NCBI GenBank assembly: GCA_016185505.1
Contig: JACPNL010000010.1
Location: forward strand, 1-55,825
Direction of reading: 5' to 3'
Length of the DNA stretch: 55,825 nucleotides
Source: Candidatus Yanofskyibacteriota bacterium
GTDB lineage: Bacteria > Patescibacteriota > Minisyncoccia > 2-02-FULL-40-12 > GWA2-44-9
In this document: positions 1 to 55,825 of the stretch, piece after piece
How the letters are laid out: every line of letters begins with the position of its first letter
Position numbering within the stretch: position 1 is the first letter of the stretch
Notes under the pieces: model-generated
What the model was told of the DNA's origin: nothing
Database searches by the model: none
Seen by the model: the letters and a program-made list of their open reading frames with translations, nothing else
Position numbers and translations under genes: made by a program

Positions 1-442
1 AGGCGGGTTCATCAACTTCTTCTGTCTCGTCGTCTTCCCGCCCAAAAGTTGGGCGAGGCTCGCCCGCCTTTGGCGAGGCGGCTTCATTTAAATCGTCGTC
101 TAAGTCGTCGGCTTGGACGGCAACGGGAATAGCAACCGGCCTCTTCGGCTCAACGCGAGAAACAGCCCCGGCACGGTGGTGTTCAGTTTTGGTTGACAGC
201 ACGTCAAAGTTATATTTCTTCGCTAGCTCATTTACCTTTGGATTTGAACATAAAAAGGAGATAGATTTGTCCGAGTTCTTGGCTTCGTCCGCCAGTACTA
301 CAAAATGCTCCTCTGGCTTGAATGCTCTGGTCTGTTTAGGCAACACAAACACGACTTCCGAAGCGTCGGTTTCTTTAACGATATCCAAAAGTTCCTCAAA
401 TTTATCGTCTTTCAGAACATTGATAATTTTCGTCGCGCCCAT
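1..442 (-). CDS. Hypothetical protein, N-terminal part (runs off the window); begins MGATKIINVLKDDKFEELLDIVKETDASEVVFVLPKQ
   Basis: Manual reverse-strand translation from the ATG at 442 stays open to the window edge; the + ORF 189..449 is its antisense. Confidence 0.75.
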   Translation of the reverse strand, partial: MGATKIINVLKDDKFEELLDIVKETDASEVVFVLPKQTRAFKPEEHFVVLADEAKNSDKSISFLCSNPKVNELAKKYNFDVLSTKTEHHRAGAVSRVEPKRPVAIPVAVQADDLDDDLNEAASPKAGEPRPTFGREDDETEEVDEPA

Positions 443-454
443 ATATTAAATGTA

Positions 455-1453
455 TCACAACTGATTTTGTAAAATATCAACAACCTCTTTTTTATTCTTG
501 ACGGTCATTAACTTAGCCCTTAATTCCTTCGCGCCGTCCCTGTCTGCCATGCCTGCCCTGCATGCGCAGGCATGGCAGACAGGGCAGGCAGGCCAACCAG
601 ATATATAAACCTTAAAAAACTTTTTCATCGTATCAAATCTTTTATCATCCCCCCATAATTTTTCAAAGTTATCTAAATGCTCTCTCAATAGTTCTATTCT
701 TTGTCCGGGTTTAATCTCCTTGATATCAACCTTTTCATTAAAAAACCAAGGATTGGCGAATATCCCTCGCCCGACCATAATACCATCGAGGCTATAGTCC
801 TTCGCTTTTTGTCTTGCGTCATCCATGTCGACGATATCTCCGTTGCCGATTATTAATGTTTTAGTATCTTTTGCCATTTCTGCCGCTTTGCCTATTTCTT
901 CCCAGTGGGCCGGAACTTGAGATATTTCTTTTCTTGTTCTACCGTGAACTATAATCGCGGCTAGTTCTGTTTCCAGTAAAATTGACACCCATTCCTTCGT
1001 GATTATTTTGTTATAACCGAGTCGTGTTTTAACCGAAACCGGTAAATCTCCCGCGCCTCTTTGGGTTTCTTTTACTATTTCTTGAGCCAGTTTATGATTC
1101 TTTATCAATGCTGCACCGGCGCCCTGCTTTTCAACGTTTCTATCCGGACAGCCCATATTTATATCTATGCCGTCAAATCCAAGCTCCCGCGCAAGTTGAG
1201 CGCATTTATAAAAATTCTCCGGCTTTGAACCAAAGAATTGAACGACAATCGGTTTCTCGGATTTTTCAAAATATAATTCTTTTTCAAATTTTGTTTTGTC
1301 GTGTAAGATTCCGTCGCAAGACAAAAACTCCGTATAAAAAACATTTGGCCGTCCGCACTTGGCGACTACTTTCCTGAAAGCCCAGTCGGTTACATTCGCC
1401 ATCGGCGCTAGGACAAAAAACGGCTTATTTAGTTTTTCCCAAAAATTTGACAT
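455..1453 (-). CDS. dus: tRNA-dihydrouridine synthase family protein
   Basis: PMANVTDWAFRKVV, GCPDRNVEKQGAGAALI, VHGRTR, GNGDI and VGRGIFANPWF motifs. Confidence 0.93.
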   Translation of the reverse strand: MSNFWEKLNKPFFVLAPMANVTDWAFRKVVAKCGRPNVFYTEFLSCDGILHDKTKFEKELYFEKSEKPIVVQFFGSKPENFYKCAQLARELGFDGIDINMGCPDRNVEKQGAGAALIKNHKLAQEIVKETQRGAGDLPVSVKTRLGYNKIITKEWVSILLETELAAIIVHGRTRKEISQVPAHWEEIGKAAEMAKDTKTLIIGNGDIVDMDDARQKAKDYSLDGIMVGRGIFANPWFFNEKVDIKEIKPGQRIELLREHLDNFEKLWGDDKRFDTMKKFFKVYISGWPACPVCHACACRAGMADRDGAKELRAKLMTVKNKKEVVDILQNQL

Positions 1454-1514
1454 GTCTAATGTGCATATGCTATCTTCAGAAGGGAAGATTTACAACAAGA
1501 ATAAGGACACGGAA

Positions 1515-1724
1515 ATGGACACGGAAATGTCAGACCCGGCAGATATTGTAGAACTGCGCAGAAAGGTTGAAGAAGAGATCAAAGATCATCCAAAATGGTG
1601 CGGTCCTAATTGTAAGCCGGGTAATACATTCTTGCCCTATGCATATCGCCAGGCGCGGCTGGTTCATGGACACAGCGCCAAAACAGTCCAAGACAATTAC
1701 GATCTCTGTCATATATTCAGATAA
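1515..1724 (+). CDS. Small hypothetical protein (MDTEMSDPADIVELRRKVEEEIKDHPKWCGPNCKPGNTF...)
   Basis: Open frame followed directly by a strong terminator; start codon uncertain (the ORF track start at 1359 overlaps dus). Confidence 0.45.
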   Translation: MDTEMSDPADIVELRRKVEEEIKDHPKWCGPNCKPGNTFLPYAYRQARLVHGHSAKTVQDNYDLCHIFR

Positions 1725-1744
1725 GCCCCTTCGGGCTTTTTTGT
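1723..1744 (+). terminator. Rho-independent terminator AAGCCCCTTCGGGCTTTTTT
   Basis: GC stem, TTCG loop, T-tract. Confidence 0.85.
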
Positions 1745-1784
1745 TTCGACATCATTCTCAAATTCTTGAGAATTTGAGAATAGA

Positions 1785-3665
1785 TTATTCCACAGTTGCC
1801 CGAATTCGGCGGATTCCGGCGCTTACGGATTCTTCTTTGGTTATTTTGAACTTGCCTATCTCGGCAGTGTTTGAAACATGAGGTCCTCCGCACAATTCTT
1901 TAGAAAAGAATTGTCCTGAGCTGGTCGAATTAGAGAGTTCGCGGTTAAACGGCTCAACGGCTTTATCCGTTGAGCCGTTTATTGAATTATCGGTTGTTTT
2001 GGGACCGATCGTATAAACTGTTACGCGATCAGGATATTTTTCTTTGAAAAACGCTAAAGCGCCTGATTTTATCGCATCTTCATAAGACATTTCGGTTTTA
2101 GTAACCGGCAGTTCTTTTTTTACAGCATCGTTAACCATATCCTCTACTTGCTTGAGTTCCTCGAGTGTTAATTTACGCGGGAATGTGAAATCAAACCTCA
2201 ACCGTTCCGGGGTTATATCAGAGCCCTGCTGTTTCACCTCTTCTCCAAGAATTTTTCTCAATGCTGCGTGAAGCAAATGTGTAGCGGTATGAAGACGGGT
2301 TTTCTTTTTCATCTCTTCGGCATTGGCGGCGGTCAAATCCCCTTCCGTTATCATGCCATGTCCACCAAATTTTTTCTCCGCTCCGGCGCGGGATATTTCT
2401 TGATGTTTTCTAAATTCCTCATCGAAATTCTCACGAGAAAGCTCTGTTGTTTTTTCTTTTCCTAATTCTTTAATAACTTCAAAAGGTAGGCCGTAACTTT
2501 CGTATAGTTTAAAGGCGTTCTCGGCATTTACGGATGGCATCTTTCCAAGCTCCTTTAGCCCTTGAGATAATGTCTTTTCAAATTTTTCTTTTTCTCGGTC
2601 AAACTCATGAATTATTAAATCGGCATTCAGTTCGGGATAATATTGCCCATAGATCTCTAATATTTTCGCAAAAATATCATGCATTAAAGATAGGTCAGAC
2701 CTGTGGATAAACGACTTCGCAAGTCGTTTATCCACAGGTGGGGTGGATTGAGTGGCGGTATAAAAATAAGTTATCACTCTCCTCATTAGCCGGCGCAAAA
2801 CATAACCCTGCTCTTTGTTTGACGGCCTGACCCCGTCGGTGATAAGAAATGCGATGGCCCGTGAATGGTCGGCGATAATTCTTTTAGCTCTAATATCTAA
2901 CTCCGAGGGCGCGAGTTTGATTATCGGTTCCAAAAGATCCGTTTCAAAAATATTTTTAACTCCCTGTACAACCATAGCAAGACGCTCTAATCCCATACCG
3001 GTGTCTATGCCAGCTGGTTTTAAGTGTTTAAATTTTGAAGGGTCGGTTTCTTTGAGCATTTGCTCTCTATTCCCTTTATAATAAAATTCGTTGAAGACGA
3101 TATTCCAAATCTCAACTCCGTCCACATATATTTCTGTTGTCGGACCGCATGGACCCTCATTCCCGGTCGGGCCCCAGGTGTTATCCTCAATACCCATTTT
3201 CTTAACCTCAATTGCGACGTTGTTGTTTTTAGCTATTTCTTTCCATATCAATTCTGATTCTTCATCTGCGGGCATACCTTCCGAACCGCTGAAAACAGAA
3301 ACGTAGTCAACCTTGAGTCCCAGTTCTTTTGTAATAAATTCGTATGCCCAAGTGATGGATGCTTCTTTCCAATACCCACCAAAAGAAAAATTGCCAAGCA
3401 TTTCGAAAAAAGTGAGATGTGATTCGTCTCCAACTTCGTCTATGTCCGAAGTTCGCATTGATTTCTGAATTGAAACAGTATTCAAGGAACCGAAATCCTT
3501 CATCGCGTCGGCCTCGCCGGTATAGTAGGGCTTGAACTGTTGCATTCCGGCGGTTGTGAAAAGCACCGACGGATCAGTTGGCAAAAGAGAAGATGACTCC
3601 ACCCACTTATGGTTTCTCTTCTCAAAAAAATCTTTAAATTTTTTACGTATCTTTTGATGTGTCAT
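1785..3665 (-). CDS. alaS: Alanyl-tRNA synthetase, short form ending after the CGGPHV region (no C-Ala domain)
   Basis: SSSLLPTDPSVLFTTAGMQQFKPYY, GNFSFGGYWK, HTATHLLHAALR and ELCGGPHV motifs. Confidence 0.95.
   Translation of the reverse strand: MTHQKIRKKFKDFFEKRNHKWVESSSLLPTDPSVLFTTAGMQQFKPYYTGEADAMKDFGSLNTVSIQKSMRTSDIDEVGDESHLTFFEMLGNFSFGGYWKEASITWAYEFITKELGLKVDYVSVFSGSEGMPADEESELIWKEIAKNNNVAIEVKKMGIEDNTWGPTGNEGPCGPTTEIYVDGVEIWNIVFNEFYYKGNREQMLKETDPSKFKHLKPAGIDTGMGLERLAMVVQGVKNIFETDLLEPIIKLAPSELDIRAKRIIADHSRAIAFLITDGVRPSNKEQGYVLRRLMRRVITYFYTATQSTPPVDKRLAKSFIHRSDLSLMHDIFAKILEIYGQYYPELNADLIIHEFDREKEKFEKTLSQGLKELGKMPSVNAENAFKLYESYGLPFEVIKELGKEKTTELSRENFDEEFRKHQEISRAGAEKKFGGHGMITEGDLTAANAEEMKKKTRLHTATHLLHAALRKILGEEVKQQGSDITPERLRFDFTFPRKLTLEELKQVEDMVNDAVKKELPVTKTEMSYEDAIKSGALAFFKEKYPDRVTVYTIGPKTTDNSINGSTDKAVEPFNRELSNSTSSGQFFSKELCGGPHVSNTAEIGKFKITKEESVSAGIRRIRATVE
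2700..2738. repeat. 39-bp palindromic element in alaS
   Basis: CCTGTGGATAAACGACTTCGCAAGTCGTTTATCCACAGG; read as PVDKRLAKSFIHR. Confidence 0.97.
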
Positions 3666-3702
3666 AAATTAAATATATCAAAACCTTGTCACTTCAACAA
3701 AC

Positions 3703-3744
3703 AATGTTTCCTAAAACTATCATATGATAGTTTTAGGAAACATT
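3703..3744. repeat. 42-bp perfect loopless palindrome centred on ATCATATGAT
   Basis: AATGTTTCCTAAAACTATCATATGATAGTTTTAGGAAACATT is self-complementary. Confidence 0.9.
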
Positions 3745-3804
3745 TCAAACTGTTTAATTTCGAATTTCGAATAAAGTCAAATAAAATAAGAGCCGTAATG
3801 GCTC

Positions 3805-5181
3805 TTATGCTAACTTTTCCAGAGTCAACATCTGTGTAAGGGTTGATGGAACTTTGGCCTTTCGCAGGACGTCGCCGAAGTGCGAGGTCAGCCCCACGTT
3901 TCCGCAGACCCGGATGCCGAGGTTCTCCGCCTGCGCCCGCAAGGTCAGCTCCCGGAGCGCTTCCAGGCCGGCTTCGGTATGGAACGTCAGCCAGTCCTTG
4001 GGGATTCCGGGATAGATAATGTTGCCGGCTGTTGCCGTTCTGCCGCGGTGCAACTGGACAACCCAGGCAAGACGGCCGTCGTAGACCCATTCAAAACGGG
4101 CCGGGCCGAGCTTCTCCTGGATCCTCTCGTGTAGGAAGGTAACTTCCCCCTGCACTTGGCTTGGCAGAGCTTCCGGCGCCCTATCGCCAGTCATGAACTT
4201 GTCACCATAACCTCGGCATCCTTCCAGAACCAAATTGTCTGTACTGTCGGTGATGGCCGAGCCGGAGTAGTGCGCTTTCAGGCCGTGCTGGATGATGATT
4301 GCCGCGATCTTACTGTTGTCGGGGTCGTCTTCCTGCATGATGGCGAAGGGGTCTTTCCAGCCGCGGATGGTCTGGAACTTGCCCGGGGTCTGGATCTTGG
4401 GAACGGTCCTGACCCAGTCGGGTTCCTCGCTGTGGATCTTCTTGCCGAAGTTGAACAACGGGATCATCCGGCTGACAACGGTCGTGTACGGGACCGGCAA
4501 GCCGATGACGGCAGCCATGAGCAGGCCATAGGCCTTGTCGCCCATCGCAGAACTCATTCTGTTGGGCCATTCAATTTCGGGAGCAGGCGGCAGAAGCGCG
4601 GGGTCATAGTCCTCGGCCTGCCAGATGATTTGCTTTTCCTGGGCATAGCCGACACGATGCGGATGCACCGAGAACTCCACTCGGTGTGTGCTGGTGAACG
4701 GCATGTGGAACGGGAATCCGTAGACGGCCTTGATGAGGTCAAAGCCGATAGTCCTCGGTAATCTCATGCATCCGGCTTTTTCCACACACCTGGGTGTGTC
4801 GCCGGGCGCGCCTTCCATCAGGTTGCCGAAGAGAACTCCCGAGAAGCCGCCGTCATCAATGCGAACGTTCTCGTTCACGATAACGTAAAGGCCTTGACTA
4901 AGAAATCCTTCAATCATGCCTTTCGCCTCAAGAACGTCGTTGAGGTTCATTTTGAAAGGATTTCCGTCGGGCTTGTCGAGCAGGAACGTTCTGATGTTGA
5001 TCCTGCCGTTGCCGGACTTGGACATGAGGGTGTCCAGCGCCGTATTGACGTCGTTGAACACCTGGTCGGGACTGGTCCCGTTTATGCGCGAGAACCTCTG
5101 GCCTTCAGGGCCGAAGCTCACGAACTGGGCGACGTTGCCGCCTTCTTGGGCGAGTTTGTCGAGAACTTCATCTTTGAACAC
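3805..5181 (-). CDS. Hypothetical protein; C-terminus faintly resembles PEP synthase/PPDK-type ATP-binding domains (FEWVYDGRLAWVVQLH)
   Basis: 458-aa ORF, GTG start after AGAGGAT; clearly GC-richer than flanks. Confidence 0.8.
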   Translation of the reverse strand: MFKDEVLDKLAQEGGNVAQFVSFGPEGQRFSRINGTSPDQVFNDVNTALDTLMSKSGNGRINIRTFLLDKPDGNPFKMNLNDVLEAKGMIEGFLSQGLYVIVNENVRIDDGGFSGVLFGNLMEGAPGDTPRCVEKAGCMRLPRTIGFDLIKAVYGFPFHMPFTSTHRVEFSVHPHRVGYAQEKQIIWQAEDYDPALLPPAPEIEWPNRMSSAMGDKAYGLLMAAVIGLPVPYTTVVSRMIPLFNFGKKIHSEEPDWVRTVPKIQTPGKFQTIRGWKDPFAIMQEDDPDNSKIAAIIIQHGLKAHYSGSAITDSTDNLVLEGCRGYGDKFMTGDRAPEALPSQVQGEVTFLHERIQEKLGPARFEWVYDGRLAWVVQLHRGRTATAGNIIYPGIPKDWLTFHTEAGLEALRELTLRAQAENLGIRVCGNVGLTSHFGDVLRKAKVPSTLTQMLTLEKLA

Positions 5182-5375
5182 AATATCCTCTGTTGTTAAA
5201 AATCGTTGGACAAATTATACTAAAGAAGCGTTGACAGTCAAATAAAAACGGCTAGTTAGCCGTGTTCTAATCACTGATTGCAGATTTCAGCGATCGCTGA
5301 AAAATGCAATTATATTTTTTTCAAACTTCGAATTCGTATAATTCAATTTCTCCATTTCTTAATTTCTAAATATCT

Positions 5376-5636
5376 CTATTTCTTTTCTACCGCCCACGTT
5401 TTTAATTCCTCGTAAGTCGCCTCGCCGCAGATGGTCTTTTGAGTGTCGGTGTTCACAAAAAATGGTACGCCCATACAAATACCTCGGGCTTCGTCGGCCC
5501 ATTTTTTCTCATTGCTCTCGTCGTGCCAGACCTCCATTCGCTGAACTTTAACCCCAAGCTCCTGTTCCAGCTTGTCTATAAGCGGCTCCATCTTTTGGCA
5601 ATGGCCGCATTCTTTACCGTAGAATTCCATTAACAT
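5376..5636 (-). CDS. Thioredoxin-fold protein (CGHC motif)
   Basis: MLMEFYGKECGHCQKMEPLIDKLEQELGVKVQRMEV...GVPFF. Confidence 0.85.
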   Translation of the reverse strand: MLMEFYGKECGHCQKMEPLIDKLEQELGVKVQRMEVWHDESNEKKWADEARGICMGVPFFVNTDTQKTICGEATYEELKTWAVEKK

Positions 5637-5640
5637 GTTT

Positions 5641-5760
5641 CAAATTTAAAATTTAAAAATCAAAATTAAAAATGACAGTTTAAAATTCAAAATGATTTAG
5701 ATTTAAAATTTTAACATTTTTCATTGTCATTTTCCATTTTAATATTTGCATTTTACATTA
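5641..5760. repeat. AT-rich inverted short-period arms (AAAATTNAAAATGA type)
   Basis: Left arm CAAAATTAAAAATGACAGTTTAAAATTCAAAATG; right arm CATTTTTCATTGTCATTTTCCATTTTAATATTTGCATTTTACATT. Confidence 0.6.
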
Positions 5761-5830
5761 TCTAACGCTATTATACCACCCAATAGTTTTTTGAAAAAGT
5801 CCTTCGATAAACTCAGGGCAAGGAGCAACT

Positions 5831-6943
5831 ATGCCAGTGATGAAACACAGGCACCTTGATGGCGATAGAACGATGGTTGAGGCAATGCCTCTTCTTCATT
5901 CCGCAACCCACGACGATTTTTTATTGAAGGCATATCCTTTCGATACGAACCGGTGGTCTGGTCACGCCGAAGCAATATCCCATTGGTTTTTGGAAGGCGG
6001 ACTTCATAAGAACTTAGTCGAAAAATTCAAAGTTACCACCGGCGTAATGCAGAATCCATTCACGATATTTTATGCGGTTAAAAATTTTGTTGTGATAAAC
6101 GGCAGACGAGGATTTTGCGGCGAATTTATAATTGCGCCGCAATATCATGTTTTTGGAGACGCCTGCTGTCCGCAAGGAACGCTTACAGAAAAAGATGTAA
6201 TGAATATTGTGATAAAAGGCATTAAGGCGGGCGAAAAGCAACTGAAAAAAGAGGGCGTGAACACTACGTTTAATGTCTGGTGGGGAATCGGAAGAGAGGT
6301 CTCTCCGGAGGAAGCAGTACGCCTTACTCGAGTAGCGCTGGAGTACGACCCTGATGATGTTCTCGGCATATCACTTGTATGCCATGAACCAAGCGCTCCT
6401 CCGGAGAAATTTGTTGATGCTTTCCGACTCGCCAAAAGAGAAAAGCGGAAGACTGCTTGTCATGTTGAATGGGTTAAAGACAGAAAAGAAAATGAAAAAG
6501 ATACACCCGATAAAATACATAGAAATTTTCAGGAAGATTTGCCGCAACTAACTAAGAATTTAACGACAGCCATTTTTGATCTGGATGTTGACCAGATAGA
6601 CCATGGCTTTGGCCTTGCCGAAAACCCCGAACTCATGAAAGTTGTCGCCGATAAGGGCACAGTAGTTACGGTTTGCCCGGGTTCGCTTCTGACTACTCGG
6701 CTTATTAATAACATCAAAATGCTCAAGATAAGAGAAATGCTTGATGCCGGAATTTTACTTTGCTGGGATGTTGACGATGATATTTGTATGCCCGCTTACA
6801 ACCAACTGGAACAAATGTATAGAGAGGCCTATGCCAAACCGCCTTCAGCCGAAAACCTGGACCGTCTGAAAGAAGACCTTGATAAACTTGAAAGAAATGC
6901 CGAACTGGCATTATTTGGGAACAGAAAAGAACACAAGTGCTAA
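5831..6943 (+). CDS. Adenosine deaminase-like metal-dependent hydrolase
   Basis: HRHLDGDRTM, CHVEW and DQIDHGFGLAENPELMKVVADKGTVVTVCPGSLL motifs. Confidence 0.8.
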   Translation: MPVMKHRHLDGDRTMVEAMPLLHSATHDDFLLKAYPFDTNRWSGHAEAISHWFLEGGLHKNLVEKFKVTTGVMQNPFTIFYAVKNFVVINGRRGFCGEFIIAPQYHVFGDACCPQGTLTEKDVMNIVIKGIKAGEKQLKKEGVNTTFNVWWGIGREVSPEEAVRLTRVALEYDPDDVLGISLVCHEPSAPPEKFVDAFRLAKREKRKTACHVEWVKDRKENEKDTPDKIHRNFQEDLPQLTKNLTTAIFDLDVDQIDHGFGLAENPELMKVVADKGTVVTVCPGSLLTTRLINNIKMLKIREMLDAGILLCWDVDDDICMPAYNQLEQMYREAYAKPPSAENLDRLKEDLDKLERNAELALFGNRKEHKC

Positions 6944-6950
6944 AAAGAAA

Positions 6951-6974
6951 ATCCCCGCTTAAGGCGGGGTTAAT
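6951..6974. terminator. Bidirectional terminator between convergent genes
   Basis: CCCCGCTTAAGGCGGGG stem. Confidence 0.75.
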
Positions 6975-7731
6975 TATTGCATGCCGGAGCAATATTGTAT
7001 GGGTGCTGGAATTTACCTATATCATGATCATAGACCCACGAACTGTACCAATAAAAGCAATTTATTGGTACGGCAAAATCAATATTTTCGGGAGTACTTT
7101 CACGAGGCACATCGGATGTTCGATATAAACAAAGTTTAAAAGCCAGAGACGTGTTCTTGGCATTGTTATTCATATGAAACGCAACGCCCGGTATATCAGT
7201 GATATATAGCTTAGGATAACTTGGTTTTTCAATACCGTAGAATCTTTCTGTATTTCTACTGACGGACCCTCGTTTGGTATTCCACTTATAGTTGAAATGG
7301 CGTGATTGTGGAGTTGAAAAATATATAGGGTCTGTATCAATCGATTCAACCGTCCAATCTTTATAATTAAAAAAGGACATCTCGCCAAAGTTAATATGAA
7401 CAACTGATTTGGGAAATACTTCCCCGGTATCATGGGAATAATATTTGCACCCCTTAATAAACTGCACAAACGCATAATTCTCAAGATTTTCTACTGTATC
7501 AGTGGTATAATGAGCAAAAAACCGGGTCCCGTAATTCATGCCTCCGCCGACTAGAATCTCATAATCTTCGGCCAAATAGCGTATTTGTGTCAGGTCGCAT
7601 GTGTTTGTGGCGGCGCAGTCGGTGTTATTAAACACCTTCCCGGAACGACTGGTTATTCTTGGATTTCCGCCATATTGGGCCGTTACTGCAACTGACGCTA
7701 AAAGAAACAGCACCACAACAACTTGTTTCAT
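6970..7731 (-). CDS. Secreted hypothetical protein
   Basis: 253-aa ORF with signal peptide MKQVVVVLFLLASVAVTAQ. Confidence 0.8.
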   Translation of the reverse strand: MKQVVVVLFLLASVAVTAQYGGNPRITSRSGKVFNNTDCAATNTCDLTQIRYLAEDYEILVGGGMNYGTRFFAHYTTDTVENLENYAFVQFIKGCKYYSHDTGEVFPKSVVHINFGEMSFFNYKDWTVESIDTDPIYFSTPQSRHFNYKWNTKRGSVSRNTERFYGIEKPSYPKLYITDIPGVAFHMNNNAKNTSLAFKLCLYRTSDVPRESTPENIDFAVPINCFYWYSSWVYDHDIGKFQHPYNIAPACNN

Positions 7732-7801
7732 TGTTTAATTCTCAAGGTGCAAACTATTTACAGTATAGATTCTCACAAATCATTCCGTTAAGCAACTCAA
7801 A

Positions 7802-7841
7802 AAAAACCGCCCTGACTTTATTCATTGAATAGGCGGTTTTT
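7802..7841. terminator. Hairpin AAAAACCGCC...GGCGGTTTTT
   Basis: 10-bp stem flanked by A/T runs. Confidence 0.7.
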
Positions 7842-7845
7842 ACTT

Positions 7846-7879
7846 GTCTCAATTTTCCTCGTACGAGGAAAATTGAGAC
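7846..7879. repeat. 34-bp perfect loopless palindrome
   Basis: GTCTCAATTTTCCTCGTACGAGGAAAATTGAGAC. Confidence 0.9.
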
Positions 7880-7889
7880 CAATTGTTCC

Positions 7890-7965
7890 TGGGGTGCCCG
7901 ACCGGGATCGAACCGGCAACCGCTCGGACCACAACCGAGTGCTCTACCATTGAGCTACGGGCACC
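7890..7965 (-). tRNA. tRNA-His(GTG), CCA encoded
   Basis: GGTGCCCGTAGCTCAATGGTAGAGCACTCGGTTGTGGTCCGAG...GGTTCGATCCCGGTCGGGCACCCCA cloverleaf. Confidence 0.95.
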
Positions 7966-8007
7966 ATTAAGTGTATATATTTTACACTAAAACGACGCTA
8001 TTGTAAA

Positions 8008-8868
8008 TCATTCTTCATATACCTTCTCGTTCGCCGAGAGCATTAGATCCAGATTATGCAGCAACTCTTCAAATTCATTGTCATCGGCGAAATTTGGATT
8101 TGACCTTATCTTGTCTCTGACTAGTTTTATCGCCTCTTTGTGGCCCTTTTTACCCCTTCGTCTGAAGGCATCGTATTTGTCCAGTATGATTATGAGTTTT
8201 TCGGCTCTGTCAAAAAACACGTTGTCTCCGAAATATTTGGTGAACCTGCCGTCTTTGTCTACTATTTCTTCCGGATTTATACCTTCCAGCATATGATGAG
8301 TTGCCGCAGCGGCGACTGCTTCCGGCGGCACACCGTCACCGCTGATTATTTCAAGCGTCCATTTCGGATGAAGATTATAGAATTCTCGCATTGATATCTC
8401 TCCGTCTATTCCCATTTCTTTCAGCATTGCCAATCTGTCAGTTGCGTCTTCCGCGAAATTATCGTTGATGAATTGCTCCAGCGTTACTTTTGTGGGATCT
8501 ATAATGCCTTCTATCTCGTAAATATCCAGCATGAGTTTCTCCTGTTCCGATGTGGCATTCCGAGGACCGGTCTTACCAATATCCGTGAACATCGTGCCTA
8601 TCAAAACAGTTCTCTGCTCTGTGTCGGTAAATTTTTCATCAGGTAAATTCTTTTCATAATATCTGAACAGTGCCCGAGCTACGTGAACAGACCGCTCCTC
8701 GTCCTTGAACGTTTCTGTTCTGTCATTCAGAAGAAGAAGTTTTCTGACAATATTCGGATTCATTTTCTCCACATCAAGGCCGAGCTCTTCAAAAAGTTCC
8801 CTCATGTGGTCTCGTTCGGCCTCAAATCCAGTTTGTGACGTTGTCATATGTTCTTTGATCATCTTCAT
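8008..8868 (-). CDS. HD-domain protein
   Basis: FTDIGKTG and THHMLEG motifs. Confidence 0.65.
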   Translation of the reverse strand: MKMIKEHMTTSQTGFEAERDHMRELFEELGLDVEKMNPNIVRKLLLLNDRTETFKDEERSVHVARALFRYYEKNLPDEKFTDTEQRTVLIGTMFTDIGKTGPRNATSEQEKLMLDIYEIEGIIDPTKVTLEQFINDNFAEDATDRLAMLKEMGIDGEISMREFYNLHPKWTLEIISGDGVPPEAVAAAATHHMLEGINPEEIVDKDGRFTKYFGDNVFFDRAEKLIIILDKYDAFRRRGKKGHKEAIKLVRDKIRSNPNFADDNEFEELLHNLDLMLSANEKVYEE

Positions 8869-9438
8869 TATTTTAATACTTGGGATGAAAATTTAAAGAC
8901 CCCTATTGGGGCCTCTTGTATCTTATCACGAAAAACAAACTCCGTATTTTTCACAAGCTAACACAAAATCTCTGATAAAAGGACCCTCTATCATGTCTAA
9001 TAAATTATGCCGTCTTCCTTGTGTTTTTATCCATGCCCCCGTCTTTTTTAAGAAAGAGGAATTCGGAGAATTTATCCCACGGATAGCGACTTATTACGGA
9101 TAACCGCTCAAGGTGTTCGGGGCCTTGCATAGATAAAAATCGTCCATCAAAAGACACCCGCAACTTTCTCACTTAGCGCTCCGTATACACCCCATAAAAC
9201 AAAAGGTCAACGAGTGTTGATAAGATCATTGACTTTTCACATACCATTTGCTATTCTTACATCATAAACGGCTTCGGCCTCGAAACACCCGCAAGGGTGT
9301 TTCAGACTTTTAGGGCTTAAAGAGCTTTTACCGCCTTATCCAGTTTATTGAATTGGTCTTCGGGCAGAGTGGCTATTTTATCTAATCCATCATCTGATTT
9401 TCTTGCGTCCCCCTTTGTGACGAATTCGGCCTATAATT

Positions 9439-9477
9439 TCGGGCCGCCCAGAGTCGAACTGGGTCTAACTGGTCCCA
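9439..9477 (-). pseudogene. Truncated tRNA-Pro (3' half only, from the anticodon onward)
   Basis: TGGGACCAGTTAGACCCAGTTCGACTCTGGGCGGCCCGA matches the 3' half of the intact tRNA-Pro at 9712..9782. Confidence 0.8.
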
Positions 9478-9504
9478 CCCTGAAGTAGAATTTTGCGAAT
9501 CTTG

Positions 9505-9573
9505 TCGGACTGCCCGGATTCGAACCGGGACTAACCTACAACTTTGACCTCTTTCCGTCGGTCAAGTCGCAGG
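9505..9573 (-). other. 3' part of an interrupted tRNA (T-arm plus acceptor 3' strand; possible extended anticodon-stem helix)
   Basis: GTAGGTTAGTCCCGGTTCGAATCCGGGCAGTCCGA; CAGTCCG is complementary to CGGACTG at 9901..9907. Confidence 0.7.
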
Positions 9574-9684
9574 CCCGCCTCATGGCTGAAAATCGCCGAT
9601 TGCGATTTTCAGCATCGCTCCGGCACTTGAATCGTAAAGAAAACATAAAGCAGTTTATGTTTTCTTTACGATTCAAGCATCCCA

Positions 9685-9808
9685 ACCTATGGTAGAATTT
9701 GGCCTAATATGTCGGGCCGCCCAGAATCGAACTGGGTCTAACTGGTCCCAAACCAGTCGTACCACCATCATACGCCGGCCCGATTAAGAGCCAAATTCTA
9801 CCATAGGT
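9685..9808. repeat. 19-bp perfect inverted repeat enclosing tRNA-Pro
   Basis: ACCTATGGTAGAATTTGGC at 9685-9703 and GCCAAATTCTACCATAGGT at 9790-9808. Confidence 0.95.
9712..9782 (-). tRNA. tRNA-Pro(TGG)
   Basis: CGGGCCG/CGGCCCG acceptor, TTTGGGA anticodon loop, GTTCGATTC T-loop. Confidence 0.93.
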
Positions 9809-9825
9809 CAAGAACGTCTCGCCTG

Positions 9826-9884
9826 CCCCGCACCAACCCCGCCCCCTTTTTGAATGGCGGTCAGCGGATAAGGTTGGTGCGGGG
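9826..9884. repeat. 59-bp CCCCGCACCAACC...GGTTGGTGCGGGG palindromic element within the split tRNA
   Basis: 13-bp terminal stem; internal CCGCTGACCGCCATTCA (minus strand) shared with the element at 52756..52877. Confidence 0.85.
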
Positions 9885-9907
9885 TGCTACCGTTACACTA
9901 CAGTCCG
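9884..9907 (-). other. 5' part of an interrupted tRNA (acceptor 5' strand plus D-arm)
   Basis: CGGACTG TA GTGT AACGGTA GCAC. Confidence 0.7.
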
Positions 9908-9944
9908 GTCTTAACGCAAAATTCACTACGAAACTTAATTTTTG

Positions 9945-10016
9945 TCTCCTCGCGAGGAATCGAACCTCGATTCGCGGCTTAGAAGGCCGCTGTTTTATCC
10001 GTTAAACTACGAGGAG
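9945..10016 (-). tRNA. tRNA-Arg(TCT)
   Basis: CTCCTCGTAGTTTAACGGATAAAACAGCGGCCTTCTAAGCCGC...GGTTCGATTCCTCGCGAGGAG. Confidence 0.93.
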
Positions 10017-10336
10017 GTTGATTTTTTGCCTAAATTTAAAAACTGATTATAACTTTTACGTCTGTGACAATTGGCACATCGTATCTTGCACTTTTTAATT
10101 TCTAAGAGTATAGATCTCCAGGAATTATGTCCCGATAACATTTTTGCAATCGGCCTTCTTTTCCGACTAGGATTTATATGATCAAAATCTAGAACTCTAG
10201 GATCTTTTTCCCCACAATCAACACATTTTTTATTTGATAAAAAAGCTGCCATTTGCTCTCTTATCCTAATTCTGTATCTCTTTTGTGCTTTATATAATTG
10301 TTCCCTGTATTTGTATGGCATTTTTGGGTTATACAC
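10007..10336 (-). CDS. HNH endonuclease
   Basis: CVDCGEKDPRVLDFDHINPSRK...CANCHRRKSYNQ; stop codon TAG lies inside the tRNA-Arg. Confidence 0.85.
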   Translation of the reverse strand: MYNPKMPYKYREQLYKAQKRYRIRIREQMAAFLSNKKCVDCGEKDPRVLDFDHINPSRKRRPIAKMLSGHNSWRSILLEIKKCKIRCANCHRRKSYNQFLNLGKKSTSS

Positions 10337-10368
10337 TACCTATTCTAACCCGACTTTGATTGCATTAC

Positions 10369-10402
10369 AAGCTATCTGTTCTGTCCATTGAACTACGAGG
10401 GG
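10369..10402 (-). pseudogene. 5' tRNA fragment ending in the anticodon loop
   Basis: CCCCTCGTAGTTCAATGGACAGAACAGATAGCTT; no matching 3' half follows. Confidence 0.65.
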
Positions 10403-10487
10403 AAATTTTTGTGTTAATTTTACCACATTTTGCCTCGTATATCAAAATTTATGGGGTTTTACTTATTTCATAAAATATGATAAATCA

Positions 10488-11849
10488 TTGTACATGTCGT
10501 ATCCCTTTGAGCCGTATAAAATAAAGGTGCTAGATTCTATAAAGATCTTGAGCGAAAGCGACCGCGTTCAAATTTTAAAGTCGGCTGCTTATAATCTTTT
10601 TAAAGTTCCTTCCGAAAAAATAACCGTTGACTTGCTCACCGATTCCGGTACATCGGCTCTTTCCCAGGAACAGCTGGCTCAAATGATGCTGGGCGATGAA
10701 TCCTACGCATCGGCAAAAAGTTGGGAGAGATTTGAAACTGCAGTTAAAAATTTTACCGGCAAAAAAGAAGTTATCCCCGTGCATCAGGGCCGAGCGGCAG
10801 AAAAAATTATTGCTGAAATTCTTCTGGAAAAAAACGACATTGCTTTCTCAAATAGTTTTTTTGATACTACAAGGGCGAATTTTGAACATCGAGGAGCGGT
10901 GTGCTTGGATGTCCCTACGGAAAAATCGGCCGATCTTTTGAGGCCAAAATTATTCAAAGGCGATGTTGACACGAAAAAACTTAAAAAGCTTTTAAGCCGC
11001 TATAAAAAACGGGCAAAAATAATCTTAATGACATTAACCAACAATACCGGCGGCGGACAGCCGGCCTCTCTCAAAAATATAAATTCTGCCGCCGCTATAG
11101 CGTCTAAAACAAATCTGACTTTTATTATTGATGCTTGTAGAATCGCTGAAAACGCCTATTTTATTTGGCTTCACGAACAAAAGAAAAAAGGCAACATTAA
11201 ACAAATAATCCGCAATCTTTTTGCACTGACTGACATTGCTTACATGAGCGCTAAAAAAGACGGTTTGGCAAATAGCGGCGGTTTTATCGTTACTAACGAT
11301 AAAATTTTAGCCGCAAAATTAAGAGAGTTGGCGGTACTCTATGAAGGGTTCATTACTTATGGCGGAATGGCGGGCAGAGAAATGGAAACGATAGCTCGCG
11401 GTCTTGAGGAGGTTGTTAGTCCGGCTTATCTTGAACACAGAATCGGTCAAATTGCCTACCTTCATACTGAACTGGCTAAAATTGGCGTTCCGCTGATTCA
11501 TCCTCCTGGCGGACATGCTGTTTATGTTGATGCCGGTAAATTTTTCTCCCACATACCACGAAACGAATTTCCCGGCCAAGCGCTAGTTGTTGCTCTTTAT
11601 CGGGAAGGCGGCATAAGAAGCGTAGAGATCGGCTCTTTAATGCTTGATAAAGCATCCAAATCAGAATTAGTTCGTCTGGCAATCCCGAGAAGAACTTGTA
11701 CTCAATCGCATTTTGATTATGTCGTTGAAATATTTAAAAAAATTCTAGTTAATAAAAAACAGTACAAAGGATTCAAAATAGCTTGGCAACCGTCAACCCT
11801 AAGGCATTTCACGTGTAAATTAAAGCTCACAGAAAAGAAATTCCGGTAA
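10488..11849 (+). CDS. tnaA: Tryptophanase / beta-eliminating lyase family PLP enzyme
   Basis: PVHQGRAAEKI, NNTGGGQPASLKNI, IDACRIAENAYFI and YMSAKKDGLANSGGF motifs. Confidence 0.85.
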   Translation: MYMSYPFEPYKIKVLDSIKILSESDRVQILKSAAYNLFKVPSEKITVDLLTDSGTSALSQEQLAQMMLGDESYASAKSWERFETAVKNFTGKKEVIPVHQGRAAEKIIAEILLEKNDIAFSNSFFDTTRANFEHRGAVCLDVPTEKSADLLRPKLFKGDVDTKKLKKLLSRYKKRAKIILMTLTNNTGGGQPASLKNINSAAAIASKTNLTFIIDACRIAENAYFIWLHEQKKKGNIKQIIRNLFALTDIAYMSAKKDGLANSGGFIVTNDKILAAKLRELAVLYEGFITYGGMAGREMETIARGLEEVVSPAYLEHRIGQIAYLHTELAKIGVPLIHPPGGHAVYVDAGKFFSHIPRNEFPGQALVVALYREGGIRSVEIGSLMLDKASKSELVRLAIPRRTCTQSHFDYVVEIFKKILVNKKQYKGFKIAWQPSTLRHFTCKLKLTEKKFR

Positions 11850-11915
11850 ATGATAAATAAGTTATGTAATATGATGTTTTTGTTTAGGAATTAAAAAACG
11901 GAATTAAGATTCCGT

Positions 11916-12353
11916 CTATGTAAATAGTTTTAGTTTTACTCCTGCTTCTTCAAATTGTTCTGTGGCCAACTTGAAGTCTTCTGCCCAGCGGGGGTTATCG
12001 GAAAAAGGAGCAACCGCTTCAATAATCCCAGCCTGTATCATCATTGACGCGCAAGGAGAGCAGGACATAAACGGCCAAGTATATAAACGACATCCTTTTA
12101 CGGATTCGTGGGCAAATATCAACGCGTTCCGTTCACAGTGAACGGTCAGTTTATATTTGAGTTCGCGATTGTTAAGCCGCTCCGGAAGATCAGCAACTCC
12201 TTGCGGAAAACCATTATACCCAACGGATACTATTCTGTTTTCGGGATCAACAATTACGGCTCCGGTTTTTGTTGAAGGATCTTTACTCCACTGCGCAATA
12301 AATTCAGCGAGAGCCAAAAAACGCCTATCCCATTTCTCTGTTCTTGGCGACAT
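11916..12353 (-). CDS. dCMP deaminase-family zinc-binding protein
   Basis: STKTGAVIVDPENRIVSVGYNGFPQG, HCERNAL, SCSPCASMMIQAGI. Confidence 0.9.
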   Translation of the reverse strand: MSPRTEKWDRRFLALAEFIAQWSKDPSTKTGAVIVDPENRIVSVGYNGFPQGVADLPERLNNRELKYKLTVHCERNALIFAHESVKGCRLYTWPFMSCSPCASMMIQAGIIEAVAPFSDNPRWAEDFKLATEQFEEAGVKLKLFT

Positions 12354-12502
12354 CGTTGCTCGTTTGTGTTTGTTTAAGTTCTAACCGACATTATTATCAA
12401 AACCAAAAAGAAAGTCAACATTCTTAAAAATTATTTGCGTTGCCGTAGTAAATAAGATAATCTATCAGATAAATAGTTGTTTAAAAACGAAAGGAGACTA
12501 AA

Positions 12503-13645
12503 ATGAATCAGTTTTTGGTTTTGTTTTTTCTGGTCTTTAATTTTGCTTTTATCGATACGGCATGCCAACCTGACACATCGGACAAACAGACAATTCAAGT
12601 CATTTACGGCAAACCGGATTTTAATAAACTCACCAACATAATCTCTGAAAATGATGCCCGCAGTCTTGTTGAATTGTTAACTCATCCCGTATTGGAAGGC
12701 CGCTTTGCCAATAGCGAAGAATTTGATTTTGCGGCTAGATTTACAGAACGAGAACTCAAGCTTCTGGGGTATAAGCCGGTTTTTAAAGATACGGCTTCCC
12801 TGCTGAATAATTTCCGATACAGAAACGTAATATATGACTATGATCCGGAAAAAGATAATTATGCTAATCCAAGAACGGTGTATCAAAAAAGCAATAATGT
12901 AATCGGCTGGATTCCCGGCACCACTAATGAAATTGTCGTAATAAGCGCCCACCTGGATCATGTCGGACGCGATATGAAAACTGGCGCCTATTTCCCGGGC
13001 GCGGATGATAACGCTTCCGGAACCGCCGCTGTTCTTCAGATTGCCAGAGCGTTTTCTTCAATACACAAAACCGGCTATCGATTAAGACGAGGTGTTGTTA
13101 TTGCTCTTTGGGGCGCGGAAGAACTCGGCTTGTTTGGATCAAGGGATTTTGTAAAAAATATTGAAAACGGAAACTTACCATTTAAGATGGAGAATATCGT
13201 TTTAGTAGTAAATCTGGATATGGTCGGCAGAAAATTTGAGCATGACAGCCAACTCAAAGATGGCCCCAAAAGCGTACTGATCGTAGGGGCTGACGAAGTG
13301 AGCACTGCTCGGGATCTTCAGGAGAAAAATCCGATTCTTATAGACAACTTGGACAAAATCATAGCTACAACAGACCCATCAATGTCTCTTCTTTTTGATG
13401 ATGGAGGCAAGCATTTTTTCCGCCGCACAGATACTTTTTCTTTTGTTTCCGCAAAACCGGATGTTGCTACTATTTTCTTTACTGGACCGGAACATAAAGA
13501 TTATCATGCTATAACTGATACGGCCGAAAAGCTGGATTATAACCGCTTGGCTCGCATAGCCAAAATAGCCTTTCTTCTGTCAGCAAATTTTGCGGATTCA
13601 GATCTAACGCCAAGGTGCGCCGATTGTTTTGTTCCTAAAGAATAA
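12503..13645 (+). CDS. M28-family metallopeptidase, secreted
   Basis: AHLDHVG, GADDNASGTAAVL, WGAEELGLFGS motifs; N-terminal signal. Confidence 0.9.
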   Translation: MNQFLVLFFLVFNFAFIDTACQPDTSDKQTIQVIYGKPDFNKLTNIISENDARSLVELLTHPVLEGRFANSEEFDFAARFTERELKLLGYKPVFKDTASLLNNFRYRNVIYDYDPEKDNYANPRTVYQKSNNVIGWIPGTTNEIVVISAHLDHVGRDMKTGAYFPGADDNASGTAAVLQIARAFSSIHKTGYRLRRGVVIALWGAEELGLFGSRDFVKNIENGNLPFKMENIVLVVNLDMVGRKFEHDSQLKDGPKSVLIVGADEVSTARDLQEKNPILIDNLDKIIATTDPSMSLLFDDGGKHFFRRTDTFSFVSAKPDVATIFFTGPEHKDYHAITDTAEKLDYNRLARIAKIAFLLSANFADSDLTPRCADCFVPKE

Positions 13646-13714
13646 TTACGCGTCAGATTATTAATCAGTATGGCTTAAAAAGCCATATTTTTATTGGCGC
13701 CGGAGAATGGTGGT

Positions 13715-13788
13715 TGGAGCGGGTAAGGGGATTTGCACCCCTGCCAATTGCTTGGAAGGCAATTATACTACTACTATACGATACCCGC
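13715..13788 (-). tRNA. tRNA-Gly(TCC), CCA encoded
   Basis: GCGGGTATCGTATAGTAGTAGTATAATTGCCTTCCAAGCAATT...GTGCAAATCCCC...TACCCGCTCCA. Confidence 0.92.
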
Positions 13789-13849
13789 GGATAAATCTTA
13801 TTTTACCACATAAAGACCCTCTTTAATAGAGGGTTTAATTGCAAAAAGA

Positions 13850-15232
13850 TTATCGAGTGTGATTTAAAATTTGAATTGCTTGGAGACAATCGCCATTGGT
13901 TCTTATAAACGGGATCCCTTTTATATTCAGCCCGAGCTCTTTGGAGATTTTCAGAACGGCATTGTGGCCGGAACGCATCAAATGGGCCGCTTGAGCTTGA
14001 GTAAAGTTGGTGAAGTCGAAAGGAATCGCTTGTTCCGGATTAGAGATCATCACTCTTTGCGGCGCGTGCTTGTCATGAAGACGCAAGCGACCATAATTCA
14101 TATCATCGAGTATGCCGTCTAAAAGTTTTAAAACAACATCTATGTCTTCGGGACGGCTAGACAACTGCTTGGCTTTTGCCAATTCCTCTCTGGCAACGGC
14201 AATCTTGTTTTTTGTGTTTATCTCTGCGTCAATTCGATCCTGTACGTTGAGGATTAACCGATCATGAGTCGTAGACCGTATTGATAACGCTCTTAAAATC
14301 CTCGTGAGAATGTCGTAATGAGTATTTATGTCAAAATCGCCGATCTGCACTCCTTGGATGTCAAATATAAATATGACATTATAACCGATCGGCTCTCTTA
14401 TGGCCTCGTCTATAAGAAGACCGGAGCTATATCCCCCATCTATCAGAAGGAGGTTATCAAAATCCGGATGAGTTTTGTCAACAAGTTTCAGTTCTTTTGG
14501 ATGATCAATGGTCGTGGCTGGAAATTGAGGCACAAGCCCCATCGAACCTAGAATGGCCGGAAAAAGCCAATCCTTATGCTCCGGAATTTTATTGGAGAAG
14601 ACAACCTGTTGACCTGTCCAAAAGTCTGTCGCCCCGATTTTCATCAAAATAGCGTCCGGCCCAAATATTCTATCCAGGTACGGCCAGGTGTGTTTTATGA
14701 GAAGAGCGCATAGAACTTTATTATCGATAATATGGCCCGCTTTGATCTTTTCCAATAGTTCTTTGGTTTTACCTAGGTCCTGGAATAAACCCTTTCTTTC
14801 TTGAGCCAAAGCTTTCCACTCTAGAATGCCAGCCCCCTTAAGGTGCAAAATCATGTCGATCACTTTGGAGAGGTGTTTTACGCTCTTGAAATCCTCCATA
14901 TTGCCGACAATGTCTTGCGGGGTAATTCTTAACAGAATGTCACAAAGTTTTCTTTCTTCGCCTATGCAACTCAAAACGGCGACAGGAGAAGGGCCGGATA
15001 CGGCATATATACCGGCAAGATCATGTCCATTTAGACGAAGGATTTTTCTCAAAGTTCGAACCGCCTGCCCACAGAAAAATAGATTATCAGGTCCGCCGCG
15101 ACAAACGGCGGCGAACAGAGCGCCTTCTTGAAATTGCATATTCTCTCCAATTGTCAAAGACCCGTATACTCTTGCTATACAACAAATAACAAAAAACCGC
15201 AACCGTAACGGTTGGGTTTTTGTTAAAAACAA
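13850..15232 (-). CDS. Patatin-like phospholipase family protein (start may be the internal MQFQEGALF)
   Basis: AGIYAVSGPSPVAVL nucleophile-elbow-like and LLIDGGYSSG motifs. Confidence 0.65.
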   Translation of the reverse strand: MFLTKTQPLRLRFFVICCIARVYGSLTIGENMQFQEGALFAAVCRGGPDNLFFCGQAVRTLRKILRLNGHDLAGIYAVSGPSPVAVLSCIGEERKLCDILLRITPQDIVGNMEDFKSVKHLSKVIDMILHLKGAGILEWKALAQERKGLFQDLGKTKELLEKIKAGHIIDNKVLCALLIKHTWPYLDRIFGPDAILMKIGATDFWTGQQVVFSNKIPEHKDWLFPAILGSMGLVPQFPATTIDHPKELKLVDKTHPDFDNLLLIDGGYSSGLLIDEAIREPIGYNVIFIFDIQGVQIGDFDINTHYDILTRILRALSIRSTTHDRLILNVQDRIDAEINTKNKIAVAREELAKAKQLSSRPEDIDVVLKLLDGILDDMNYGRLRLHDKHAPQRVMISNPEQAIPFDFTNFTQAQAAHLMRSGHNAVLKISKELGLNIKGIPFIRTNGDCLQAIQILNHTR

Positions 15233-15285
15233 TATTTCAGATCTGAAATATTCGTATGTGCCTATTCGTTAAGGCTATTCGCATA

Positions 15286-15567
15286 CTACTTAATTGCTTC
15301 TTTGAGCAACTTACCGGCGGTGAATCTCGGCTTCTTGGAGGCTTTGATCTGAATGGTCTCGCCTGTTCGAGGATTTCTGCCCTCTCTGGCTTTCCTGTCG
15401 GCAACCTTGAAGATACCAAAACCGGTAATGTTGACCTTGTCGCCTTTTCTCAAAGCGTCGGTGACCATGTCAACAAAAGCGTCTAACCATTCCACGCCCT
15501 GTTTGTTGGTAACACCCATCTTTTCAGCCAACATTTTGGCTAATTGTCCCTTTTTTACAGTTTGCAT
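15286..15567 (-). CDS. HU family DNA-binding protein
   Basis: GDKVNITGFGIFKVADRKAREGRNPRTGETIQIKASKKPRFTAGK. Confidence 0.96.
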   Translation of the reverse strand: MQTVKKGQLAKMLAEKMGVTNKQGVEWLDAFVDMVTDALRKGDKVNITGFGIFKVADRKAREGRNPRTGETIQIKASKKPRFTAGKLLKEAIK

Positions 15568-15578
15568 TTATTTATATG

Positions 15579-15657
15579 TAATTAAGTAATTGATAATTGG
15601 GTAATTTATTGCCTCTAACCTCTGACCATAATTACCTAATTACCTAATTACTTAATG
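15579..15657. repeat. Inverted arms of 8-bp units (TAATTACC)
   Basis: GTAATTAAGTAATTGATAATTGGGTAATTT versus AATTACCTAATTACCTAATTACTTAAT. Confidence 0.75.
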
Positions 15658-15957
15658 ACTATCTTGTTTATTTAACTATTCTTAAATGACCTCTCTATTC
15701 GACCCCTAGGGAGGACTATTTACTTACTTTTTGTATTCTCTAGGTTTTATGCGGAAAATGCAAGCCCCGCCTATCAACAGGGCTTGATTGTTGATAGGCG
15801 GGGTTTAATATTTCCTTAATTTTGTCGCTTTCAGCGACCATGGGACTTTTCCATAAACCTCGGAAACGCGAGAAAAATTTAGTCACTCAGGATTCGTTAA
15901 TTAAGATTATCAACAATTTCTTGACTTTCTATGCTTAAGCATGCTATATTTAATGTG

Positions 15958-16005
15958 TGCTTGCGGAGCGTAAGCTCCTATCAACATCAGAGTTGATAGC
16001 AAGCA
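15958..16005. repeat. Three-way-junction palindrome
   Basis: TGCTTGC [GGAGCGTAAGCTCC][TATCAACATCAGAGTTGATA] GCAAGCA. Confidence 0.8.
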
Positions 16006-16022
16006 TACTAAAAAACCGCCTT

Positions 16023-16421
16023 TTACGGCGATTTTTTAGTATCTTTTTGCATTATGCTGTAGAAGTGTTTATTGCCGTTGCCGACTTGTCTGATTATTAA
16101 CTTTATAGTGATTATCCCGAAAGTATTTATGAGAGCCCATTCTTTTATAATCTTGCCTTTCTTTTTCTTCTCTCTATAATCTTCTATTACTTTAGATTCT
16201 AATATTATTCTCTTGGCAAACGGTATCAACCCAAATCTTCTTTTTTGTTCGTTTCTCGATCTGATCTTTAGTTTTCTGATAAGATGCCCGAAGCCAGTGG
16301 CATTGAAATATATCTTTTCACTATCTAATATTGGACAAACAACTTCCCCAATTTTCTTATAGATAGATTTGGCTATTCTTTTTGTTCTTTTGTATCCAAA
16401 ACTTTTCGGTATTTTCTTCAT
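16023..16421 (-). CDS. Hypothetical protein, possible small nuclease-like fold
   Basis: 132-aa ORF rich in K/R with NATGFGHLIRKLKIRSRNEQKRRFGLIPFAKRII. Confidence 0.6.
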   Translation of the reverse strand: MKKIPKSFGYKRTKRIAKSIYKKIGEVVCPILDSEKIYFNATGFGHLIRKLKIRSRNEQKRRFGLIPFAKRIILESKVIEDYREKKKKGKIIKEWALINTFGIITIKLIIRQVGNGNKHFYSIMQKDTKKSP

Positions 16422-16435
16422 AACTTGAAAATCTA

Positions 16436-17968
16436 CTACCTTGCGTATTCTATCGCCCTCGTTTCGCGTATGACATTAACCTTTATTTCTCCCGGATATT
16501 TCATTTCTTCCTCTATTTTCTTAGCAATGTCTTTAGCCATTTTCAGGGCGCTCAAGTCGTCTATTTTAGTAGGTGTGACGAATATTCTTAATTCTCGGCC
16601 TGCTTGTATGGCGTAGGATTTATCCACTCCATCAAAAGAGTTGGATATTCTTTCCAAGTCCTCCAAACGCTTTAAATATATCTCTACCGTATCGCGCCTT
16701 GCCCCCGGTCTTGCGCCGGATATGGCATCTGCCGTTTGTACCACTCTTGATTCAAGAGTTACATACGGGTATTCCTCGTGATGAGCTTCCATTCCCTGAA
16801 TGGCTCTTGGATCAATTCCGAATTTTTGGAGTATCTTCCTCCCTATTTCCACGTGAGTTCCCTGCACTTCATGGTCAACCGCCTTGCCTATGTCGTGGAA
16901 AAGCGCCGCTTTTTTAGTGATAGGAACATCCAGCCCCAATTCCGCGGCAAGCATTCCCGCTATGTGAGTCATCTCTATAGAGTGAAGAAGTACATTCTGC
17001 CCGAAACTGGTCCTGAACGCTAATCGACCAAGCAAGTACGTTAGTTTTGGATCCATCGGACCGACGCCGGTCTCGAATAGCGCCGCCTCTCCCGCCTCCT
17101 TTATCTTTTCGTTTATCTCGCTTTTTGCTTTTTCAACCATCTCTTCGATCTTCGCCGGATGTATCCTCCCGTCGGCTATCAGTTTGTCTATCGCCAATTT
17201 CGCTATCTGTCTCCGGACGGGATCATAACCCGAAACCACCAGCGCTTCGGGGGTATCATCTATAATGATATCAACGCCGGTAAGCCGCTCTATTGTCTTG
17301 ATATTTCTCCCCTCCTTGCCGATTATCTTTCCCTTTACTTCATCGGAAGGCAAACTAACCACCGTTGTTGTTACATCGGCTATATGAGAAGCCGCGTAGC
17401 GTTGAATAGCCGTGGTCAATATCTCGCGGGCCTTCTTGTCTAATTCTTCCTTATTCTCCTGCTCAAGCCGTTTGAGCTGCTTGTACAGATCGTCTTTATA
17501 TTCCTCTTCAACTCTGGACAGCATCTCGCCTCTGGCTTGATCTCTGTTCAGACCGGATATTTTTTCCAGTTCTCCGAGTTGCTTTGACTTAACCTGTTCA
17601 AGTTCGGTTTTCGCGGTTGCAAGCTCGGTGTTTTTGGCTTTTAAGGTTTCTTTTTCTTCGGTTAGTTCTTTTGCTCTTGATTCAAGCTCACTTTCTTTCT
17701 TGGTCAAAATATTCTCTATTCTTGAGAGTTGGACATTGCGTTCTTTCTCTTCTTTTTTAGCATCTTCTAAAACCTTAATAGCCCTGTTTTTGGCTTCAAG
17801 GAGTATGTCCTGCGACTTTGATTTTGAATCGTTGAGTATTGCCTCGGCCTTTGACTCCGCCGAGCTTACGCTCTTACTTGCTAGAAGTTGCCTGACAAGG
17901 TACCCGATTATTATACCAGGTAATAACGCTGAAACTGCCGCTACGAGAGGGCTTAGTTGTGAAAACAT
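16436..17968 (-). CDS. rny: Ribonuclease Y
   Basis: N-terminal TM plus coiled coil, KH region GKIIGKEGRNIKTIERLTGVDIIIDDTPE, HD region HDIGKAVDHEVQGTHVEIG. Confidence 0.97.
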   Translation of the reverse strand: MFSQLSPLVAAVSALLPGIIIGYLVRQLLASKSVSSAESKAEAILNDSKSKSQDILLEAKNRAIKVLEDAKKEEKERNVQLSRIENILTKKESELESRAKELTEEKETLKAKNTELATAKTELEQVKSKQLGELEKISGLNRDQARGEMLSRVEEEYKDDLYKQLKRLEQENKEELDKKAREILTTAIQRYAASHIADVTTTVVSLPSDEVKGKIIGKEGRNIKTIERLTGVDIIIDDTPEALVVSGYDPVRRQIAKLAIDKLIADGRIHPAKIEEMVEKAKSEINEKIKEAGEAALFETGVGPMDPKLTYLLGRLAFRTSFGQNVLLHSIEMTHIAGMLAAELGLDVPITKKAALFHDIGKAVDHEVQGTHVEIGRKILQKFGIDPRAIQGMEAHHEEYPYVTLESRVVQTADAISGARPGARRDTVEIYLKRLEDLERISNSFDGVDKSYAIQAGRELRIFVTPTKIDDLSALKMAKDIAKKIEEEMKYPGEIKVNVIRETRAIEYAR

Positions 17969-17990
17969 GTTGTTTGATTAGTGTCATTAA

Positions 17991-18074
17991 GTATGTAGAA
18001 TGCGGTATGTTGAATGTAGTATTTTTATAAAATTTTGATGTCCTTACGACATTCCACTTTCTACTCTCTACACT
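17991..18074. repeat. Inverted short-period arms (GTAGAATG / CATTCTAC type)
   Basis: GTATGTAGAATGCGGTATGTTGAATGTAG ... CGACATTCCACTTTCTACTCTCTACACTC. Confidence 0.55.
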
Positions 18075-18138
18075 CTTAAAATTGAACTAAATTAAAACTT
18101 CTCTTTCATTATAGCAGAGAATAAAATATAATGCAAAT

Positions 18139-19707
18139 ATGAAACCTGTCGTTCTAACAATTCTTGACGGCTGGGGATACTCGCCGCAAAAACACGGCAA
18201 TGCTATTTTATACGCGCGGACGCCTTTTGTTGAGCTCATTCAGCGCAATTATCCTTCTTTGCTTTTACAGGCCTCGGGAAAAGCGGTGGGGATGACTTGG
18301 GGCGAGGCGGGCAATAGCGAGGTCGGCCACTTGACTATCGGCGCGGGCAGAACCATATTTCAATATCTAAGCCGGATAAATAAAGCCATAAGCGACGGCA
18401 GTTTTTACCAAAACGAAGCGCTATTGGGAGCAGTCAAACACGCTAAGGAAAATTATTCTACTCTCCATGTTGCCGGTCTTTTGACATCCGGCTCGGTACA
18501 TGCCCACATCAGTCATTTATTGGCGCTAATAGACCTGGCTGCCAAGAATGATTTTGCTAACATCAGAATTCATCTTTTTACCGATGGCAAGGACTCTGGA
18601 CTGAAAGAAGCGCCGTTCTTGATCAAAAAGTTCCAAGATCATGCCTCTAAGGTTGGAGTTGGGGTGATAACGACGCTTATTGGCAGGGATTACGCGATGG
18701 ATAGGGCTAAGAATTGGGATGACACAAGAAAAGCATACGATCTCCTCGTCCGCGGAGCAGGAGATCCCGTAAAATCACAAGGCGATAACGGGGCAGGAAA
18801 AACAGACGATATCTTTTCAAAAATAGAGACGGCATACCAGATGGGATACATTGATTCTAATTTGCCCCCATTGATAACCGACAAACAAGGCGTCATTAAA
18901 GACGGCGACGCGTTGATATTCTTCAACTTCAGAGAGGACTCGATGCGCCAGCTCACAAGAAGTTTCATAGAAGATGACTTCCAAATTTTTCCGGTGGAAA
19001 AATTTGGCAATTTATATGTCGTTACCATGACCCAATACCTTGATGATCCCCGCCTAAAAGTCGCCTTTCCTTTGCCGGAAATAAAAAACGGCCTTGCGGA
19101 AGTTTTAGCCTTGAACGGAAAAACTCAACTGCATATTGCTGAATCGGAAAAGTACGCCCACGCCACGTATTTCTTTAATGGCTTGAATAACACGCCTTAT
19201 TCCGGCGAAACGGATATATTTATAGAATCATTAAAAGACCACGCTCTTAATCCGGAAATGAGAGCTCCTGACATAGCGGATAAAGTAATAGAATATCTAA
19301 AACAGGATCAGTATGACTTTTATATCATAAATTTTGCCAATCCGGACGTTTTGGCGCATACCGGAGACCTGGAGACGACAATAAGAGGAGTAGAGACGAT
19401 AGACGAAGCGTTAAAACAAATAACAGAAGCCGTCTTGAACAAAGAAGGTATGATGCTCATTACAGCCGACCACGGTAACGCGGAGTCAATGGTGTATGAG
19501 TCCTCGGGTGAGAAAAAGTCAAGACACGAAGAAAGCCCTGTGCCTTTCTATCTAATAGGCAAACAGTTCGCGAGAGAACGCGAAATAGAAGAGGTTGAAA
19601 AGTCCTTCTCGCAAGTCAGTGGCATATTGAGTGATATCGCGCCCACCGTGCTGGAATTAATGGAAATACCAAAACCCGAAGAAATGACAGGGAACTCTCT
19701 TTTGTAA
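18139..19707 (+). CDS. gpmI: 2,3-bisphosphoglycerate-independent phosphoglycerate mutase
   Basis: LTILDGWGYSPQKHGNAI, GNSEVGHLTIGAGR, TADHGNAE motifs. Confidence 0.97.
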   Translation: MKPVVLTILDGWGYSPQKHGNAILYARTPFVELIQRNYPSLLLQASGKAVGMTWGEAGNSEVGHLTIGAGRTIFQYLSRINKAISDGSFYQNEALLGAVKHAKENYSTLHVAGLLTSGSVHAHISHLLALIDLAAKNDFANIRIHLFTDGKDSGLKEAPFLIKKFQDHASKVGVGVITTLIGRDYAMDRAKNWDDTRKAYDLLVRGAGDPVKSQGDNGAGKTDDIFSKIETAYQMGYIDSNLPPLITDKQGVIKDGDALIFFNFREDSMRQLTRSFIEDDFQIFPVEKFGNLYVVTMTQYLDDPRLKVAFPLPEIKNGLAEVLALNGKTQLHIAESEKYAHATYFFNGLNNTPYSGETDIFIESLKDHALNPEMRAPDIADKVIEYLKQDQYDFYIINFANPDVLAHTGDLETTIRGVETIDEALKQITEAVLNKEGMMLITADHGNAESMVYESSGEKKSRHEESPVPFYLIGKQFAREREIEEVEKSFSQVSGILSDIAPTVLELMEIPKPEEMTGNSLL

Positions 19708-19782
19708 TTACTGACATAATCGCAAAAGAACAAATTTTTGAGTTTGTTTAGAATTTACCAATTGACGCGTTAAAGTCTGCTA

Positions 19783-20190
19783 TTAATCTTCGTATGTTTT
19801 TTTATATCCACTAATTTGTCCGGATATTGCTAAGAGATTCGAGCCAATGATTTTTAATAAAGCGGCCACTTTGGTTGTATTCGGATTAGCCGCATACCGT
19901 TTGATAACTTCATTTATGGCTTCTCCCGCCTCCCATTCATCTTGCGCTTCTGAAACAACAAATTCAAAATTTACAACTTGCTGAAGTTGGCTGACTGTAT
20001 CTGTATCTTTGATTTGCTTATCTCTAAGAAGCATCCTTATCCCCACATCTGCTTTTAAGAGAGTCTTATTATCTTTCTCCAATTCAAAGAACCGTTCGCC
20101 TTCTAGATTATACATATCTTGAAACTCTTTGCTGATTTCATCTGTTTCGGCGGTGTTAGCAGGCGGTAATTTTTCTTTTATATTTGTCAT
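19783..20190 (-). CDS. Hypothetical protein
   Basis: 135-aa ORF directly downstream of mnmA on the same strand. Confidence 0.65.
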   Translation of the reverse strand: MTNIKEKLPPANTAETDEISKEFQDMYNLEGERFFELEKDNKTLLKADVGIRMLLRDKQIKDTDTVSQLQQVVNFEFVVSEAQDEWEAGEAINEVIKRYAANPNTTKVAALLKIIGSNLLAISGQISGYKKTYED

Positions 20191-20202
20191 AGTATATTTA
20201 TC

Positions 20203-21360
20203 TTACAATATTATTCCCCCTCCGAGAAGCTGCTGACCTTTATAAAATACGGCTGATTGACCGGGGGTTACGGCTGACTCTGGTTTTTTGAACACGATTT
20301 CGCCACTATTTTTTACAACCGCTTTAGACAACGGCGCCCTATAGCGCGTCCGCGCATCCAACTCCTCGCCCCTGTGGATAAACGACTTGCGAAGTCGTTT
20401 ATCCACAGGTTGAGCTATTGGATTTATCCAGTTTATAGCGGTTAATTTGAAATTTTGAGAGAGTAGATCTTTCTTCGAACCGACGTAAATGATGTTATTT
20501 TTGATATCTTTCCTAACAACAAAATAGGGGCCCTTGCCGTTCTTTATATCCAGACCGTGCCTTTGGCCGATGGTATAGTAGAACACGCCATCGTGTTGTC
20601 CAACAACACGCCCTGAGCGAGCAAAACGAGTCGAATGGGCAACATCCAACAAGATAATATTTCCGATCTTTGGCTTGATATAATTTTTTAAAAATTCTTT
20701 CATGTTTAACGGCCCGATGAAGCACACTCCCTGGCTATCTTTCTTGTCAGCCGTCGACAGGCCGAATTTTTTAGCCATTCTCCTAACCTCCGGTTTTGTA
20801 TAGTCACCAATCGGAAAGAAGCAATGTTTCAACTGCCTCTGGGTTAAGGTCCAGAGAAAATAGGATTGATCTTTGTTCTGGTCAACAGCTTTTAATAATT
20901 TATAGTCATTAATTTTTAATTTTTCATTTTTATTTTTTAATTTTCTTATGTAGTGTCCCGTCGCAATGTAATCCGCTCCTTCTTCCAATGCCTTCTCCAA
21001 AAATAGCCCGAACTTGATATGCTTATTGCACATTACATCCGGATTAGGCGTTTGACCGGTTTTATATTCTCGTATCATGTAGTCAGCCACTTCTTTTTTA
21101 TATTCTTGTGAAAAGTCCCACGTCAAAAGAGGAATGCCAATTTTTGCCGCTACCCGCATCGCGTCTTCTCGGTCTTGCTTCCAAAGACACCTGTGGATAA
21201 ACGACTTCGCAAGTCGTTTATCCACAGGTGGGCTCCATGGTTTCATAAAAACACCGGTTACATCGTAACCTTGTTTTTTCAACAGAGCAGCAGCCACAGA
21301 AGAGTCAACTCCTCCGGACATAGCAACATAAATCTTTTGTTTTTTAACTTGACGTTTCAT
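20203..21360 (-). CDS. mnmA: tRNA 2-thiouridylase MnmA
   Basis: AMSGGVDSSVAAALL, NPDVMCNKHIKFG, ATGHY, KDQSYFLWTL, KDSQGVCFIG, YTIGQRHGL; carries three in-frame palindromic insertions. Confidence 0.95.
   Translation of the reverse strand: MKRQVKKQKIYVAMSGGVDSSVAAALLKKQGYDVTGVFMKPWSPPVDKRLAKSFIHRCLWKQDREDAMRVAAKIGIPLLTWDFSQEYKKEVADYMIREYKTGQTPNPDVMCNKHIKFGLFLEKALEEGADYIATGHYIRKLKNKNEKLKINDYKLLKAVDQNKDQSYFLWTLTQRQLKHCFFPIGDYTKPEVRRMAKKFGLSTADKKDSQGVCFIGPLNMKEFLKNYIKPKIGNIILLDVAHSTRFARSGRVVGQHDGVFYYTIGQRHGLDIKNGKGPYFVVRKDIKNNIIYVGSKKDLLSQNFKLTAINWINPIAQPVDKRLRKSFIHRGEELDARTRYRAPLSKAVVKNSGEIVFKKPESAVTPGQSAVFYKGQQLLGGGIIL
20371..20409. repeat. 39-bp palindromic element in mnmA, loop inverted
   Basis: CCTGTGGATAAACGACTTGCGAAGTCGTTTATCCACAGG; read as PVDKRLRKSFIHR. 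Confidence 0.97.
21190..21228. repeat. 39-bp palindromic element in mnmA
   Basis: Identical to the alaS copy; read as PVDKRLAKSFIHR. Confidence 0.97.
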
Positions 21361-21420
21361 AGATTTTAAATTATAGTATGAAAAGCATTTTTTGACAATT
21401 CAATCGAAAAAAGGGGGGGC

Positions 21421-21918
21421 TTGATGATTGATATTTTTACTATCATCGGAGCACTTTTGTTTTTCAGCGTCACACCTTTTCTCGAAGAAAATATAAGAGG
21501 GGGGAAATGGCTAATATTGCTTTGTACTCTTTTTATTTTGATGGCCATATTAAGAATTCCGCTATCAGGAGGAATTTCCGAATTTACTCAAATTATAAAA
21601 ATTGGCGTAATTGCAATTCTTTTATTGCTATGGTTTAAAAACAAAACCCAACTAGGATTCCTTGTAATAAGTATGGGGCTGGCCAGCAATACTTTGGTGA
21701 TATTTGTAAACGGGGGCATGCCTGTATCCTCTGATTTTAGCGGTGATTTTATTCTCCCGACCGGGTACCTAATAGCGAACGACCAAACTGTTCTTACGGT
21801 TTTGAGCGATTGGATTCCGGGGTTGTTTTGGGAAGAATATGTTTCTCCGGGTGATTATTTATTGTCTTCAGCGTTTTATATTTTTTGGTTCCAAAATAGA
21901 AAAAATAAACCGGCCTGA
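21421..21918 (+). CDS. DUF5317-like membrane protein
   Basis: Hydrophobic; VIFVNGGMPV motif. Confidence 0.65.
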   Translation: MMIDIFTIIGALLFFSVTPFLEENIRGGKWLILLCTLFILMAILRIPLSGGISEFTQIIKIGVIAILLLLWFKNKTQLGFLVISMGLASNTLVIFVNGGMPVSSDFSGDFILPTGYLIANDQTVLTVLSDWIPGLFWEEYVSPGDYLLSSAFYIFWFQNRKNKPA

Positions 21919-21989
21919 CGGCCGGTATTTAATTAGCCCAACAACTCAATGGACGCGCCCATTGAGTTGTTGGGCATAAAAGACTCTGT

Positions 21990-23357
21990 TTAATCAAATA
22001 TTTTCAGCTCTCTTATCATTCTAAATTTCCTTAAAAAGTCCCTAGTTTCGGGCACCGCTCCGCGAGAGTTTAAGTCCAACCCGCCGGTAGTTAAATTATA
22101 CTTACTTGGACCGCCGTTATATATCATTCCCCTTACTTCATTTAGTTGATCCGGGGTTAAACCGTTAAACACCGCTCTGGCCCGTGAACCCCCGTTTTGA
22201 ACTCTATTTACAACGGTAGCCATGTGGTCGTCAAATACAAGAATTTGGGCCTTTATGGAATTTTTTATATCAATCCTGCCGATATCGGTATCTTTTATTA
22301 AATTGGCGGAAAGAAAACCGACAACCATGCTGTCATAAGTGCGGGGCATAATTTGGTTGGCGCCGGAGGCGCCGGTCTTAGAAACGGTATATCGAAACGC
22401 TTTTTCTCCATTGGCGCCGAAACGCCACAAAACTCTTTCAGCCTGTTCTCGGCCGCCATCCTCCGATGCAAACATCAGTTTGGGATCTGTTTGTTCGGTT
22501 AGGGTAATTTCTTTAACGAATTTCTGGGTCATCGTGTCGGTAACTAATTTACCCGGAAAAGCCTTGGATTCAACTCCGGCTTTTTCTAACTCCTCAAACG
22601 CTTGCGCGACATGAATATCTAGAAAGTCCTTACCGGAATCAACTATCGCGGGATCGCGTACTGACTTAGAATAAGGCGCGTATACAACATCAGAATATTT
22701 AGGGCCGGTCTTATCTTCGAGATATGCCAGACCGTCGTTACTCATCAAGAACTTATTGCCGATAACAATATATCTTGCCGGCTCACTAATCTTAACCTCA
22801 TCTGACTCAAGAACCGATCCAACAACGCCTAGATCAGAATTAAAATTATTCCACCAATATACAACAACCGATAGCTCGTCTTGATCATCCACGGGTTGAA
22901 AATAAGGCATACTTGTAGGATTCGGTTCGTAGTTTCTTCTCATTCTGTTGGCAATTTGTATCTCTTTTTCGTCCAGCCAATAGCGTCTAAGAAAGACCGC
23001 GCCCGCATCCGCGCTTATATTTGTATCAAGAATAGCTAACTCAATTTCTTTGCCGGTTAATCTGTTGTTTTTTTCTTCGAATTGAAGAGAAGGAGATTGT
23101 TCAAGATATGTTTTTGCCAATTCCATTTGATCAGCCAGAGTCCAGACGGGCATTTGAGGCAAAGGCGATACTTCAAGGTCAATAGTCTTACTCGGCAACG
23201 CCTCGGATATTTGAGCGGCTATTTGCGCGGATAGTTGAGTATATTTGGCGCCCAAAACAAATGCTGATATCACGAGAACTGTTAAAACAAGGAGAAGAAT
23301 TTTGCCGGGAAATTTTTTGAGTTGCATTTTGAGTTGCCTTAGTTTATCAAAGGACAT
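21990..23357 (-). CDS. Membrane-anchored hypothetical protein
   Basis: 455-aa ORF with N-terminal TM KILLLVLTVLVISAFVLGA. Confidence 0.75.
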   Translation of the reverse strand: MSFDKLRQLKMQLKKFPGKILLLVLTVLVISAFVLGAKYTQLSAQIAAQISEALPSKTIDLEVSPLPQMPVWTLADQMELAKTYLEQSPSLQFEEKNNRLTGKEIELAILDTNISADAGAVFLRRYWLDEKEIQIANRMRRNYEPNPTSMPYFQPVDDQDELSVVVYWWNNFNSDLGVVGSVLESDEVKISEPARYIVIGNKFLMSNDGLAYLEDKTGPKYSDVVYAPYSKSVRDPAIVDSGKDFLDIHVAQAFEELEKAGVESKAFPGKLVTDTMTQKFVKEITLTEQTDPKLMFASEDGGREQAERVLWRFGANGEKAFRYTVSKTGASGANQIMPRTYDSMVVGFLSANLIKDTDIGRIDIKNSIKAQILVFDDHMATVVNRVQNGGSRARAVFNGLTPDQLNEVRGMIYNGGPSKYNLTTGGLDLNSRGAVPETRDFLRKFRMIRELKIFD

Positions 23358-23370
23358 AGGAGTAAATTAA

Positions 23371-23580
23371 CATAATTAACCTAATTATTCTAATTAACCT
23401 AATTGACCTAAATAAATCCTCCCGATTTTGTCTGCTTCGCAGAAACAAAATCGAGGATCCTCGATATTCGCAAGCGAATATCGGGACAATGACCTAATAA
23501 CCAATGCCTGAAGGTTTTAGACATTAAAAATTAGGTATTATTTAGAATAATTAGAGCAATTAGAATAATTAGAATAATTT
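23371..23580. repeat. Intergenic inverted-arm repeat, copy 1 (CTAATTNNN units), containing the nested element 23420..23486
   Basis: CTAATTATT CTAATTAAC CTAATTGAC CTAAATAAA ... TTATTTAGAATAATTAGAGCAATTAGAATAATTAGAATAATT. Confidence 0.9.
23420..23486. repeat. 67-bp two-armed palindromic element
   Basis: TCCCGA[TTTTGTCTGCTTCGCAGAAACAAAA]TCGAGGATCCTCGA[TATTCGCAAGCGAATA]TCGGGA. Confidence 0.9.
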
Positions 23581-23581
23581 T

Positions 23582-24940
23582 CTATAGGTTCTTTTCTATC
23601 TCATCAGCCTTGTTCAAAACAGTTCTTGAATAATAGTTACATATGCTTGATGAGCACTTCGTGCTGCCTCCGATATACGCGCGGGCCGCGCCGCTTTCGG
23701 CTGTCCTTGTTTTTTTGTCTGCTCCTCCATTAGCTAATTTGATTGCCGAGGCCATAAAAGCATCCTCTATACTCCACGGATTTGGCGGATTGTGGCCGGT
23801 CAGGCGCGCTACTTCTTCCGCGTAAGCAAGCCACGTTGACGGTATGAATTGGGCCGGCCCCATCGCTCCGCCGCAACCGTAATTTGGTTCGCGGGATACC
23901 TTAACGGAGTTAGGATCAATGCCCAGTTGGCTGGTTATCTTTAGAAAGGCTGCTTCCTCCGTGGCCGCTCTCTGATAGTAATAAGTTCTCCTGTGCGGAT
24001 ACCAGATATCGCCTAAACGCCTGTAGCAAAGGACCATATCGTCCTGCCAATTGCCGGAGCCAACATTCTGTCCAAGACGGGACTCTATTTCCAAAATGGC
24101 AAGCAGGAACGCCGGCCTTATACCGGCTCTGATAGCGGCAAGTTGAGCATACCTTACCGCGTCTTCAGCGGTAATTCCGTGTTGGGTAAGAAAGGTCAGC
24201 TGTTCCCTGATTTTTTCTATATCTCTCTGCGATTTTTGGATCAGTTCCTGAAATTTTGATTCTTGCCCTTTTGTTTCTTTCAGTATGGTATCCTTTTCTT
24301 TTTTATTGATGTCCAAACTCCTTTTCTGAACCGCTTGGATCCCGATTAAATGTTCCAAGTCGGTCTTTTTCCCCTCCAACGAGATTTGGCGGTCTTCCAG
24401 ATCAGTTTTCAGTTGCCTTATGTTCTGGATGGCAATCTTTAGATTATCCTGGGTATTCGCAAGGTCATTAAGATAATTAAAAAAATCGGATAGATTTTCA
24501 TTATTGAATAAAATTTCAGTCAGCGTGATCTGATCGTTCTGATAGGCAATTTTTAGGTATTGAGCCAGAGCGTTTTTGTGTTTTTCTAGCGCTTGTTCCG
24601 ATTCGCCTATTTGTTTTTCTGTCTCCCCTATTTCTAATTTTGTTTTACTTACGGAGAGCTCAAGCCCCCTGATCTCAAGGGTTATTTGGTTAATCTTCGC
24701 GTTCAATTTCCCTATCTCGTTTTCAAGAGTTCTTGATTGTCCCCGAGTTATGTCTATCTGGCTTTGGTATTCATTAATCTGCCTCTGCAGCTCTTCTATC
24801 TGCCTCTGGCGTTCGGCTATCTCATCCTGCACGCCTGCTTTTCCATCCGATACAAAAATTGACAACGACAAAACTACCAAAAAAATAATCAGAAATTTTA
24901 TATATTTTTTCATTTCTTTACTACTCACTACATACCACAC
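23582..24940 (-). CDS. Coiled-coil secreted protein with C-terminal lytic transglycosylase-like domain
   Basis: Long coiled coil; C-terminus AILEIESRLGQNVG...GGAMGPAQFIPSTW. Confidence 0.85.
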   Translation of the reverse strand: MWYVVSSKEMKKYIKFLIIFLVVLSLSIFVSDGKAGVQDEIAERQRQIEELQRQINEYQSQIDITRGQSRTLENEIGKLNAKINQITLEIRGLELSVSKTKLEIGETEKQIGESEQALEKHKNALAQYLKIAYQNDQITLTEILFNNENLSDFFNYLNDLANTQDNLKIAIQNIRQLKTDLEDRQISLEGKKTDLEHLIGIQAVQKRSLDINKKEKDTILKETKGQESKFQELIQKSQRDIEKIREQLTFLTQHGITAEDAVRYAQLAAIRAGIRPAFLLAILEIESRLGQNVGSGNWQDDMVLCYRRLGDIWYPHRRTYYYQRAATEEAAFLKITSQLGIDPNSVKVSREPNYGCGGAMGPAQFIPSTWLAYAEEVARLTGHNPPNPWSIEDAFMASAIKLANGGADKKTRTAESGAARAYIGGSTKCSSSICNYYSRTVLNKADEIEKNL

Positions 24941-25004
24941 TCTACTTACCGCTATCTCACTGTTGATTATATCACATGACTCTTAAAGCGATATATCGTA
25001 TAAT

Positions 25005-27044
25005 TTGATTATGATGTTACTCAATAAAAAAGCAACGCGTTTTTTAACTATTTTAATACTCTTGGTTATTTCTGGAGCTTATTTAACTTCAGATATTTCT
25101 GCCGCCCCAAACGAAGAATCAACCGTCATTCAAATAAACAATCAAAACCCCGGCCTGATAAGCAGCACTCCGGATATTTTTACCAACCTTGTTGCCTGCG
25201 CTCTGTGGCAAAAAGACAGCAACTGGGGACGAAACGGCAAACGAGGCAATCCTAACGATTTAAGCAATGACGCTATCGCCTATAAAAATTCTGCCAGCAT
25301 CGGCCTTGGCGGAGTGGATATTATTGATATTATAGGCGGCGTTGACGGACCCGACCCCCAGCCCGGTTGGATTGATGTCACCCAGCCGGGTGTTGCCGGC
25401 GTTTGGGTCAAGCCAGATCCCTGTAGCGGCGCCGGAGGGCCGCCCGGTCCGGGCGGTGGAGGCGGCGGTGTTCCAGTCGGCTCAAATCTTGGTATTAGCG
25501 GTGATACATTCACTATCGGCGGAGTTTCTAAATTTTTGGTTCTAGCTTCATATTTTGACGCCTTAGACGCTTCTAACCTCGGCGGCGATTTAGATTATCT
25601 AAAATCAAAAGGAATTGACGGGATAAGAATATTCCCGAACTGGTGGGATTTTGATCCGGATAGCCAGACCTTTAATCCCGGAAACACCCTAATGGACGTA
25701 AATGGGAATATTAGTAGTAGCCGCATGAGCGATCTGTTAAGCGTTTTAAGCGCGGCAAAGAGCAGAAACATGATAGTAGACGTAACTTTTGCCAGAGAAA
25801 CAGTGCCCGGACCATGCGACGGGGACAGAATCCCAAATGTAATGTGCATGTCCGAATTTATGGAAGGAACAGAATCGGCAGTAAGACAGATTAACTCGGC
25901 CGGATACGGCAATGTGTTTTTTGACATCCAAAACGAATTTGAACAATTCAACTTTTCAAATTCTGACTTAATAGCGATTAAAAATAGAATTAAAAGTGTA
26001 AATTCAAATTTTATAGTTTCCGCTTCAGAAGTCGGGGGCGGTTCCGGCATCGCGGTGAGCACCGGCATGGACATAGTGAACACTCACGAACCCAGAGACA
26101 ATTGGCCCTCAAGTGTCTCTAGCGTCGTCTCCTCTGCGACTTCAACCAGAAAGCCAATTTATCTTGGCGAGTCGGCCAGAGTTGGCGATGGAGCCGACAG
26201 TACTCAAGAGTTCATCACCGCTGTAAGCGATACAAAAAGAGCCGGCGGAGCGGCTTGGACTTTTCATAGCCGAGCTAATTTTAATCTGGACAACTCATCT
26301 TTACAGAACAATTATAACCAAATAGAGAAAGATTTTCTTGACCAGTTTTTGTCTTCATTAAACAGGGTCACTTGGGGCGCAACGGGAATAACGAGCGGAG
26401 GCGGAGGAACCCTACCACCCCCCGGTCCCGGCCCGGGGCCAGCGCCAGAACCATCCGGCCCTCCAATTATTAACGGCATTAGCCCGCAAAAAGCGGTCGT
26501 GGGAGAAACGGTAGAAATTATCGGTTCTAATCTGACAACATCCGTAAAACTAGAAAATCTTGAAAACGAAAATTTCTATACAATTACCGCGTTTGTTCGT
26601 CAAAATAATACGATTGCTTCCTTTCAAGTACCTGATCTTTCAGGCGGTGTTTACAAAATTTTTAGTTTAAGTCCGCAAGGAGACACGGAAAGTCCGCAAA
26701 ATCTTACAATCAGGTCAGGCGGCAATCCTTTCGGTCAGTCGGTCCAGCCCACCATCCCAACTGAAGGACTATTGGGATTCGGTCAACTTATAGCAATGAT
26801 CTTCACCTGGTCTCTCAATATTCTGGGCATTGTTGTTTTCGTAATGATATTCTTTGCCGGATTTCAGTGGTTCACCGCCGCCGGCAATACGGCAAAAGTA
26901 AATGAGGCCAAGTCCAGAATAACCAATGCGATCACCGGAGCTCTTATCCTTCTGGCGGCGTGGATAATATTATATACGATAAACCCTGATCTGGTCGGGG
27001 GCACGTTCACTTTGCCGGGGGCAGGGATAGAAAATAGTAATTAA
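25005..27044 (+). CDS. Secreted cellulase-like (TIM-barrel) protein with IPT/TIG-like domain and C-terminal TrbC/VirB2-like membrane module
   Basis: NVFFDIQNEFEQFN, PIYLGES; PPIINGISPQKAVVGETVEIIGSNL; FTWSLNILGIVVFVMIFFAGFQWFTAAGN...GALILLAAWIILYTINPDLV. Confidence 0.75.
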   Translation: MIMMLLNKKATRFLTILILLVISGAYLTSDISAAPNEESTVIQINNQNPGLISSTPDIFTNLVACALWQKDSNWGRNGKRGNPNDLSNDAIAYKNSASIGLGGVDIIDIIGGVDGPDPQPGWIDVTQPGVAGVWVKPDPCSGAGGPPGPGGGGGGVPVGSNLGISGDTFTIGGVSKFLVLASYFDALDASNLGGDLDYLKSKGIDGIRIFPNWWDFDPDSQTFNPGNTLMDVNGNISSSRMSDLLSVLSAAKSRNMIVDVTFARETVPGPCDGDRIPNVMCMSEFMEGTESAVRQINSAGYGNVFFDIQNEFEQFNFSNSDLIAIKNRIKSVNSNFIVSASEVGGGSGIAVSTGMDIVNTHEPRDNWPSSVSSVVSSATSTRKPIYLGESARVGDGADSTQEFITAVSDTKRAGGAAWTFHSRANFNLDNSSLQNNYNQIEKDFLDQFLSSLNRVTWGATGITSGGGGTLPPPGPGPGPAPEPSGPPIINGISPQKAVVGETVEIIGSNLTTSVKLENLENENFYTITAFVRQNNTIASFQVPDLSGGVYKIFSLSPQGDTESPQNLTIRSGGNPFGQSVQPTIPTEGLLGFGQLIAMIFTWSLNILGIVVFVMIFFAGFQWFTAAGNTAKVNEAKSRITNAITGALILLAAWIILYTINPDLVGGTFTLPGAGIENSN

Positions 27045-27070
27045 GTAATTAGGTAATTGTGTAATTTTTT

Positions 27071-29221
27071 ATGAAAAAATATTTACCCATCGGCTTCTTT
27101 TCTCTCCTTTATCTTTTTAGTATCTCTCCTGTAGCCGTTGCAAATACTTTGCCCGCGCCTAACCACTCTATTTTTTTTGGTTACTATCATGCGGACGCTC
27201 AATACGGCGATTTTAAAAATGAAGTCAAAGATTACACGAACACTCAAATAATTATCGGCGATAGCTGGATCAGGCCGCCTGATGTCGCGGAATCGGATAT
27301 CCAGAAATTAAACGAAGCTCTTAGCGAAACCGCCGCTCTCGGCCAAAAAATTGTTCTTATTCCTTCGGGTGATTTAGATATTATACTGAATGCGGCTGCG
27401 CCATTTTGGGATAATGTCGCGTTTATTTATTTTGCCGATGAACCGAATTGGGATAAAGCCACAACCGAGGAAAATATCGGCTCATTTAAAAATAAAATTC
27501 GCAGGGCCGGGCTTTCTCAAAAAGAAATTGCCATAAATTATACTCCTGAACAGATACTTTCAGGAACGGGGTACCAAGCCGGTAATTTGAATATAGTCGG
27601 ATTTGAAGCATATGTTGACCCCGCGCAACAAAATAACCAGGATATCGTCGCTGACTTAAACGCGCAGATAGACAATCTCAAACAAAAAATAGGCAATAAA
27701 CAAATGTTCATCGTAATTCAGGCCTACGACAGAAATGGGGATTGGAAAAATATAACCTCACTCCAAAATATTCAAATACCGCCCTATCTGGCCGCTTATA
27801 ATGACGAACGTGTCATCGGATTGCTGATGTTCTCTTATGCCAGACCGGGAGGCACGCGGGATAACCCTATCTTAGCAGAACAGCATCGTTTGATCTGGCA
27901 AGCGATGCAAGGATTAACTGTTGACGTTGATCCTAAGAATATACCGGCCGTTGCGCCTACAAGCGTCTGGAGTCCTTCTCAAACCAATAACGGCTGGTGG
28001 CCGTCTTTGTCCCCGGACGGCAAATACGTTGCCTATGGTAATTTCGGCGAGAGCTGGGTAACTGACCTTTCAACTGGACAAAACTATGACCTTTCAAAGC
28101 CAGCAGGCCTGCCAGATGGAGCCCGTTGCAGGGGCGGACAATGGATAACATCAAGCAAGGTCACTTTTATTTGCGACAGCATTCCGGGGATAACTGGATT
28201 TTACCGATATGAAGCAGCCATTGGCGAGTGGATAGCGAGAAAAACCGATGACGACCCGAACAACGTAGTGAGCAGTATATTTGTCGCAAAAGACGGCCAC
28301 TGGGCATCTTTCTTAGCTCTAACCAGAATTATTAAAGACAACACAGTCCTTACCGATAACCAACCCGGAGGGGCAATAGCCATAAGCGGTGACTTGCTAG
28401 TAAACGCCTGCACCAACGAGAACCAGCAGATCTGCGTATGGGACAGGACTAACCTTTCTACGTCTTACGATGTCAGAACTCCCTTATTTGAAATGGATAT
28501 GGAAGATGGATATATTACTTATGGCGGATTTGGACCGATCCGAGGTATAGACCCGAGCGGAAAAGATATTGATCTGACGGCAACTGCCTGGAAACGAGAA
28601 GGATCGCCAAGAGTATTAATGGTCAACGGACAACCTTGGGTCGCCACTTATACTTGGGACGACACGTTGGGAGTTTCCAACGTATTGATCCGGCCGTGGG
28701 GAGAAAGAAAAAGTATCGTCTTGCAAATGGATGCGGCATCTTTAAGCGTGGTTTACACAAACGGAAACTTCATAGTTGCGGCTAATAACGATCGGGGCGG
28801 ATTAATAGTTCAAACCATCCCCGCGGATTCGCCAAGAGTTGATCTATCAGGCGGCTTGCCGTCAGAAACACCGGGGTTAAGTCCTGCAAACAAAAAGAGC
28901 TTTTCAAGTCCGGTTTTACCCGTTATCCCCACTGAAGGCCTCCCTTCTTTCGGCCAACTTATAGCCACGATCTTCACCTGGTCTCTCAATATTTTGGGCA
29001 TTGTGGTTTTTGTCATGATATTCTTTGCCGGATTTCAGTGGTTCACCGCCGCCGGCAATACGGCAAAAGTAAATGAGGCCAAGTCCAGAATAACCAATGC
29101 GATCACCGGAGCTCTTATACTTCTTGCGGCGTGGATAATATTATATACGATAAACCCTGATCTGGTCGGGGGAGTACTTACGCTACCGGGGGTAGGAACG
29201 GAAACAGAAACTGGAAATTAA
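27071..29221 (+). CDS. Secreted TIM-barrel-like and beta-propeller-like protein with the same C-terminal TrbC/VirB2-like module
   Basis: N-terminal signal; repeated PDGKYVAY-type blades; C-terminus near-identical to the upstream gene. Confidence 0.75.
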   Translation: MKKYLPIGFFSLLYLFSISPVAVANTLPAPNHSIFFGYYHADAQYGDFKNEVKDYTNTQIIIGDSWIRPPDVAESDIQKLNEALSETAALGQKIVLIPSGDLDIILNAAAPFWDNVAFIYFADEPNWDKATTEENIGSFKNKIRRAGLSQKEIAINYTPEQILSGTGYQAGNLNIVGFEAYVDPAQQNNQDIVADLNAQIDNLKQKIGNKQMFIVIQAYDRNGDWKNITSLQNIQIPPYLAAYNDERVIGLLMFSYARPGGTRDNPILAEQHRLIWQAMQGLTVDVDPKNIPAVAPTSVWSPSQTNNGWWPSLSPDGKYVAYGNFGESWVTDLSTGQNYDLSKPAGLPDGARCRGGQWITSSKVTFICDSIPGITGFYRYEAAIGEWIARKTDDDPNNVVSSIFVAKDGHWASFLALTRIIKDNTVLTDNQPGGAIAISGDLLVNACTNENQQICVWDRTNLSTSYDVRTPLFEMDMEDGYITYGGFGPIRGIDPSGKDIDLTATAWKREGSPRVLMVNGQPWVATYTWDDTLGVSNVLIRPWGERKSIVLQMDAASLSVVYTNGNFIVAANNDRGGLIVQTIPADSPRVDLSGGLPSETPGLSPANKKSFSSPVLPVIPTEGLPSFGQLIATIFTWSLNILGIVVFVMIFFAGFQWFTAAGNTAKVNEAKSRITNAITGALILLAAWIILYTINPDLVGGVLTLPGVGTETETGN

Positions 29222-29227
29222 GAAATG

Positions 29228-29258
29228 GACTTCGCAAGTCCGTTGGACTTGCGAAGTC
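29228..29258. repeat. Palindrome GACTTCGCAAGTCC GTT GGACTTGCGAAGTC
   Basis: 14-bp stem; same core as 43790..43820 and the 39-bp elements. Confidence 0.9.
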
Positions 29259-29277
29259 GTTAATTCTGGTTGCTAAC

Positions 29278-29721
29278 ATGGTCTACATACTCAGCTTGAT
29301 ATTGGTTCTGAGTCTGATTTTTTCGGCTACAACCGGGGTGAGTTTTTTCGGCGATATTTGGAATAAACTGACGAGCAATATAAGCGAATTCGCTTTCCCG
29401 AAGTCCCAGAGAGAAATAGTGATAGACAACTTAAAATCACAATCAAATCTACTGGACAGGTTTTTCTCTGACACAGCGCTGGACTTGCTTCAAGACGAAA
29501 ACGTCTCTCCTGAAGATAAAAAAGCAATTCAAAAAGCCATCCAATCCTTTGGCGAATCCAAAAACCTCGTCTCCCAAATAGAAAATTTAACCAAGAACGA
29601 CAAGAGCATAACCAAGGCCCTTATTGAGAAAGTATTCGACCTGAATACCGAACCCTCACCGGCTAGCGAACCCGATCCCACCAGCATCCCCCCGAATTGC
29701 AACTTAGTGTGTGGTGAGTAG
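29278..29721 (+). CDS. Secreted hypothetical protein
   Basis: 147 aa, N-terminal hydrophobic segment, in line with the preceding genes. Confidence 0.7.
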   Translation: MVYILSLILVLSLIFSATTGVSFFGDIWNKLTSNISEFAFPKSQREIVIDNLKSQSNLLDRFFSDTALDLLQDENVSPEDKKAIQKAIQSFGESKNLVSQIENLTKNDKSITKALIEKVFDLNTEPSPASEPDPTSIPPNCNLVCGE

Positions 29722-29727
29722 ATATGA

Positions 29728-29985
29728 AAAGGCCTCGCAATCACGGGGCCTTCCGGTATAGGTTACCGGATTTTGTCAGACGGCGGTGACCGCCTGAATC
29801 TGGCGGCGCCGGATGCGGGACAGACGGAGGTTTTCCGTCTTCTCGGCCGAACGCTGCCGGTTGGAACGGGGGCTGCCCCGCCCCGGTGGAACCGGCGGTG
29901 TGTCTTCTCGTATGGAGGCGGACAGGCACCCGGCTGGGTCGTTTAGCGCCTAAACCCGCCAATCAGATGGCGTATTGAATTTTAT
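29728..29985 (-). ncRNA. GC-rich candidate structured RNA (or 73-aa TTG-start ORF 29741..29962)
   Basis: Minus-strand TATTATAAAAT -10-like box just upstream, many GC hairpins (GACGGAAAACCTCCGTC, CAGGCGGTCACCGCCGTCTG), hairpin plus TTTT at the end. Confidence 0.35.
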
Positions 29986-30211
29986 AATATGCTCGTACGA
30001 TAGCTTTATAAAAACTATATTTCTAGGTGGTAGGTCAAGCCTTCCAGGGAGCGAAACTGAGCTTGGTGAATAATCCAATTATCCCATTCATCCCCCTAAT
30101 TTTACTTAAAGATCTTCTTTTGCGTTAGTTTCTTGAACTCACTATCTCTCAGTTTGACACAGATGTCAAAATATATTATATTATAAGGGCAATCCGAAAG
30201 GAGTTGGCACC

Positions 30212-30825
30212 TTGAAAAAAGCACTGTTGATAGTCGACGTTCAGAGAGACTTTTGTCCGGGTGGAGCGTTGGCCGTGCCAAACGGCGATGAGGTCATTGA
30301 GCCGTTGAACAGAATGGTTGACTTTGCTACCCAAGACGAACAACATTGGGCTGAATGGACTATTTTTGCTTCAGGCGATCAGCATCCGAGAAAAACAAAA
30401 CACTTTAAAAAGTGGGGCGGTCTTTGGCCGATCCACTGCGTAGCGGGTACGCCTGGTGCCGAGTTTCACCCCGAACTAAAACTGAATACCCGGAATTCGG
30501 CGTTATTGCTGTTTCAAAAGGTACTGTACCTAACGAAAACGGGTACTCGGCATTTGAAGCAAGAACGAGTTGGGGTCAATCGTTCGAAAAATATTTCAGG
30601 AGCTGCTGCATTCAAGAAGTTTATATCGGCGGCCTTGCTACCGATTACTGCGTCAAGGCGACGGTGTTGGATGCAATCAAATTAGGGTTCAAGACATATC
30701 TGCTCATCGATGCCTGCCGAGCAGTCAACGTGAATCCGGGAGATGATGTTCGCGCATTGAGCGAAATGGCAAATGCCGGTGTTAAATTCATCACCACTGA
30801 CGAGGTGATCTATGGCACCGTCTAA
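30212..30825 (+). pseudogene. pncA: Nicotinamidase/isochorismatase-family gene with an apparent -1 frameshift near 30482-30491
   Basis: ALLIVDVQRDFCPGGALAVPNGDEVI in one frame, VIAVSKGTVPNENGYSAF...EVYIGGLATDYCVKATVLDA in another. Confidence 0.85.
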
Positions 30826-32056
30826 GGCCCGTCTGCCACTCGAAACATTCGATATTCCCGTTCATAAGCTTCGCCAAGGAAGTTTTAGCGCCAAATATTT
30901 TGTGCGAACAAAAGAATTGCTGGAAGCGCTGAATTATTCCAGAACCGTTCTAATGCAGGTCTTCCAAAAGAAAGACGCTGTTCTGTGCGGGACCGATGAA
31001 GTAATCGCTGTACTAAAACTCTGCAGCGGATATTACATCCAACCGGAAAAGGCTAAACAGTTGTTCAAGAAGTGGGAAGAATTGGATAAGAAAATCAGAA
31101 ATCTAAACTACATGTCCCGCATAATTCCAGTACAAGAGCTGGTTGACGCTGTAAACGAACAAGTTCAATTGGAAATCCGACTTGATTCACTTTGGGTCAA
31201 CGTTTTTGAACGTTTAGATGTCCGCGCTCTCCGCGACGGATGGATGATCTCGCCTTGGGAGACGGTTATGACAATTAAGGGACCACCTCAATATTTCACT
31301 CATCTTGAATCAATTTATCTCGGTATCCTTGCTCGCTCAACAATGGTTGCAACAAATGTCAGAAAAGTTGTTGAAGCCGCTCAAGGCAAACCGGTTTTGT
31401 TTTTTGCTGACAGATTTGACCACTATAAGATGCAGCCCAACGACGGCTATGCCGCGACAATAGGCGGCGTTCAGGCCGTAGCAACTGACGCGCACGGTGA
31501 ATGGACGGGAAAAGAGGGTTCCGGCACAATGCCTCACGCGCTGATTGCTTGTTTTGACGGTAATACTGTTTGGGCAACTCGCGCTTTTGCTATGAAATAT
31601 CCGGACGTTCCTTGTATATCGCTTGTGGATTTTGGAAACGATTGCGTGAAAACGGCGTTAGAAGTTGCTGACCACTTCCGGCTTAATGGTTGGAAACTCT
31701 GGGGAGTCCGCCTAGATACGTCAGAAAACATGGTTGACCAATCACTGACAGAGCTCAATCGGCTTGGCAGCGATAAACCAACCGGCGTTAATCCGATCTT
31801 AGTAAACAATGTTCGCCGTGTTCTGGATTCTCACGGCCATCAAGATGTGAAAATTGTCGTCTCCGGCGGGTTTACCGCAGAAAAGATAGAATATTTCGAG
31901 AAAAATAAAATTCCCGTTGACGCCTACGGCTGCGGCAGTTCTCTGATAAAGGACGGAGGCGACTTCACGGCCGATATCGTCAAAATTGACGGAAAACCCT
32001 GCGCCAAGAAGGGGCGCCGGGAGAGACCGAATGTAAGATTGCAATTAGTTCAATAA
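30812..32056 (+). CDS. pncB: Nicotinate phosphoribosyltransferase family protein
   Basis: Nicotinate-PRTase-like C-terminus SLVDFGNDCVKTALEVADHF...VSGGFTAEKIEYFEKNKIPVDAYGCGSSL. Confidence 0.85.
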   Translation: MAPSKARLPLETFDIPVHKLRQGSFSAKYFVRTKELLEALNYSRTVLMQVFQKKDAVLCGTDEVIAVLKLCSGYYIQPEKAKQLFKKWEELDKKIRNLNYMSRIIPVQELVDAVNEQVQLEIRLDSLWVNVFERLDVRALRDGWMISPWETVMTIKGPPQYFTHLESIYLGILARSTMVATNVRKVVEAAQGKPVLFFADRFDHYKMQPNDGYAATIGGVQAVATDAHGEWTGKEGSGTMPHALIACFDGNTVWATRAFAMKYPDVPCISLVDFGNDCVKTALEVADHFRLNGWKLWGVRLDTSENMVDQSLTELNRLGSDKPTGVNPILVNNVRRVLDSHGHQDVKIVVSGGFTAEKIEYFEKNKIPVDAYGCGSSLIKDGGDFTADIVKIDGKPCAKKGRRERPNVRLQLVQ

Positions 32057-32090
32057 AGACCGCATACGCGGTCTTTTATCTTTGAGCGGT

Positions 32091-33650
32091 CTATGGCCTG
32101 CTATAAAATTTTGTTTTGTCTCCCTTATGAAGTTGGACTGCTAATTTGAATATTTTGAGATACTCTTTGGCTGATTTTCCCCAAGAGAAGTCCTTAGCCA
32201 TAGCTCTTTTCATAAGTTTTTCCCACTCTTTTTTTTGTTTGAATATTTCAAAAGCTCTGACGAAGGTTATTATAAATGCCAAAGAGTCGTATCTTTCAAA
32301 AACAAAACCTGTTCCCTTATTGTTCTGCGGGTCAAAGTCGTCAACAGAGTCAGCTAGTCCTCCAACTTTTCGAACTATCGGAATACACCCATATCTCATC
32401 GCTTCCAGTTGAACAAGGCCGGACGGTTCATACTTAGACGGTATCAGAACCGCGTCAGCCCCGCCGAATATCAATCTTGGGAGCACGGAATCAAAAGTAT
32501 AGTGAGTCCCGATCCTATCAGGATATTTGATCTTCAGATCATCTATAACCTTTCGGTATTTTGATTCGCCTTCGCCGACAAGAACAAACTGAAAGTCAAT
32601 ATTTTCCATCAGCGATTCCATGCTTTGTTCAAGAAGATCAAATCCTTTTTGACCAGTTATCCTGGTTACCATTCCAACGATAAATTTATCTTTATCCACC
32701 GGCAAACCAAATTGTTTTTGAAGGGCAATCTTGTTTTCAGAACGTTTTTCTAACAATTTCAGAGAATAGTTTGAAGCCAATGTCTCGTCAGTTTCCGGAT
32801 TAAAGGACTCCACATCAATCCCGTTAAGAATGCCGAAAACACGTTCTTTGCGTTCGCTTAGCAACTTGTCTAATTTCTCCCCGAATTCTTCAGTTACAAT
32901 TTCTCGAGCGTAAGCCGGTGAAACCGTAATCATAGCATCGGCATACTTAATTCCTCTTCGCATACCATTCATATATTTCATACGAGAGTCAAAAAACTCC
33001 GGAACCGGACTCTGGCCGGCATCAAGATCCATTTCTGACACCAAAGCTGGATCAAAAGTACCTTGATGTTTCAAGTTGTGTATTGAGAAAACATCGGTAA
33101 TTTCAGAAATAACTGGGTCGTCTTTGTATTCCGTATGCATTAAATTTGGGATGAATCCCGTTTGCCAATCGGCCGCAACAATAATGTCCGGTTTCCAGTC
33201 GGAAACCTTAATAAACTCCAAAGCTCCCCGAGAAAGCAAGACCCACCTGGTCGTATCGTCCCCATAGCCGTAGACATTGGCGCGTTTCTCGTAGTACTCC
33301 ATATTTTCAAGAAAATATGTAATCACCCCATCCTCTGCCCCCTCATGTTTCAAAACATTTGAAACAAGTAATCTATTAGGGTCGTTATTTTCTTTTTCCA
33401 GCGTAAGCCCGTGGTATTCCAAATGAACCGGAAATTTATCAATATCCATCGTGGCATATTTAGGTATCATAACTCTTGCGTCATAACCAAGTTCACGCAT
33501 GGCTTTAGGCAAAGAGTACATAACTTCACCAAGCCCGCCGACTTTAACAAAAGGCGCCGCCTCCGATGCGACAAAAAGTATTTTGTATTTTCCTGTTTTA
33601 TTAAATAAGCCCATCCCGTTAATTATACCATCTTTTATTTTTTCTTTCAA
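32091..33650 (-). CDS. glgA: Glycogen/starch synthase (likely start MGLFNKTGKYKILFVASEAAPF)
   Basis: SEAAPFVKVGGLGEVMYSLPKAM, GILNGIDVESFNPETD, PSKYEPSGLVQLEAMRYGCIPIVR. Confidence 0.95.
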   Translation of the reverse strand: MKEKIKDGIINGMGLFNKTGKYKILFVASEAAPFVKVGGLGEVMYSLPKAMRELGYDARVMIPKYATMDIDKFPVHLEYHGLTLEKENNDPNRLLVSNVLKHEGAEDGVITYFLENMEYYEKRANVYGYGDDTTRWVLLSRGALEFIKVSDWKPDIIVAADWQTGFIPNLMHTEYKDDPVISEITDVFSIHNLKHQGTFDPALVSEMDLDAGQSPVPEFFDSRMKYMNGMRRGIKYADAMITVSPAYAREIVTEEFGEKLDKLLSERKERVFGILNGIDVESFNPETDETLASNYSLKLLEKRSENKIALQKQFGLPVDKDKFIVGMVTRITGQKGFDLLEQSMESLMENIDFQFVLVGEGESKYRKVIDDLKIKYPDRIGTHYTFDSVLPRLIFGGADAVLIPSKYEPSGLVQLEAMRYGCIPIVRKVGGLADSVDDFDPQNNKGTGFVFERYDSLAFIITFVRAFEIFKQKKEWEKLMKRAMAKDFSWGKSAKEYLKIFKLAVQLHKGDKTKFYSRP

Positions 33651-34806
33651 AAATAAGTTGCTTATAAAAATTTAAGGCGTCTTCATTAATATTATTCCAA
33701 GGCATCGGCCGCCTTATATCAGCATCGCTGTATTCTGCTTGACCTCTCGCCATGTCTTGAGAAATGCCCGCCTCTGACCCGTAGAAAATATTAACTGGAT
33801 TATTCTGTTCTAACTGGAAGCGTACTATTTGTTTTACTTTATCCCAATCGTGACCACATTCAAAAATTAATCTATTAAAGTCAGGGTTATCTACTACGGA
33901 AATTAACGGATAATCTTTGGGGTAAAACTTATAGTGAAGTTTGGTTAAAAATTTAGCAAAACCCCAATTTGGTTTTTTCTTTTTTGCTATCTGGCTGACG
34001 ACGATGTCCCTAAATCTAAAGTCCAGCATAGCATCAAAATGTTTTATATAATGATGTATTAACATCTCACTAGGATTGAATTTAAGAAGTGAAGAGAGGT
34101 AGAGAAAATATTTAAACTTAATTTTTAGAGTGGGGAGTTCTGTCCGCTTAAGTCCTTGTTTGACCGCTTCGCCGACCAAGATCACACCCGGAAATTCTCT
34201 TCTGACAAAATCCGTGAATTCTTTCCAAAAATTATGGGAAATTCCTAGAACGTGATCTAACCGCATCCCGTCAATTCCTTGCTTTAACCAAAATCGAGTT
34301 GCTTCAAATATATACTCACTTACCGGCGGATATTCTAAGTTTAATTTCGGTAAAGTCGTAATTTCCAGAAAACTTTTGTAGCTATCAGAAGATTTATAAA
34401 AATAAAACCACTTGCGGTATTCACTATCCTCGTTTTGTAAAGCGTCAACAAAATACGGATGTTTCCAAGAAACATGATTTATCGTCCAGTCCATTATCAC
34501 CTTCATCTCTTTTTTGTGGGCTTCCGATATTAAATTTTTAAGATCGTCTAACGTTCCGAATCTAGAGTCAACCGCGAAAAAGTCGGTTATATGATAGCCG
34601 TGATATTCTATGCCTTTGTTAAAAGGAGTCAGTAGTAAAATATCTACTCCTAGATCTTTTAGATAGTCCAAACGCTCTGTAATCCCTTTTAGATTACCGC
34701 CACAGAAATTAGGACCATCACAAATCCAAGGCTCTTTGTCTAGTTCTTTTCCTCTGGAAAAACGATCAATGAGTATATTGTAAAAAACGGCGTTTTTAAG
34801 GTTCAT
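33619..34806 (-). CDS. GH13 alpha-amylase family protein
   Basis: VIMDWTINHVS, GMRLDHVLG, ILVGEA motifs. Confidence 0.9.
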   Translation of the reverse strand: MNLKNAVFYNILIDRFSRGKELDKEPWICDGPNFCGGNLKGITERLDYLKDLGVDILLLTPFNKGIEYHGYHITDFFAVDSRFGTLDDLKNLISEAHKKEMKVIMDWTINHVSWKHPYFVDALQNEDSEYRKWFYFYKSSDSYKSFLEITTLPKLNLEYPPVSEYIFEATRFWLKQGIDGMRLDHVLGISHNFWKEFTDFVRREFPGVILVGEAVKQGLKRTELPTLKIKFKYFLYLSSLLKFNPSEMLIHHYIKHFDAMLDFRFRDIVVSQIAKKKKPNWGFAKFLTKLHYKFYPKDYPLISVVDNPDFNRLIFECGHDWDKVKQIVRFQLEQNNPVNIFYGSEAGISQDMARGQAEYSDADIRRPMPWNNINEDALNFYKQLIFERKNKRWYN

Positions 34807-34818
34807 AACCGAAACTGA

Positions 34819-35421
34819 TTAAAGAAGAAGGCGCAATTTTTCTTCGACCTTTTTATCGTCTTTGTATTGCATTGCTCGCCACCCTCTGACTTCGGCAGTT
34901 TCTACATTTTGCTCACTATCATCAATAAATAAATATTCTTCGGGTTTATGACCCAACTCTCCTTCTACATATTTCCACGCTTCCGCGTCCTTTTTTGTTT
35001 TACCGATTTGATATGAAAGAAATACCTTATCAAAGACATCATAGAGACCCCTCGCGTTCATGCGCGCCGATAACGCTTCAGAGACGTTTGAGAAACAAGC
35101 GATCTCGTATTTATCTTTTAGGTTTTTTATGAGGTTAATCAGCTCGTTGTTCACTATCAAAAACTCATCATCCCAAGAGTTTAAATCTTTTTCGAGATCT
35201 TTAGCGGTACAGTGGAGATTAAAATAAGCGACGATATCGTCTATGAATTGGCTCTCTTCTTTTTCACCTGTATCTAGCCCGACCGCGGCTTTGTTGACAA
35301 AAATACCCCACTCTTCTTTGTTAATGGAGTATTTATTAAGCAACGCCTCGCCTGTTTGCTGAGGAAAATTATTTACCACTACACCAAAAAAATCAAATAC
35401 GATGACTTTAATATCTTCCAT
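34819..35421 (-). CDS. HAD-superfamily hydrolase
   Basis: VIVFDFFGVVVNN, ACFSNVSEAL, YLFIDDSEQNVETAEVRGWRAMQY. Confidence 0.9.
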   Translation of the reverse strand: MEDIKVIVFDFFGVVVNNFPQQTGEALLNKYSINKEEWGIFVNKAAVGLDTGEKEESQFIDDIVAYFNLHCTAKDLEKDLNSWDDEFLIVNNELINLIKNLKDKYEIACFSNVSEALSARMNARGLYDVFDKVFLSYQIGKTKKDAEAWKYVEGELGHKPEEYLFIDDSEQNVETAEVRGWRAMQYKDDKKVEEKLRLLL

Positions 35422-35467
35422 AATCTTAATTAAAATATACTATTTTCTATCTCAAAAATCAATTAGT

Positions 35468-35517
35468 AAACAAACCGCCGTAAAACTAGCAATTGCTAGT
35501 TTTACGGCGGTTTGTTT
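35468..35517. repeat. 50-bp perfect loopless palindrome
   Basis: AAACAAACCGCCGTAAAACTAGCAATTGCTAGTTTTACGGCGGTTTGTTT. Confidence 0.9.
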
Positions 35518-36390
35518 CAAAATAGCCGATTTTCTGATATACTTTCACAAATAATGAGAAAAATATCACTATATTTAATACTACTAATAACGGCTCTTGG
35601 GGCCGGTATTTTTATTTCTTTCATTGCTTTAAGGTCAATAAATAGGCCCGCTATCCGCCCTAGCTCGCTACCGGGGTTTGAATCAGACCCAAACGTCCCG
35701 ACTTCGTCTCCTTCGGAGCAACGAAGTCGAGGATCCTCGATTTCTCAGCCCCGCCAAGGCGGGGGAGAAATCGGGACGACTCAAACTCCAACAAAGACAC
35801 CTGGTCCCAACACAATAATTTATGACGTCCCCTTTACTCCCCAAGCGCCTTTCAGCGAATGGAGTAATCCCAAACTAAGCAACGGCTGCGAGGAGGCCTC
35901 AGCTCTTATGGCTATGTCGTGGGTAAGAGGTACAACGTTCACGCAAGAAGAAGCAAGGCGAGAAATTATCGCCGTTTCCGACTACGAATTGGCGAATCAC
36001 GGCGTGTATCTGGATACATCTTCCCAAGATACCTTTGATTGGATATTCAAAGAATATTACGGATATAACAAGGTAGAACTTTTCTACGATATTTCCGTTG
36101 AAGACATTAAAAAAGAATTGCGCGGCGGCAATTTGGTCATCGTGCCCGTGAACGGGCAGGAACTGCATAACCCCTACTACACACAGCCCGGGCCTCTGCG
36201 CCACAAAGTCGTAATAATCGGATACGATCCGGACAACAAAGAATTCATCACCAATGACCCCGGCACCCGGCTCGGAAAGCAGTACCGCTACCCGGAACAA
36301 GTGTTATTCAACGCGATACACGACTATCTGACCGGCAATGACCTCCCGTTGCCGCCAAAGCGCACCGCGATGATAGTTGTAAAAAAATAA
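35512..36390 (+). CDS. C39-family peptidase (probable start 35554, MRKISLYLILL)
   Basis: YDVPFTPQAPFSEWSNPKLSNGCEEASALMAMSW...HKVVIIGYDPDNKEFITNDPG. Confidence 0.88.
   Translation: MFQNSRFSDILSQIMRKISLYLILLITALGAGIFISFIALRSINRPAIRPSSLPGFESDPNVPTSSPSEQRSRGSSISQPRQGGGEIGTTQTPTKTPGPNTIIYDVPFTPQAPFSEWSNPKLSNGCEEASALMAMSWVRGTTFTQEEARREIIAVSDYELANHGVYLDTSSQDTFDWIFKEYYGYNKVELFYDISVEDIKKELRGGNLVIVPVNGQELHNPYYTQPGPLRHKVVIIGYDPDNKEFITNDPGTRLGKQYRYPEQVLFNAIHDYLTGNDLPLPPKRTAMIVVKK
35694..35778. repeat. 85-bp two-armed palindromic element inside the C39 peptidase gene
   Basis: CGTCCCGACTTCGTCTCCTTCGGAGCAACGAAGTCGAGGATCCTCGATTTCTCAGCCCCGCCAAGGCGGGGGAGAAATCGGGACG. Confidence 0.92.
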
Positions 36391-36393
36391 AAC

Positions 36394-37119
36394 TTACTTT
36401 GACCACCACGAGGAAATATAGGTGGCGACTTCGCTCATTTTGAGAGGGGTGGTGGCATTGCCGGTGCGAATGTAAAAATTCTCGCCGTCCCCCGTTTTCA
36501 AGTACACCGGCTTATAGCTTGGCTCAATGCTTGCCAAACAAACTATCTTGTCGCCTACGCTATCAAATTTTAACTTAACAAACCGCCTGAATTCAGCCCC
36601 GATCATGTTGTTAAAAAGGTTATTGAAATGATTTTCAAATCCGTCAGCATCTTGTTTAACAAGAGTAACGATGTCATTTTCCAGCCCCACCGTTTCACCA
36701 CCATCATCTACGCCGATCAATAAATGCCCGCCGTCTGAATTTAAAAAAGCGGCAATGGTCTTCATAACCGCTTTTTCCAGCTCCTTATTTACCGTGCCCC
36801 GTTTTACATCCCAACGAAGAGATGCCTTGAATTCTAACTTTTCGTGCTCGCCGGATTTAATTACTTCTTCAACATTTTTTTCTTCATTCATGGCCTTGGC
36901 AAAAACAAAAATGATCAACCCCAGTTGAGACAAGATAAGCAAAAAGAACTCAACCACTTCAAATCTAATGTAGCCGGATACGGCAAGACCCTCATATACA
37001 TCTCCCCAGTCAGCAGCCAAAGCAAGAACCAAAAAAGTTAAATAAAACAGCGCCTCAATGACAATAAGATTCCTGAAAACTACAAATAATTTATCGTGCT
37101 TTAAGACCCGCCATTTCAT
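36394..37119 (-). CDS. Membrane protein with AlbA_2/Schlafen-like putative DNA-binding domain
   Basis: EKLEFKASLRWD...FLNSDGGHLLIGVDDGGETVGLE. Confidence 0.85.
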   Translation of the reverse strand: MKWRVLKHDKLFVVFRNLIVIEALFYLTFLVLALAADWGDVYEGLAVSGYIRFEVVEFFLLILSQLGLIIFVFAKAMNEEKNVEEVIKSGEHEKLEFKASLRWDVKRGTVNKELEKAVMKTIAAFLNSDGGHLLIGVDDGGETVGLENDIVTLVKQDADGFENHFNNLFNNMIGAEFRRFVKLKFDSVGDKIVCLASIEPSYKPVYLKTGDGENFYIRTGNATTPLKMSEVATYISSWWSK

Positions 37120-37186
37120 ATAATTAAGTGTAGGATTATTTATACTTTTTTCAAGTAGACCAACCTTGCGCTATTTATGCTTATGC

Positions 37187-37222
37187 AACATTAAACCTCG
37201 CGTACATGCGAGGTTTAATGTT
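37187..37222. terminator. 15-bp stem hairpin AACATTAAACCTCGC...GCGAGGTTTAATGTT
   Basis: Inverted repeat after the gene 37231..37854. Confidence 0.7.
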
Positions 37223-37230
37223 GTTTATCT

Positions 37231-37854
37231 TTATGGGGTTGGAGTTGGGGTGGGACTCTCACTAGTGGTAGGTGTAGGAGTCACACACTTAGATTCAGCT
37301 TTTAGTAACCTGGGTTTCCCTAAATGTTTTAAGGCATTGAATATCCCTTTTTCAGCCGCAGCTTTTGCTTCCGGACTCATATTGTCATAAGCGGCCTGTA
37401 TGGCATTTCTTGCTTCAACGGCTCCAACCGTAGCCTGACAAGCATCCTGGTCCGGTAAAGTTGATACCCAAGCCAGCAGATTAGACAAAGCAGAATCTAT
37501 AAGGTCTAAATGATTCTGTTTTTCTTCTTCAGTTAACGTACCCGGCGCGCGCTGTGCTTCCTCATAAGACTTCACCGCCTTAAATAAGGCTCCGTAATAT
37601 CTCATTTCTTGAGAATTCCTGAAATCCCTAAGCACGTCCTTTAAGCGGCGGCCCAAATGAAATCCCCGACCCTGAAGATCCGCGGGGCGATGGAATACGG
37701 CATCATAAAGAGAGTCTAATGTGTCACTGTCAACGGTTGCATCATTATCAGCGAATACGGTGGTTGGCCCTCTCGACACTAAAAAACCAACTAGCATACC
37801 GAACGAAAGAACACTCACGACTCCGACAGCCACTATTTTTTTTGATATATTCAC
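37231..37854 (-). CDS. Secreted/anchored hypothetical protein with Thr-Pro-rich tail
   Basis: N-terminal TM; C-terminus TPTPTTSESPTPTPTP. Confidence 0.75.
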   Translation of the reverse strand: MNISKKIVAVGVVSVLSFGMLVGFLVSRGPTTVFADNDATVDSDTLDSLYDAVFHRPADLQGRGFHLGRRLKDVLRDFRNSQEMRYYGALFKAVKSYEEAQRAPGTLTEEEKQNHLDLIDSALSNLLAWVSTLPDQDACQATVGAVEARNAIQAAYDNMSPEAKAAAEKGIFNALKHLGKPRLLKAESKCVTPTPTTSESPTPTPTP

Positions 37855-38019
37855 AAGTTTTTTGTCAGCAATAAATTTTGCTTATTTTGCTAATAATATT
37901 AGCCAAATACGTAAAATTTTGCTTTTATTTAAAACTTTCTTGTAATTAACTGAACTGTACACAAATTATACTTTTTAATCAATCTCCTCAACCCACAGAC
38001 AAATATGGCCTGATTTCCG

Positions 38020-38062
38020 GAACAAGACAAAGGCCGCGTGATACGCGGCCTTTGTCTTGTTC
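38020..38062. terminator. 19-bp stem hairpin after the S8 peptidase gene
   Basis: GAACAAGACAAAGGCCGCGTGATACGCGGCCTTTGTCTTGTTC. Confidence 0.75.
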
Positions 38063-38095
38063 TTTCCCTCTTAATCAATTTAGGGATTGGTCTGA

Positions 38096-39400
38096 TTAGG
38101 GATTGGTCTGATTTCCGGTAATACTCTCTTCTGCGTCAACTAATCCATAACCATAGAAGTTGTCAAATCCGTCTCCATTAACGTCGTCGGCTGTAGCGAT
38201 AAGGTTTGCTCTTACTTCTACTGGATCCCAGACTCCGTCGCTATCTGTATCATAGGCAACAGGAATGGCTGTTCCAAGAATTAAGACAACCGTCCCAGCA
38301 ACATGCGGTGAAGCCATAGAAGTCCCGCTGATGGTATAGTATGAGCCATCATTCCATGTTGAGCGAATACTCACTCCGGGAGCAGCTAACTCAACTTCTG
38401 CGCCTTCTGAACTCCAATAAGGAGTAGAGTCGTCAGAAGCAGTCGCGGCTACGGCAATGACCGAAGAATATTTTGCAGGATAACTTATTTCATTGGTTGT
38501 ACCGTCACCGTCACCGGAATTTCCAGCCGCGGCTACCAGCACTACACCGGCGGCATATGCCGCATCCACGGCATCATGAAGCGCTTGAATATCGCTTGTG
38601 GTGCCTAAACTCATGTTTACGACGTCTATATCGTTGTTCATGGCCCAAGTGATACCTTCAATAACATCACTCGTATAACCCGAGCCGTTTCGATCAAGAA
38701 CCTTTACCGCATAAAGGTAAGCTTCCGGCGCAACGCCTACAACTCCAAATGTATTATCTGAAGCCGCTATAATACCGGCAACATGAGTACCGTGGCCATT
38801 ATCGTCGTTCCAGTTATTGGGATCAGCAGGTTTGCGGGGGCCCTTTGAAACAAAATTTACTCCGCCTTTTAAGTTGCCGACTAAATCAGCGTGGTCTTGA
38901 TCTATACCAGTATCAACTACCGCAACTTTGACAGCAGCGCCTCGGCTTGTTCCCCAAGCTAATTCAGCGTCAATCCTATCAACACCCCATTCAAGTGATT
39001 GGGGATCTGGCGTCGGTTCCGGGGTTGGATCTGAACCTCCACCCGGTCCGCCGTTGTGGCCTTCTCGATGATGCAAAGCAAGTACTCTTGCGTCCGGCTC
39101 GACTCTTTTAACGCCGGCCAATGTCCCTACGCCAGGCACCATAGCTTCGTCTGGAAGAAGAACTACTGCGCCGTCTACTAATGGTAATTCTTTTAGTATT
39201 TTTCCGCCCTTGTTTTCAAGAGCTTCTCGCGCGCTCTCATTTACCGGGTCCTCAAAGGTTACAATGACCCGATAAGGATTTCCGGCGTGAGCCGAGTTTG
39301 ACTCGGCCGCCTGCGAGACTAAACCGCTTACTCCGACTGAACCTAAAACCAAAGCAATGACGGTTAAGCTTGCAGACAAAAATTTAAATTTATTTTTCAT
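38096..39400 (-). CDS. Subtilisin-like S8 serine peptidase
   Basis: VAVVDTGID, HGTHVAGIIAA, SGTSMASPHVAG. Confidence 0.97.
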   Translation of the reverse strand: MKNKFKFLSASLTVIALVLGSVGVSGLVSQAAESNSAHAGNPYRVIVTFEDPVNESAREALENKGGKILKELPLVDGAVVLLPDEAMVPGVGTLAGVKRVEPDARVLALHHREGHNGGPGGGSDPTPEPTPDPQSLEWGVDRIDAELAWGTSRGAAVKVAVVDTGIDQDHADLVGNLKGGVNFVSKGPRKPADPNNWNDDNGHGTHVAGIIAASDNTFGVVGVAPEAYLYAVKVLDRNGSGYTSDVIEGITWAMNNDIDVVNMSLGTTSDIQALHDAVDAAYAAGVVLVAAAGNSGDGDGTTNEISYPAKYSSVIAVAATASDDSTPYWSSEGAEVELAAPGVSIRSTWNDGSYYTISGTSMASPHVAGTVVLILGTAIPVAYDTDSDGVWDPVEVRANLIATADDVNGDGFDNFYGYGLVDAEESITGNQTNP

Positions 39401-39661
39401 ATATATTTAATTTAATTTTTTATTACTAATTTTGAAATCGACCTGCCACCACTAAGATTTGAGTCTTAGCGAGACTAATTCAGCAATTTTATCAATATCT
39501 GAATCCTGGTCAAGCGTGGCCTAGTTTATACTCTATATGTTAACACAAAATATGATTTAAGTCAAGGAACCACTGGGCTTGGCTTTGTCTGAATTTCTGA
39601 TTTGATCACATACAGACTTACCGAAGCAAGTCTATATGACTGCGAGCCGTAGCGCGCTACG

Positions 39662-40141
39662 CTATAATATTTTGCGCCAAATTTGGCCGGGTTCGCCGTC
39701 AGGAGCTATCACCTCTCCGACTCTTTCAAAATCTAATTTATCATGAAAACCCCATGATTCCTTGTGCGAGTTGGGGCTATAAAATACGGCTTCAGTAAAT
39801 CCAAGCTTTTTCGCTTCTTCAATCCTTTTTAATCTTAGAGCCTTGCCAATCTCTCTGCCTTTATACTTTGCCGCAAGAATATAAAATTCTACGGGATTGT
39901 TTGTTTTTGCGTATAGTTTTATGTGGCTTGGCGCACTCCTGAAACCCGCAATTCCCACAACTTCACCCTTTTCTTCTGCCACAAAGAATCTGTATTTTTC
40001 ATTAATATATTCGTCGGTCTTATCAATACACATCTTTAGTTTAAGCGAAAGTTTTTTTAGAAATTCTGGGTCAGTCCAATATAGAGCAAAAATTTCTTCT
40101 ACCGCTTCCAAGTCATCTTTTTTAAAATCTCGTATAATCAT
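39662..40141 (-). CDS. GNAT-family N-acetyltransferase
   Basis: VVGIAGFRS...YILAAKYKGREIGKALRLKRIEEAKKLGFTEAVFYS. Confidence 0.85.
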   Translation of the reverse strand: MIIRDFKKDDLEAVEEIFALYWTDPEFLKKLSLKLKMCIDKTDEYINEKYRFFVAEEKGEVVGIAGFRSAPSHIKLYAKTNNPVEFYILAAKYKGREIGKALRLKRIEEAKKLGFTEAVFYSPNSHKESWGFHDKLDFERVGEVIAPDGEPGQIWRKIL

Positions 40142-40191
40142 GCGTTTAATAAATTATTGGCTGCCGGGTCAAGAGTGTATTCCGGCTTGAG

Positions 40192-40262
40192 CTGGGGGGA
40201 TAGGATTCGGACCTATATAGACGGTACCAAAAACCGTAGTCCTACCATTAGACGACCCCCCA
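40192..40262 (-). tRNA. tRNA-Gln(TTG)
   Basis: TGGGGGGTCGTCTAATGGTAGGACTACGGTTTTTGGTACCGT...TCCGAATCCTATCCCCCCA. Confidence 0.9.
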
Positions 40263-40474
40263 GCTCAAGCAAGAATTATTTTTTTAAACCCATTTCCCCT
40301 CATTTGTCCCACCTCGACACAGTCCCGCAATATTCGCTAATTTTACAATAAAAAACGGCGTTTTACAATCGGGTAGTGAAATTTCCTGAATTTAAAAATG
40401 CGGCTTAATTAGCCGCAACAGGAAATTCTACTACCCGACAATGCCGTTATGCTTCTTGATATAAATAAGGTCCT

Positions 40475-41701
40475 TTATTTCTTTATCGTGAAAAGAAGCG
40501 CTAATATGGCAACGACTGAAAGACCAAATCCGTAGGTAAAAGGATATGCAGGATTCATGTTCCACAGAAGTCCGGCCATAAGACCGGCAGGAATCAGTGC
40601 CAGGCCTGTAGATGTTTCAAACGCGCCGAGCGATGTAGCTCTGTCTTGGACCGGCGACAGGTCGGAGACAAAAGCCCTTTGGCTCGCGTCTATGAATGCT
40701 TTGAACGCGCCATAAAGCGCGAATAAACCCAGAAGCGCAAATAAACTGTCTGCAAAAACAAAGCCAAGGGACGTAACCGAGAACAAAGAATAACCGATAA
40801 GCACAACCGGCTTTCGGCCTATTTTATCGGACAATCGCCCGGCCGGAACTGATAGAGACGCGTCAAAAATATTGTAAAAAATGTAAAGCAGTATCGGCAA
40901 ACCAATGGCTAGTTTTTCCGGTTCGAATGAAGTTACAAAAAATCTTAAGAATTGATACGAAGCCAAATTACCTAAGTCCTTGAACCCTTCGCTGGCTTTA
41001 AGGATAAAGAACATAAAATTAAAATTCGCCAGATGAAATAAAGTGGCAACAACCATAAATTTCTTTAATGGCGGGGATAAATTTTTAAAACTCAGTTTTT
41101 TGTGATTTACTCCCTTTTCTTTCAGTGATTTGGGCTCTCGAACAAATACTAAAGGAAGAAGCGCGGTAACGGCTATAATGGCGGCGATTAAAAATATAAC
41201 TCGGAAGGAAATATCAAAATCAACAAAAAGAATATATACGACGATAGACCCGATGATAGCCCCCGCGCCATCCATTGCTCTTTGAACACCAAATCCAAGG
41301 CCGCGTCTTTTATCGACTATACCGGTCTGATCGGTATAGTCGGCCGACTCGGAGACAATCGCATCTCGCGGGGCATCGCGAAGTCCCTTGCCAATTCTTT
41401 CAACCGGACGCAAGACCAAAATATGCGACCAGGTTCTCGCCAATGGAAAGAAAAACTTAGCTAAAGCCGAAAAACCATAACCCCAAAAAACAAACTTCTT
41501 ATATTTCTTACTCTGATCAGCCCAATGGCCGGAAAGGACTTTGAAAATTGAGGCAAGGGCATCACCGCCTCCGCCTACCAAACCAACGGCAATCCCCGCT
41601 CCGCCAAGAGCGGTAATGAAGAAAGGCAGTAGCGGCTGTATCATCTCGCTTGAAAAATCAGCCAATAAAGAAGTAAGACCGAGAAGAATAATGTTCTTCA
41701 T
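40475..41701 (-). CDS. MFS transporter
   Basis: 12-TM-like; GKGLRDAPRDAIVSES, GRLSDKIGRKPV. Confidence 0.92.
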   Translation of the reverse strand: MKNIILLGLTSLLADFSSEMIQPLLPFFITALGGAGIAVGLVGGGGDALASIFKVLSGHWADQSKKYKKFVFWGYGFSALAKFFFPLARTWSHILVLRPVERIGKGLRDAPRDAIVSESADYTDQTGIVDKRRGLGFGVQRAMDGAGAIIGSIVVYILFVDFDISFRVIFLIAAIIAVTALLPLVFVREPKSLKEKGVNHKKLSFKNLSPPLKKFMVVATLFHLANFNFMFFILKASEGFKDLGNLASYQFLRFFVTSFEPEKLAIGLPILLYIFYNIFDASLSVPAGRLSDKIGRKPVVLIGYSLFSVTSLGFVFADSLFALLGLFALYGAFKAFIDASQRAFVSDLSPVQDRATSLGAFETSTGLALIPAGLMAGLLWNMNPAYPFTYGFGLSVVAILALLFTIKK

Positions 41702-41753
41702 AAATTTAGCTGGTAAGCAAATAAGCCAACTAGCTTATTAGCTTATACGCTTA

Positions 41754-42893
41754 CTAGCTCGTTAATTCGATGACTGCCAACTCTAACGGCAACTGCGGGA
41801 CGGGAGAGTGTTTTATCTCATTTCGAGCATTGGAAAAACTAACTATCATTTTAATCAACCGTTGGCTATCTACGCTTTGCCCCAGCGTTGAGATATTTTT
41901 TGTTTCCTCGTCGTTCATACCGCTTACGGAAGCAAGCACGGCCGGATTTATTTTTGCCATCAGAACGTTTCTTAGATACTCCACCAAATTGCCGGTGAAA
42001 TTTTCCATATCAGCCCCGGACATATGAATTTTTTGGATAACTTCCATAGAGCCAACCCTGTCATTATTTAAAAGACGGCCAAGAAATTCTGGGTAATATT
42101 TATACGAAACCAAACTCAATATTTCGTTCACGTCTTCAGCGGAAACCTCTTTGTTCGGATCAACGGAAGCATGGATTTTAGTCAGAGCCACTTCCGCGTC
42201 ACGCAACGCTCCGTCGGCAGACATGGCTATGGTTTTTATCGCTTCGTCATTTATCTTAATCCCCTCTTTACCGGCCATCATTTTTAATTTTTCAGAAATT
42301 TGGCCATGATTTAACCGTTTGAAATCAAATCTTTGCACACGGGATAATACCGTCGGCAATATCTTGTGCGGTTCGGTCGTAGCAAGAATAAAAATAACAT
42401 GCGCCGGCGGTTCTTCAAGCGTTTTTAATAAAGCGTTAAAAGCAGATTTTGAAAGCATGTGAACCTCGTCAATGAGAAATATTTTGTATCCCCCGCCCGG
42501 CGCGGCAACCATCGCCGAATCGTTCAGCTCCCGGATATCATCAACCCCCGTCCGCGAAGCGGCGTCTATCTCAATGAGGTCAAGTGAATTCCCCTGACTC
42601 GCGGCAAGACAAAAATGGCAGTTATCACACGGCTCCGTTAACACAGCTTCCGGCCTTCGGCTATCTGCTTTCAGCTGATTGCCGATTACTGGTTGCTGGT
42701 TGCGACGATAGTCACAGTTAAGCGCTTTAGCAAAAATACGGGCCAAAGACGTTTTGCCGGTCCCTCGAGAACCGGTGAATAAATAAGCGTGGCCCACCCG
42801 GCCGCTCTCTAATGCTCCTTGCAGGGTCTTTACTACATGCTCTTGACCCACTATTTCCGAGAATTTTTGCGGACGATACTTACGATATAACAT
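41754..42893 (-). CDS. dnaX: DNA polymerase III gamma/tau subunit
   Basis: MLYRKYRPQKFSEIVGQEHVVKTL, GSRGTGKTSLARIFAKALNC, CDNCHFC, DEVHMLSKSAFNALLKTLEEPP. Confidence 0.97.
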   Translation of the reverse strand: MLYRKYRPQKFSEIVGQEHVVKTLQGALESGRVGHAYLFTGSRGTGKTSLARIFAKALNCDYRRNQQPVIGNQLKADSRRPEAVLTEPCDNCHFCLAASQGNSLDLIEIDAASRTGVDDIRELNDSAMVAAPGGGYKIFLIDEVHMLSKSAFNALLKTLEEPPAHVIFILATTEPHKILPTVLSRVQRFDFKRLNHGQISEKLKMMAGKEGIKINDEAIKTIAMSADGALRDAEVALTKIHASVDPNKEVSAEDVNEILSLVSYKYYPEFLGRLLNNDRVGSMEVIQKIHMSGADMENFTGNLVEYLRNVLMAKINPAVLASVSGMNDEETKNISTLGQSVDSQRLIKMIVSFSNARNEIKHSPVPQLPLELAVIELTS

Positions 42894-42898
42894 AAAAA

Positions 42899-43043
42899 AT
42901 TAACCTAATTATTCTAATTGCTCTAATTGACCTAAATAAACCCTAATGACCGAATAACTAATGACCAAAGGTTTGAGGATTAGACATTAGAAATTGTGAT
43001 TTATTTAGAATAATTAGAATAATTAGGTTAATTAGAATAATTT
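42899..43043. repeat. Intergenic inverted-arm repeat, copy 2 (CTAATTNNN units)
   Basis: CCTAATTATTCTAATTGCTCTAATTGACCTAAATAAA ... TTTATTTAGAATAATTAGAATAATTAGGTTAATTAGAATAATT. Confidence 0.9.
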
Positions 43044-43695
43044 ATTTTCGGAATACTGTCATCTTGACTCCTATAAAACTTACCACTAACGCCGCTGCCG
43101 AACCGGCGATTCCGCCGGCATTGGCCCACTGATCACTGCTCAAGTCGAACATTGGATCTAAAAAATTTACTAAACCAGAAGCTATTCCAATATTCACAAG
43201 TCCGGCGATAATGTAAGCAGTAAAAAATTTTCCCAACTCTGCGGCGTTAATTTTGTTTTCCTCGCCAGAGGCGTTAACGCCCACCAGAGGCGGGTCAACC
43301 TCTGGTTGAGAAAATACCCAGAATTTGTTCCAAAAATAACTGTGAAATGTTGCTATAATAAACGCCGACGCGACGAAAATTGAATACCATAATCCCTTAT
43401 TTATATCCGACCAAGATATTAAAACATTCAAAATCCCAAAATATACCGCCGCGTTGGTAAAACCAACAGCAGAAAATTTGCCGAACTGACCGAAGAATGC
43501 CAGCCACCGCCCCAAAAAATATCCAAGATTTACCCCCAGTATCCAAAGAATGGGAACAAAAATAATCAACCAAGCATAAGATACACTGACAAATTCCGGC
43601 AATTCAAGAAAAACAAATATCCGCCACGCGATCAAACCGGTTATGAGTCCGGTTATTACTGAAAAATAAAAATCTTTGCGAGAAAATTGATGCAC
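43042..43695 (-). CDS. GtrA-like membrane protein
   Basis: Four TM segments; KFSAVGFTNAAVYFGILNVLI, SYFWNKFWVF. Confidence 0.75.
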   Translation of the reverse strand: MHQFSRKDFYFSVITGLITGLIAWRIFVFLELPEFVSVSYAWLIIFVPILWILGVNLGYFLGRWLAFFGQFGKFSAVGFTNAAVYFGILNVLISWSDINKGLWYSIFVASAFIIATFHSYFWNKFWVFSQPEVDPPLVGVNASGEENKINAAELGKFFTAYIIAGLVNIGIASGLVNFLDPMFDLSSDQWANAGGIAGSAAALVVSFIGVKMTVFRK

Positions 43696-43760
43696 ATTGT
43701 TACATTGTTACGTTGCTACATTGCTAAAAACAATTTAACAATATAACAATTTAACAATAC
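43693..43760. repeat. Inverted short-period arms (ACATTGTT / AACAATTT units)
   Basis: ACATTGTTACATTGTTACGTTGCTACATTGCT AAAA ACAATTTAACAATATAACAATTTAACAAT. Confidence 0.85.
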
Positions 43761-43789
43761 GATAGATTCTCTTAGTTTCTATAATTAAC

Positions 43790-43820
43790 GACTTCGCAAG
43801 TCCGACGGACTTGCGAAGTC
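43790..43820. repeat. Palindrome GACTTCGCAAGTCC GAC GGACTTGCGAAGTC
   Basis: 14-bp stem; near-identical to 29228..29258. Confidence 0.9.
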
Positions 43821-43830
43821 CTCTACTGCG

Positions 43831-46266
43831 CTACCCACTACTACCTACTGCGCTGAATTTAGATTTTATCTCCTCCTCTACCTCTTCCCTTGGCCGGCCG
43901 TATTTTAATTTTGACATTTTGTTTATTTCCAGAGCCAATTCTCTGTCACCGGCGCCAAATACCTTTTCGGTATCAACTTTAATATTGAAAGGGCGGGTCG
44001 TCTGGCCACCAACCAATAAACTAGCATAAGCGTTTAAGTTGTCTATGTTGACGAGATCTTGCGGAGTGAAAACCGGTTCAAATTTATTCTTCATAAACTC
44101 GGCGTCATCCGGACCAATCCTGAAAGAAATAATGGAGCCGACATTGCCGAAAACAGCGTCTCTAATCCCTTCCTTAAGTTGTTTTATAAATTGATGGGCA
44201 ATAACCAGATCGAGGCGATACTTTCGCGCTTCCGATAATATCGTTGAAATACTGTCAGTAGTGAAATTCTGAAACTCGTCAATGTAAAGATAAAAATCCT
44301 GGCGCGTTTCATCCGGAATATCCACGCGCGATAAAGCCGCCATCAAGAGCTTGCCGACAATGATCATACCGAGGAGATCTGCGTTCAGAGCGCCTATTTT
44401 GCCCTTGGACAGATTAACCACCAGAATTTTCCTGTTATCCATCGATTCCCGAAAATTTAACGCGCTCTTTTTCTGATTTATAATCGGACGCAAAAATTCG
44501 TTGTAAACAAACGAGGTTATTTTTGAAGAAATATAAGGGGCCATGTTTGCCAAACTTTGCTCGCCTTGCGCTTTCTGCGCTTCAAGTTCCCAGAATTCTC
44601 TAACCAAAGGATTTGTCTCGCGAGAAAGTTTGTCTTTTCTGTAAGCGTCGTCAACCAAAACTCGTGAAATATCAGCCAATACAGGAATTTCATAACGATA
44701 ATCGTCAAGCAAAAGCAAAGCGGAATTCTTGAAATATTTTTCAAACATCGGTCCGCCGGTTGTTCTTAAGTCATACAATTTATTAAATATCTCAAAGAGT
44801 TCGTCTATAACCATTGTTTTTTGCTCGGGATGATCAGGGTTTATCTCAAGCATATTCAAACCCATCGGCCGGGAAATATCACCGGGATCAAAATAAACAA
44901 CATCATTAGTTCTGTCTTTGGGAATAATAGATAAAACAAATTCAGCAAATTCTCCGTGCGGATCAATCACGCAAACCCCTTTGCCGTTCTCTATGTCCTG
45001 CCGAATCATTGACTCCATAAAAACCGACTTGCCCGTGCCGGTCTGACCGATAATATACAAATGCCTTCGCCTGTCGGCATCACTCATTTTGACTAATGTT
45101 TCAACGCCTCGAAAAATATTTTTGCCTAAAACAATCCCCTCCTGTGGCAGATTCGGCGGTGGTTCGGCCGGCTTAGAACGCAAGAATTTTATCCTCGGCG
45201 CAAGAGTGGACGCCAACGGAAAGTGATATAAACTGGTTATTTCTTCCGAGGACAGAAACGTAGACTGCGAATTGTCAAAAAGCCGGAAAGAAAAATTAAA
45301 TAATAACTTTTTTAGCGTTCTGGACGACATATTGATTATTTTTAGACTGTTCATCTCGCCGGCCGCGAACTGCGCTAGTGAACCGTCTATGTCCCCAAGC
45401 AGTTGTTTAGCCCTCATCTCGCTACCAGCCGAAACAACCACCCTTATATTTGTATCAAAAAGCGGCTTCGTCGCCTTGGACTGAATGTTTTTGATTATCT
45501 CCTCGTCAAATGGCGTAACAACACGAAGTTGTTGGTTGTCAGTTGTTGGTTGTTGGTCTTTCTTCGGCTTATGCTTAGCTCGAGACAACGCCTCTGAAAA
45601 CTTATACCCCGATTGCATTTCACGAGCTGTTTTTTGAGCAAGTTTCCGCATATCATCCCGATGCGACGGCCGCATCAATATCTGAACAGCCGCACCTTCG
45701 CCTTCTTTTTCAAGTTTGGACAAAGAAGTGGCTATCTCGCTTAATGGATCGGCCTGCAAATTCTGATATGTCTTGAAGGGTAATAGTGGAATTTTGGACA
45801 GTTTCACATACGCGCCCAGCGCGACGCCGTCAGGATTGAATATATTATAGTCCTTAACTTTCTCCACCTCCGCGGTAGGGAAAAATCCATGAACTTGTTT
45901 TTCAAATACCTGCTCATACGTCTTGGGAACAGCTATGTAGAAAAATATCTCCTCGCCAACATGATGAACCGCCATTTCAAGGGAAATATACGGCTCGCCA
46001 TAAATAAATTTATTCCAACCCCTTGAGTGGATATTGGAAAAAGACGAATACAATTGCTCCATTACGGAAATAAGGTCTTTTTCGGTTTTCTGTTGCGCTT
46101 GCCCTGATCCTGTCGAAGGATCGCGCGGAAGAGTTATCAAAAAAAGTGACATATTGAGCGCCCTTGCTATGTGACCCTTGGTCCTCAAGGAACCAAACAA
46201 CACCAAAGCGGCGACAAAGATAATGGCGATGACAACTAAGTAAGTAATTATCAAAAACAGAGACAA
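43831..46266 (-). CDS. Large ATPase related to TraG/VirB4/DUF87-type conjugative-transfer ATPases
   Basis: LYIIGQTGTGKSVFMESMIRQDIENGKGVCVIDPHGEFAE; DFYLYIDEFQNFTTDSI; VIAHQFIKQL. Confidence 0.88.
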   Translation of the reverse strand: MSLFLIITYLVVIAIIFVAALVLFGSLRTKGHIARALNMSLFLITLPRDPSTGSGQAQQKTEKDLISVMEQLYSSFSNIHSRGWNKFIYGEPYISLEMAVHHVGEEIFFYIAVPKTYEQVFEKQVHGFFPTAEVEKVKDYNIFNPDGVALGAYVKLSKIPLLPFKTYQNLQADPLSEIATSLSKLEKEGEGAAVQILMRPSHRDDMRKLAQKTAREMQSGYKFSEALSRAKHKPKKDQQPTTDNQQLRVVTPFDEEIIKNIQSKATKPLFDTNIRVVVSAGSEMRAKQLLGDIDGSLAQFAAGEMNSLKIINMSSRTLKKLLFNFSFRLFDNSQSTFLSSEEITSLYHFPLASTLAPRIKFLRSKPAEPPPNLPQEGIVLGKNIFRGVETLVKMSDADRRRHLYIIGQTGTGKSVFMESMIRQDIENGKGVCVIDPHGEFAEFVLSIIPKDRTNDVVYFDPGDISRPMGLNMLEINPDHPEQKTMVIDELFEIFNKLYDLRTTGGPMFEKYFKNSALLLLDDYRYEIPVLADISRVLVDDAYRKDKLSRETNPLVREFWELEAQKAQGEQSLANMAPYISSKITSFVYNEFLRPIINQKKSALNFRESMDNRKILVVNLSKGKIGALNADLLGMIIVGKLLMAALSRVDIPDETRQDFYLYIDEFQNFTTDSISTILSEARKYRLDLVIAHQFIKQLKEGIRDAVFGNVGSIISFRIGPDDAEFMKNKFEPVFTPQDLVNIDNLNAYASLLVGGQTTRPFNIKVDTEKVFGAGDRELALEINKMSKLKYGRPREEVEEEIKSKFSAVGSSG

Positions 46267-46271
46267 GGTAA

Positions 46272-46420
46272 AATTAAATTATTCTAATTTCTAATTAACC
46301 TAATTGACCTAAATAAATCCCAATGACCTAATGCCTAAAAACTTATTTCGCTATTTGGGTATTAGACATTAGTCATTATTTAGAATAATTAGAGCAATTA
46401 GAATAATTAGGTCAATTTTT
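46272..46420. repeat. Intergenic inverted-arm repeat, copy 3 (empty site for the 67-bp element)
   Basis: AACCTAATTGACCTAAATAAATCC|CAATGACCTAAT... TTATTTAGAATAATTAGAGCAATTAGAATAATTAGGTCAATT. Confidence 0.9.
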
Positions 46421-46853
46421 CCAGTTTCTTTCTTTCCACTAACATATTATAAAGTTCATCCACCAAAACATCATGGAACGCGTCTATGAGAGCGGGATTA
46501 TTAGACCTTACGGCTTCTTTGACGCCGTCGTCCAGTCCTTTATTGAAAACCATATTAATAAGCGCCTGAACTTTTTCTTTCAACTCCGGCAAAACATAAC
46601 TTAACGCGCTGTCGTCAAGTCCAACTTGGCCGTCGTCCTGTTGCGGCCGAGTCGAACTGGGCTGGGGCTTGGTTGGCGACGGTTGATACTGTGGGATTTG
46701 CTGTTGAATTTTTTCTCCGATAATTTCACGCAGGGTTTCTTTTTCGTGTGGCGATTCCGGCGCCACCTCGCCATGTCCCAAAGCCGCGCGCTTTTCGGCG
46801 ATCTGTTGTTCCAGTTGCGCTATCTCTTGTTCAATAGTCGGCTGATTTTCCAT
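46407..46853 (-). CDS. Hypothetical protein
   Basis: 148-aa ORF upstream of and co-oriented with the ATPase. Confidence 0.75.
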   Translation of the reverse strand: MENQPTIEQEIAQLEQQIAEKRAALGHGEVAPESPHEKETLREIIGEKIQQQIPQYQPSPTKPQPSSTRPQQDDGQVGLDDSALSYVLPELKEKVQALINMVFNKGLDDGVKEAVRSNNPALIDAFHDVLVDELYNMLVERKKLEKLT

Positions 46854-46904
46854 ACTAACATTTTAACATAAATAAATTTACATTAATCAACAATGCGCAT
46901 AACT

Positions 46905-46946
46905 ATAATTCTACGAAATTATCATATGATAATTTCGTAGAATTAT
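46905..46946. repeat. 42-bp perfect loopless palindrome centred on ATCATATGAT
   Basis: ATAATTCTACGAAATTATCATATGATAATTTCGTAGAATTAT. Confidence 0.9.
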
Positions 46947-47061
46947 TCCGAGATTAATACAAAACAAATTATCAAGTTTGAAATCAAAAACCGCCTCCGA
47001 TGGGCGGCCCAGTCAAGCTGGGCTCGCCCTCGGGGCGGTCGCCCTTCGACGATGCTCAGGG

Positions 47062-47511
47062 CTAGCTGCGCTCGGGGCCGCAGGGCGGAATGTTGACCGC
47101 CCTTTCGATCGGCCGACGCGGGTTGATCTCCAGATACTCCGCAAACCAATCCGTCCCGAACCCATGACCCTCTACACTTTCACTGAAAACGAGTTCACGG
47201 TCTAACCTGATACTTCCTTTCGGAAGTGTCGGGTCGTTGGTAACGACCCGCAGTGTCCGCCGACCGAAGTTATCGTGACGGGCGACGAACTGCGCCCGCC
47301 GCGACCGATCGGCTCCACCGAAATGGACATCGTAGACCGTCGAACCGTCCGACATCCGACAGGTGTGAAAATCGTGATACGCCACGACCTCGCCAATGGT
47401 GATGTCGGTCACACTAACCGTCGTCGAGAGACTACTGGATACGGAAAACGCGACCACGACGGCAACGACGGCGACAACGGCAACAACGGCGACGTAGTCG
47501 ATTGCTCTCAT
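47062..47511 (-). CDS. Single-TM hypothetical protein, GC-rich (start MRAIDYVAVVAVVAVVAVVVAF)
   Basis: AGGAGG RBS 7 nt upstream of the ATG; hydrophobic N-terminus. Confidence 0.65.
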   Translation of the reverse strand: MRAIDYVAVVAVVAVVAVVVAFSVSSSLSTTVSVTDITIGEVVAYHDFHTCRMSDGSTVYDVHFGGADRSRRAQFVARHDNFGRRTLRVVTNDPTLPKGSIRLDRELVFSESVEGHGFGTDWFAEYLEINPRRPIERAVNIPPCGPERS

Positions 47512-47654
47512 TTTTTTCCTCCTGATGCTCTGGATTGGCTGCCAGAGTGCTGCTCTCAACTGGATACTTTAATTATAACATATCCGGCACAGATTTGTCA
47601 ATAGTTCGACGGATTCGACGAACTCACCGCAGGCAAGCTCACCATAATATCTTA

Positions 47655-47679
47655 AAAATCGGCCTAAAAGGCCGATTTT
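47655..47679. terminator. Hairpin AAAATCGGCCTAAAAGGCCGATTTT
   Basis: Stem plus T-tract downstream of the L,D-transpeptidase gene. Confidence 0.8.
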
Positions 47680-47701
47680 CGTATCATTTACCAAGTATAA
47701 A

Positions 47702-50230
47702 TTAAGATGCTGACCTCCATGATTCTCCGTTTGCAGAACTAATTTTAATCTTGGAAACACCTGTTCCTATATATTTTTCCAAAACCTTAACATCCTCTCT
47801 GTCTAGCCGAATACACCCATGGCTAGGATGAAGAATATTATCTGAATCGGTCGGGTTTGAGTGTATTAGTTCAGCACGTCCCGCTAATCTATACGATATC
47901 GGCCCAAACGGATTTTGGTCCCAACGCTCCATCAACCCGCCCATTGTGTAAAAATCCAGCTTGGCAAGCGGCGACTCTCCCCTTGACCTTTCTTTCAAGT
48001 GCCTAAGATGCTCCTCTGATTTATTGGGTTGAATTTTGTTGCCTTGATCAAAATATGTTGCCTCCGGACCGGTTGCCGGATACCATTTGTCATGATACTT
48101 ATATTCAACCTCTCCGGATCCTCCCAAACGTATCTCGGCGCCATAAGGCAAGAACGAATCTTTCCAGCGCAAAGTTGAATAGCCATATTCAACGGAGGAT
48201 ATCGTAAATATTCCGTCCGGCGTACGCCCATATCCGAGGGACTTGAAAGCCGGCCCGCCATCCTTCGGCACATTCATAAACCCAGCTCTTGAGGCGTAAG
48301 TGTCTATAAGATGACCATTGTGAACGACATTAAAAATTCCTTCTTCCTGGTTAAAGTAAATGCTCGATTTGCCGGCCGCTTTCCTTAAAATAAGCTCCCA
48401 TTTCTTTAAATCCTTTTTAGATAAGTCAGCCAATTTCGGCGAGAGATCTTCTTCCGAAGTAATTTTCAAAGCAAACTCGTATGCTTTTGCCGCTCCGAAG
48501 TTTGCCTCGAGAAAATTGCTAAATTTCTGATATGTTTCGAGAGCAGAACCGGTTTGTTCCTGTCCAGAATAAAGCTGGACAAAAGCATCCATATAATTTC
48601 TCACGGTATGTTTATCAAGAGTAGTAAAACGGTTATTGCGGCGTATTTCCGAAAAATTATTTATATAATCACTGAGGGACTCTTCATACATTTTTTCCGC
48701 CTTATCTTCCAACCCCAAGACATCCGCCGCTTTGATTGCTTCTAATTGAAAATAGTCATCAGAACCCACATATCTTGCCGCAAGATATGGTTTGACGCTA
48801 TATCTGGCCGCTTCTTTTGCCATCATTGTCGGTAACTCGGTTGGAACATCGATATCGGGAACCCTATCCAATATATTCGCTATCATATCCGGCGCTTTCG
48901 GTAAATCTTCATAGACCTCACCTTTCCACGCTCCTAATGTCAACAGTCCGGCGCCAACATAGATGAGAGCTTTTTTTCTCACACGGTCTCGTATTTTTTG
49001 TAAAAATGTTTTTCTCTCTGGGATTTTTATTTCGGGAATGATATCTTCAGGGACTACTTTTTCGGTTTTGGGGATTATTGTTTTAATCTCCGACTCAGAG
49101 GGTGTTTCTTTGGGTACTTCTTTAATTTCTGACGCAACCTCTTCGGTAACCGTTTCGCCAGCCTCCAATGAAGTCCCGAGAGTAAGTACTGCTTGATCAA
49201 TCGCGTCGTCTATAGTAGCTCTATCTTCTTCCACAACTTCTATTTTTTGAACAGGGACTGAAAGTTCTGACGACTCCTCTTCGACGCCTTCCAAAAACAG
49301 ACGGTCAATCTCATCTTTTTGCTCAATAGTAATGACTGGCACAAATTCCTGTTTTGACCTCTGCGCAATTTCTGGCTTGGATTTCGGCTCTGTTTTCGGC
49401 TCCGTTTCTGGTTTTAATTCTGTCTCAACGCTTTCCTTCGCCCCCGTCTTTCTGCTTTTTCCAAGACGTGCTTTTTCTTTCTCTAAAGCCTCGATCTCCT
49501 CCTCAAGCGGCCGACGGTTAATAACGCCCGCTTCTTGGCGCAATATTTTGTATTTCTCCAATAGTTGGCTATCAATTTCTTTGATCCTGTCAGGAACGTC
49601 TTCGGTCTTCTTTATAGCCGCTTTTGCTTCCCAATAAGCAAGCTCAAGGGGTTTTCCTGTGTCTATAGAGTAATCAATCATTCTATCAATCTCGGCGTTT
49701 ATTGTGTCTTTTCTTTCCTTGCGCCTTTCTTGAAATTCACGCCTCTTGTCCTCCCAATAAGCCGACTCCAATGGCCTTGCTGTGTCTTTGGCATATTGAA
49801 GCATCTTTTCAATCTCATCTAGGGTTGCTTCTTTTTCTGTTTCTGGTGTTTCGATCCCAAATCGTAATCGTTTCTTCTTGTCCTTAGTTTGTTGGCCAGA
49901 AGAAAGCTCCGCTTCAATCTTACTTAAACTTGTAGTTTGGTTAGTTTTTTCTTTATCTTCATCAGATAATTTTTCAAAGGATCCTAAGAAGAGTTTTCTT
50001 TTCCGGTCGTATTCCCTTCCGATTCTTTCATATTCAACAACTTGCGGGTCTGTCTTAAGCTTGCTTTCATCCATGTTGTCTATGCGCTTGTTGATCTCGC
50101 GGCGGATCGAATCCATTTCGGTTTTAGACAATAAAACATCCCTCTTCAGTCTAAGAGTGTCTGCGTAAAGTTCTTCACGGCTTCTCTCCGGCGCAACAGG
50201 CCATTCTTGTTGTTTCATACGTTCCGTCAT
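47702..50230 (-). CDS. L,D-transpeptidase (YkuD) with long charged N-terminal region and TM
   Basis: C-terminal ILHPSHGCIRLDREDVKVLEKYI; TM KALIYVGAGLLTLGAW. Confidence 0.9.
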   Translation of the reverse strand: MTERMKQQEWPVAPERSREELYADTLRLKRDVLLSKTEMDSIRREINKRIDNMDESKLKTDPQVVEYERIGREYDRKRKLFLGSFEKLSDEDKEKTNQTTSLSKIEAELSSGQQTKDKKKRLRFGIETPETEKEATLDEIEKMLQYAKDTARPLESAYWEDKRREFQERRKERKDTINAEIDRMIDYSIDTGKPLELAYWEAKAAIKKTEDVPDRIKEIDSQLLEKYKILRQEAGVINRRPLEEEIEALEKEKARLGKSRKTGAKESVETELKPETEPKTEPKSKPEIAQRSKQEFVPVITIEQKDEIDRLFLEGVEEESSELSVPVQKIEVVEEDRATIDDAIDQAVLTLGTSLEAGETVTEEVASEIKEVPKETPSESEIKTIIPKTEKVVPEDIIPEIKIPERKTFLQKIRDRVRKKALIYVGAGLLTLGAWKGEVYEDLPKAPDMIANILDRVPDIDVPTELPTMMAKEAARYSVKPYLAARYVGSDDYFQLEAIKAADVLGLEDKAEKMYEESLSDYINNFSEIRRNNRFTTLDKHTVRNYMDAFVQLYSGQEQTGSALETYQKFSNFLEANFGAAKAYEFALKITSEEDLSPKLADLSKKDLKKWELILRKAAGKSSIYFNQEEGIFNVVHNGHLIDTYASRAGFMNVPKDGGPAFKSLGYGRTPDGIFTISSVEYGYSTLRWKDSFLPYGAEIRLGGSGEVEYKYHDKWYPATGPEATYFDQGNKIQPNKSEEHLRHLKERSRGESPLAKLDFYTMGGLMERWDQNPFGPISYRLAGRAELIHSNPTDSDNILHPSHGCIRLDREDVKVLEKYIGTGVSKIKISSANGESWRSAS

Positions 50231-50340
50231 ATTTAACTAATTTTAAACTTATCAAACAATTTTTACAACGGAAGAGCAGGATTCAAACTATCCACATTAG
50301 CCGTGCCCATTTGACGCTATTTTTGCTACAATGTATTTAA

Positions 50341-51432
50341 ATGTCACGAGGCAAATGTATCTTGGTATTAATAATTGCCGTTGCTATCCTTACACGACTG
50401 TACGGCTTGGATTTTGAATTGCTTTCGCTTGAACAAAAAACGTCTGTTCTGCTTTCCGTTTCGGCGGGAGTGCTATCAGTTGTCGGACTCTATTTTTTAG
50501 TCAAAGAGTTATTTGATGAAAAATTAGCCGCAATATCTTCTTTTCTCCTTGCTGTATCTTTCTGGCACGTCCTCGTATCCAAACTTGGCGCTAAAGATAT
50601 CTTCACGTCTTTCGCTCTCATATTCGCATTTTATTTTATATGGCACGGATTGAAATATAATCGTATTTTTAACTTCTTTTTGGCGGGTTTATTTCTGGGA
50701 GCGGGATTTTATGCCGGCAAAGGATTCTTCTTGGCGCCGGTAGTTGTTTTACTGGTATTCTGGAACTACTGGGACTACATTAAGAAAGACTTCTCGCTCT
50801 CAAAATACGAGCAAACCAAAAGCGAAGTTCTCGCCGGTTTTTCGCTGTTAATGCTGACAACTCTAGCGGTTGCTCTGCCCGTTGGATTTTACTTATGGCA
50901 AAACCCGCCACTTTTGCTGTCCGCGGACAACTCCATATTCGCGAGGCCAAATCCTTTCACTCAAATACGCGACAATCTCGGATGGGTAGTCGACAAAATT
51001 CTGCTCATAGAATTCGGTTCGCCAACTAGCAGAGCAAATTTAATATCGTGGCCGTTGAGCATATTCTTCGCCATAGGATTTATCAAAGAACTCATCCACT
51101 GGCTGAAAAGAAAGCACGGCCACTTCTCGGTAGCTCATACTTTTATTTTCTCGTGGTTATTTGTAATGCTGATACCAACCCTATTATCTTCCAACCCGCT
51201 TGCGGTGAACGGAGTCGAACCGTCGGTTATTGGCTTGAGCATAATACTGCCACTCATAATGCTCTTGTCAGCAAAAGGTCTCTGGTGGGTTATAGAAAAA
51301 TTGAACAAGTGGGATAGGGCGCTTTATCCCCTCTATACGAAACACTGGGGCGGTCTTGATACCGGACCGTTCCTGGCAATGATTGCTTTGCTGTTATCGA
51401 TAGCGATATTGGAGATAGCTAAGCTAATATAG
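50341..51432 (+). CDS. Multi-pass membrane glycosyltransferase-like protein
   Basis: Many TM segments; SVLLSVSAGVLSVVGLYFLVKELF and LGAKDIFTSFALI. Confidence 0.75.
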   Translation: MSRGKCILVLIIAVAILTRLYGLDFELLSLEQKTSVLLSVSAGVLSVVGLYFLVKELFDEKLAAISSFLLAVSFWHVLVSKLGAKDIFTSFALIFAFYFIWHGLKYNRIFNFFLAGLFLGAGFYAGKGFFLAPVVVLLVFWNYWDYIKKDFSLSKYEQTKSEVLAGFSLLMLTTLAVALPVGFYLWQNPPLLLSADNSIFARPNPFTQIRDNLGWVVDKILLIEFGSPTSRANLISWPLSIFFAIGFIKELIHWLKRKHGHFSVAHTFIFSWLFVMLIPTLLSSNPLAVNGVEPSVIGLSIILPLIMLLSAKGLWWVIEKLNKWDRALYPLYTKHWGGLDTGPFLAMIALLLSIAILEIAKLI

Positions 51433-51460
51433 ACAGGAAAATAGTTAAGAGAGAATAGAA

Positions 51461-51655
51461 AATGGTATAGAAACATAGAAATAGGTTGTTGGAAATTGGA
51501 AAATGGTATAGAAAGTGGAAAATGGAAAAAGGGTTAAGAAAAAGGGAGGAAAGAAGATGAAAAAACGGTTAATTTCTATTTTCTTATTTACTAACCAATT
51601 TCTAATTTCTATCTTCCATACCAACTTCCATTTTCCATATCACCAATTTCTGGAT
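51461..51655. repeat. Inverted short-period arms without an ORF (GGAAATTGGAAAATGGTATAGAAA type)
   Basis: TAGAAATAGGTTGTTGGAAATTGGAAAATGGTATAGAAA ... TTTCTAATTTCTATCTTCCATACCAACTTCCATTTTCCATATCACCAATTTCTGG. Confidence 0.85.
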
Positions 51656-51676
51656 TGCGCGTGGCGCCAACGAATA

Positions 51677-53560
51677 ATGTCATATAAAAAACTCTCCATA
51701 TTAGTAATATTAGTTGCGCTGGTTTTGTCCATAACAAGCTTGTGGGACGACTCTTTCATCGTTGATGAGGTACCTCATGTCGGAGCCGGATATTCATATA
51801 TTACAAAAGGCGATATGCGGTTAAATCCCGAACACCCACCTCTGGCAAAAGATATAGCCGGAGCAGCTTTATCTTTTCTGGCTATAGATCAAACGGTATT
51901 TTCAACACAATATTGGGTTACTGATATAAATGGACAATGGAATTTCGGAAGAATTTTGATATATAACTCATCAAATGACGTTAATGCTATCACGAGAACC
52001 GCTAAAACGACGATGCTCATATTTTTCGTATTATCGGCTATCCTGATATACCGGTGGACGCGAGAACGATATGGAGATAGGGCGGCCTTCATCGCAACTT
52101 TGTTGTTTTCTTTCTCGCCCACGGTTCTGGCCCACTCGCGTTTTGTCACCACCGATATGCCGGCGCTGTTCGGAGTGCTTCTCGGTACTTACTTTTTTAT
52201 CAAATATTTACAGAAGCCGTCTCGAAGAACATTCTGGCTCGCGGTTCTGGCATTCGGCGTTGCCCAACTAACCAAATTTTCCGTTGTGCTTCTCGCGCCT
52301 CTATTCATATTGATGGTAATCGCGTGGTGCATAGCAAATTCATTATCTTTCAGAAAGTCGGCTGTTTTAGCCACTCGCTCACTGGTGTTGATGACGACGG
52401 GAATCATTCTTGTTGTCTGGCCGGTTTACGCTCTCCATACGATGAATTATCCGCCGGAGAAACAAAGCGCCGACACGGAATTTCATCTTGGTTCTTACGG
52501 CAACCGTTTATTTGCTGATCCCGTTGTATGGGCGTCAGACAAACCAGTCATAAGACCACTCGCCTATTATGCCACCGGAATTCTTATGGTTAATCAGAGA
52601 GCCATAGGCGGCAATAACACATTCTTTCTCGGCGAAGTAAGAAACTATGCCTGGAAACATTATTTTCCCGTCGTGTATGGGATAAAGGAACCAATTGCGT
52701 TTTGGGGATTGGTGGTAATCGTACTTTTGGCTTTGAGCCTGAAGGTTAAAAATTGCCCCGCACCAAACTTTTCCGCTGACCCCGCAGGAAGTTTTCCCGC
52801 TGACCGCCAATCAGATAGAGGGCGGACTTCCAGCGGGGCAGGCCGCCATTCAGAAAAGAGGCGGGTTTGGTACGGGGTTAGTTTTTGTTTCCAATCGCTT
52901 CGCTCTTGGACAAAAACTAACTTCGTTGAGTTCTCAATGCTGTTGTGGCTCGCGATATATTGGTATTTAAGTATTCGTGCCAATTTGAACATCGGGGTTA
53001 GGCACCTACTGCCCACTTACGGGTTTGTATTTATATTACTGGCTGGCCAGCTAGAGCGTATTACGTATTACGTATTACGTATTAAGAGGAAAATAGTCCT
53101 TACTACTTACTGCTTACTACTTACTGCTTTGCTTGGTTGGTATATCGTAGATGTCGTCCGAGTACACCCCTACTATTTAACTTATTTCAATCAACTGGCG
53201 GGCGGACCGGCGGGTGGCCACCGATACGCCGTTGATTCTAACTTGGACTGGGGACAGGACTTAAAGCGGTTAGCAGACTGGGTTGAAAAACGAGGGATAA
53301 ATAAAATTCACTTGGATTATTTTGGTTGGGCTGACCAAGGTTATTATTTAAAAGACAAACTTGTATGGATAAACGCAGGAACATATAAAGACGCTCGTGA
53401 CTTTCTCGCTCAAAATCCTAATGGTGGGCATATCGCCGTATCGGCTTCATTCTACACGGGTTCACGAGGCGACCCGGTCAACAACTACATCTGGCTGGAC
53501 GCGTATCGTCCAATAGCAACTATCGGGAACTCTATATTTGTGTGGAAAATTAGACCTTGA
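51677..53560 (+). CDS. Multi-pass dolichyl-phosphate-mannosyltransferase (PMT/GT39)-like protein
   Basis: IVDEVPHVGAGYSYI...LNPEHPPLAKDIAG; long TM series; track start 51515 reads through a repeat arm. Confidence 0.85.
   Translation: MSYKKLSILVILVALVLSITSLWDDSFIVDEVPHVGAGYSYITKGDMRLNPEHPPLAKDIAGAALSFLAIDQTVFSTQYWVTDINGQWNFGRILIYNSSNDVNAITRTAKTTMLIFFVLSAILIYRWTRERYGDRAAFIATLLFSFSPTVLAHSRFVTTDMPALFGVLLGTYFFIKYLQKPSRRTFWLAVLAFGVAQLTKFSVVLLAPLFILMVIAWCIANSLSFRKSAVLATRSLVLMTTGIILVVWPVYALHTMNYPPEKQSADTEFHLGSYGNRLFADPVVWASDKPVIRPLAYYATGILMVNQRAIGGNNTFFLGEVRNYAWKHYFPVVYGIKEPIAFWGLVVIVLLALSLKVKNCPAPNFSADPAGSFPADRQSDRGRTSSGAGRHSEKRRVWYGVSFCFQSLRSWTKTNFVEFSMLLWLAIYWYLSIRANLNIGVRHLLPTYGFVFILLAGQLERITYYVLRIKRKIVLTTYCLLLTALLGWYIVDVVRVHPYYLTYFNQLAGGPAGGHRYAVDSNLDWGQDLKRLADWVEKRGINKIHLDYFGWADQGYYLKDKLVWINAGTYKDARDFLAQNPNGGHIAVSASFYTGSRGDPVNNYIWLDAYRPIATIGNSIFVWKIRP
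52756..52877. repeat. Nested pair of CCCCGCA... palindromic elements within the glycosyltransferase gene
   Basis: Outer CCCCGCACCAAAC...GTTTGGTACGGGG interrupted by inner CCCCGCAGGAAGT...ACTTCCAGCGGGG (52780..52838). Confidence 0.9.
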
Positions 53561-53561
53561 T

Positions 53562-54077
53562 TTATAGAAATAGGTTGTCAGAAATTAGAAAGTGGTATGG
53601 AGAATGGAGGATAGAAACTGGTATTCGTATACAAGTTAGTCATTCTCATGAAAATTTTTCCATACTTCACGAAGACGAAATAGCTGACGCGAAGAACTAT
53701 CATAAGAATCTATAAGTTCACTGCAAAGTTTAATATCAATATTGTTAAAATAAACATCACGACACACAGACAGGTGGTTAATCATTTCATTACACTCACC
53801 GATTGCGTCATCAAGATATTTTTGCCAATTTTTTCTTTGGTAGCGTTTAGCGAATCCTTCCGCTAAAAGAGCGCATGGCGCTTTACAAGATCTTCTCATT
53901 TGAGATGCTAGATCATATTTTTCCTCTTTTGGCAGACGGGGAACAACCTGTGTCAAAATAATAATCTGATTTTTATAAAGTTGCTGATATACCCGCAAAT
54001 CTTGAAAACTCTTAATGGTTTTATTACCGTTATCCATTTTCTAATTTCTATACCATTTTCTATTTTCTAGCAACTAC
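53562..54077. mobile_element. Candidate inverted-repeat-bounded element carrying the four-helix-bundle gene
   Basis: Left TAGAAATAGGTTGTCAGAAATTAGAAAGTGGTATGGAGAATGG; right (revcomp) GAAAGTAGTTGCTAGAAAATAGAAAATGGTATAGAAATTAGAAAATGG. Confidence 0.5.
53636..54037 (-). CDS. Four-helix-bundle protein (S23 / 23S rRNA intervening-sequence protein family; related to Avd-type proteins)
   Basis: KSFQDLRVYQQLYKNQIIILTQVVPRLPKEEKYDLASQMRRSCKAPCALLAEGFAKR...IGECNEMINHLSVC. Confidence 0.93.
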   Translation of the reverse strand: MDNGNKTIKSFQDLRVYQQLYKNQIIILTQVVPRLPKEEKYDLASQMRRSCKAPCALLAEGFAKRYQRKNWQKYLDDAIGECNEMINHLSVCRDVYFNNIDIKLCSELIDSYDSSSRQLFRLREVWKNFHEND

Positions 54078-54079
54078 TT

Positions 54080-54985
54080 TCTAAAACAAAAGGTCCTCCA
54101 GCTCCGACTATAGCCGGAACGAGGACCGTGGGTGTTTGTACCCCTTGATTCCACCATTTCCAAGGGGCTCACTTCGCCTAGGGGCGAGAGTGAGAGCGCC
54201 GAAACCGCCAGGCGATCTGGGATTTTTAGGCCCCAGGAATTTTCAATTCGCCTCGCCTCGCGCGGTTTCGGCAATTTGGGGGGGTCACGCCATTCGGTCT
54301 CCAGTTTTTAGTGGGTCGCCCCGACACGCACCTCGCGCGCCGGACCCCGGACCTATTGACCACCGTTTTTATCGGTGGCTGGCGTGACCTTCTCGGTGGC
54401 TGAGGGACAGTGCGATTACTGGCCGGGAACTCATCATCGCCGGTGCTTCATCGTTGCACCGCCTTCAGCCATCTTTTTGGGCCCTACAATTATTTTTTAG
54501 AAATCCTCCCCGAAGAGAGTTGTATTTGAATGGGCCCGAGAGAAACCAATAAAACTTTAAGGCGATATCGTCCTTCGATCCTGTCAGACCATTAGTATCT
54601 TACTTGAATGTCTGGATTACAATGCTTTATTGGCTTGTCTCGAGCCCGTTGCCGAGCCCAAGTCTTATATAAGGTACTTGAGATATATGTTATCACATCT
54701 ATCCCTTTCTGTAAACCCTTATTCAAGGATTCACGGAAAGAGATGCTGGTTTTTTGCCGGACCAGCAAACCGTGGGAATTTGTGCTCGCGGGGGTCCCCC
54801 GCCAGTTTTATCGTTTCAAGCCCTTTTCACCTATTCCTTTCTGCCGGCTAACATATGGGAGCGCGGGCAGTACACGAACCCCGCTCCGGGTGAAAACGAG
54901 CCGCAGAACTTTTTTTACTAGCGCTTTACGATGCGCCAGCGTCCGCGGCGGTGGCATCAGTAAACCCTACGCTTAACAATGATGC
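54080..54985 (-). ncRNA. Large structured-RNA region; upstream (minus-strand) part resembles the 3' end of a strongly divergent or degenerate 23S rRNA
   Basis: AAGATACTAATGGTCTGACAGGATC at ~54577-54600 fits a 23S 3' terminus; many long helices (GGTCACGCCA/TGGCGTGACC, GCCGAAACCGC/GCGGTTTCGGC); no convincing ORF. Confidence 0.35.
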
Positions 54986-55045
54986 GGAGGGCCTCTGGAG
55001 GGTACAGTCCTGTACCCTCCTCTGACGAAAGGAGTCGAGGTTGGC

Positions 55046-55288
55046 CTAGAGCCGAGCATTCCGTGCGTGGTTTGCCCAGCGCCGCCCGGCTAGCCGGCCG
55101 ATGGCGGGTACGTCCTCGATGGGAACGAATCGCCGAAGCGGGTCGCGTCCGAAGACGCGCTCGTCTTCCTCACGCGCCTCCTCGCATCCGAAATAGGACG
55201 CAAGGACCGCGCCGTCGTTTCGACTGTTGTCGAGGACGAACGTGCCGCCGAATTGAGCGAAATTCTGCTCCGAACCTACTCTTGCCAT
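55046..55288 (-). CDS. Small GC-rich hypothetical protein
   Basis: GGAGG RBS 6 nt before the ATG; 80 codons. Confidence 0.55.
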   Translation of the reverse strand: MARVGSEQNFAQFGGTFVLDNSRNDGAVLASYFGCEEAREEDERVFGRDPLRRFVPIEDVPAIGRLAGRRWANHARNARL

Positions 55289-55372
55289 TTTTGCCTCCGC
55301 GAAAAGGGTGTTAATAAGAACAAACTCGTACCCTATCTTATAACATACCCCAAAAATTTTTGCAATAGGTCA

Positions 55373-55397
55373 AAAATCGGCCTTTTAAGCCGATTTT
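55373..55397. terminator. Hairpin AAAATCGGCCTTTTAAGCCGATTTT
   Basis: Stem overlapping the end of the TraR/DksA gene. Confidence 0.75.
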
Positions 55398-55762
55398 GGG
55401 TGTTGTTCTGTCTTTTCCTCGCAATCTTTACATCGAACCGCAAAAGGCATGGCTATCAAACGCTTCTGGGATATATCCTCTCCGCAATCAACACAAAGGC
55501 CATATTCGTCTTGTTCAAGACGTTCTAGCGCCATCTCGACTTGCCTTAACTCCGTATTTCTTATTTCAATTAAACGAGCGGTAAGCTCTGGATCAAAGTT
55601 TTCTACATCGTCACTTTCTCCATTACAACTACAACTCATCCGCGCTATTCTTGACAAACCTTGGCCTTCTTCTCTAAGCTCTTGGAGCTTGCTTTGAATT
55701 TCGGTGACAATTTGTCTTTTTTGTTCTAGGAGTTTTTCTTTGATTCCATTTTTTGATTCCAC
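55385..55762 (-). CDS. TraR/DksA-family C4 zinc-finger protein
   Basis: ALERLEQDEYGLCVDCGEDISQKRLIAMPFAVRCKDCEEK. Confidence 0.93.
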   Translation of the reverse strand: MESKNGIKEKLLEQKRQIVTEIQSKLQELREEGQGLSRIARMSCSCNGESDDVENFDPELTARLIEIRNTELRQVEMALERLEQDEYGLCVDCGEDISQKRLIAMPFAVRCKDCEEKTEQHPKSA

Positions 55763-55825
55763 TTATTTTCCCCTCTTGTTAAAGGCCATTCTAAATCTAG
55801 GCACAGAATACATGATAACTCTTAA

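What the first reader, a model, noticed from the sequence alone, without database searches (positions are those of the whole stretch)
9505..9907. Interrupted tRNA gene: complementary 5' and 3' halves separated by ~0.3 kb containing another tRNA and several hairpins
On the minus strand, CGGACTG-TA-GTGT-AACGGTA-GCAC (9907-9884) is a 5' half and GTAGG-TTAGT-CCCGG-TTCGAAT-CCGGG-CAGTCCG-A (9539-9505) a 3' half. CGGACTG pairs perfectly with CAGTCCG, and D-arm and T-arm are intact. The 59-bp palindromic element begins exactly at the end of the D-stem. Between the halves lie an intact tRNA-Pro in a 19-bp inverted repeat plus 24-bp and 13-bp hairpins. Just before the 3' half, CCTGCGACTTGACC...GGTCAAAGTTGTAGG forms an extended helix that could be an elongated anticodon stem. 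Either the tRNA is dead or the RNA is processed across a nested tRNA.
Basis: partly seen in the sequence, partly recalled or inferred. Interest (0 to 1): 0.75.

Follow-up and report, generated by a model that had tools for sequence, protein, structure and literature searches.

The report
tRNA-targeting RNA element interrupts a tRNA
A proline tRNA gene in a tiny-genome bacterium is broken up by an intact proline tRNA and by one copy of an apparently undescribed family of small mobile elements that insert into tRNA genes and carry a stretch complementary to the tRNA at the insertion point.

Summary
Halves of a tRNA-Pro(UGG) lie at 9907-9884 and 9533-9505 (minus), with a 7/7 acceptor stem. They are separated by three insertions: a dispersed palindromic repeat (9889-9821), an intact tRNA-Pro(UGG) in a perfect 19-bp inverted repeat (9808-9685), and a structured "core" (about 9677-9534).

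The core is the main find. A covariance model finds it in 36 of 58 relatives and 57 of 286 genomes of the class (Paceibacteria/Parcubacteria). At 65 of 80 loci a tRNA ends within 160 nt upstream; others follow tmRNA or broken tRNAs. Usually the core is followed by a second copy of that tRNA's 3' part, starting in the T-loop, and preceded by a guide antisense to tRNA positions 54-64, across the insertion point. The guide tracks each tRNA (position 59 paired in 89%, 44% shuffled). Of 32 core pairs, 30 show two-sided changes. An empty site and two near-identical cores in one genome support mobility. Rfam and the papers I could search do not hold it.

The outer tRNA-Pro is probably no longer used, since its nested twin supplies UGG. 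But its acceptor stem shows two compensatory changes against an orthologue in another genus, so RNA-level joining is not excluded.

The parts
9884..9907 (-). 5' half of the outer (interrupted) tRNA-Pro: acceptor CGGACTG, TA, D-arm GTGT-AACGGTA-GCAC
   Evidence: sequence; about 96% match to intact tRNA-Pro genes of relatives
9821..9889 (-). dispersed palindromic repeat inserted at the D-stem/anticodon-stem boundary (its first bases overlap the tRNA's AC)
   Evidence: copies in several relatives and elsewhere in the same genome, mostly away from tRNAs
9813..9820 (-). 5' anticodon strand of the outer tRNA (GAGACGTT), followed by CTTG 9812-9809
   Evidence: matches GCACGAGACGTTTGGGACGTTTTAGT of intact tRNA-Pro(TGG) in G004; identical in G011
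9790..9808 (-). left arm of the 19-bp inverted repeat around the nested tRNA
   Evidence: G011 arms differ at many positions but still pair
9711..9782 (-). nested intact tRNA-Pro(TGG)
   Evidence: ARAGORN; cmscan 47 bits
9685..9703 (-). right arm of the 19-bp inverted repeat
9675..9684 (-). TGGGATGCTT: probable remainder of the outer anticodon arm; last three bases (CTT) pair with the guide
   Evidence: inferred by comparison with G004
9626..9677 (-). P1 hairpin of the core element (24 bp, 4-nt loop); its 3' strand ACGATTCAAG occupies the guide position
   Evidence: homologous position to the tRNA-antisense guide in 62 other elements
9535..9624 (-). conserved core (P2, P3, P4) of the tRNA-targeting element
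   Evidence: model R1 match 92.9 bits; covariation
9505..9533 (-). 3' part of the outer tRNA-Pro: variable loop TAGT, T-arm, acceptor CAGTCCG, discriminator A (9534 T: tRNA or last element base)
9439..9476 (-). relic: second copy of the 3' half of the nested-type tRNA-Pro with part of its 3' flank (repeat 9422-9477, 91% to 9695-9750)
9944..10016 (-). tRNA-Arg(TCT) just upstream, syntenic in G011 and near tRNA-Pro(TGG) in several relatives

Best explanation
The locus is an old tRNA-Pro(UGG) gene broken by three independent insertions: a dispersed palindromic repeat, a cassette holding a second tRNA-Pro(UGG) inside an inverted repeat, and one copy of a previously undescribed family of small non-coding mobile elements that insert into tRNA genes (most often in the T-loop, here at the variable loop). 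The element acts as an RNA transcribed with the tRNA. It folds into a P2/P3 arm and a P4 hairpin, and a guide just before P2 pairs with tRNA sequence spanning the insertion point. In its usual form the insertion leaves the tRNA complete, because the 3' part from G57 is duplicated, one copy on each side of the element. Shown: the anatomy, the covariation, the guide tracking the tRNA, an empty site, and variable presence between related genomes. Inferred: that the element is transcribed and moves, that the guide chooses or aligns the target, and that here the nested tRNA has taken over UGG decoding while the outer gene is decaying.
For: Core model R1: 96 matches in 36 of 58 relatives and 57 of 286 genomes of the class. 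At 65 of 80 loci a tRNA ends within 160 nt upstream on the same strand, median 54 nt. Three of the remainder follow what reads as a tmRNA, others broken or intron-bearing tRNAs. In 62 analysed loci the guide pairs with its own tRNA far better than in 1000 shuffles: position 59 paired in 89% (shuffled mean 44%, max 60%) by all four Watson-Crick types; position 64, 76% against 40%. tRNAs whose T-loop reads TGC instead of TTC have a guide reading GCA instead of GAA. In 30 of the 62, all 17 bases 57-73 are repeated after the core. Covariation: 30 of 32 core pairs change on both sides, score 0.607 against 0.185 shuffled and 0.05-0.09 slid. Conserved G.U pairs in P4 and a GT:AC excess of 147:41 point to RNA of the tRNA strand. 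Empty site: G029 tRNA-Leu(CAG) against G026, which has two tandem units between tRNA 3' copies. In the one-contig genome G013, cores at Ser(GGA) and Val(TAC) differ by one base outside P3 but carry different guides. Nested tRNA with inverted repeat inside a broken tRNA in all 6 cases with an 11-bp or longer repeat.
Against: No mobilising protein was found: Y1 transposase, RT and RtcB families do not track the element. Movement itself was not observed. It is unexplained how a new guide is made for each tRNA. The acceptor stem of the outer tRNA changed by compensation between the window and G011, and its D-arm and GAGACGTT are identical, which a gene dead since before that split should not show. 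In the window and G011 the guide position pairs only with the local P1 strand, not with the T-loop copy.
Confidence: 0.6

Rival explanations
1. The outer tRNA-Pro is functional: the element is a new kind of small intron, its guide a splint that aligns the last bases of the 5' exon with the start of the 3' exon, and the outer tRNA is made by RNA joining across the nested tRNA.
For: The four outer pieces join to a 71-nt tRNA-Pro(tgg) of correct arm lengths. The outer acceptor stem is compensated between two genera. In T-loop elements the guide is continuous over C56|G57, as a P1+P10 splint would be. The strand asymmetry indicates RNA.
Against: The isoacceptor is redundant with the nested gene. 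The anticodon stem of the joined tRNA has one A.C and several G.U pairs. G011 lost the 5' T-stem strand. Several elements have a degenerate downstream copy, so splicing would ruin a good tRNA. There is no match to group I introns although the same search finds one in tRNA-Phe of this genome. No RtcB hit.
Confidence: 0.17
2. The core is a host regulatory RNA: the antisense strand switches between the tRNA's own 3' part and the downstream copy and so controls tRNA maturation; it is inherited rather than mobile.
For: Two mutually exclusive pairings of the antisense strand are possible, and both are conserved in most copies.
Against: The set of tRNAs carrying it differs between genomes of one genus, empty sites exist, units stand in tandem, and near-identical cores sit at different tRNAs of one genome.
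Confidence: 0.12
3. Classical site-specific integration: the elements are remnants or minimal derivatives of larger islands inserted by a tyrosine recombinase, with the duplicated tRNA 3' end as attL/attR.
For: The duplicated block runs from the T-loop to the tRNA 3' end, as in many tRNA-integrated islands (general knowledge); empty site.
Against: Each copy is a few hundred bases or less with no room for a gene. It has a strongly covarying RNA core and a guide re-matched to each tRNA, which recombinase att sites do not need. No match in phages or plasmids or viral contigs.
Confidence: 0.1
4. Assembly artefact or chance resemblance of tRNA pieces.
For: The genome is a 32-contig draft.
Against: The same arrangement is assembled independently in G011, and the same family recurs in dozens of genomes.
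Confidence: 0.01

Closest known systems
Group I introns in tRNA genes
   Same: An internal guide pairs across the exon junction; sits in tRNA genes; RNA structure with covarying helices.
   Different: Core of about 90 nt, no group I match in Rfam although the same genome has a real one in tRNA-Phe; usual site is the T-loop, with a second copy of the tRNA 3' part.
tRNA-integrated genomic islands and minimal integrative elements
   Same: Insertion at the 3' part of a tRNA gene with a duplicated 3' end that keeps the tRNA complete.
   Different: No integrase or cargo; structured RNA core; guide specific to each tRNA.
IS110-family bridge RNAs and TnpB/IscB guide RNAs
   Same: A structured non-coding RNA of a mobile element with a segment complementary to the target.
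   Different: One continuous guide spanning the insertion point, no protein gene in or beside the element; membership was not tested beyond this.
REP/RAYT-type palindromic repeats
   Same: Small dispersed hairpin elements; the separate palindrome at 9889-9821 is of this general look.
   Different: The core element sits at tRNAs and tmRNA; one-contig genome G013 has cores but no Y1 transposase hit.
Split, permuted or intron-bearing archaeal tRNAs
   Same: tRNA halves separated in the genome.
   Different: No RtcB hit here and the order of the halves is normal; a bulge-helix-bulge at the junctions was not tested.

Membership tests
Group I intron (RF00028) | Match to the family covariance model | tested here: not met
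   window and four other core loci searched at E up to 10 or 0.5 without an Intron_gpI match; the same search finds Intron_gpI at 68 bits in tRNA-Phe of this genome
Group I intron (RF00028) | Internal guide pairing with the splice-site region | tested here: met
   guide antisense to tRNA 54-64 across C56|G57; an analogy, not proof
Group I intron (RF00028) | Self-splicing activity | not testable with these tools
   needs in vitro transcription
tRNA-integrated element of a tyrosine recombinase | Direct repeat of the tRNA 3' end at both ends | tested here: met
   30 of 62 with 17/17 identical bases, 39 with at least 16; window itself lacks it
tRNA-integrated element of a tyrosine recombinase | Integrase gene within or beside the element | tested here: not met
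   core starts a median 54 nt after the tRNA end; no ORF of 90 aa or more overlaps 9505-9907
REP element mobilised by RAYT (Y1 transposase) | Y1 transposase in the carrier genome | tested here: not met
   absent from several carriers including one-contig G013
Protein-spliced tRNA intron (endonuclease + RtcB) | RtcB ligase in the genome | tested here: not met
   no hit in the window's genome; 6 of 58 relatives
Split or permuted tRNA | Halves as separate genes or in reversed order | tested here: not met
   halves are in normal order on one strand
IS110 bridge RNA | Two separate guide loops and a DEDD transposase | not tested
   only one continuous guide seen; transposase not searched
Any described RNA family (Rfam 15) | Match at gathering score | tested here: not met
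   only tRNAs reach the threshold in the window

The most novel reading that the evidence does not exclude
The core is a minimal tRNA-invading intron: an RNA of a few hundred nt or less that splices at tRNA loops with a contiguous guide as splint for both exons, so the interrupted tRNA-Pro is still made across a nested tRNA.
Probability: 0.13. Interest if true: 0.95.

Novelty: categorically new. Interest (0 to 1): 0.8.

Why it matters
A compact RNA that carries a re-matched antisense copy of whichever tRNA it sits in would be a new way for a genetic element to recognise and occupy the most conserved genes in a cell without breaking them. It recurs across many families of a large group of uncultured bacteria, so it can be tested at once on existing RNA-seq data. 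It also explains several puzzling broken and nested tRNAs in these reduced genomes, which a standard tRNA finder passed over here.

Tried and rejected
Elongated anticodon stem: rejected, that helix is P4 of the element, conserved at unrelated tRNAs. Group I intron: no Rfam match for the core. Phage or plasmid origin: no matches. RAYT, reverse transcriptase or RtcB as partner: presence does not track the element. Sole-copy argument for the outer tRNA: fails, because Pro UGG, CGG and GGG are all present as intact genes. Nothing on such elements turned up in six completed paper searches; two further searches failed on a query-format error. Whether the guide follows the upstream or the downstream tRNA copy: mixed (36 positions fit only the upstream copy, 17 only the downstream, some of the latter misassigned).

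Full report
WHAT IS THERE. The window is contig 8 of a 681-kb, 32-contig genome. Named contigs carrying the same core are from Candidatus Kaiserbacteria, Yanofskybacteria and Kuenenbacteria, so this is most likely a member of the Paceibacteria/Parcubacteria (Patescibacteria). On the minus strand, 9907-9884 and 9533-9505 are the two ends of one tRNA: acceptor CGGACTG/CAGTCCG 7/7, with D-arm and T-arm intact. Both match intact tRNA-Pro genes (GGG or TGG) of relatives. Between them lie, in order: a palindromic repeat (9889-9821), GAGACGTT (the 5' anticodon strand, 9820-9813), an inverted repeat of 19 bp around an intact tRNA-Pro(TGG) (9808-9685), TGGGATGCTT (9684-9675), a 24-bp hairpin, and a 90-nt structured core (9624-9535). 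Joining the tRNA-like pieces gives a 71-nt tRNA-Pro(tgg) accepted by ARAGORN, with a weak anticodon stem. The unjoined gene is not called even with introns allowed.

THREE INSERTIONS. The palindrome is a dispersed repeat present in several relatives and elsewhere in this genome, mostly away from tRNAs. The nested tRNA is the likely ortholog of the ordinary tRNA-Pro(TGG) that lies beside Arg(TCT) in many relatives. Among 240 distinct tRNAs in held loci, six have a flanking inverted repeat of at least 11 bp (none of the shuffled controls exceeds 9), and all six sit inside pieces of another tRNA, mostly of the same isotype: Pro in Pro four times, Glu(CTC) in Glu(CTC), and Val(CAC) in an unidentified tRNA (the outer pieces were identified by eye). 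In G030 the two tRNA-Pro lineages are nested the other way round.

THE CORE IS A FAMILY. Eight first copies gave model R1. It matches 96 places in 36 of 58 relatives and 57 of 286 genomes drawn across the class. Of 80 copies read in detail, 65 have a tRNA ending within 160 nt upstream on the same strand, median 54 nt. Carriers include Met, Val, Arg, Ser, Leu, Asp, Lys, Tyr, Thr, His, Ala, Pro, Trp, Ile and Gly tRNAs. Some of the others follow a tmRNA-like 3' end, an intron-bearing tRNA or a decayed tRNA. In the common form the order is: complete tRNA; a hairpin; a strand antisense to the tRNA 3' part, often split by a second hairpin; the core; a second copy of the tRNA from G57 to the 3' end. 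Of 62 such loci, 30 repeat 17/17 bases and 39 at least 16. Two named contigs carry the core at the 3' end of tRNA-Val instead of the T-loop, and in the window it sits at the variable loop, so the site varies.

THE GUIDE TRACKS THE tRNA. Pairing guide bases with tRNA positions 54-66 of the same locus beats 1000 shuffles among loci in total (10.65 against a mean of 9.24 and a maximum of 9.63). Position 59 is paired in 89% (44% shuffled) with A-T, G-C, T-A and C-G all frequent. In Tyr and His tRNAs whose T-loop has TGC for TTC, the guide has GCA for GAA. As positions 54-55 are absent from the downstream copy, the guide recognises the upstream tRNA across C56|G57. Where the guide departs from Watson-Crick at 57-58, it often places A and G opposite G57 and A58, as tandem G.A pairs would.

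RNA, NOT JUST DNA. On the 80-copy alignment 30 of 32 pairs change on both sides, with 666 cells changed on both sides against 197 in shuffles and a covariation score of 0.607 against 0.185 (shuffled) and at most 0.09 (slid). The alignment was fitted to the model, so this leans towards the structure; the size of the gap makes that an unlikely full explanation. G.T cells outnumber A.C cells 147 to 41, mostly through two P4 pairs (59 to 39 without them), and one P4 pair is G.U in 48 of 80 copies but G.C in at most one. That points to RNA of the tRNA strand.

MOBILITY. G029 has tRNA-Leu(CAG) followed directly by the downstream gene. G026 has two tandem units there, each ending in a copy of the tRNA 3' part. 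Genomes of one genus carry the element at different tRNAs. In the one-contig genome G013 the cores at Ser(GGA) and Val(TAC) are identical outside P3 but for one base, yet have different guides (compared by eye). No protein partner was found: Y1 transposase (31 of 58), reverse transcriptase (36 of 58) and RtcB (6 of 58) do not follow the element. It is absent from the viral, phage and plasmid collections at the sensitivity used.

IS THE OUTER tRNA DEAD? For decay: an intact UGG isoacceptor is nested inside it; Pro(GGG) and Pro(CGG) are elsewhere; the anticodon stem is weak; the G011 orthologue has lost the 5' T-stem strand; other outer tRNAs are clearly broken; and no RtcB was found. Against: window and G011 share all three insertions at the same positions, their intergenic flanks no longer align, yet GTAGTGTAACGGTAGC and GAGACGTTCTTG are identical and the acceptor stem changed at two pairs by compensation. 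Either the outer RNA stayed useful for a long time after the insertions, or parts of the locus were exchanged between lineages. Two same-genus genomes give no match to the interrupted locus, and one of them, G001, has a plain tRNA-Pro(TGG), so horizontal exchange cannot be excluded.

WHAT IS SHOWN AND WHAT IS INFERRED. Shown: anatomy, family, tRNA association, guide tracking, covariation, one empty site. Inferred: transcription and movement, RNA guidance of insertion, replacement of the outer by the nested tRNA. Unknown: the catalyst, and how the guide is re-made for each tRNA.

Noticed in passing
window 9422-9477 (-): Relic 3' half of the nested-type tRNA-Pro with the start of its 3' flank, 91% to 9695-9750, downstream of the outer 3' half; suggests a further, interleaved insertion or duplication.
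   Followed up: partly
L183 519-884 (-) (G000 contig 7): tRNA-Phe(GAA) with a group I intron (Intron_gpI, 68 bits); no other tRNA-Phe was seen in this genome.
   Followed up: partly
L181 423-688 (+) (G000 contig 1): tRNA-Thr(GGT) with a 192-nt intron called by ARAGORN; not matched by Rfam group I at E 0.5.
   Followed up: partly
L194 (G000 contig 25, about 22500-22750, -): tRNA-Glu(CTC) in an inverted repeat inside the D-loop of a broken Glu(CTC)-like tRNA.
   Followed up: partly
L074 (G000 contig 25, about 28500-28860, -): tRNA-Val(CAC) nested in the anticodon loop of an unidentified tRNA (GGGCCGT..ACGGCCC), with a core element at its variable loop: the closest parallel to the window's locus.
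   Followed up: yes
L137 (G000 contig 32), L146, L132: Core elements at the 3' end of what reads as tmRNA genes.
   Followed up: partly
window 52756-52843 (+): A second, more diverged copy of the palindromic repeat (77-92% in two pieces).
   Followed up: no
L165 and L166 (G013): The P3 hairpin has entirely different sequence while the rest of the core is almost identical; P3 and the flanking stems seem to evolve by replacement faster than by single changes.
   Followed up: no
L085, L086, L083, L189: A second type of insert after nested tRNA-Pro genes: hairpin GGGAATGC..GCATTCCC (or similar) plus GGCGCGAAGC-like stem, ending at the variable loop; may be another element family.
   Followed up: no

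Follow-up and report, generated by a model that had tools for sequence, protein, structure and literature searches.

The 67-nt insert at 23420–23486 of the window (the whole stretch of DNA analysed, 55,825 nt) can be read, with a probability of roughly 70%, as a non-autonomous, MITE-like derivative of a small mobile or homing element that has a GIY-YIG nuclease as its only enzyme, as judged from sequence comparison. The parent element is apparently common to Patescibacteria and Bacteroidota and apparently undescribed; our search of the open-access literature, with most subscription papers outside it, returned no description of GIY-YIG elements of such a kind. We put the chances at about even that these elements form a new bacterial class with hairpin or inverted-repeat ends and GIY-YIG as the sole enzyme. 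This class would comprise several end classes, each with one nuclease clade, would invade conserved genes and tRNAs by means of a recoded start, and would leave swarms of gene-less hairpin doublets, some of them translated within essential proteins, in Patescibacteria and Bacteroidota.

Structure and junctions of the insert

Alignment of copies 1, 2, and 3 of the host repeat (Table 1) bore out the original prediction of a precise 67-bp insertion with a matching empty site. The filled junction of copy 1, which is intergenic, reads AAATAAATCC/TCCCGA..TCGGGA/CAATGACC (a slash marks the insertion point here and below), while the empty junction reads AAATAAATCCCAATGACC in copy 3 and AAATAAACCC/TAATGACC in copy 2. 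The boundary of the insert cannot be slid in either direction and a target-site duplication is absent, in agreement with what had been proposed. The insert had also been called palindromic; it consists of two inverted hairpins and not of one palindrome. The feet of the hairpins are TCCCGA..TCGAGGA and TCCTCGA..TCGGGA, so that both monomers have the form TCCCGA-stem-TCGAGGA on opposite strands, with the common centre TCGAGGATCCTCGA. Folding of the 67 nt gave a z-score of -6.7, and the central 14-mer has a chance expectation of 0.15 occurrences in the window with at most two mismatches. The insert thus has the make-up of the TCCCGA doublet family (TCCCGA..TCGAGGATCCTCGA..TCGGGA, with both halves forming hairpins). 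The 38-nt long monomer is also present in identical form at C19:2382 of the same genome, where it is paired with a different hairpin. No T-tract accompanies the copy at 23420, and a terminator at this position was rejected for that reason.

Table 1. Positions of the insert, its host repeats, and related features in the window
Feature	Position	Strand	Description
Doublet element, 67 nt	23420..23486	.	Two inverted TCCCGA..TCGAGGA hairpin monomers
Long hairpin monomer, TCCCGATTTTGT-CTGCTTCGCAG-AA-ACAAAATCGAGGA	23420..23457	+	Stem, asymmetric 2-nt bulge, second stem
Short hairpin monomer	23458..23486	-	Reverse strand reads TCCCGATATTCGCTTGCGAATATCGAGGA
Invariant centre TCGAGGATCCTCGA	23451..23464	.	
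Host palindromic repeat (~150 bp), interrupted by the doublet	23363..23585	.	One of 32 copies in 559 kb
Host repeat copy 2, empty	42891..43048	.	
Host repeat copy 3, empty	46270..46425	.	Empty site of the original prediction
Second doublet of the window, 81 nt	35696..35776	.	Same family; in frame in a peptidase ORF
ORF of 296 aa, Peptidase_C39_2 domain	35500..36390	+	Reads through the doublet at 35696-35776
Empty REP hairpin CCTGTGGATAAACGACTTG/CGAAGTCGTTTATCCACAGG	20370..20413	+	Doublet at the slash in C1, C3, and C5

Filled and empty copies of the host repeat

The genome to which the window belongs (G000) is a 681-kb assembly of 32 contigs, 559 kb of which were covered in counting the host repeat. 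The search for further filled and empty copies in this genome was fruitful: the repeat occurs 32 times, uninterrupted at this junction in 30 copies and filled in two. The second filled copy (C25:26495-26561) carries the same 67 nt without any difference, in a host that shares 78.7% identity with the host in the window, as against 91.7% with an empty copy located 1 kb off. Comparison of the two filled hosts revealed that mismatches set in within about 5 nt of the right end of the insert and within about 10 nt of its left end. The simplest reading is that one unit arrived twice at one site, the alternative being a very short gene conversion. Movement as a unit, as originally claimed, finds support in these 30 empty and two filled hosts and in the unlikeness of the hosts around an identical insert; the claim is further strengthened by insertion at one exact point into the loops of an unrelated hairpin repeat (REP), by an insertion in Tgt, and by feet that are fixed across phyla, all described below.

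The same host repeat also accommodates a second insertion family, a two-hairpin insert AGCCGACGTTATCAGTCGGCTCTCCGACTGATAACGTCGGAG that lies at CTAA/TTGACC in five copies (C1:42008, C5:62, C7:37476, C21:8942, and C26:17248), a point that differs from the insertion point of the doublet.

The doublet family and its distribution

The monomer pattern occurs 57 times in G000, as against no occurrence of the reversed control, and the genome holds 18 exact doublets, the most of any genome read. In all of these genomes, 133 distinct sites were collected, with doublets of 48–94 nt. Their 266 hairpins comprise 242 distinct sequences, and the outer stem has at least seven pairs in 88% of them. The feet and the centre are constant, the feet also across phyla, and the stems vary freely; since nearly all copies differ in the stem, copying from one master is not directly visible, a point against our preferred reading. 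Analysis of the junctions revealed G at position -1 or C at position +1 in 122 of the 133 sites, compared with about 35% expected from the composition of the flanks, and this bias extends to a single base, which limits its weight for our reading. Such a bias points to an enzyme that has a site preference. The copy at 23420, with C at +1 (AAATAAATCC/CAATG), fits the same rule (G/N or N/C).

Exact doublets were detected in 13 of 75 relatives and in three of 192 genomes sampled over the phylum; all three are from the window's own class, and none of the 192 outside this class has one. Among the matches listed from named genomes, doublets occur in many Parcubacteria-type lineages, in Bacteroidota, and in Chlorobiota. 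This patchy distribution suggests that the doublets spread horizontally. No exact doublet matched in IMG/VR, and a viral origin was rejected on this basis. The doublets of three genomes (L199:3390, L215:2345, and L219:3975) lie at the common sequence AAAGAAAAACTTG/AAA.

Doublets read in frame inside genes

Within ORFs of at least 150 aa lie 24 of the 133 sites, and the doublet length is divisible by three in 21 of these 24, as against 45 of the 109 sites elsewhere (p = 3e-5). The hosts confirmed by Pfam are FolD, Tgt, a Mur ligase, Dus, an RsmA-type methyltransferase, phenylalanyl-tRNA synthetase, and an exonuclease; SecA, UvrA, and IleRS were assigned by reading the sequence. Some of the doublet-bearing ORFs may be due to chance. 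In FolD, the doublet is located at the same place in two families. The Tgt doublet adds 28 aa in frame and is missing from the other aligned orthologs, those of both same-genus genomes included, which indicates that at least this insertion is derived. The peptidase ORF of the window provides a further in-frame example (Table 1).

Doublets in REP loops and the Y1 transposase

The empty REP hairpin of the window has doublet-bearing counterparts elsewhere in the genome (Table 1); in C11 the same site carries a doublet and is read on the other strand. In this hairpin, which reads CCTGTGGATAAACGACTTGCGAAGTCGTTTATCCACAGG, the doublet lies exactly between TTG and CGAA in several places. These REP-borne doublets look like one insertion that was multiplied as a composite. 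The REP family itself, CCTGTGGA..TCCACAGG with variable stems, is found in the window at 2699-2742, 20370-20413, and 21189-21232, as well as in L031 and L032, and within this genus it occurs in frame in tgt (PVDKRLAKSFIHR).

The original prediction had named a TnpA_REP/Y1-type transposase as a candidate factor, and this part failed. Elsewhere in the genome, G000 has two Y1_Tnp (RAYT-like) genes, both placed between TGTGGA/TCCACA hairpins related to the CCTGTGGA..TCCACAGG REP and not between TCCCGA/TCGAGGA hairpins. Y1 genes are present in seven of 13 doublet-bearing and 33 of 62 doublet-free genomes (p = 1), their copy number shows no association either (p = 0.80), and the near-complete doublet-bearing genomes G012 and G021 have no Y1 gene. 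The doublet feet, TCCCGA and TCGAGGA, contain neither a GTAG nor a CGTC tag. Y1/RAYT as the mobiliser was rejected in view of the flanking hairpins and the absent association.

Displaced gene starts before intact genes

For 42 of 144 doublets, the empty junction recurred at most 2.5 kb away, in some cases as low-complexity tandem repeats. On inspection, many of these cases proved to be 5' parts of tRNAs that are followed by an intact tRNA. In protein genes, start fragments of EF-G directly precede the intact gene in G000 (C26:17494) and in Sungbacteria (L249), and topA is arranged likewise in L176. Comparison of the fragments with the intact starts in these three cases revealed 37 synonymous and two non-synonymous codon differences. 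Differences that are almost purely synonymous indicate that the fragment was the working gene start until recently and that the new start has been strongly recoded. The EF-G fragment and the intact start are about equally distant from the relatives. The in-frame and intergenic doublets do not have this arrangement of displaced fragments, which speaks against our preferred reading.

In three tRNA cases (L149:923, L211:3649, and L205:3615), a 5' copy precedes the intact tRNA; the D-arm of this copy contains the doublet, and a hairpin, TCCCGC..GCGGGA or CCCCGAC..GTCGGGG, takes the place of its anticodon arm.

GIY-YIG elements with the same ends

In five loci (L348, L352, L353, L362, and L393), a doublet harbours a GIY-YIG ORF within its first hairpin; the foot precedes the GIY domain by 22–29 nt and the centre follows it by 11–14 nt. 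The ends and the centre are exact in all of these except L352, the foot of which is CCCCGA. L375 is a GIY-YIG element that lies in a tRNA and has a variant centre; a seventh example, L414, is broken. The four full elements measured span 299–323 nt and encode a GIY-YIG ORF of 80–97 aa. Several Bacteroidota and Patescibacteria genomes show the order of tRNA 5' fragment, doublet, small GIY-YIG ORF, and intact tRNA; at some tRNAs the linked GIY gene has hairpins of another kind or lacks them, which counts against the reading that we favour. A doublet and a full element from different genomes also share a site: L206 has a doublet at TGTCAGAATTG/CAAAAAC and L393 a GIY element at the matching point CTGTCAAAACTG/CAAAAAAG, the corresponding point of one zinc-ribbon gene, and the intact gene follows in both.

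Inverted repeats of at least 11 nt frame 28 of 99 GIY genes, compared with 1.9% in a mispaired control, and they fall into several end classes. A tree of 95 nucleases, built on only 78 columns, places the classes ATCCCGTTAG and ACCCC in one group each and five of the six TCCCGA elements in one group; on the same 78 columns, the end-class labels require four changes, as against 16.6 when shuffled. End types and nuclease clades therefore co-segregate, and enzyme and ends travel together. Doublet-positive relatives have 5.25 GIY copies and doublet-negative relatives 2.65 (p = 0.002, with the own genome left out). In the 559 of 681 kb of G000 that were read, no small GIY-YIG gene was found, the one present being of UvrC length; the small gene may have been lost or may lie in unassembled sequence. 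This lack in the genome richest in doublets is the chief weak point of our reading; for a non-autonomous copy, a nuclease in the same genome would be supportive evidence and no defining trait.

Other end classes were also observed. GIY-YIG genes are framed by ATCCCGTTAGAGACAG-type inverted repeats in L388, L399, and L404 and further in L371, L373, L374, L384, L386, L396, L397, and L406. At the end of L399 and L404 stands ..CGGGATGA, from which the gene that follows (RNase H-like and RecR-like) appears to take its start codon. In L401, L409, L405, L391, L380, and L392, the inverted repeats start from ACCCC(G/A)CACCT or similar.

Proposed mechanism and alternative explanations

A full element consists of the foot TCCCGA, half a stem, the GIY-YIG ORF, the other half of the stem, TCGAGGATCCTCGA, a second hairpin, and the foot TCGGGA; the gene-less doublet has the same feet and centre, separated by hairpins. 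In the mechanism that we propose, the nuclease would cleave a target, the insertion would land beside G (G/N or N/C), and the element would be copied or joined into the cut during repair, leaving no target-site duplication. Transposition of the gene-less copies would involve mobilisation in trans by the nuclease. Copies would persist where the harm is small, namely in intergenic repeats (as at 23420), in hairpin loops, at in-frame positions of proteins, and at the starts of tRNAs and genes. In the last case, a recoded gene start would come with the unit; the gene behind it would thereby stay intact and escape further cutting, and such recoding could act as immunity. Homology arms for further homing would be provided by the gene body together with the displaced 5' fragment.

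The possibility that the 67 nt are ancestral and were lost from copies 2 and 3 by deletion draws on the fact that a precise junction by itself looks alike for insertion and deletion. It appears extremely improbable, however, given the 30 of 32 host copies without the insert at the same point, the empty near-twin of the filled C25 copy, the lack of the doublet in the other aligned Tgt orthologs, and the existence of REP loops both empty and filled; deletion rather than insertion was rejected on the 30:2 host repeats and the Tgt orthologs. A selected functional RNA or bidirectional terminator, on which GIY-YIG elements merely land, would account for strong hairpins with compensating stem changes and for copies between genes. 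We consider this quite improbable, because copies also lie in frame in essential ORFs, in tRNA fragments, and in repeat loops, there is no conserved neighbour, the 23420 copy ends in no T-tract, the GIY gene keeps its fixed distances from foot and centre in independent targets, and the GIY clade follows the end type.

Little credence can likewise be given to a REP-like element whose hairpin DNA is mobilised by a Y1 (TnpA_REP/RAYT) transposase. The inverted hairpin pairs do look like REP doublets, the genome holds two Y1_Tnp genes, and REPs are present and act as hosts, but both Y1 genes are flanked by hairpins of the REP type, Y1 is equally frequent with and without doublets and absent from the doublet-bearing genomes G012 and G021, and the REP sequence is kept whereas the doublet stems are not. 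It is also unlikely that no dedicated enzyme is involved, with hairpins arising, varying, and spreading by template switching and repeat recombination and the identical filled copies reflecting gene conversion between host repeats. Stems that diversify with pairing kept, the multiplied composites (REP or host repeat plus doublet), and the location of hairpins in hairpin loops would fit such an origin; the feet fixed in two phyla, the exact ends at independent sites, the strong base bias at the junction, and an identical insert in hosts only 79% alike, differing within about 5–10 nt of it, argue against it. A GIY-YIG-derived doublet remains our preferred reading. Units of 67–323 nt seem too short for an intein or for a group I intron bearing a nuclease gene.

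Comparison with known systems

MITEs of DNA transposons are gene-less and share terminal sequences with a larger coding element. The doublet resembles them in sharing its ends with a larger coding element and differs from the MITEs of DDE transposons in having neither a target-site duplication nor a DDE or Y1 transposase. Mobile short hairpin elements are also found in organelle genomes, an example being the double-hairpin elements of fungal mtDNA. For the Rickettsia palindromic elements (RPE), we know of no nuclease-bearing partner. RPE are likewise short palindromic repeats, inserted between genes and, in frame, within conserved protein genes; compared by description, they are ~150 bp long and said to encode a conserved peptide, whereas the doublets measure 48–94 nt and their stems and peptides vary (PMC10969869). 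The hairpin elements of sponge mtDNA (PMC2800124) and the mobile palindromes of yeast mtDNA (PMC4478555) are similar as mobile short hairpins and different in sequence and host.

The nearest working analogue is the mORF elements of fungal mitochondria, described in atp6 of Allomyces and in atp6, atp9, cox2, and nad3 of Glomus, in which a homing-type endonuclease ORF in a conserved gene comes with a synonymously diverged part-copy, the native part is displaced, and the hybrid gene works (PMC3630166). The combination of a nuclease ORF, a synonymously diverged gene part, and a displaced native part is shared; mORF elements, however, replace the 3' end of the gene and those described here the 5' end, fixed hairpin feet and short gene-less copies are not described there (PMC3630166), and the present elements are bacterial and also enter tRNAs. 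REP/REPIN sequences with RAYT similarly combine small hairpins, inverted pairs, and a cognate enzyme gene between the same hairpins, but their enzyme is Y1 rather than GIY-YIG, and the doublet feet are neither GTAG nor CGTC (PMC3733652, PMC3116915). The doublet stems, moreover, are not conserved, and REPs proper coexist with the doublets and serve as their targets.

In CPR rRNA genes, non-intron insertions coding for GIY-YIG proteins have been reported, together with uncharacterised short (<200 bp) insertions that lie mostly at the tops or bases of rRNA stem-loops; the passages concerned draw no link between the GIY-coding and the ORF-less insertions (PMC11270868). By likeness to these descriptions, either kind of insertion may belong with the elements presented here. 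If correct, our reading may account for two features of Patescibacteria, their many GIY-YIG genes and the short, uncharacterised insertions found in rRNA genes, and with a nuclease of <100 residues the model is directly testable.

Other repeats in the window

A 256-nt direct repeat with 91% identity (26778-27033 and 28949-29204) lies inside two neighbouring long ORFs. Another palindromic repeat family, a hairpin of the form GACTTCGCAAGTCCG..CGGACTTGCGAAGTC, is represented by two copies at 29228-29258 and 43790-43820.

Follow-up and report, generated by a model that had tools for sequence, protein, structure and literature searches.

Two hairpin-forming insertions in a 55,825-nucleotide stretch of contig JACPNL010000010.1 from a Candidatus Yanofskyibacteriota bacterium (hereafter the window) belong to a dispersed family of two-hairpin elements that share one geometry, have covarying arms, insert cleanly and are linked to a single subfamily of small GIY-YIG nucleases. 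The family is probably a structure-defined mobile element, with an autonomous form that encodes this junction-type nuclease and with non-autonomous copies in the window. The initial annotation had singled out one copy as a cruciform element in a C39 peptidase gene. That setting is not the point, as the copy is a single member of a presumed mobile family with many dispersed, mostly extragenic insertions.

Anatomy and covariation of the element

The two copies that had been placed at 35694-35778 and 23420..23486 are both present, with exact limits of 35696-35776 (81 bp) and 23420-23486 (67 bp), each running from TCCCGA to TCGGGA (Table 1). The core described as conserved, TCGAGGATCCTCGA, is exact in both; no third core was found in the window with up to two mismatches allowed (chance mean 0.15). 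The description of the arms as completely different holds for arm 2 and is overstated for arm 1 (82% identity over 51 nt, D11), where the differences between the window copies are mostly paired and compensatory. Folded as single-stranded DNA, the two elements form the same two bulged hairpins, at -29.9 and -21.3 kcal/mol (z -7.4 and -6.7). Neither half is a perfect palindrome: next to the core, both halves have a bulged A/T, and long arms also have a one-sided 2-nt bulge.

In the element within the C39 gene, unit 1 consists of TCC, a 9-bp outer stem CGACTTCGT/ACGAAGTCG and an inner hairpin, with a 2-nt 3' bulge (CA, 35719-35720) and a bulged A at 35730 followed by GGA. Its partner, unit 2, has the long arm CGATTTCTC/GAGAAATCG with an inner CCCCGCC stem and a 2-nt bulge (CT). 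The long arm of the second copy, CGATTTTGT/ACAAAATCG with an inner CTGC hairpin, lies in unit 1.

Table 1. Features of the two-hairpin elements and their host sites, with positions in the window.
Feature	Position	Strand	Basis
Unit 1, element in the C39 gene	35696..35733	+	sequence, pattern search, DNA fold
Unit 2, head-to-head partner, element in the C39 gene	35734..35776	-	sequence, pattern search, DNA fold
Core TCGAGGA/TCCTCGA, junction of the abutting units	35727..35740	.	core searches, window and genome
Unit 1, second window copy	23420..23457	+	sequence, pattern search, DNA fold
Unit 2, second window copy, short arm CGATATTCG/CGAATATCG	23458..23486	-	sequence, pattern search, DNA fold
Host gene: N-terminal anchor, linker, C39-like peptidase domain	35554..36390	+	ORF, Pfam PF13529, orthologue comparison
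AT-rich repeat hosting the second copy; filled site AAATAAATCC(67-bp element)CAATGACC	23365..23581	+	repeat comparison, site comparison
Paralogous AT-rich repeat without element; empty site AAATAAATCC^CAATGACC, junction 46320/46321	46275..46419	+	repeat comparison, site comparison
Empty RAYT-type (D5) palindrome ..GACTTGCGAAGTC..	20370..20413	+	repeat comparison, palindrome/Y1 locus comparison

In the family as a whole, the unit is asymmetric and reads 5'-TCC, CGA plus 6 variable bp, an inner stem or loop, 6 variable bp plus TCG, a bulged A, and GGA-3'. Two such units abut head-to-head, with no spacer, to give the full element. When half units were counted in all loci read (366 matches, with overlapping loci counted repeatedly), the TCCTCGA partner followed directly in 345 of the 366 and the remainder were nearly all variants of TCCTCGA, so that no lone unit was found among them. 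Unit lengths are bimodal (24-31 and 42-46 nt). The outer stem, CGA included, is exactly 9 bp in 69 of 97 long units. A 0/2 bulge on the 3' side, usually TT or CT, is present in 63 of the 90 long units with no more than one outer-stem mismatch. Some variants whose foot bases change together in one unit (TTC T CGA..TCG GAA; CTC T CGA..TCG GAG) support the foot stem with its bulge.

As the annotation had suggested, we scanned CPR genomes and counted compensatory changes, and the outcome was positive. No covariance model was built because arm length and content vary; covariation was instead assessed by direct pair counting with shuffled and slid controls. In 130 distinct units, the six variable pairs are Watson-Crick in 83% of cases, versus 45% (sd 1.5) with the 3' halves shuffled and 24-41% after a displacement of 1-2 positions. 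For a given pair, as many as 72 units have both bases different from those of the commonest pair. When 847 kb was scanned for the structure without regard to sequence, all 98 matches had the same core, and there were none with a bulge size of 0 or 2; this speaks for specificity rather than completeness, because the scanned loci were chosen by core. The claim that structure is what is recognised thus stands as far as the covariation, the fixed 9-bp stem and the 2-nt 3' bulge go. It is incomplete in that the feet and core (TCCCGA, TCGAGGA) also keep their sequence, and recognition would therefore be of shape plus foot.

Quasipalindrome correction can create compensatory changes without selection, and template switching of this palindrome-generating kind could by itself account for the paired changes in the arms. 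As the sole explanation, with no mobility, it is scarcely credible: it cannot explain why unrelated sites and different lineages share identical feet and core, and it is contradicted by a clean pair of empty and filled sites in the window, described below. Template switching may nevertheless contribute to the evolution of the arms.

Distribution, insertion sites and target context

The 681-kb genome that contains the window (G000) has 28 exact copies of the core and 57 half units of the form TCCCGA-N10-40-TCGAGGA, and the controls (a reversed pattern for the core) gave 0 in both cases. The core was also found in 18 of 58 relatives and in 18 of 45 genomes of the order. In GTDB, the strict full-element pattern matches at least 104 stretches; among the 80 matches listed, every named record is from the CPR (Patescibacteria), including Yanofsky-, Magasanik-, Sung-, Wolfe-, Lipton- and Daviesbacteria and others. 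Only 3 of 380 genomes sampled from the phylum matched the strict pattern, which makes the distribution patchy. Viral carriage was rejected, as a search of IMG/VR gave no match to the element.

After de-duplication, the Magasanikbacteria genome MFQY (G058) has 34 elements in 22 arm combinations. Individual arms in this genome pair with up to five partners, TTCCGTTTTGTCGGAA with five different partner arms. As the arms recur with various partners, they have been reassorted.

The second window copy lies in an AT-rich repeat with an element-free paralogue. Comparison of the filled site (23420) with the empty one (46320/46321) reveals a clean insertion without target duplication. The repeat itself (AATTAACCTAATTATTCTAATT...TTAGAATAATTAGAATAATT; about 150-200 bp; window copies at 23365-23581, 42898-43044 and 46275-46419) is apparently another MITE-like element. 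The window contains a further repeat, a 256-nt direct repeat with 91% identity (26778-27033 and 28949-29204), placed at the 3' ends of the adjacent large ORFs 25005-27044 and 27071-29221.

Filled and empty versions also exist for the D5 palindromes. Besides the empty copy at 20370..20413, seven copies of this palindrome in G000 hold the element in their loop, at GACTTG^CGAAGTC, again without target duplication. D5 palindromes (ACCTGTGGATAAACGACTT..) occur in the window at 2699-2742, 20370-20413 and 21189-21232, and at loci L148, L037 and L039. They flank Y1/RAYT genes in this and related genomes, and are thus a RAYT palindrome family able to host the two-hairpin element in its loop. At three loci (L005, L018 and L021), element copies nest with a second family inside their arms. 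This second two-hairpin family, TATCCC..TCGAGGACTCTCGA..TCGGAG, lies in the TTTTG^CAAAA loop of first-family arms.

A general preference for hairpin loops as targets was rejected: flank symmetry at the junctions is at control level except for the D5 palindromes, which leaves only these and tRNA D-arms as special targets. The flanking base at -1 is G in 61% of cases, and the flanks are mostly TTG, TAG, TTA or TCG.

Copies are mostly extragenic, with 47 of 163 inside ORFs versus 71% of random positions. Thirty-one copies are flanked on each side by 150 nt or more of open frame, and 28 of these 31 have a length divisible by three, which is partly by construction because an out-of-frame copy would interrupt the frame. 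The copy in the C39 gene is of this in-frame kind. The annotation had read it as an in-frame linker after the signal anchor, and it indeed supplies 27 in-frame codons between the N-terminal anchor and a Peptidase_C39_2 domain (PF13529, residues 105-250, E 1.4e-14).

Neighbouring genes are more often convergent than divergent (22 vs 9), which, together with the strong pairing, would suit a functional RNA or regulatory hairpin, such as a terminator or mRNA stabiliser, under selection on host genes. We regard this explanation as very unlikely. The element is symmetric about its core and has no T-run, and its copies lie in frame within unrelated genes, within tRNA genes and other repeats, and at unrelated sites. 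In the one orthologue tested, that of the C39 gene in a congeneric genome, the host locus is not conserved and an unrelated Pro/Thr/Ser linker occupies the position of the element. Rfam has no matches in the window besides tRNAs.

Whole tRNA genes are enclosed by arms at five loci: Lys and Glu in G000 (L011, L019), Thr in L160, and Ser in L139 and L182. In some of these, the acceptor stem continues the arm stem. The arms can therefore hold passengers. tRNA sequence reaches the insertion junction in 12 of 172 elements, mostly near positions 17-23, and 13 of 318 flanks bear tRNA sequence, versus 7 of 1590 control flanks. Joining the flanks did not recover an intact interrupted tRNA gene in any of 151 cases, so the tRNA flanks are fragments or duplicated halves.

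The linked GIY-YIG nuclease

In an unbiased clustering of all ORFs neighbouring the element, the top family was a small GIY-YIG nuclease, and no other plausible mobility protein family recurred. The linked proteins form a small SLX1/UPF0213-like subfamily with the C-terminus WK[SK]R.A[IV]E.L (WKSRxAIExL). They match PF01541 with E-values of 8e-16 to 5e-19, and their PDB relatives are UPF0213 (1zg2) and, more weakly, SLX1. The motif residues Y, G, R and E are invariant, with R26 and E62 being of catalytic type.

All 10 genes of the WKSR subfamily lie within 150 bp of a core, compared with 155 of 868 ORFs overall in the 8-kb loci. For the reverse search, a profile was run on the 45 genomes of the order and on 22 further genomes with the element, with no requirement for an adjoining element. 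All 15 matches of at least 99.5 bits have a core, exact or with up to two mismatches, within 280 bp; six of the 15 had not contributed to the profile. Of the GIY-YIG loci listed with lower scores, only four have a core within 280 bp (one exact, three variant). In one genome (G036), which was found through the protein alone, the core is the variant TCGAGGGTCCTCGA.

In seven loci (L260-L264, L266 and L295), the nuclease gene is inside an arm. These gene-bearing arms keep the foot with its bulged base, an outer stem of 8-9 bp and a 2-3-nt 3' bulge; L263 is decayed, with an outer stem of 6 contiguous bp that then resumes. Their long inner stem consists of sequence surrounding the start codon and the C-terminal codons. 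Around GIY-YIG genes generally, flanking inverted repeats showed no excess over controls; the position in the arm therefore belongs to the WKSR subfamily and not to all CPR GIY-YIG genes.

The nuclease gene does not accompany every copy. Of 20 GTDB genomes with the element, only about 7 clearly have the gene, and many copies thus persist in its absence. The genome that contains the window (95% complete) has no WKSR-type nuclease, and its copies are therefore non-autonomous or orphaned.

GIY-YIG genes are also associated with tRNA genes. Small genes of several subfamilies lie beside them (L063, L096, L130, L082, L133, L265, L267, L269 and L294), typically with a tRNA 5' half on one side and a complete tRNA on the other; in L096, L130, L082 and L294 the gene is between a tRNA half and a complete tRNA. 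Some GIY-YIG copies adjoin the element in tRNA-half duplications rather than lying in an arm, and genes of other subfamilies occur in such duplications without the element. At L265, the duplicated tRNA half contains a different two-hairpin insert, CCACCGCTGCAAGCGGGGCCTCGCCAAAGGCGATGG.

The GIY-YIG and tRNA genes could be passengers in arms moved by something else. The nuclease gene would then be a homing-type passenger of hairpin loops and tRNA genes, and another factor, or replication and repair at hairpins, would move the element. The tRNA genes in arms, the other subfamilies in element-free tRNA-half duplications and the many genomes with the element and no nuclease gene all fit this explanation. 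Even so, we think it rather unlikely, as the linkage is specific to one subfamily and nearly absolute, the inner stem of the arm is formed by the gene's own ends, and no other candidate for mobility recurs near the element.

Proposed mobilization and relation to known systems

The nuclease is SLX1/UPF0213-like, of a superfamily that cuts branched DNA, as SLX1 does. From this superfamily and from the place of the gene inside the element, we infer that the nuclease mobilizes the element, and in what manner. The protein would recognize extruded or single-stranded hairpins by the foot, the bulged base and the 9-bp stem, irrespective of arm sequence, and would nick the hairpin bases. The hairpin pair, with the contents of the arm loop, might then be copied or moved to new sites, which would include tRNA D-arms and the loops of other palindromes. 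For copies with plain arms, the enzyme may be supplied in trans, or the copies may be relics. Mutations in the arms would persist if only pairing matters, or if template switching within the hairpin copies changes across the stem.

The main alternative enzyme is a Y1 transposase (RAYT, IS200/IS605-like), which would mobilize classical REP/BIME hairpins in trans via hairpin, foot and bulge. Inverted hairpin pairs, a bulge in the stem, mostly extragenic location and the lack of target duplication all resemble REPs and IS200/IS605; G000 has two Y1 genes, and many relatives have Y1 genes too. At the 22 Y1 loci examined, however, no element unit was nearby, and many of these loci are flanked by long palindromes of their own that are unlike the element (the D5 family in G000, G001 and G020). 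Y1 is missing from G058, the genome with the most elements, and from the likewise element-rich G060, G061, G066 and G069, as well as from G034, G012, G021 and G027, and the element has no GTAG tag. RAYT/Y1 was therefore rejected as resident enzyme, and we consider it improbable that the family is of the classical REP/BIME type.

REP, BIME and REPIN sequences with their RAYT (TnpA-REP), for example the E. coli group 2 REPs, are dispersed short hairpins in inverted pairs, the dimer being the unit (PMC8266576). The element is likewise a short, dispersed, mostly extragenic and dimeric unit of inverted hairpins with an irregular zone or bulge in the stem. It differs in its TCC/GGA feet with a bulged A in place of a GTAG tetranucleotide, in its almost sequence-free arms and in its units, which abut without a spacer. 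It also differs in its linked enzyme, which is GIY-YIG and not Y1 and is encoded inside the arm; none of the 22 Y1/RAYT loci examined is flanked by the element.

The CGTC-tagged REPs, including Rickettsia RPE and Neisseria dRS3, are mainly head-to-head dimers with no dedicated transposase known; copies occur in frame in genes and dimers within larger palindromes, and that paper does not report them from CPR (PMC3733652). The element shares the head-to-head dimers, the occasional in-frame copies and the location within larger palindromes. Unlike these REPs, it has no CGTC tag outside the stem, has a different sequence, is found in CPR and has a candidate enzyme.

Similarly to MITEs of DDE transposons, the element is short, non-coding and dispersed and has inverted ends; in contrast to them, it makes no target duplication, consists internally of two self-complementary arms and has no link to DDE enzymes. 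The hairpins and the lack of duplication would fit IS200/IS605, but Y1 is missing from the genomes richest in the element. Integron attC sites are recognised as folded strands, with extrahelical bases and variable stem sequence. Variable stems and extrahelical bases are also seen here, where recognition of a folded strand is presumed; the layout differs, and we noticed no attC R or L boxes in the element. The nuclease domain is that of GIY-YIG homing endonucleases and of UPF0213/SLX1 (PF01541; PDB matches UPF0213 and SLX1), but unlike homing genes, which are in introns or free-standing, the gene encodes a very small single-domain protein and lies in a loop of structured DNA.

The element with its in-arm nuclease looks like an undescribed kind of mobile DNA. 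In the open-licence PMC literature, we found no description of an association between GIY-YIG genes and two-hairpin elements. We lean slightly towards the broader reading that the element represents a novel class of mobile DNA, autonomous and specific to Patescibacteria so far as named. Its two hairpins would be recognised by their geometry, with foot, bulged base, 9-bp stem and 2-nt bulge, and moved by an SLX1-like GIY-YIG nuclease of about 80 residues encoded in its own arm loop. It would be able to carry tRNA genes in the same loop and to insert into tRNA D-arms, and related GIY-YIG subfamilies would serve further families of two-hairpin elements.

The plain copies alone would be a REP-like variant; the GIY-YIG gene inside the arm sets the system apart. 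It offers a concrete, testable pair of element and enzyme, the latter from a different nuclease superfamily and with a presumed role, in which shape is what mainly defines the ends, and could provide a structure-programmed, sequence-tolerant tool for DNA processing. The pair might help to account for the large number of small GIY-YIG genes in CPR genomes, and the element gives these streamlined genomes a further means of acquiring repeats, in-frame linkers and tRNA rearrangements.

Follow-up and report, generated by a model that had tools for sequence, protein, structure and literature searches.

An in-frame palindromic element nested inside a member of its own family within a PMT-like glycosyltransferase gene of Candidatus Yanofskybacteria

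The best-known palindromes carried in frame within protein genes are those of Rickettsia and Wolbachia, and some intragenic REPs do the same in other bacteria; the original work on RPEs is reportedly that of Ogata and colleagues. RPEs and Wolbachia palindromic elements (WPEs) are short palindromes that lie in frame in conserved genes and add a peptide segment to the product (PMC10969869, PMC3767692). Most REPs are intergenic; intragenic copies usually come as dimers or groups, code for 20-30 residues, and favor DNA repair genes such as uvrA, uvrB, uvrD, and polA, and tRNA synthetase genes (PMC3733652). REPs are themselves targeted by IS1397, IS621, ISPsy8, and ISRm22, sometimes at the palindrome's axis of symmetry (PMC1525189). 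Here we analyze a 55,825-nucleotide stretch of DNA (the window) from the genome of an uncultured groundwater bacterium of Candidatus Yanofskybacteria, in which one palindromic element sits inside another in a coding sequence. By description, the Yanofskybacteria palindrome resembles RPEs and WPEs in lying in frame inside conserved genes and adding a peptide segment, but the first RPE family described measures ~150 bp and has alphaproteobacterial hosts, whereas the unit described here is 63 bp long with a CRRG tail. As with the IS that target REPs, a resident palindrome appears to be the specific target; in those systems, however, a full IS with its transposase enters, while here a small palindrome enters and the gene stays open. 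We found no description in the literature searched of in-frame nesting at one internal site for RPEs (PMC10969869, PMC3767692), of small palindromes that nest in frame within a coding one, or of such an element in Yanofskybacteria, Parcubacteria, or CPR. The phenomenon is thereby extended to a streamlined Patescibacteria lineage, with small inserts in the core genes polA, uvrB, priA, and trpS.

The host gene had been called GT39-like in a first-pass annotation made from the window alone, and Pfam supports this identity (Table 1); the ATG at 51677 is the probable true start, since homology begins near residue 54. The annotation drew a nest at 52756-52877 in which removal of a 63-bp inner unit leaves a 59-bp hairpin and the gene remains open, and we found the lengths, the coordinates, and the open frame to be exact, the reading frame running uninterrupted through both elements. 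It had also matched the outer remainder with 9826-9884 on the minus strand; the length (59 bp) agrees, but the sequences are only close, with 7 of 59 positions different (~88% identity). The compensated inner stem, AGGAAGT/ACTTCCA, is as it described. On two features it was silent: other copies, too, have CAGG, the last four of the 63 inner bases, at their 3′ end, and a second hairpin lies directly after the outer copy. Nor did it recognize the broader picture of in-frame copies in core genes, a recurrent nesting site, and a likeness to RPEs and REPs. The closest sib of the inner unit lies at G000:C19:18415-18477, and the inner copy has private bases (CCAATCAGATAGAG) that are absent from every other copy aligned. 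In a check for the terminal inverted repeats and target-site duplication of a MITE of a DDE transposon, arms of 13 bp were seen, and the inner insertion would allow a duplication of at most 2 bp (CC); because CC is shared, its boundary slides by up to two bases, so that a CC duplication is possible. DNA folding z-scores against shuffles range from -4.4 to -5.9 (inner unit -4.4, whole feature -5.9), and a chance origin of the hairpin feature is excluded.

Table 1. Positions of the nested elements, their host gene, and related features in the window
Feature	Position	Strand	Details
Host gene, PMT/GT39-like membrane glycosyltransferase	51515-53560	+	Pfam PMT_2 and PMT
Outer element, left part	52756-52779	+	5′ arm CCCCGCACCAAAC, then unpaired core TTTTCCGCTGA as far as the insertion point; first part of the split 59-bp outer hairpin
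Inner 63-bp unit	52780-52842	+	59-bp hairpin CCCCGCAGGAAGT...ACTTCCAGCGGGG of the AGGAAG/CTTCC stem subfamily, then CAGG; 21 codons; E 5e-18
Outer element, right part	52843-52877	+	CCGCC hairpin loop, GGCGG, 3′ arm GTTTGGTACGGGG; second part of the 59-bp outer hairpin; covariance model scores 52843-52864 as a fragment
Second hairpin module TTAGTTTTTGTTTCCAATCGCTTCGCTCTTGGACAAAAACTAA	52878-52920	+	Joined to the outer PMT copy; direct reading
Solo CAGG-tailed copy	9822-9884	-	tRNA-rich region, inside tRNA 5′-half-like sequence between tRNA-Arg and tRNA-Pro
alaS with second, unrelated palindrome	1785-3665	-	
mnmA with two copies of the second, unrelated palindrome	20203-21360	-	

Orthologues bear directly on whether this sequence arrived by insertion. 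The inner unit is absent from all 15 aligned orthologues, and 14 of them lack any element; conserved non-palindromic sequence of the same length, which the first-pass annotation had named as the observation that would speak against a nest, was not found, these 14 having only a short variable loop. The exception, from the sister species G002, has the same outer element, but at CTGA^CCGCC it holds another palindrome, of 48 bp, adding 16 codons in frame. Because the loop varies among orthologues, a clean empty site of the outer copy is not reconstructable. The PMT locus is nevertheless empty in one species of the genus and filled in two others, each with its own inner palindrome, so that insertion order and site preference can be read from it directly; it also lends itself as a natural test of how genes can gain protein segments from mobile DNA without being destroyed. 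We conclude that the nested feature is real and well supported as an insertion. In the same PMT gene, 53058-53128 contains in-frame simple-sequence expansions, consisting of CGTATTA repeats and TTACTACTTACTGC repeats.

To define the family, we built a covariance model from six copies: five full-length copies of the window genome and the rejoined outer copy. The 681-kb genome holds six full-length copies with E below 1e-17, of which the sixth (C13:9736-9798) was found by the model itself, and the 13-mer core has five exact occurrences there against none for a backwards control. Across 58 genomes, the covariance search that the first-pass annotation had put forward as a check recovered the family in 11 of the 28 genomes of the window's own GTDB family (Ca. 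Yanofskybacteria) and in none of the 30 genomes outside it, and led on to further nested cases. Covariance and pattern searches together give ~50 copies. A refined model, run on the 28 family genomes, again returned 11, and half-element pattern searches added nested copies missed by the models, with few control hits. Exact-core scans matched only Candidatus Yanofskybacteria among named genomes and gave no match in IMG/VR; an Rfam gathering search of the window reported tRNAs only. In an alignment of 43 copies, standard pairs fill 94.9% of pair cells, eight pairs change on both sides, and 0 of 500 shuffles did as well, although the alignment was fitted to the structure and the result is biased in its favor. 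A CTGA/TCAG loop pseudoknot was considered and dropped by eye; copies with TAAG or CTAA do not co-vary. The site of the solo copy in the tRNA region is also occupied in another genus (G011:C2:223718-223780). The idea that this copy splits an intact tRNA was rejected, ARAGORN having recovered no further tRNA once the element was removed in silico.

The copies are of two kinds. Units with a CRRG tail (C[AG][AG]G), usually 63 bp long, lie in frame inside genes in 17 of 23 cases (including, by direct reading, an mnmA N-terminus copy in G007:C5), compared with 1 of 24 copies whose 3′ ends differ (Fisher p = 2e-6, computed on the lower count of 16/23). The non-CRRG copies are nearly all intergenic, and several of them, in related genomes, run on into the second hairpin module that follows the outer PMT copy (direct reading). 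The 3′ tails include CAGG/CAAG/CGAG/CGGG, TTAA, TTAT, TTCC, CTTC, TAAG, and others, and the 5′ arm is usually preceded by A. According to NCBIfam, hosts are murE, uvrB, a nucleotide-sugar (NDP-sugar) dehydrogenase, polA, a pheS-like ligase, a glcD-like oxidase, pcrA, uppP, a phosphoglucose/phosphomannose isomerase, priA, trpS, and holA, several of them with scores below NCBI's curated cut-offs, so that the names of those are family-level. Alignments with solved structures likewise point to insertion and not divergence: the insert forms extra residues immediately past KMSK in TrpS of G011, lies at the break between two aligned segments in UvrB of the window genome, and is extra sequence facing a gap in PcrA of G006. 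Like RPEs and WPEs, the family includes palindromes that lie in frame inside conserved protein genes. With REPs it has in common a hairpin bearing a short conserved tail at one of its feet, dispersal with compensatory change (in the 43 copies), and intragenic copies in repair and tRNA synthetase genes; unlike REPs, however, the CRRG-tailed units are mostly genic, and membership among REPs fails because there is no GTAG/CGTC tag, CGTC standing at the 3′ end of 1 of 47 copies. A separate feature of the murE gene in L001 (G000:C6) is a long palindrome spanning the conserved PDSL region (CAGATTCTTTGCGAAGCGTTTATCAAACGCTTCGCAAGAATCTG), at ~1420-1480, upstream of the element copy.

The internal site occupied in the PMT gene recurs. 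All seven exact copies of the 48-bp palindrome in G002 lie at CTGA^CCGCC of outer elements, one of them in frame inside relA/spoT (NCBIfam), with the caveat that an identical insert in seven outer copies could reflect spread by gene conversion. Units of the AGGAAG type occupy the same site in uppP (G002:C5) and in G006:C9, both as collapsed nests; two G001 copies have other inserts within a few bases of CTGA^CCGCC, and in other copies the terminal loop contains a short palindrome. The base before CRRG units is A in 21 of 23 and the base after CAGG is C in 15 of 16, a pattern with which the internal CTGA^CC agrees. We tentatively propose that the unpaired core CTGA^CCGCC may be a preferred landing site, at which different palindrome families would insert repeatedly and in frame, with inserts growing and diversifying by self-nesting and collapsed nests giving rise to hybrid elements. 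Had the nested unit instead formed once and moved as a composite, its recurrence at one site would reflect inheritance and not repeated targeting. Such an origin would suit the sharing of one site by AGGAAG-type inner units of three genomes and the identity of the 48-bp insert in the seven G002 copies, most of which also share a loop palindrome; but the orthologous PMT copies of G000 (the window genome) and G002 hold different inner palindromes, copies with an identical inner insert differ in outer stems and 3′ modules, and we consider a composite unlikely. Inner sequences might also have spread among resident outer copies by recombination or gene conversion via the shared core, without transposition. 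This, too, seems improbable to us: the collapsed remnants at G002:C5:19497 and G006:C9:3952 resemble outer-by-inner core recombination, yet the shared arms measure just ~13-24 bp, and solo CAGG units are also found at unrelated sites without homology.

Returning to repeated insertion, our best reading of the family is a non-autonomous REP/RPE-like coding palindrome with an unpaired core as the preferred landing site for further palindromes, and the PMT locus probably records two insertion rounds of a small, non-autonomous hairpin element that is confined to this Ca. Yanofskybacteria family. In the first, which predates the split between the window species and G002, as the shared insertion site shows, the outer element (the 59-bp hairpin with the second, 43-bp hairpin) inserted into a variable loop of the PMT-like gene. 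In the second, the CAGG-tailed 63-bp unit entered the outer copy between CTGA and CCGCC in the window species, and in G002 a different 48-bp palindrome entered the same position. Insertions of the 63-bp unit lie mostly after A and before C, with a duplication of at most 2 bp. We postulate mobilization in trans by a single-strand (HUH/Y1-like) transposase, or a similar enzyme, that would recognize the folded hairpin; the resident unpaired core might be preferred for its exposure in the hairpin and for the A^C target within it. Since the unit is 21 codons long and open in several frames, it can be carried as a tolerated protein insert, as the in-frame copies in many core genes show; the encoded peptide would have no fixed function, the insert persisting because it is nearly neutral in loops. 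Selection of the inserts as functional peptides, for example as new loops or interaction segments, is in our estimation very unlikely. In 16 of 18 genic copies the element is oriented with the coding strand (p = 0.001), and the preferred frame gives PAP..SADRHSEKGR..W.GAG, as such selection might predict; however, at least three frames are used (PAP..SADRHSE, TPHQ..PLT, and PAPHQ..SEWRSA) with unrelated peptides, and the compensatory stem change maintains the fold of the DNA or RNA, not the sequence of the peptide. An assembly artefact in this metagenome-derived draft is hardly credible, although the draft has 32 contigs and the element is repeated: the inner copy has its private bases, nesting occurs in separate genomes, and the frame is intact.

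As for the enzyme, 10 of 11 element-bearing genomes of the GTDB family have Y1 transposase genes, compared with 5 of 17 without the element (p = 0.002), an association that may merely mirror general mobile-element load and shared ancestry. A RAYT as the linked enzyme was also examined through flanking palindromes and gained no support, this element family flanking the Y1 gene in 0 of 17 neighborhoods inspected in the GTDB family, where other palindromes are found. By analogy, Y1 (RAYT-type) enzymes are candidates for acting on the family. Y1 genes in this genome are palindrome-flanked, in the manner of RAYT/TIRYT-flanking palindromes, and one such palindrome lies in frame in alaS and mnmA; it is, however, a perfect 40-44 bp hairpin with no visible sequence resemblance to the family described here. 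This unrelated palindrome (ACCTGTGGATAAACGACTTCGCAAGTCGTTTATCCACAGGT) occurs once in alaS (2699-2742) and twice in mnmA (20370-20413 and 21189-21232), each time in frame, and also flanks the Y1 transposase gene at G000:C3 (L163). Thus, Y1-linked palindromes do enter genes here. Elsewhere in the window, two 256-bp direct repeats that are 91% identical (26778-27033 and 28949-29204) lie near the ends of two neighboring large ORFs.

What the first reader, a model, noticed from the sequence alone, without database searches (positions are those of the whole stretch)
53562..54077. Four-helix-bundle (S23/IVP-like) gene bounded by inverted short-period arms next to a 23S-like RNA region: candidate mobile element
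Both boundaries read inward as GAAATAGGTTGTCAGAAATTAGAAAGTGGTATGGAGAATGG / GAAAGTAGTTGCTAGAAAATAGAAAATGGTATAGAAATTAGAAAATGG, and the start codon lies in the right arm (AAAATGGATAACGG). S23-family proteins are classically encoded by intervening sequences inside 23S rRNA hairpins (established), and the family is related to Avd of diversity-generating retroelements. A free-standing inverted-arm version beside an rRNA-like region could be a transposable relative.
Basis: partly seen in the sequence, partly recalled or inferred. Interest (0 to 1): 0.75.

Follow-up and report, generated by a model that had tools for sequence, protein, structure and literature searches.

The report
S23 genes framed by heptamer repeat arms
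A small bacterial gene of unknown purpose (the S23 / "four helix bundle" family) sits between two mirror-image arms of 7-9-letter repeats; the same layout recurs across bacteria, gene and arms appear to travel together, and gene-less arm pairs litter genomes that have the gene, so this looks like a mobile element that could explain many of the unexplained heptamer repeats of bacteria.

Summary
The arms are real: inverted score 24 against 9.9 ± 1.8 in shuffles, 0 of 5000. The gene is an S23/IVP protein. The neighbouring "23S-like" region matches no Rfam family. The pattern is general. In 41 related genomes, 34 of 72 S23-family genes have inverted arms above the 99th percentile of cross-locus pairs, against 3 of 70 neighbour genes. 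The eight armless weak homologs are mostly DGR Avd genes. The arms are degenerate tandem repeats of period 7, sometimes 8 or 9, also in other phyla. In non-orthologous S23 pairs of ≥60% identity, 85% share arm sequence in the same orientation, against 4% background. This genome holds 136 such arrays in 370 kb (shuffles about 1 per period); gene-less pairs share ends with the S23 element. Congeners lack the window element at the orthologous site; other sites show empty junctions or a different class. Best reading: an S23-heptad mobile element, organised like RAYT/REPIN but without a transposase, with 23S rRNA IVSs a special case. Movement, enzyme and protein-arm binding are not shown. I found no paper linking S23 genes to heptamer repeats.

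The parts
53563..54085 (-). whole S23-heptad element
   Evidence: arms plus gene; absent at the orthologous site in G001 and G002
53636..54037 (-). S23/IVP-family gene, 133 aa, four-helix bundle
   Evidence: PF05635 E 6.7e-15; TIGR02436; AlphaFold pLDDT 93, best PDB match 2GSC TM 0.79-0.89, then 2RLD and DGR Avd
54034..54085 (-). 5' arm (gene orientation), TTTAGAAAGTAGTTGCTAGAAAATAGAAAATGGTATAGAAATTAGAAAATGG; contains the start codon
53563..53625 (+). 3' arm, reads inward as the inverted copy of the 5' arm
51440..51661 (.). gene-less inverted arm pair of the same class, between the two PMT_2 glycosyltransferase genes
   Evidence: pair 51487-51533 / 51570-51638, inverted 21, direct 4
42885..43051 (.). 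solo nonamer element sharing ends with the S23 element at mreB/mreC (contig C5)
   Evidence: orthologous site in G002 holds a different class
23353..23595 (.). solo nonamer element with a palindromic insert
   Evidence: empty site without visible target duplication in G002
46240..46430 (.). nonamer-class arrays, probably another solo pair
5626..5740 (.). solo inverted pair, period-7 class of the resident S23 genes on C24 and C29

Best explanation
This is one copy of a widespread S23-heptad element. An S23/Avd-family four-helix-bundle gene lies between inverted arms made of degenerate 7- to 9-nt tandem repeats; gene and arms are inherited and move as a unit, and gene-less arm pairs are its dispersed derivatives, as MITEs are to transposons or REPINs to RAYTs. 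SHOWN by comparison: arms are specific to S23 genes; arm sequence and orientation follow the protein lineage across non-orthologous sites; solo elements share the S23 element's ends; insertion sites are empty or differently occupied in close relatives; related genomes without armed S23 genes have few such arrays. INFERRED: the S23 oligomer binds the long imperfect hairpin (RNA or single-stranded DNA) of its own arm class, as its relative Avd does in the DGR ribonucleoprotein, and lets it be copied into intergenic sites by machinery not encoded in the element. 23S rRNA IVSs with an S23 ORF would be elements that landed in rRNA.
For: Arms are S23-specific: inverted flank score median 17.5 for 72 genes, against 10.0 for neighbour genes (p 4e-10) and 10.0 cross-locus (p 2e-21). 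The eight armless homologs score at most 11.5, and seven of them sit beside a reverse transcriptase, so they are Avd. Outside the order: 42/79 named loci from many phyla exceed the cross-locus 99th percentile; period 7 in 54/90 loci against 6/90 control windows; cyanobacterial plasmid copies sit inside cas, cmr and RNR gene sets. Co-inheritance: non-orthologous pairs at least 60% identical share arms in 85% (same orientation) against 15% (opposite) and 4% background; similarity stops at or near the arms' outer ends. Solo elements: 136 arrays in 370 kb; 80 match resident S23 classes; 16 adjacent pairs, all inverted; shared termini. Polymorphism: mreB/mreC, the window site, and sites 23353 and 42885. 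Density 0.161/kb in S23+ against 0.015/kb in S23- genomes, p 0.003.
Against: No movement was observed and no catalytic domain is present. About 40% of the named loci have no period-7 array in either flank, and 13 of 79 have direct arms above threshold. 56 of 136 arrays in this genome match no resident S23 class, and G001 has nonamer solos although no nonamer-class S23 was found there. The density correlation uses 21 related genomes without phylogenetic correction, and density also correlates with Y1 transposase number (rho 0.49; partial 0.28 against 0.41 for S23). In Xanthomonadaceae the S23 gene appears at the same site in four genomes, so some copies look long fixed. The arms of the window protein's nearest relative (L260, 56% identity) do not resemble the window arms.
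Confidence: 0.72

Rival explanations
1. The heptamer hairpins are moved by another enzyme (Y1/IS200-RAYT type) and S23 is a passenger gene caught between two of them.
For: G000 has two Y1_Tnp genes; array density correlates with Y1 number (rho 0.49).
Against: The two Y1 genes have no period 7-9 arrays in their flanks and instead carry other GC-rich palindromes (CCTGTGGATAACCGACATT..., TGGAGGGCGGCCCTCCA), as RAYTs do. G012 (100% complete, 4 S23 genes) and G034 have S23 genes and no Y1 hit. Arm sequence follows the S23 protein lineage with orientation kept.
Confidence: 0.1
2. The arms are regulatory or RNA-processing hairpins of the S23 gene (autoregulation, RNase III sites) and the dispersed pairs are a regulon; nothing is mobile.
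For: Start codon lies in the arm in the window element; the 5' arm is purine-rich and the 3' arm pyrimidine-rich across phyla (purine 0.66 against 0.35, p 2e-9). Coxiella IVS is cut by RNase III beside its GACAGAT heptamers (PMC4990558).
Against: Solo elements have defined ends and are missing or replaced by another class at orthologous sites; arrays also lie inside ORFs.
Confidence: 0.08
3. Heptamer arrays arise locally by replication slippage or template switching and S23 genes merely tolerate or stabilise them.
For: Unit sequence differs greatly between loci while the period stays 7; heptanucleotides are described as the most abundant category of long repeats in most genomes (PMC4679880).
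Against: Ten dispersed solo copies share the same termini and inner motifs; the same class recurs with related S23 genes at unrelated sites; arrays are rare in S23-free relatives.
Confidence: 0.08

Closest known systems
23S rRNA intervening sequences with an S23 ORF (e.g. Coxiella burnetii IVS, PMC4990558)
   Same: S23 gene between complementary ends that form a long stem; heptamers (GACAGAT x3) directly before the start codon; described as a selfish element of sporadic distribution
   Different: this copy and the others read here are not in rRNA; gene-less relatives are dispersed through the genome; arm classes follow S23 lineages
RAYT / REP-REPIN systems (PMC3116915, PMC2817692)
   Same: gene flanked by inverted palindromic repeats; many gene-less inverted doublets in the genome
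   Different: protein is a four-helix bundle without the HUH/Y1 domain; repeats are degenerate 7-9-mer arrays; both systems coexist in this genome
Bacterial heptamer repeats: cyanobacterial STRRs, Xanthomonas GGGAATC (PMC4692102), Beggiatoaceae TAACTGA (PMC4679880)
   Same: same 7-nt period; 70 convergent inverted pairs reported in X. campestris; the Xanthomonas S23 gene read here has two exact GGGAATC units in its flanks
   Different: these papers describe the repeats without mention of an S23 gene (term searches)
Avd of diversity-generating retroelements
   Same: homologous fold and Pfam family
   Different: Avd genes sit beside a reverse transcriptase and have no arms; no reverse transcriptase adjoins the window gene
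23S_rRNA_IVP genes reported in cas loci (PMC3936711)
   Same: same family in the same kind of places (cas6/cas4, cmr2/cmr3)
   Different: read there as a function associated with CRISPR-Cas; the arms suggest insertions

Membership tests
S23 / 23S_rRNA_IVP (PF05635) | profile match over curated cut-off | tested here: met
   55.7 against 33.8 bits
S23 / 23S_rRNA_IVP (PF05635) | four-helix bundle like 2GSC | tested here: met
   2GSC is the best PDB match, TM up to 0.90
S23 / 23S_rRNA_IVP (PF05635) | motif RxxxSxxxNxxE | tested here: inconclusive
   R49 and E60 kept; S is A53 and N is L57 in the window protein, likewise in its 56% relative L260 (sequence)
S23 / 23S_rRNA_IVP (PF05635) | pentameric assembly | not testable with these tools
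   only a monomer was predicted
23S rRNA intervening sequence | located within 23S rRNA | tested here: not met
   no rRNA match in the window
23S rRNA intervening sequence | inverted ends around an S23 ORF | tested here: met
RAYT/REPIN | Y1 (HUH) transposase | tested here: not met
   protein matches PF05635 only; no HUH motif in its sequence, and in 1 of 152 S23 proteins
RAYT/REPIN | gene flanked by repeats plus dispersed inverted doublets | tested here: met
Diversity-generating retroelement | adjacent reverse transcriptase | tested here: not met
   the single RVT_1 hit of this genome lies on contig C4
Diversity-generating retroelement | template and variable repeats | not tested
   not searched for
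Classical IS/MITE | target-site duplication | tested here: not met
   none evident at ten solo elements; the 23353 site aligned to the empty G002 site shows none (a single, diverged comparison)
Classical IS/MITE | encoded transposase | tested here: not met
Heptamer repeat (STRR) class | tandem 7-nt period | tested here: met
   period-7 signal in S23 flanks; window arms best at period 7

The most novel reading that the evidence does not exclude
S23 proteins are the partners of a new class of mobile elements that encode no recombinase: each S23 variant recognises a hairpin of its own 7-9-nt repeat class and drives its spread with host enzymes. This would explain many heptamer repeats of bacteria and the 23S rRNA IVSs as products of one process.
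Probability: 0.45. Interest if true: 0.93.

Novelty: new variant of a known kind. Interest (0 to 1): 0.85.

Why it matters
Heptamer repeats have been described in cyanobacteria, Xanthomonas and Beggiatoaceae with their origin open, and the S23/IVP family has had no known function. The arms tie the two together and give each a testable role: a protein whose target is written beside its own gene. It would also turn 23S rRNA IVSs into one case of a general element and recast S23 genes in CRISPR loci as insertions. Because arm classes follow protein lineages, binding specificity can be tested directly.

Tried and rejected
(1) An rRNA or other known RNA next door: no Rfam match even at E <= 1. (2) Dependence on a resident reverse transcriptase: G034 (97% complete), G022 and G023 have S23 genes over the cut-off and no RVT_1 hit. 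(3) Y1 transposase as the partner: see rivals. (4) Compensatory pairing of the stems: in the nonamer class the opposed variable triplets match less often than shuffled (17% against 30%), so the stem is 6-bp helices with 3x3 internal loops; the copies are related, so this proves nothing about selection. (5) The window protein's nearest relative (L260, 56% identity) does not share its arms; sharing is common only from 60% identity. (6) The known units TAACTGA and GACAGAT were not found twice or more in the S23 flanks checked; GGGAATC was, in Xanthomonas vasicola and a Rhodanobacter. (7) Literature: the searches made found no paper joining S23 and heptamers; preprints outside PMC and most subscription journals are not held.

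Full report
Observation. The window carries a 133-aa S23/IVP gene at 53636-54037 on the minus strand (PF05635 E 6.7e-15; TIGR02436). Its flanks, 53563-53625 and 54034-54085, are inverted, degenerate copies of each other: score 24 inverted, 7.5 direct, shuffles 9.9 ± 1.8, 0 of 5000 as high. The start codon is in the 5' arm. The supposed 23S-like neighbour matches no Rfam family and is recognisable only in the genus.

All six S23 genes of this genome have short-period flanks, each of its own kind. Window class: AGAAATTAGAAAATGG. C5 class: ATTAGAATAATTAGGTCA (period 9). C24 and C29: AAATATCAAAAATCAAAATGACA (period 7). C3: GGAAATGTTCGAAATGATG (period 9). C17: CGAAATTTCGATATGTCGATATTT (period 8, itself palindromic). 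For C3 and C17 the inverted match itself is weak (14.5 and 10.0); their case rests on the period (0.82).

Generality within the order. A PF05635 search of 41 genomes gave 73 genes (loci). For 72 genes the 5' flank was compared with the reverse complement of the 3' flank. Median inverted score 17.5, direct 10.8 (paired p 5e-9), cross-locus 10.0 (p 2e-21), neighbour genes 10.0 (p 4e-10). 34 genes exceed the 99th percentile of cross-locus pairs, against 3 of 70 neighbour genes. The flanks peak at periods 7 and 14. Eight weak homologs (L034-L038, L074-L076) score at most 11.5; seven of them lie beside a reverse transcriptase (positions), and L037 shows Avd, RT and repeated target-like genes on reading. 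They are Avd of diversity-generating retroelements, a natural control: same family, no arms.

Generality in life. S23 genes on cyanobacterial plasmids lie between cas6 and cas4, between Cmr2 and cmr3, or on the opposite strand between the two ribonucleotide reductase genes, with arms such as (GGTGACA)n, (GGGAGTA)n, (GGAGTCA)n and (GGGTGTA)n. A scan of genome contigs gave 80 loci in many phyla and in Methanophagales archaea. Of 79 tested, 42 exceed the cross-locus 99th percentile in inverted and 13 in direct orientation. Period-7 arrays occur in a flank of 54 of 90 such loci (named genomes and plasmids), against 6 of 90 control windows; 5' arms are purine-rich and 3' arms pyrimidine-rich (purine 0.66 against 0.35, p 2e-9). 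In Xanthomonas vasicola the gene lies between accB and accC (reading of the ORFs) with GGGAATC-type arms, the unit described as an unexplained repeat in Xanthomonas with 70 convergent pairs in X. campestris (PMC4692102). The Coxiella 23S rRNA IVS has three GACAGAT heptamers directly before its S23 start codon (PMC4990558).

Gene and arms travel together. Among non-orthologous pairs within the order, arm similarity above the 95th percentile of background is seen in 85% of 40 pairs with at least 60% protein identity, 24% of 82 pairs at 50-60%, and 4-6% below 50%; in the opposite orientation only 15% of the closest pairs. Alignments of related elements at different sites begin and end at or near the arms' outer ends, for example L029/L050, L063/L068 and L067/L069. 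These pairs are not phylogenetically independent.

Solo elements. In 370 kb of this genome there are 136 arrays with periods 7-9; per period, counts at the stricter setting are 50, 21 and 42 against about 1 in codon-block shuffles (the count and the floor of 1 both include one masked contig, L219, left out of the 136). 80 match an arm class of a resident S23 gene; counts per resident class exceed those for S23 arms of other genomes (p 0.004), although some foreign AT-rich classes also match many. All 16 pairs of adjacent similar arrays are inverted. Ten nonamer solos share their termini, AAATT-nnn-(CTAATT-nnn)... to ...(AATTAG-nnn)-AATTT, with the S23 element at mreB/mreC, and diverge just outside; no target-site duplication is evident. 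Predicted folds of five of them are long hairpins (-38 to -71 kcal/mol).

Empty sites. At the mreB-mreC junction most relatives have 0-11 nt; G000 has the S23 element, while G002, G007 and G026 have short repeat-rich inserts of other classes. At the window element's site, congeners G001 and G002 keep the glycosyltransferase and the GC-rich region but have no S23 gene and no arrays; the intergenic DNA there is otherwise diverged. The solo at 42885 is replaced in G002 by a solo of class ATTACGA, the class of G002's own S23 gene L049. The solo at 23353 is absent in G002, where the flanks join without a visible duplication.

Association. In 20 related genomes sampled at about 40 kb each plus G000, array density is 0.161/kb with armed S23 genes and 0.015/kb without (p 0.003; Spearman 0.56). 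Density also correlates with Y1 transposase number (0.49), but the partial correlation is stronger for S23 (0.41 against 0.28), and the two Y1 genes of G000 carry their own, different palindromes. Several genomes with S23 genes over the cut-off lack a detectable reverse transcriptase.

Protein. The model is a confident four-helix bundle (pLDDT 93). Its best PDB matches are S23 structures 2GSC and 2RLD, followed by Avd in DGR ribonucleoprotein complexes. It has no known catalytic domain.

Mechanism. Shown by comparison: a unit of gene plus arms, gene-less derivatives with the same ends, and variable occupancy of sites. Inferred: binding of the S23 oligomer to its own hairpin, by analogy with Avd, and copying by machinery not encoded in the element. 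Whether the intermediate is RNA or single-stranded DNA is open; the missing target duplication would fit either.

Novelty. The S23-IVS is a known selfish element, and RAYT/REPIN is the nearest known organisation. A free-standing, genome-wide S23 element with class-specific heptad arms was not found in the literature searched. I therefore call it a new variant of a known kind; if S23 is shown to drive the spread, it would be a new kind.

Noticed in passing
window 54090-55330: GC-rich stretch between the S23 element and a DksA/TraR-like gene, with a terminator-like hairpin at 54092-54128 on the minus strand; pieces conserved (71-88%) only in the two congeners, no Rfam match; possibly a fast-evolving large non-coding RNA.
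   Followed up: partly
window 53043-53138: Heptamer arrays (ATTACGT)n and (TTACTAC)n lie inside the open reading frame of the PMT_2 glycosyltransferase and are read as protein.
   Followed up: no
L004:2380-2560: Arrays of the C3 S23 class lie in frame inside a large membrane-protein ORF, encoding a low-complexity insert (NDGNDGSVRNDN...AIQQLQQAKRS).
   Followed up: no
L201:44-301 and L210:3604-3840: Two Y1 (RAYT-like) transposase genes flanked by their own GC-rich palindromes: a REP system coexists with the S23 system.
   Followed up: partly
nonamer class, e.g. window 42885-43051: Variable triplets between CTAATT units come from a small set (ATT 42, GAC 20, AAC 14, GCT 11, ATA 7 of 101), which does not look like random point changes.
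   Followed up: partly
L079, L081, L085: S23 genes inside type I-D and III-B CRISPR-cas gene sets on cyanobacterial plasmids, with heptamer arms: probably insertions rather than cas genes.
   Followed up: partly
L037:1271-1900: Diversity-generating retroelement with Avd, reverse transcriptase and repeated FSHAP...FNDGKAKFDTNWF target-like stretches in relative G013.
   Followed up: no
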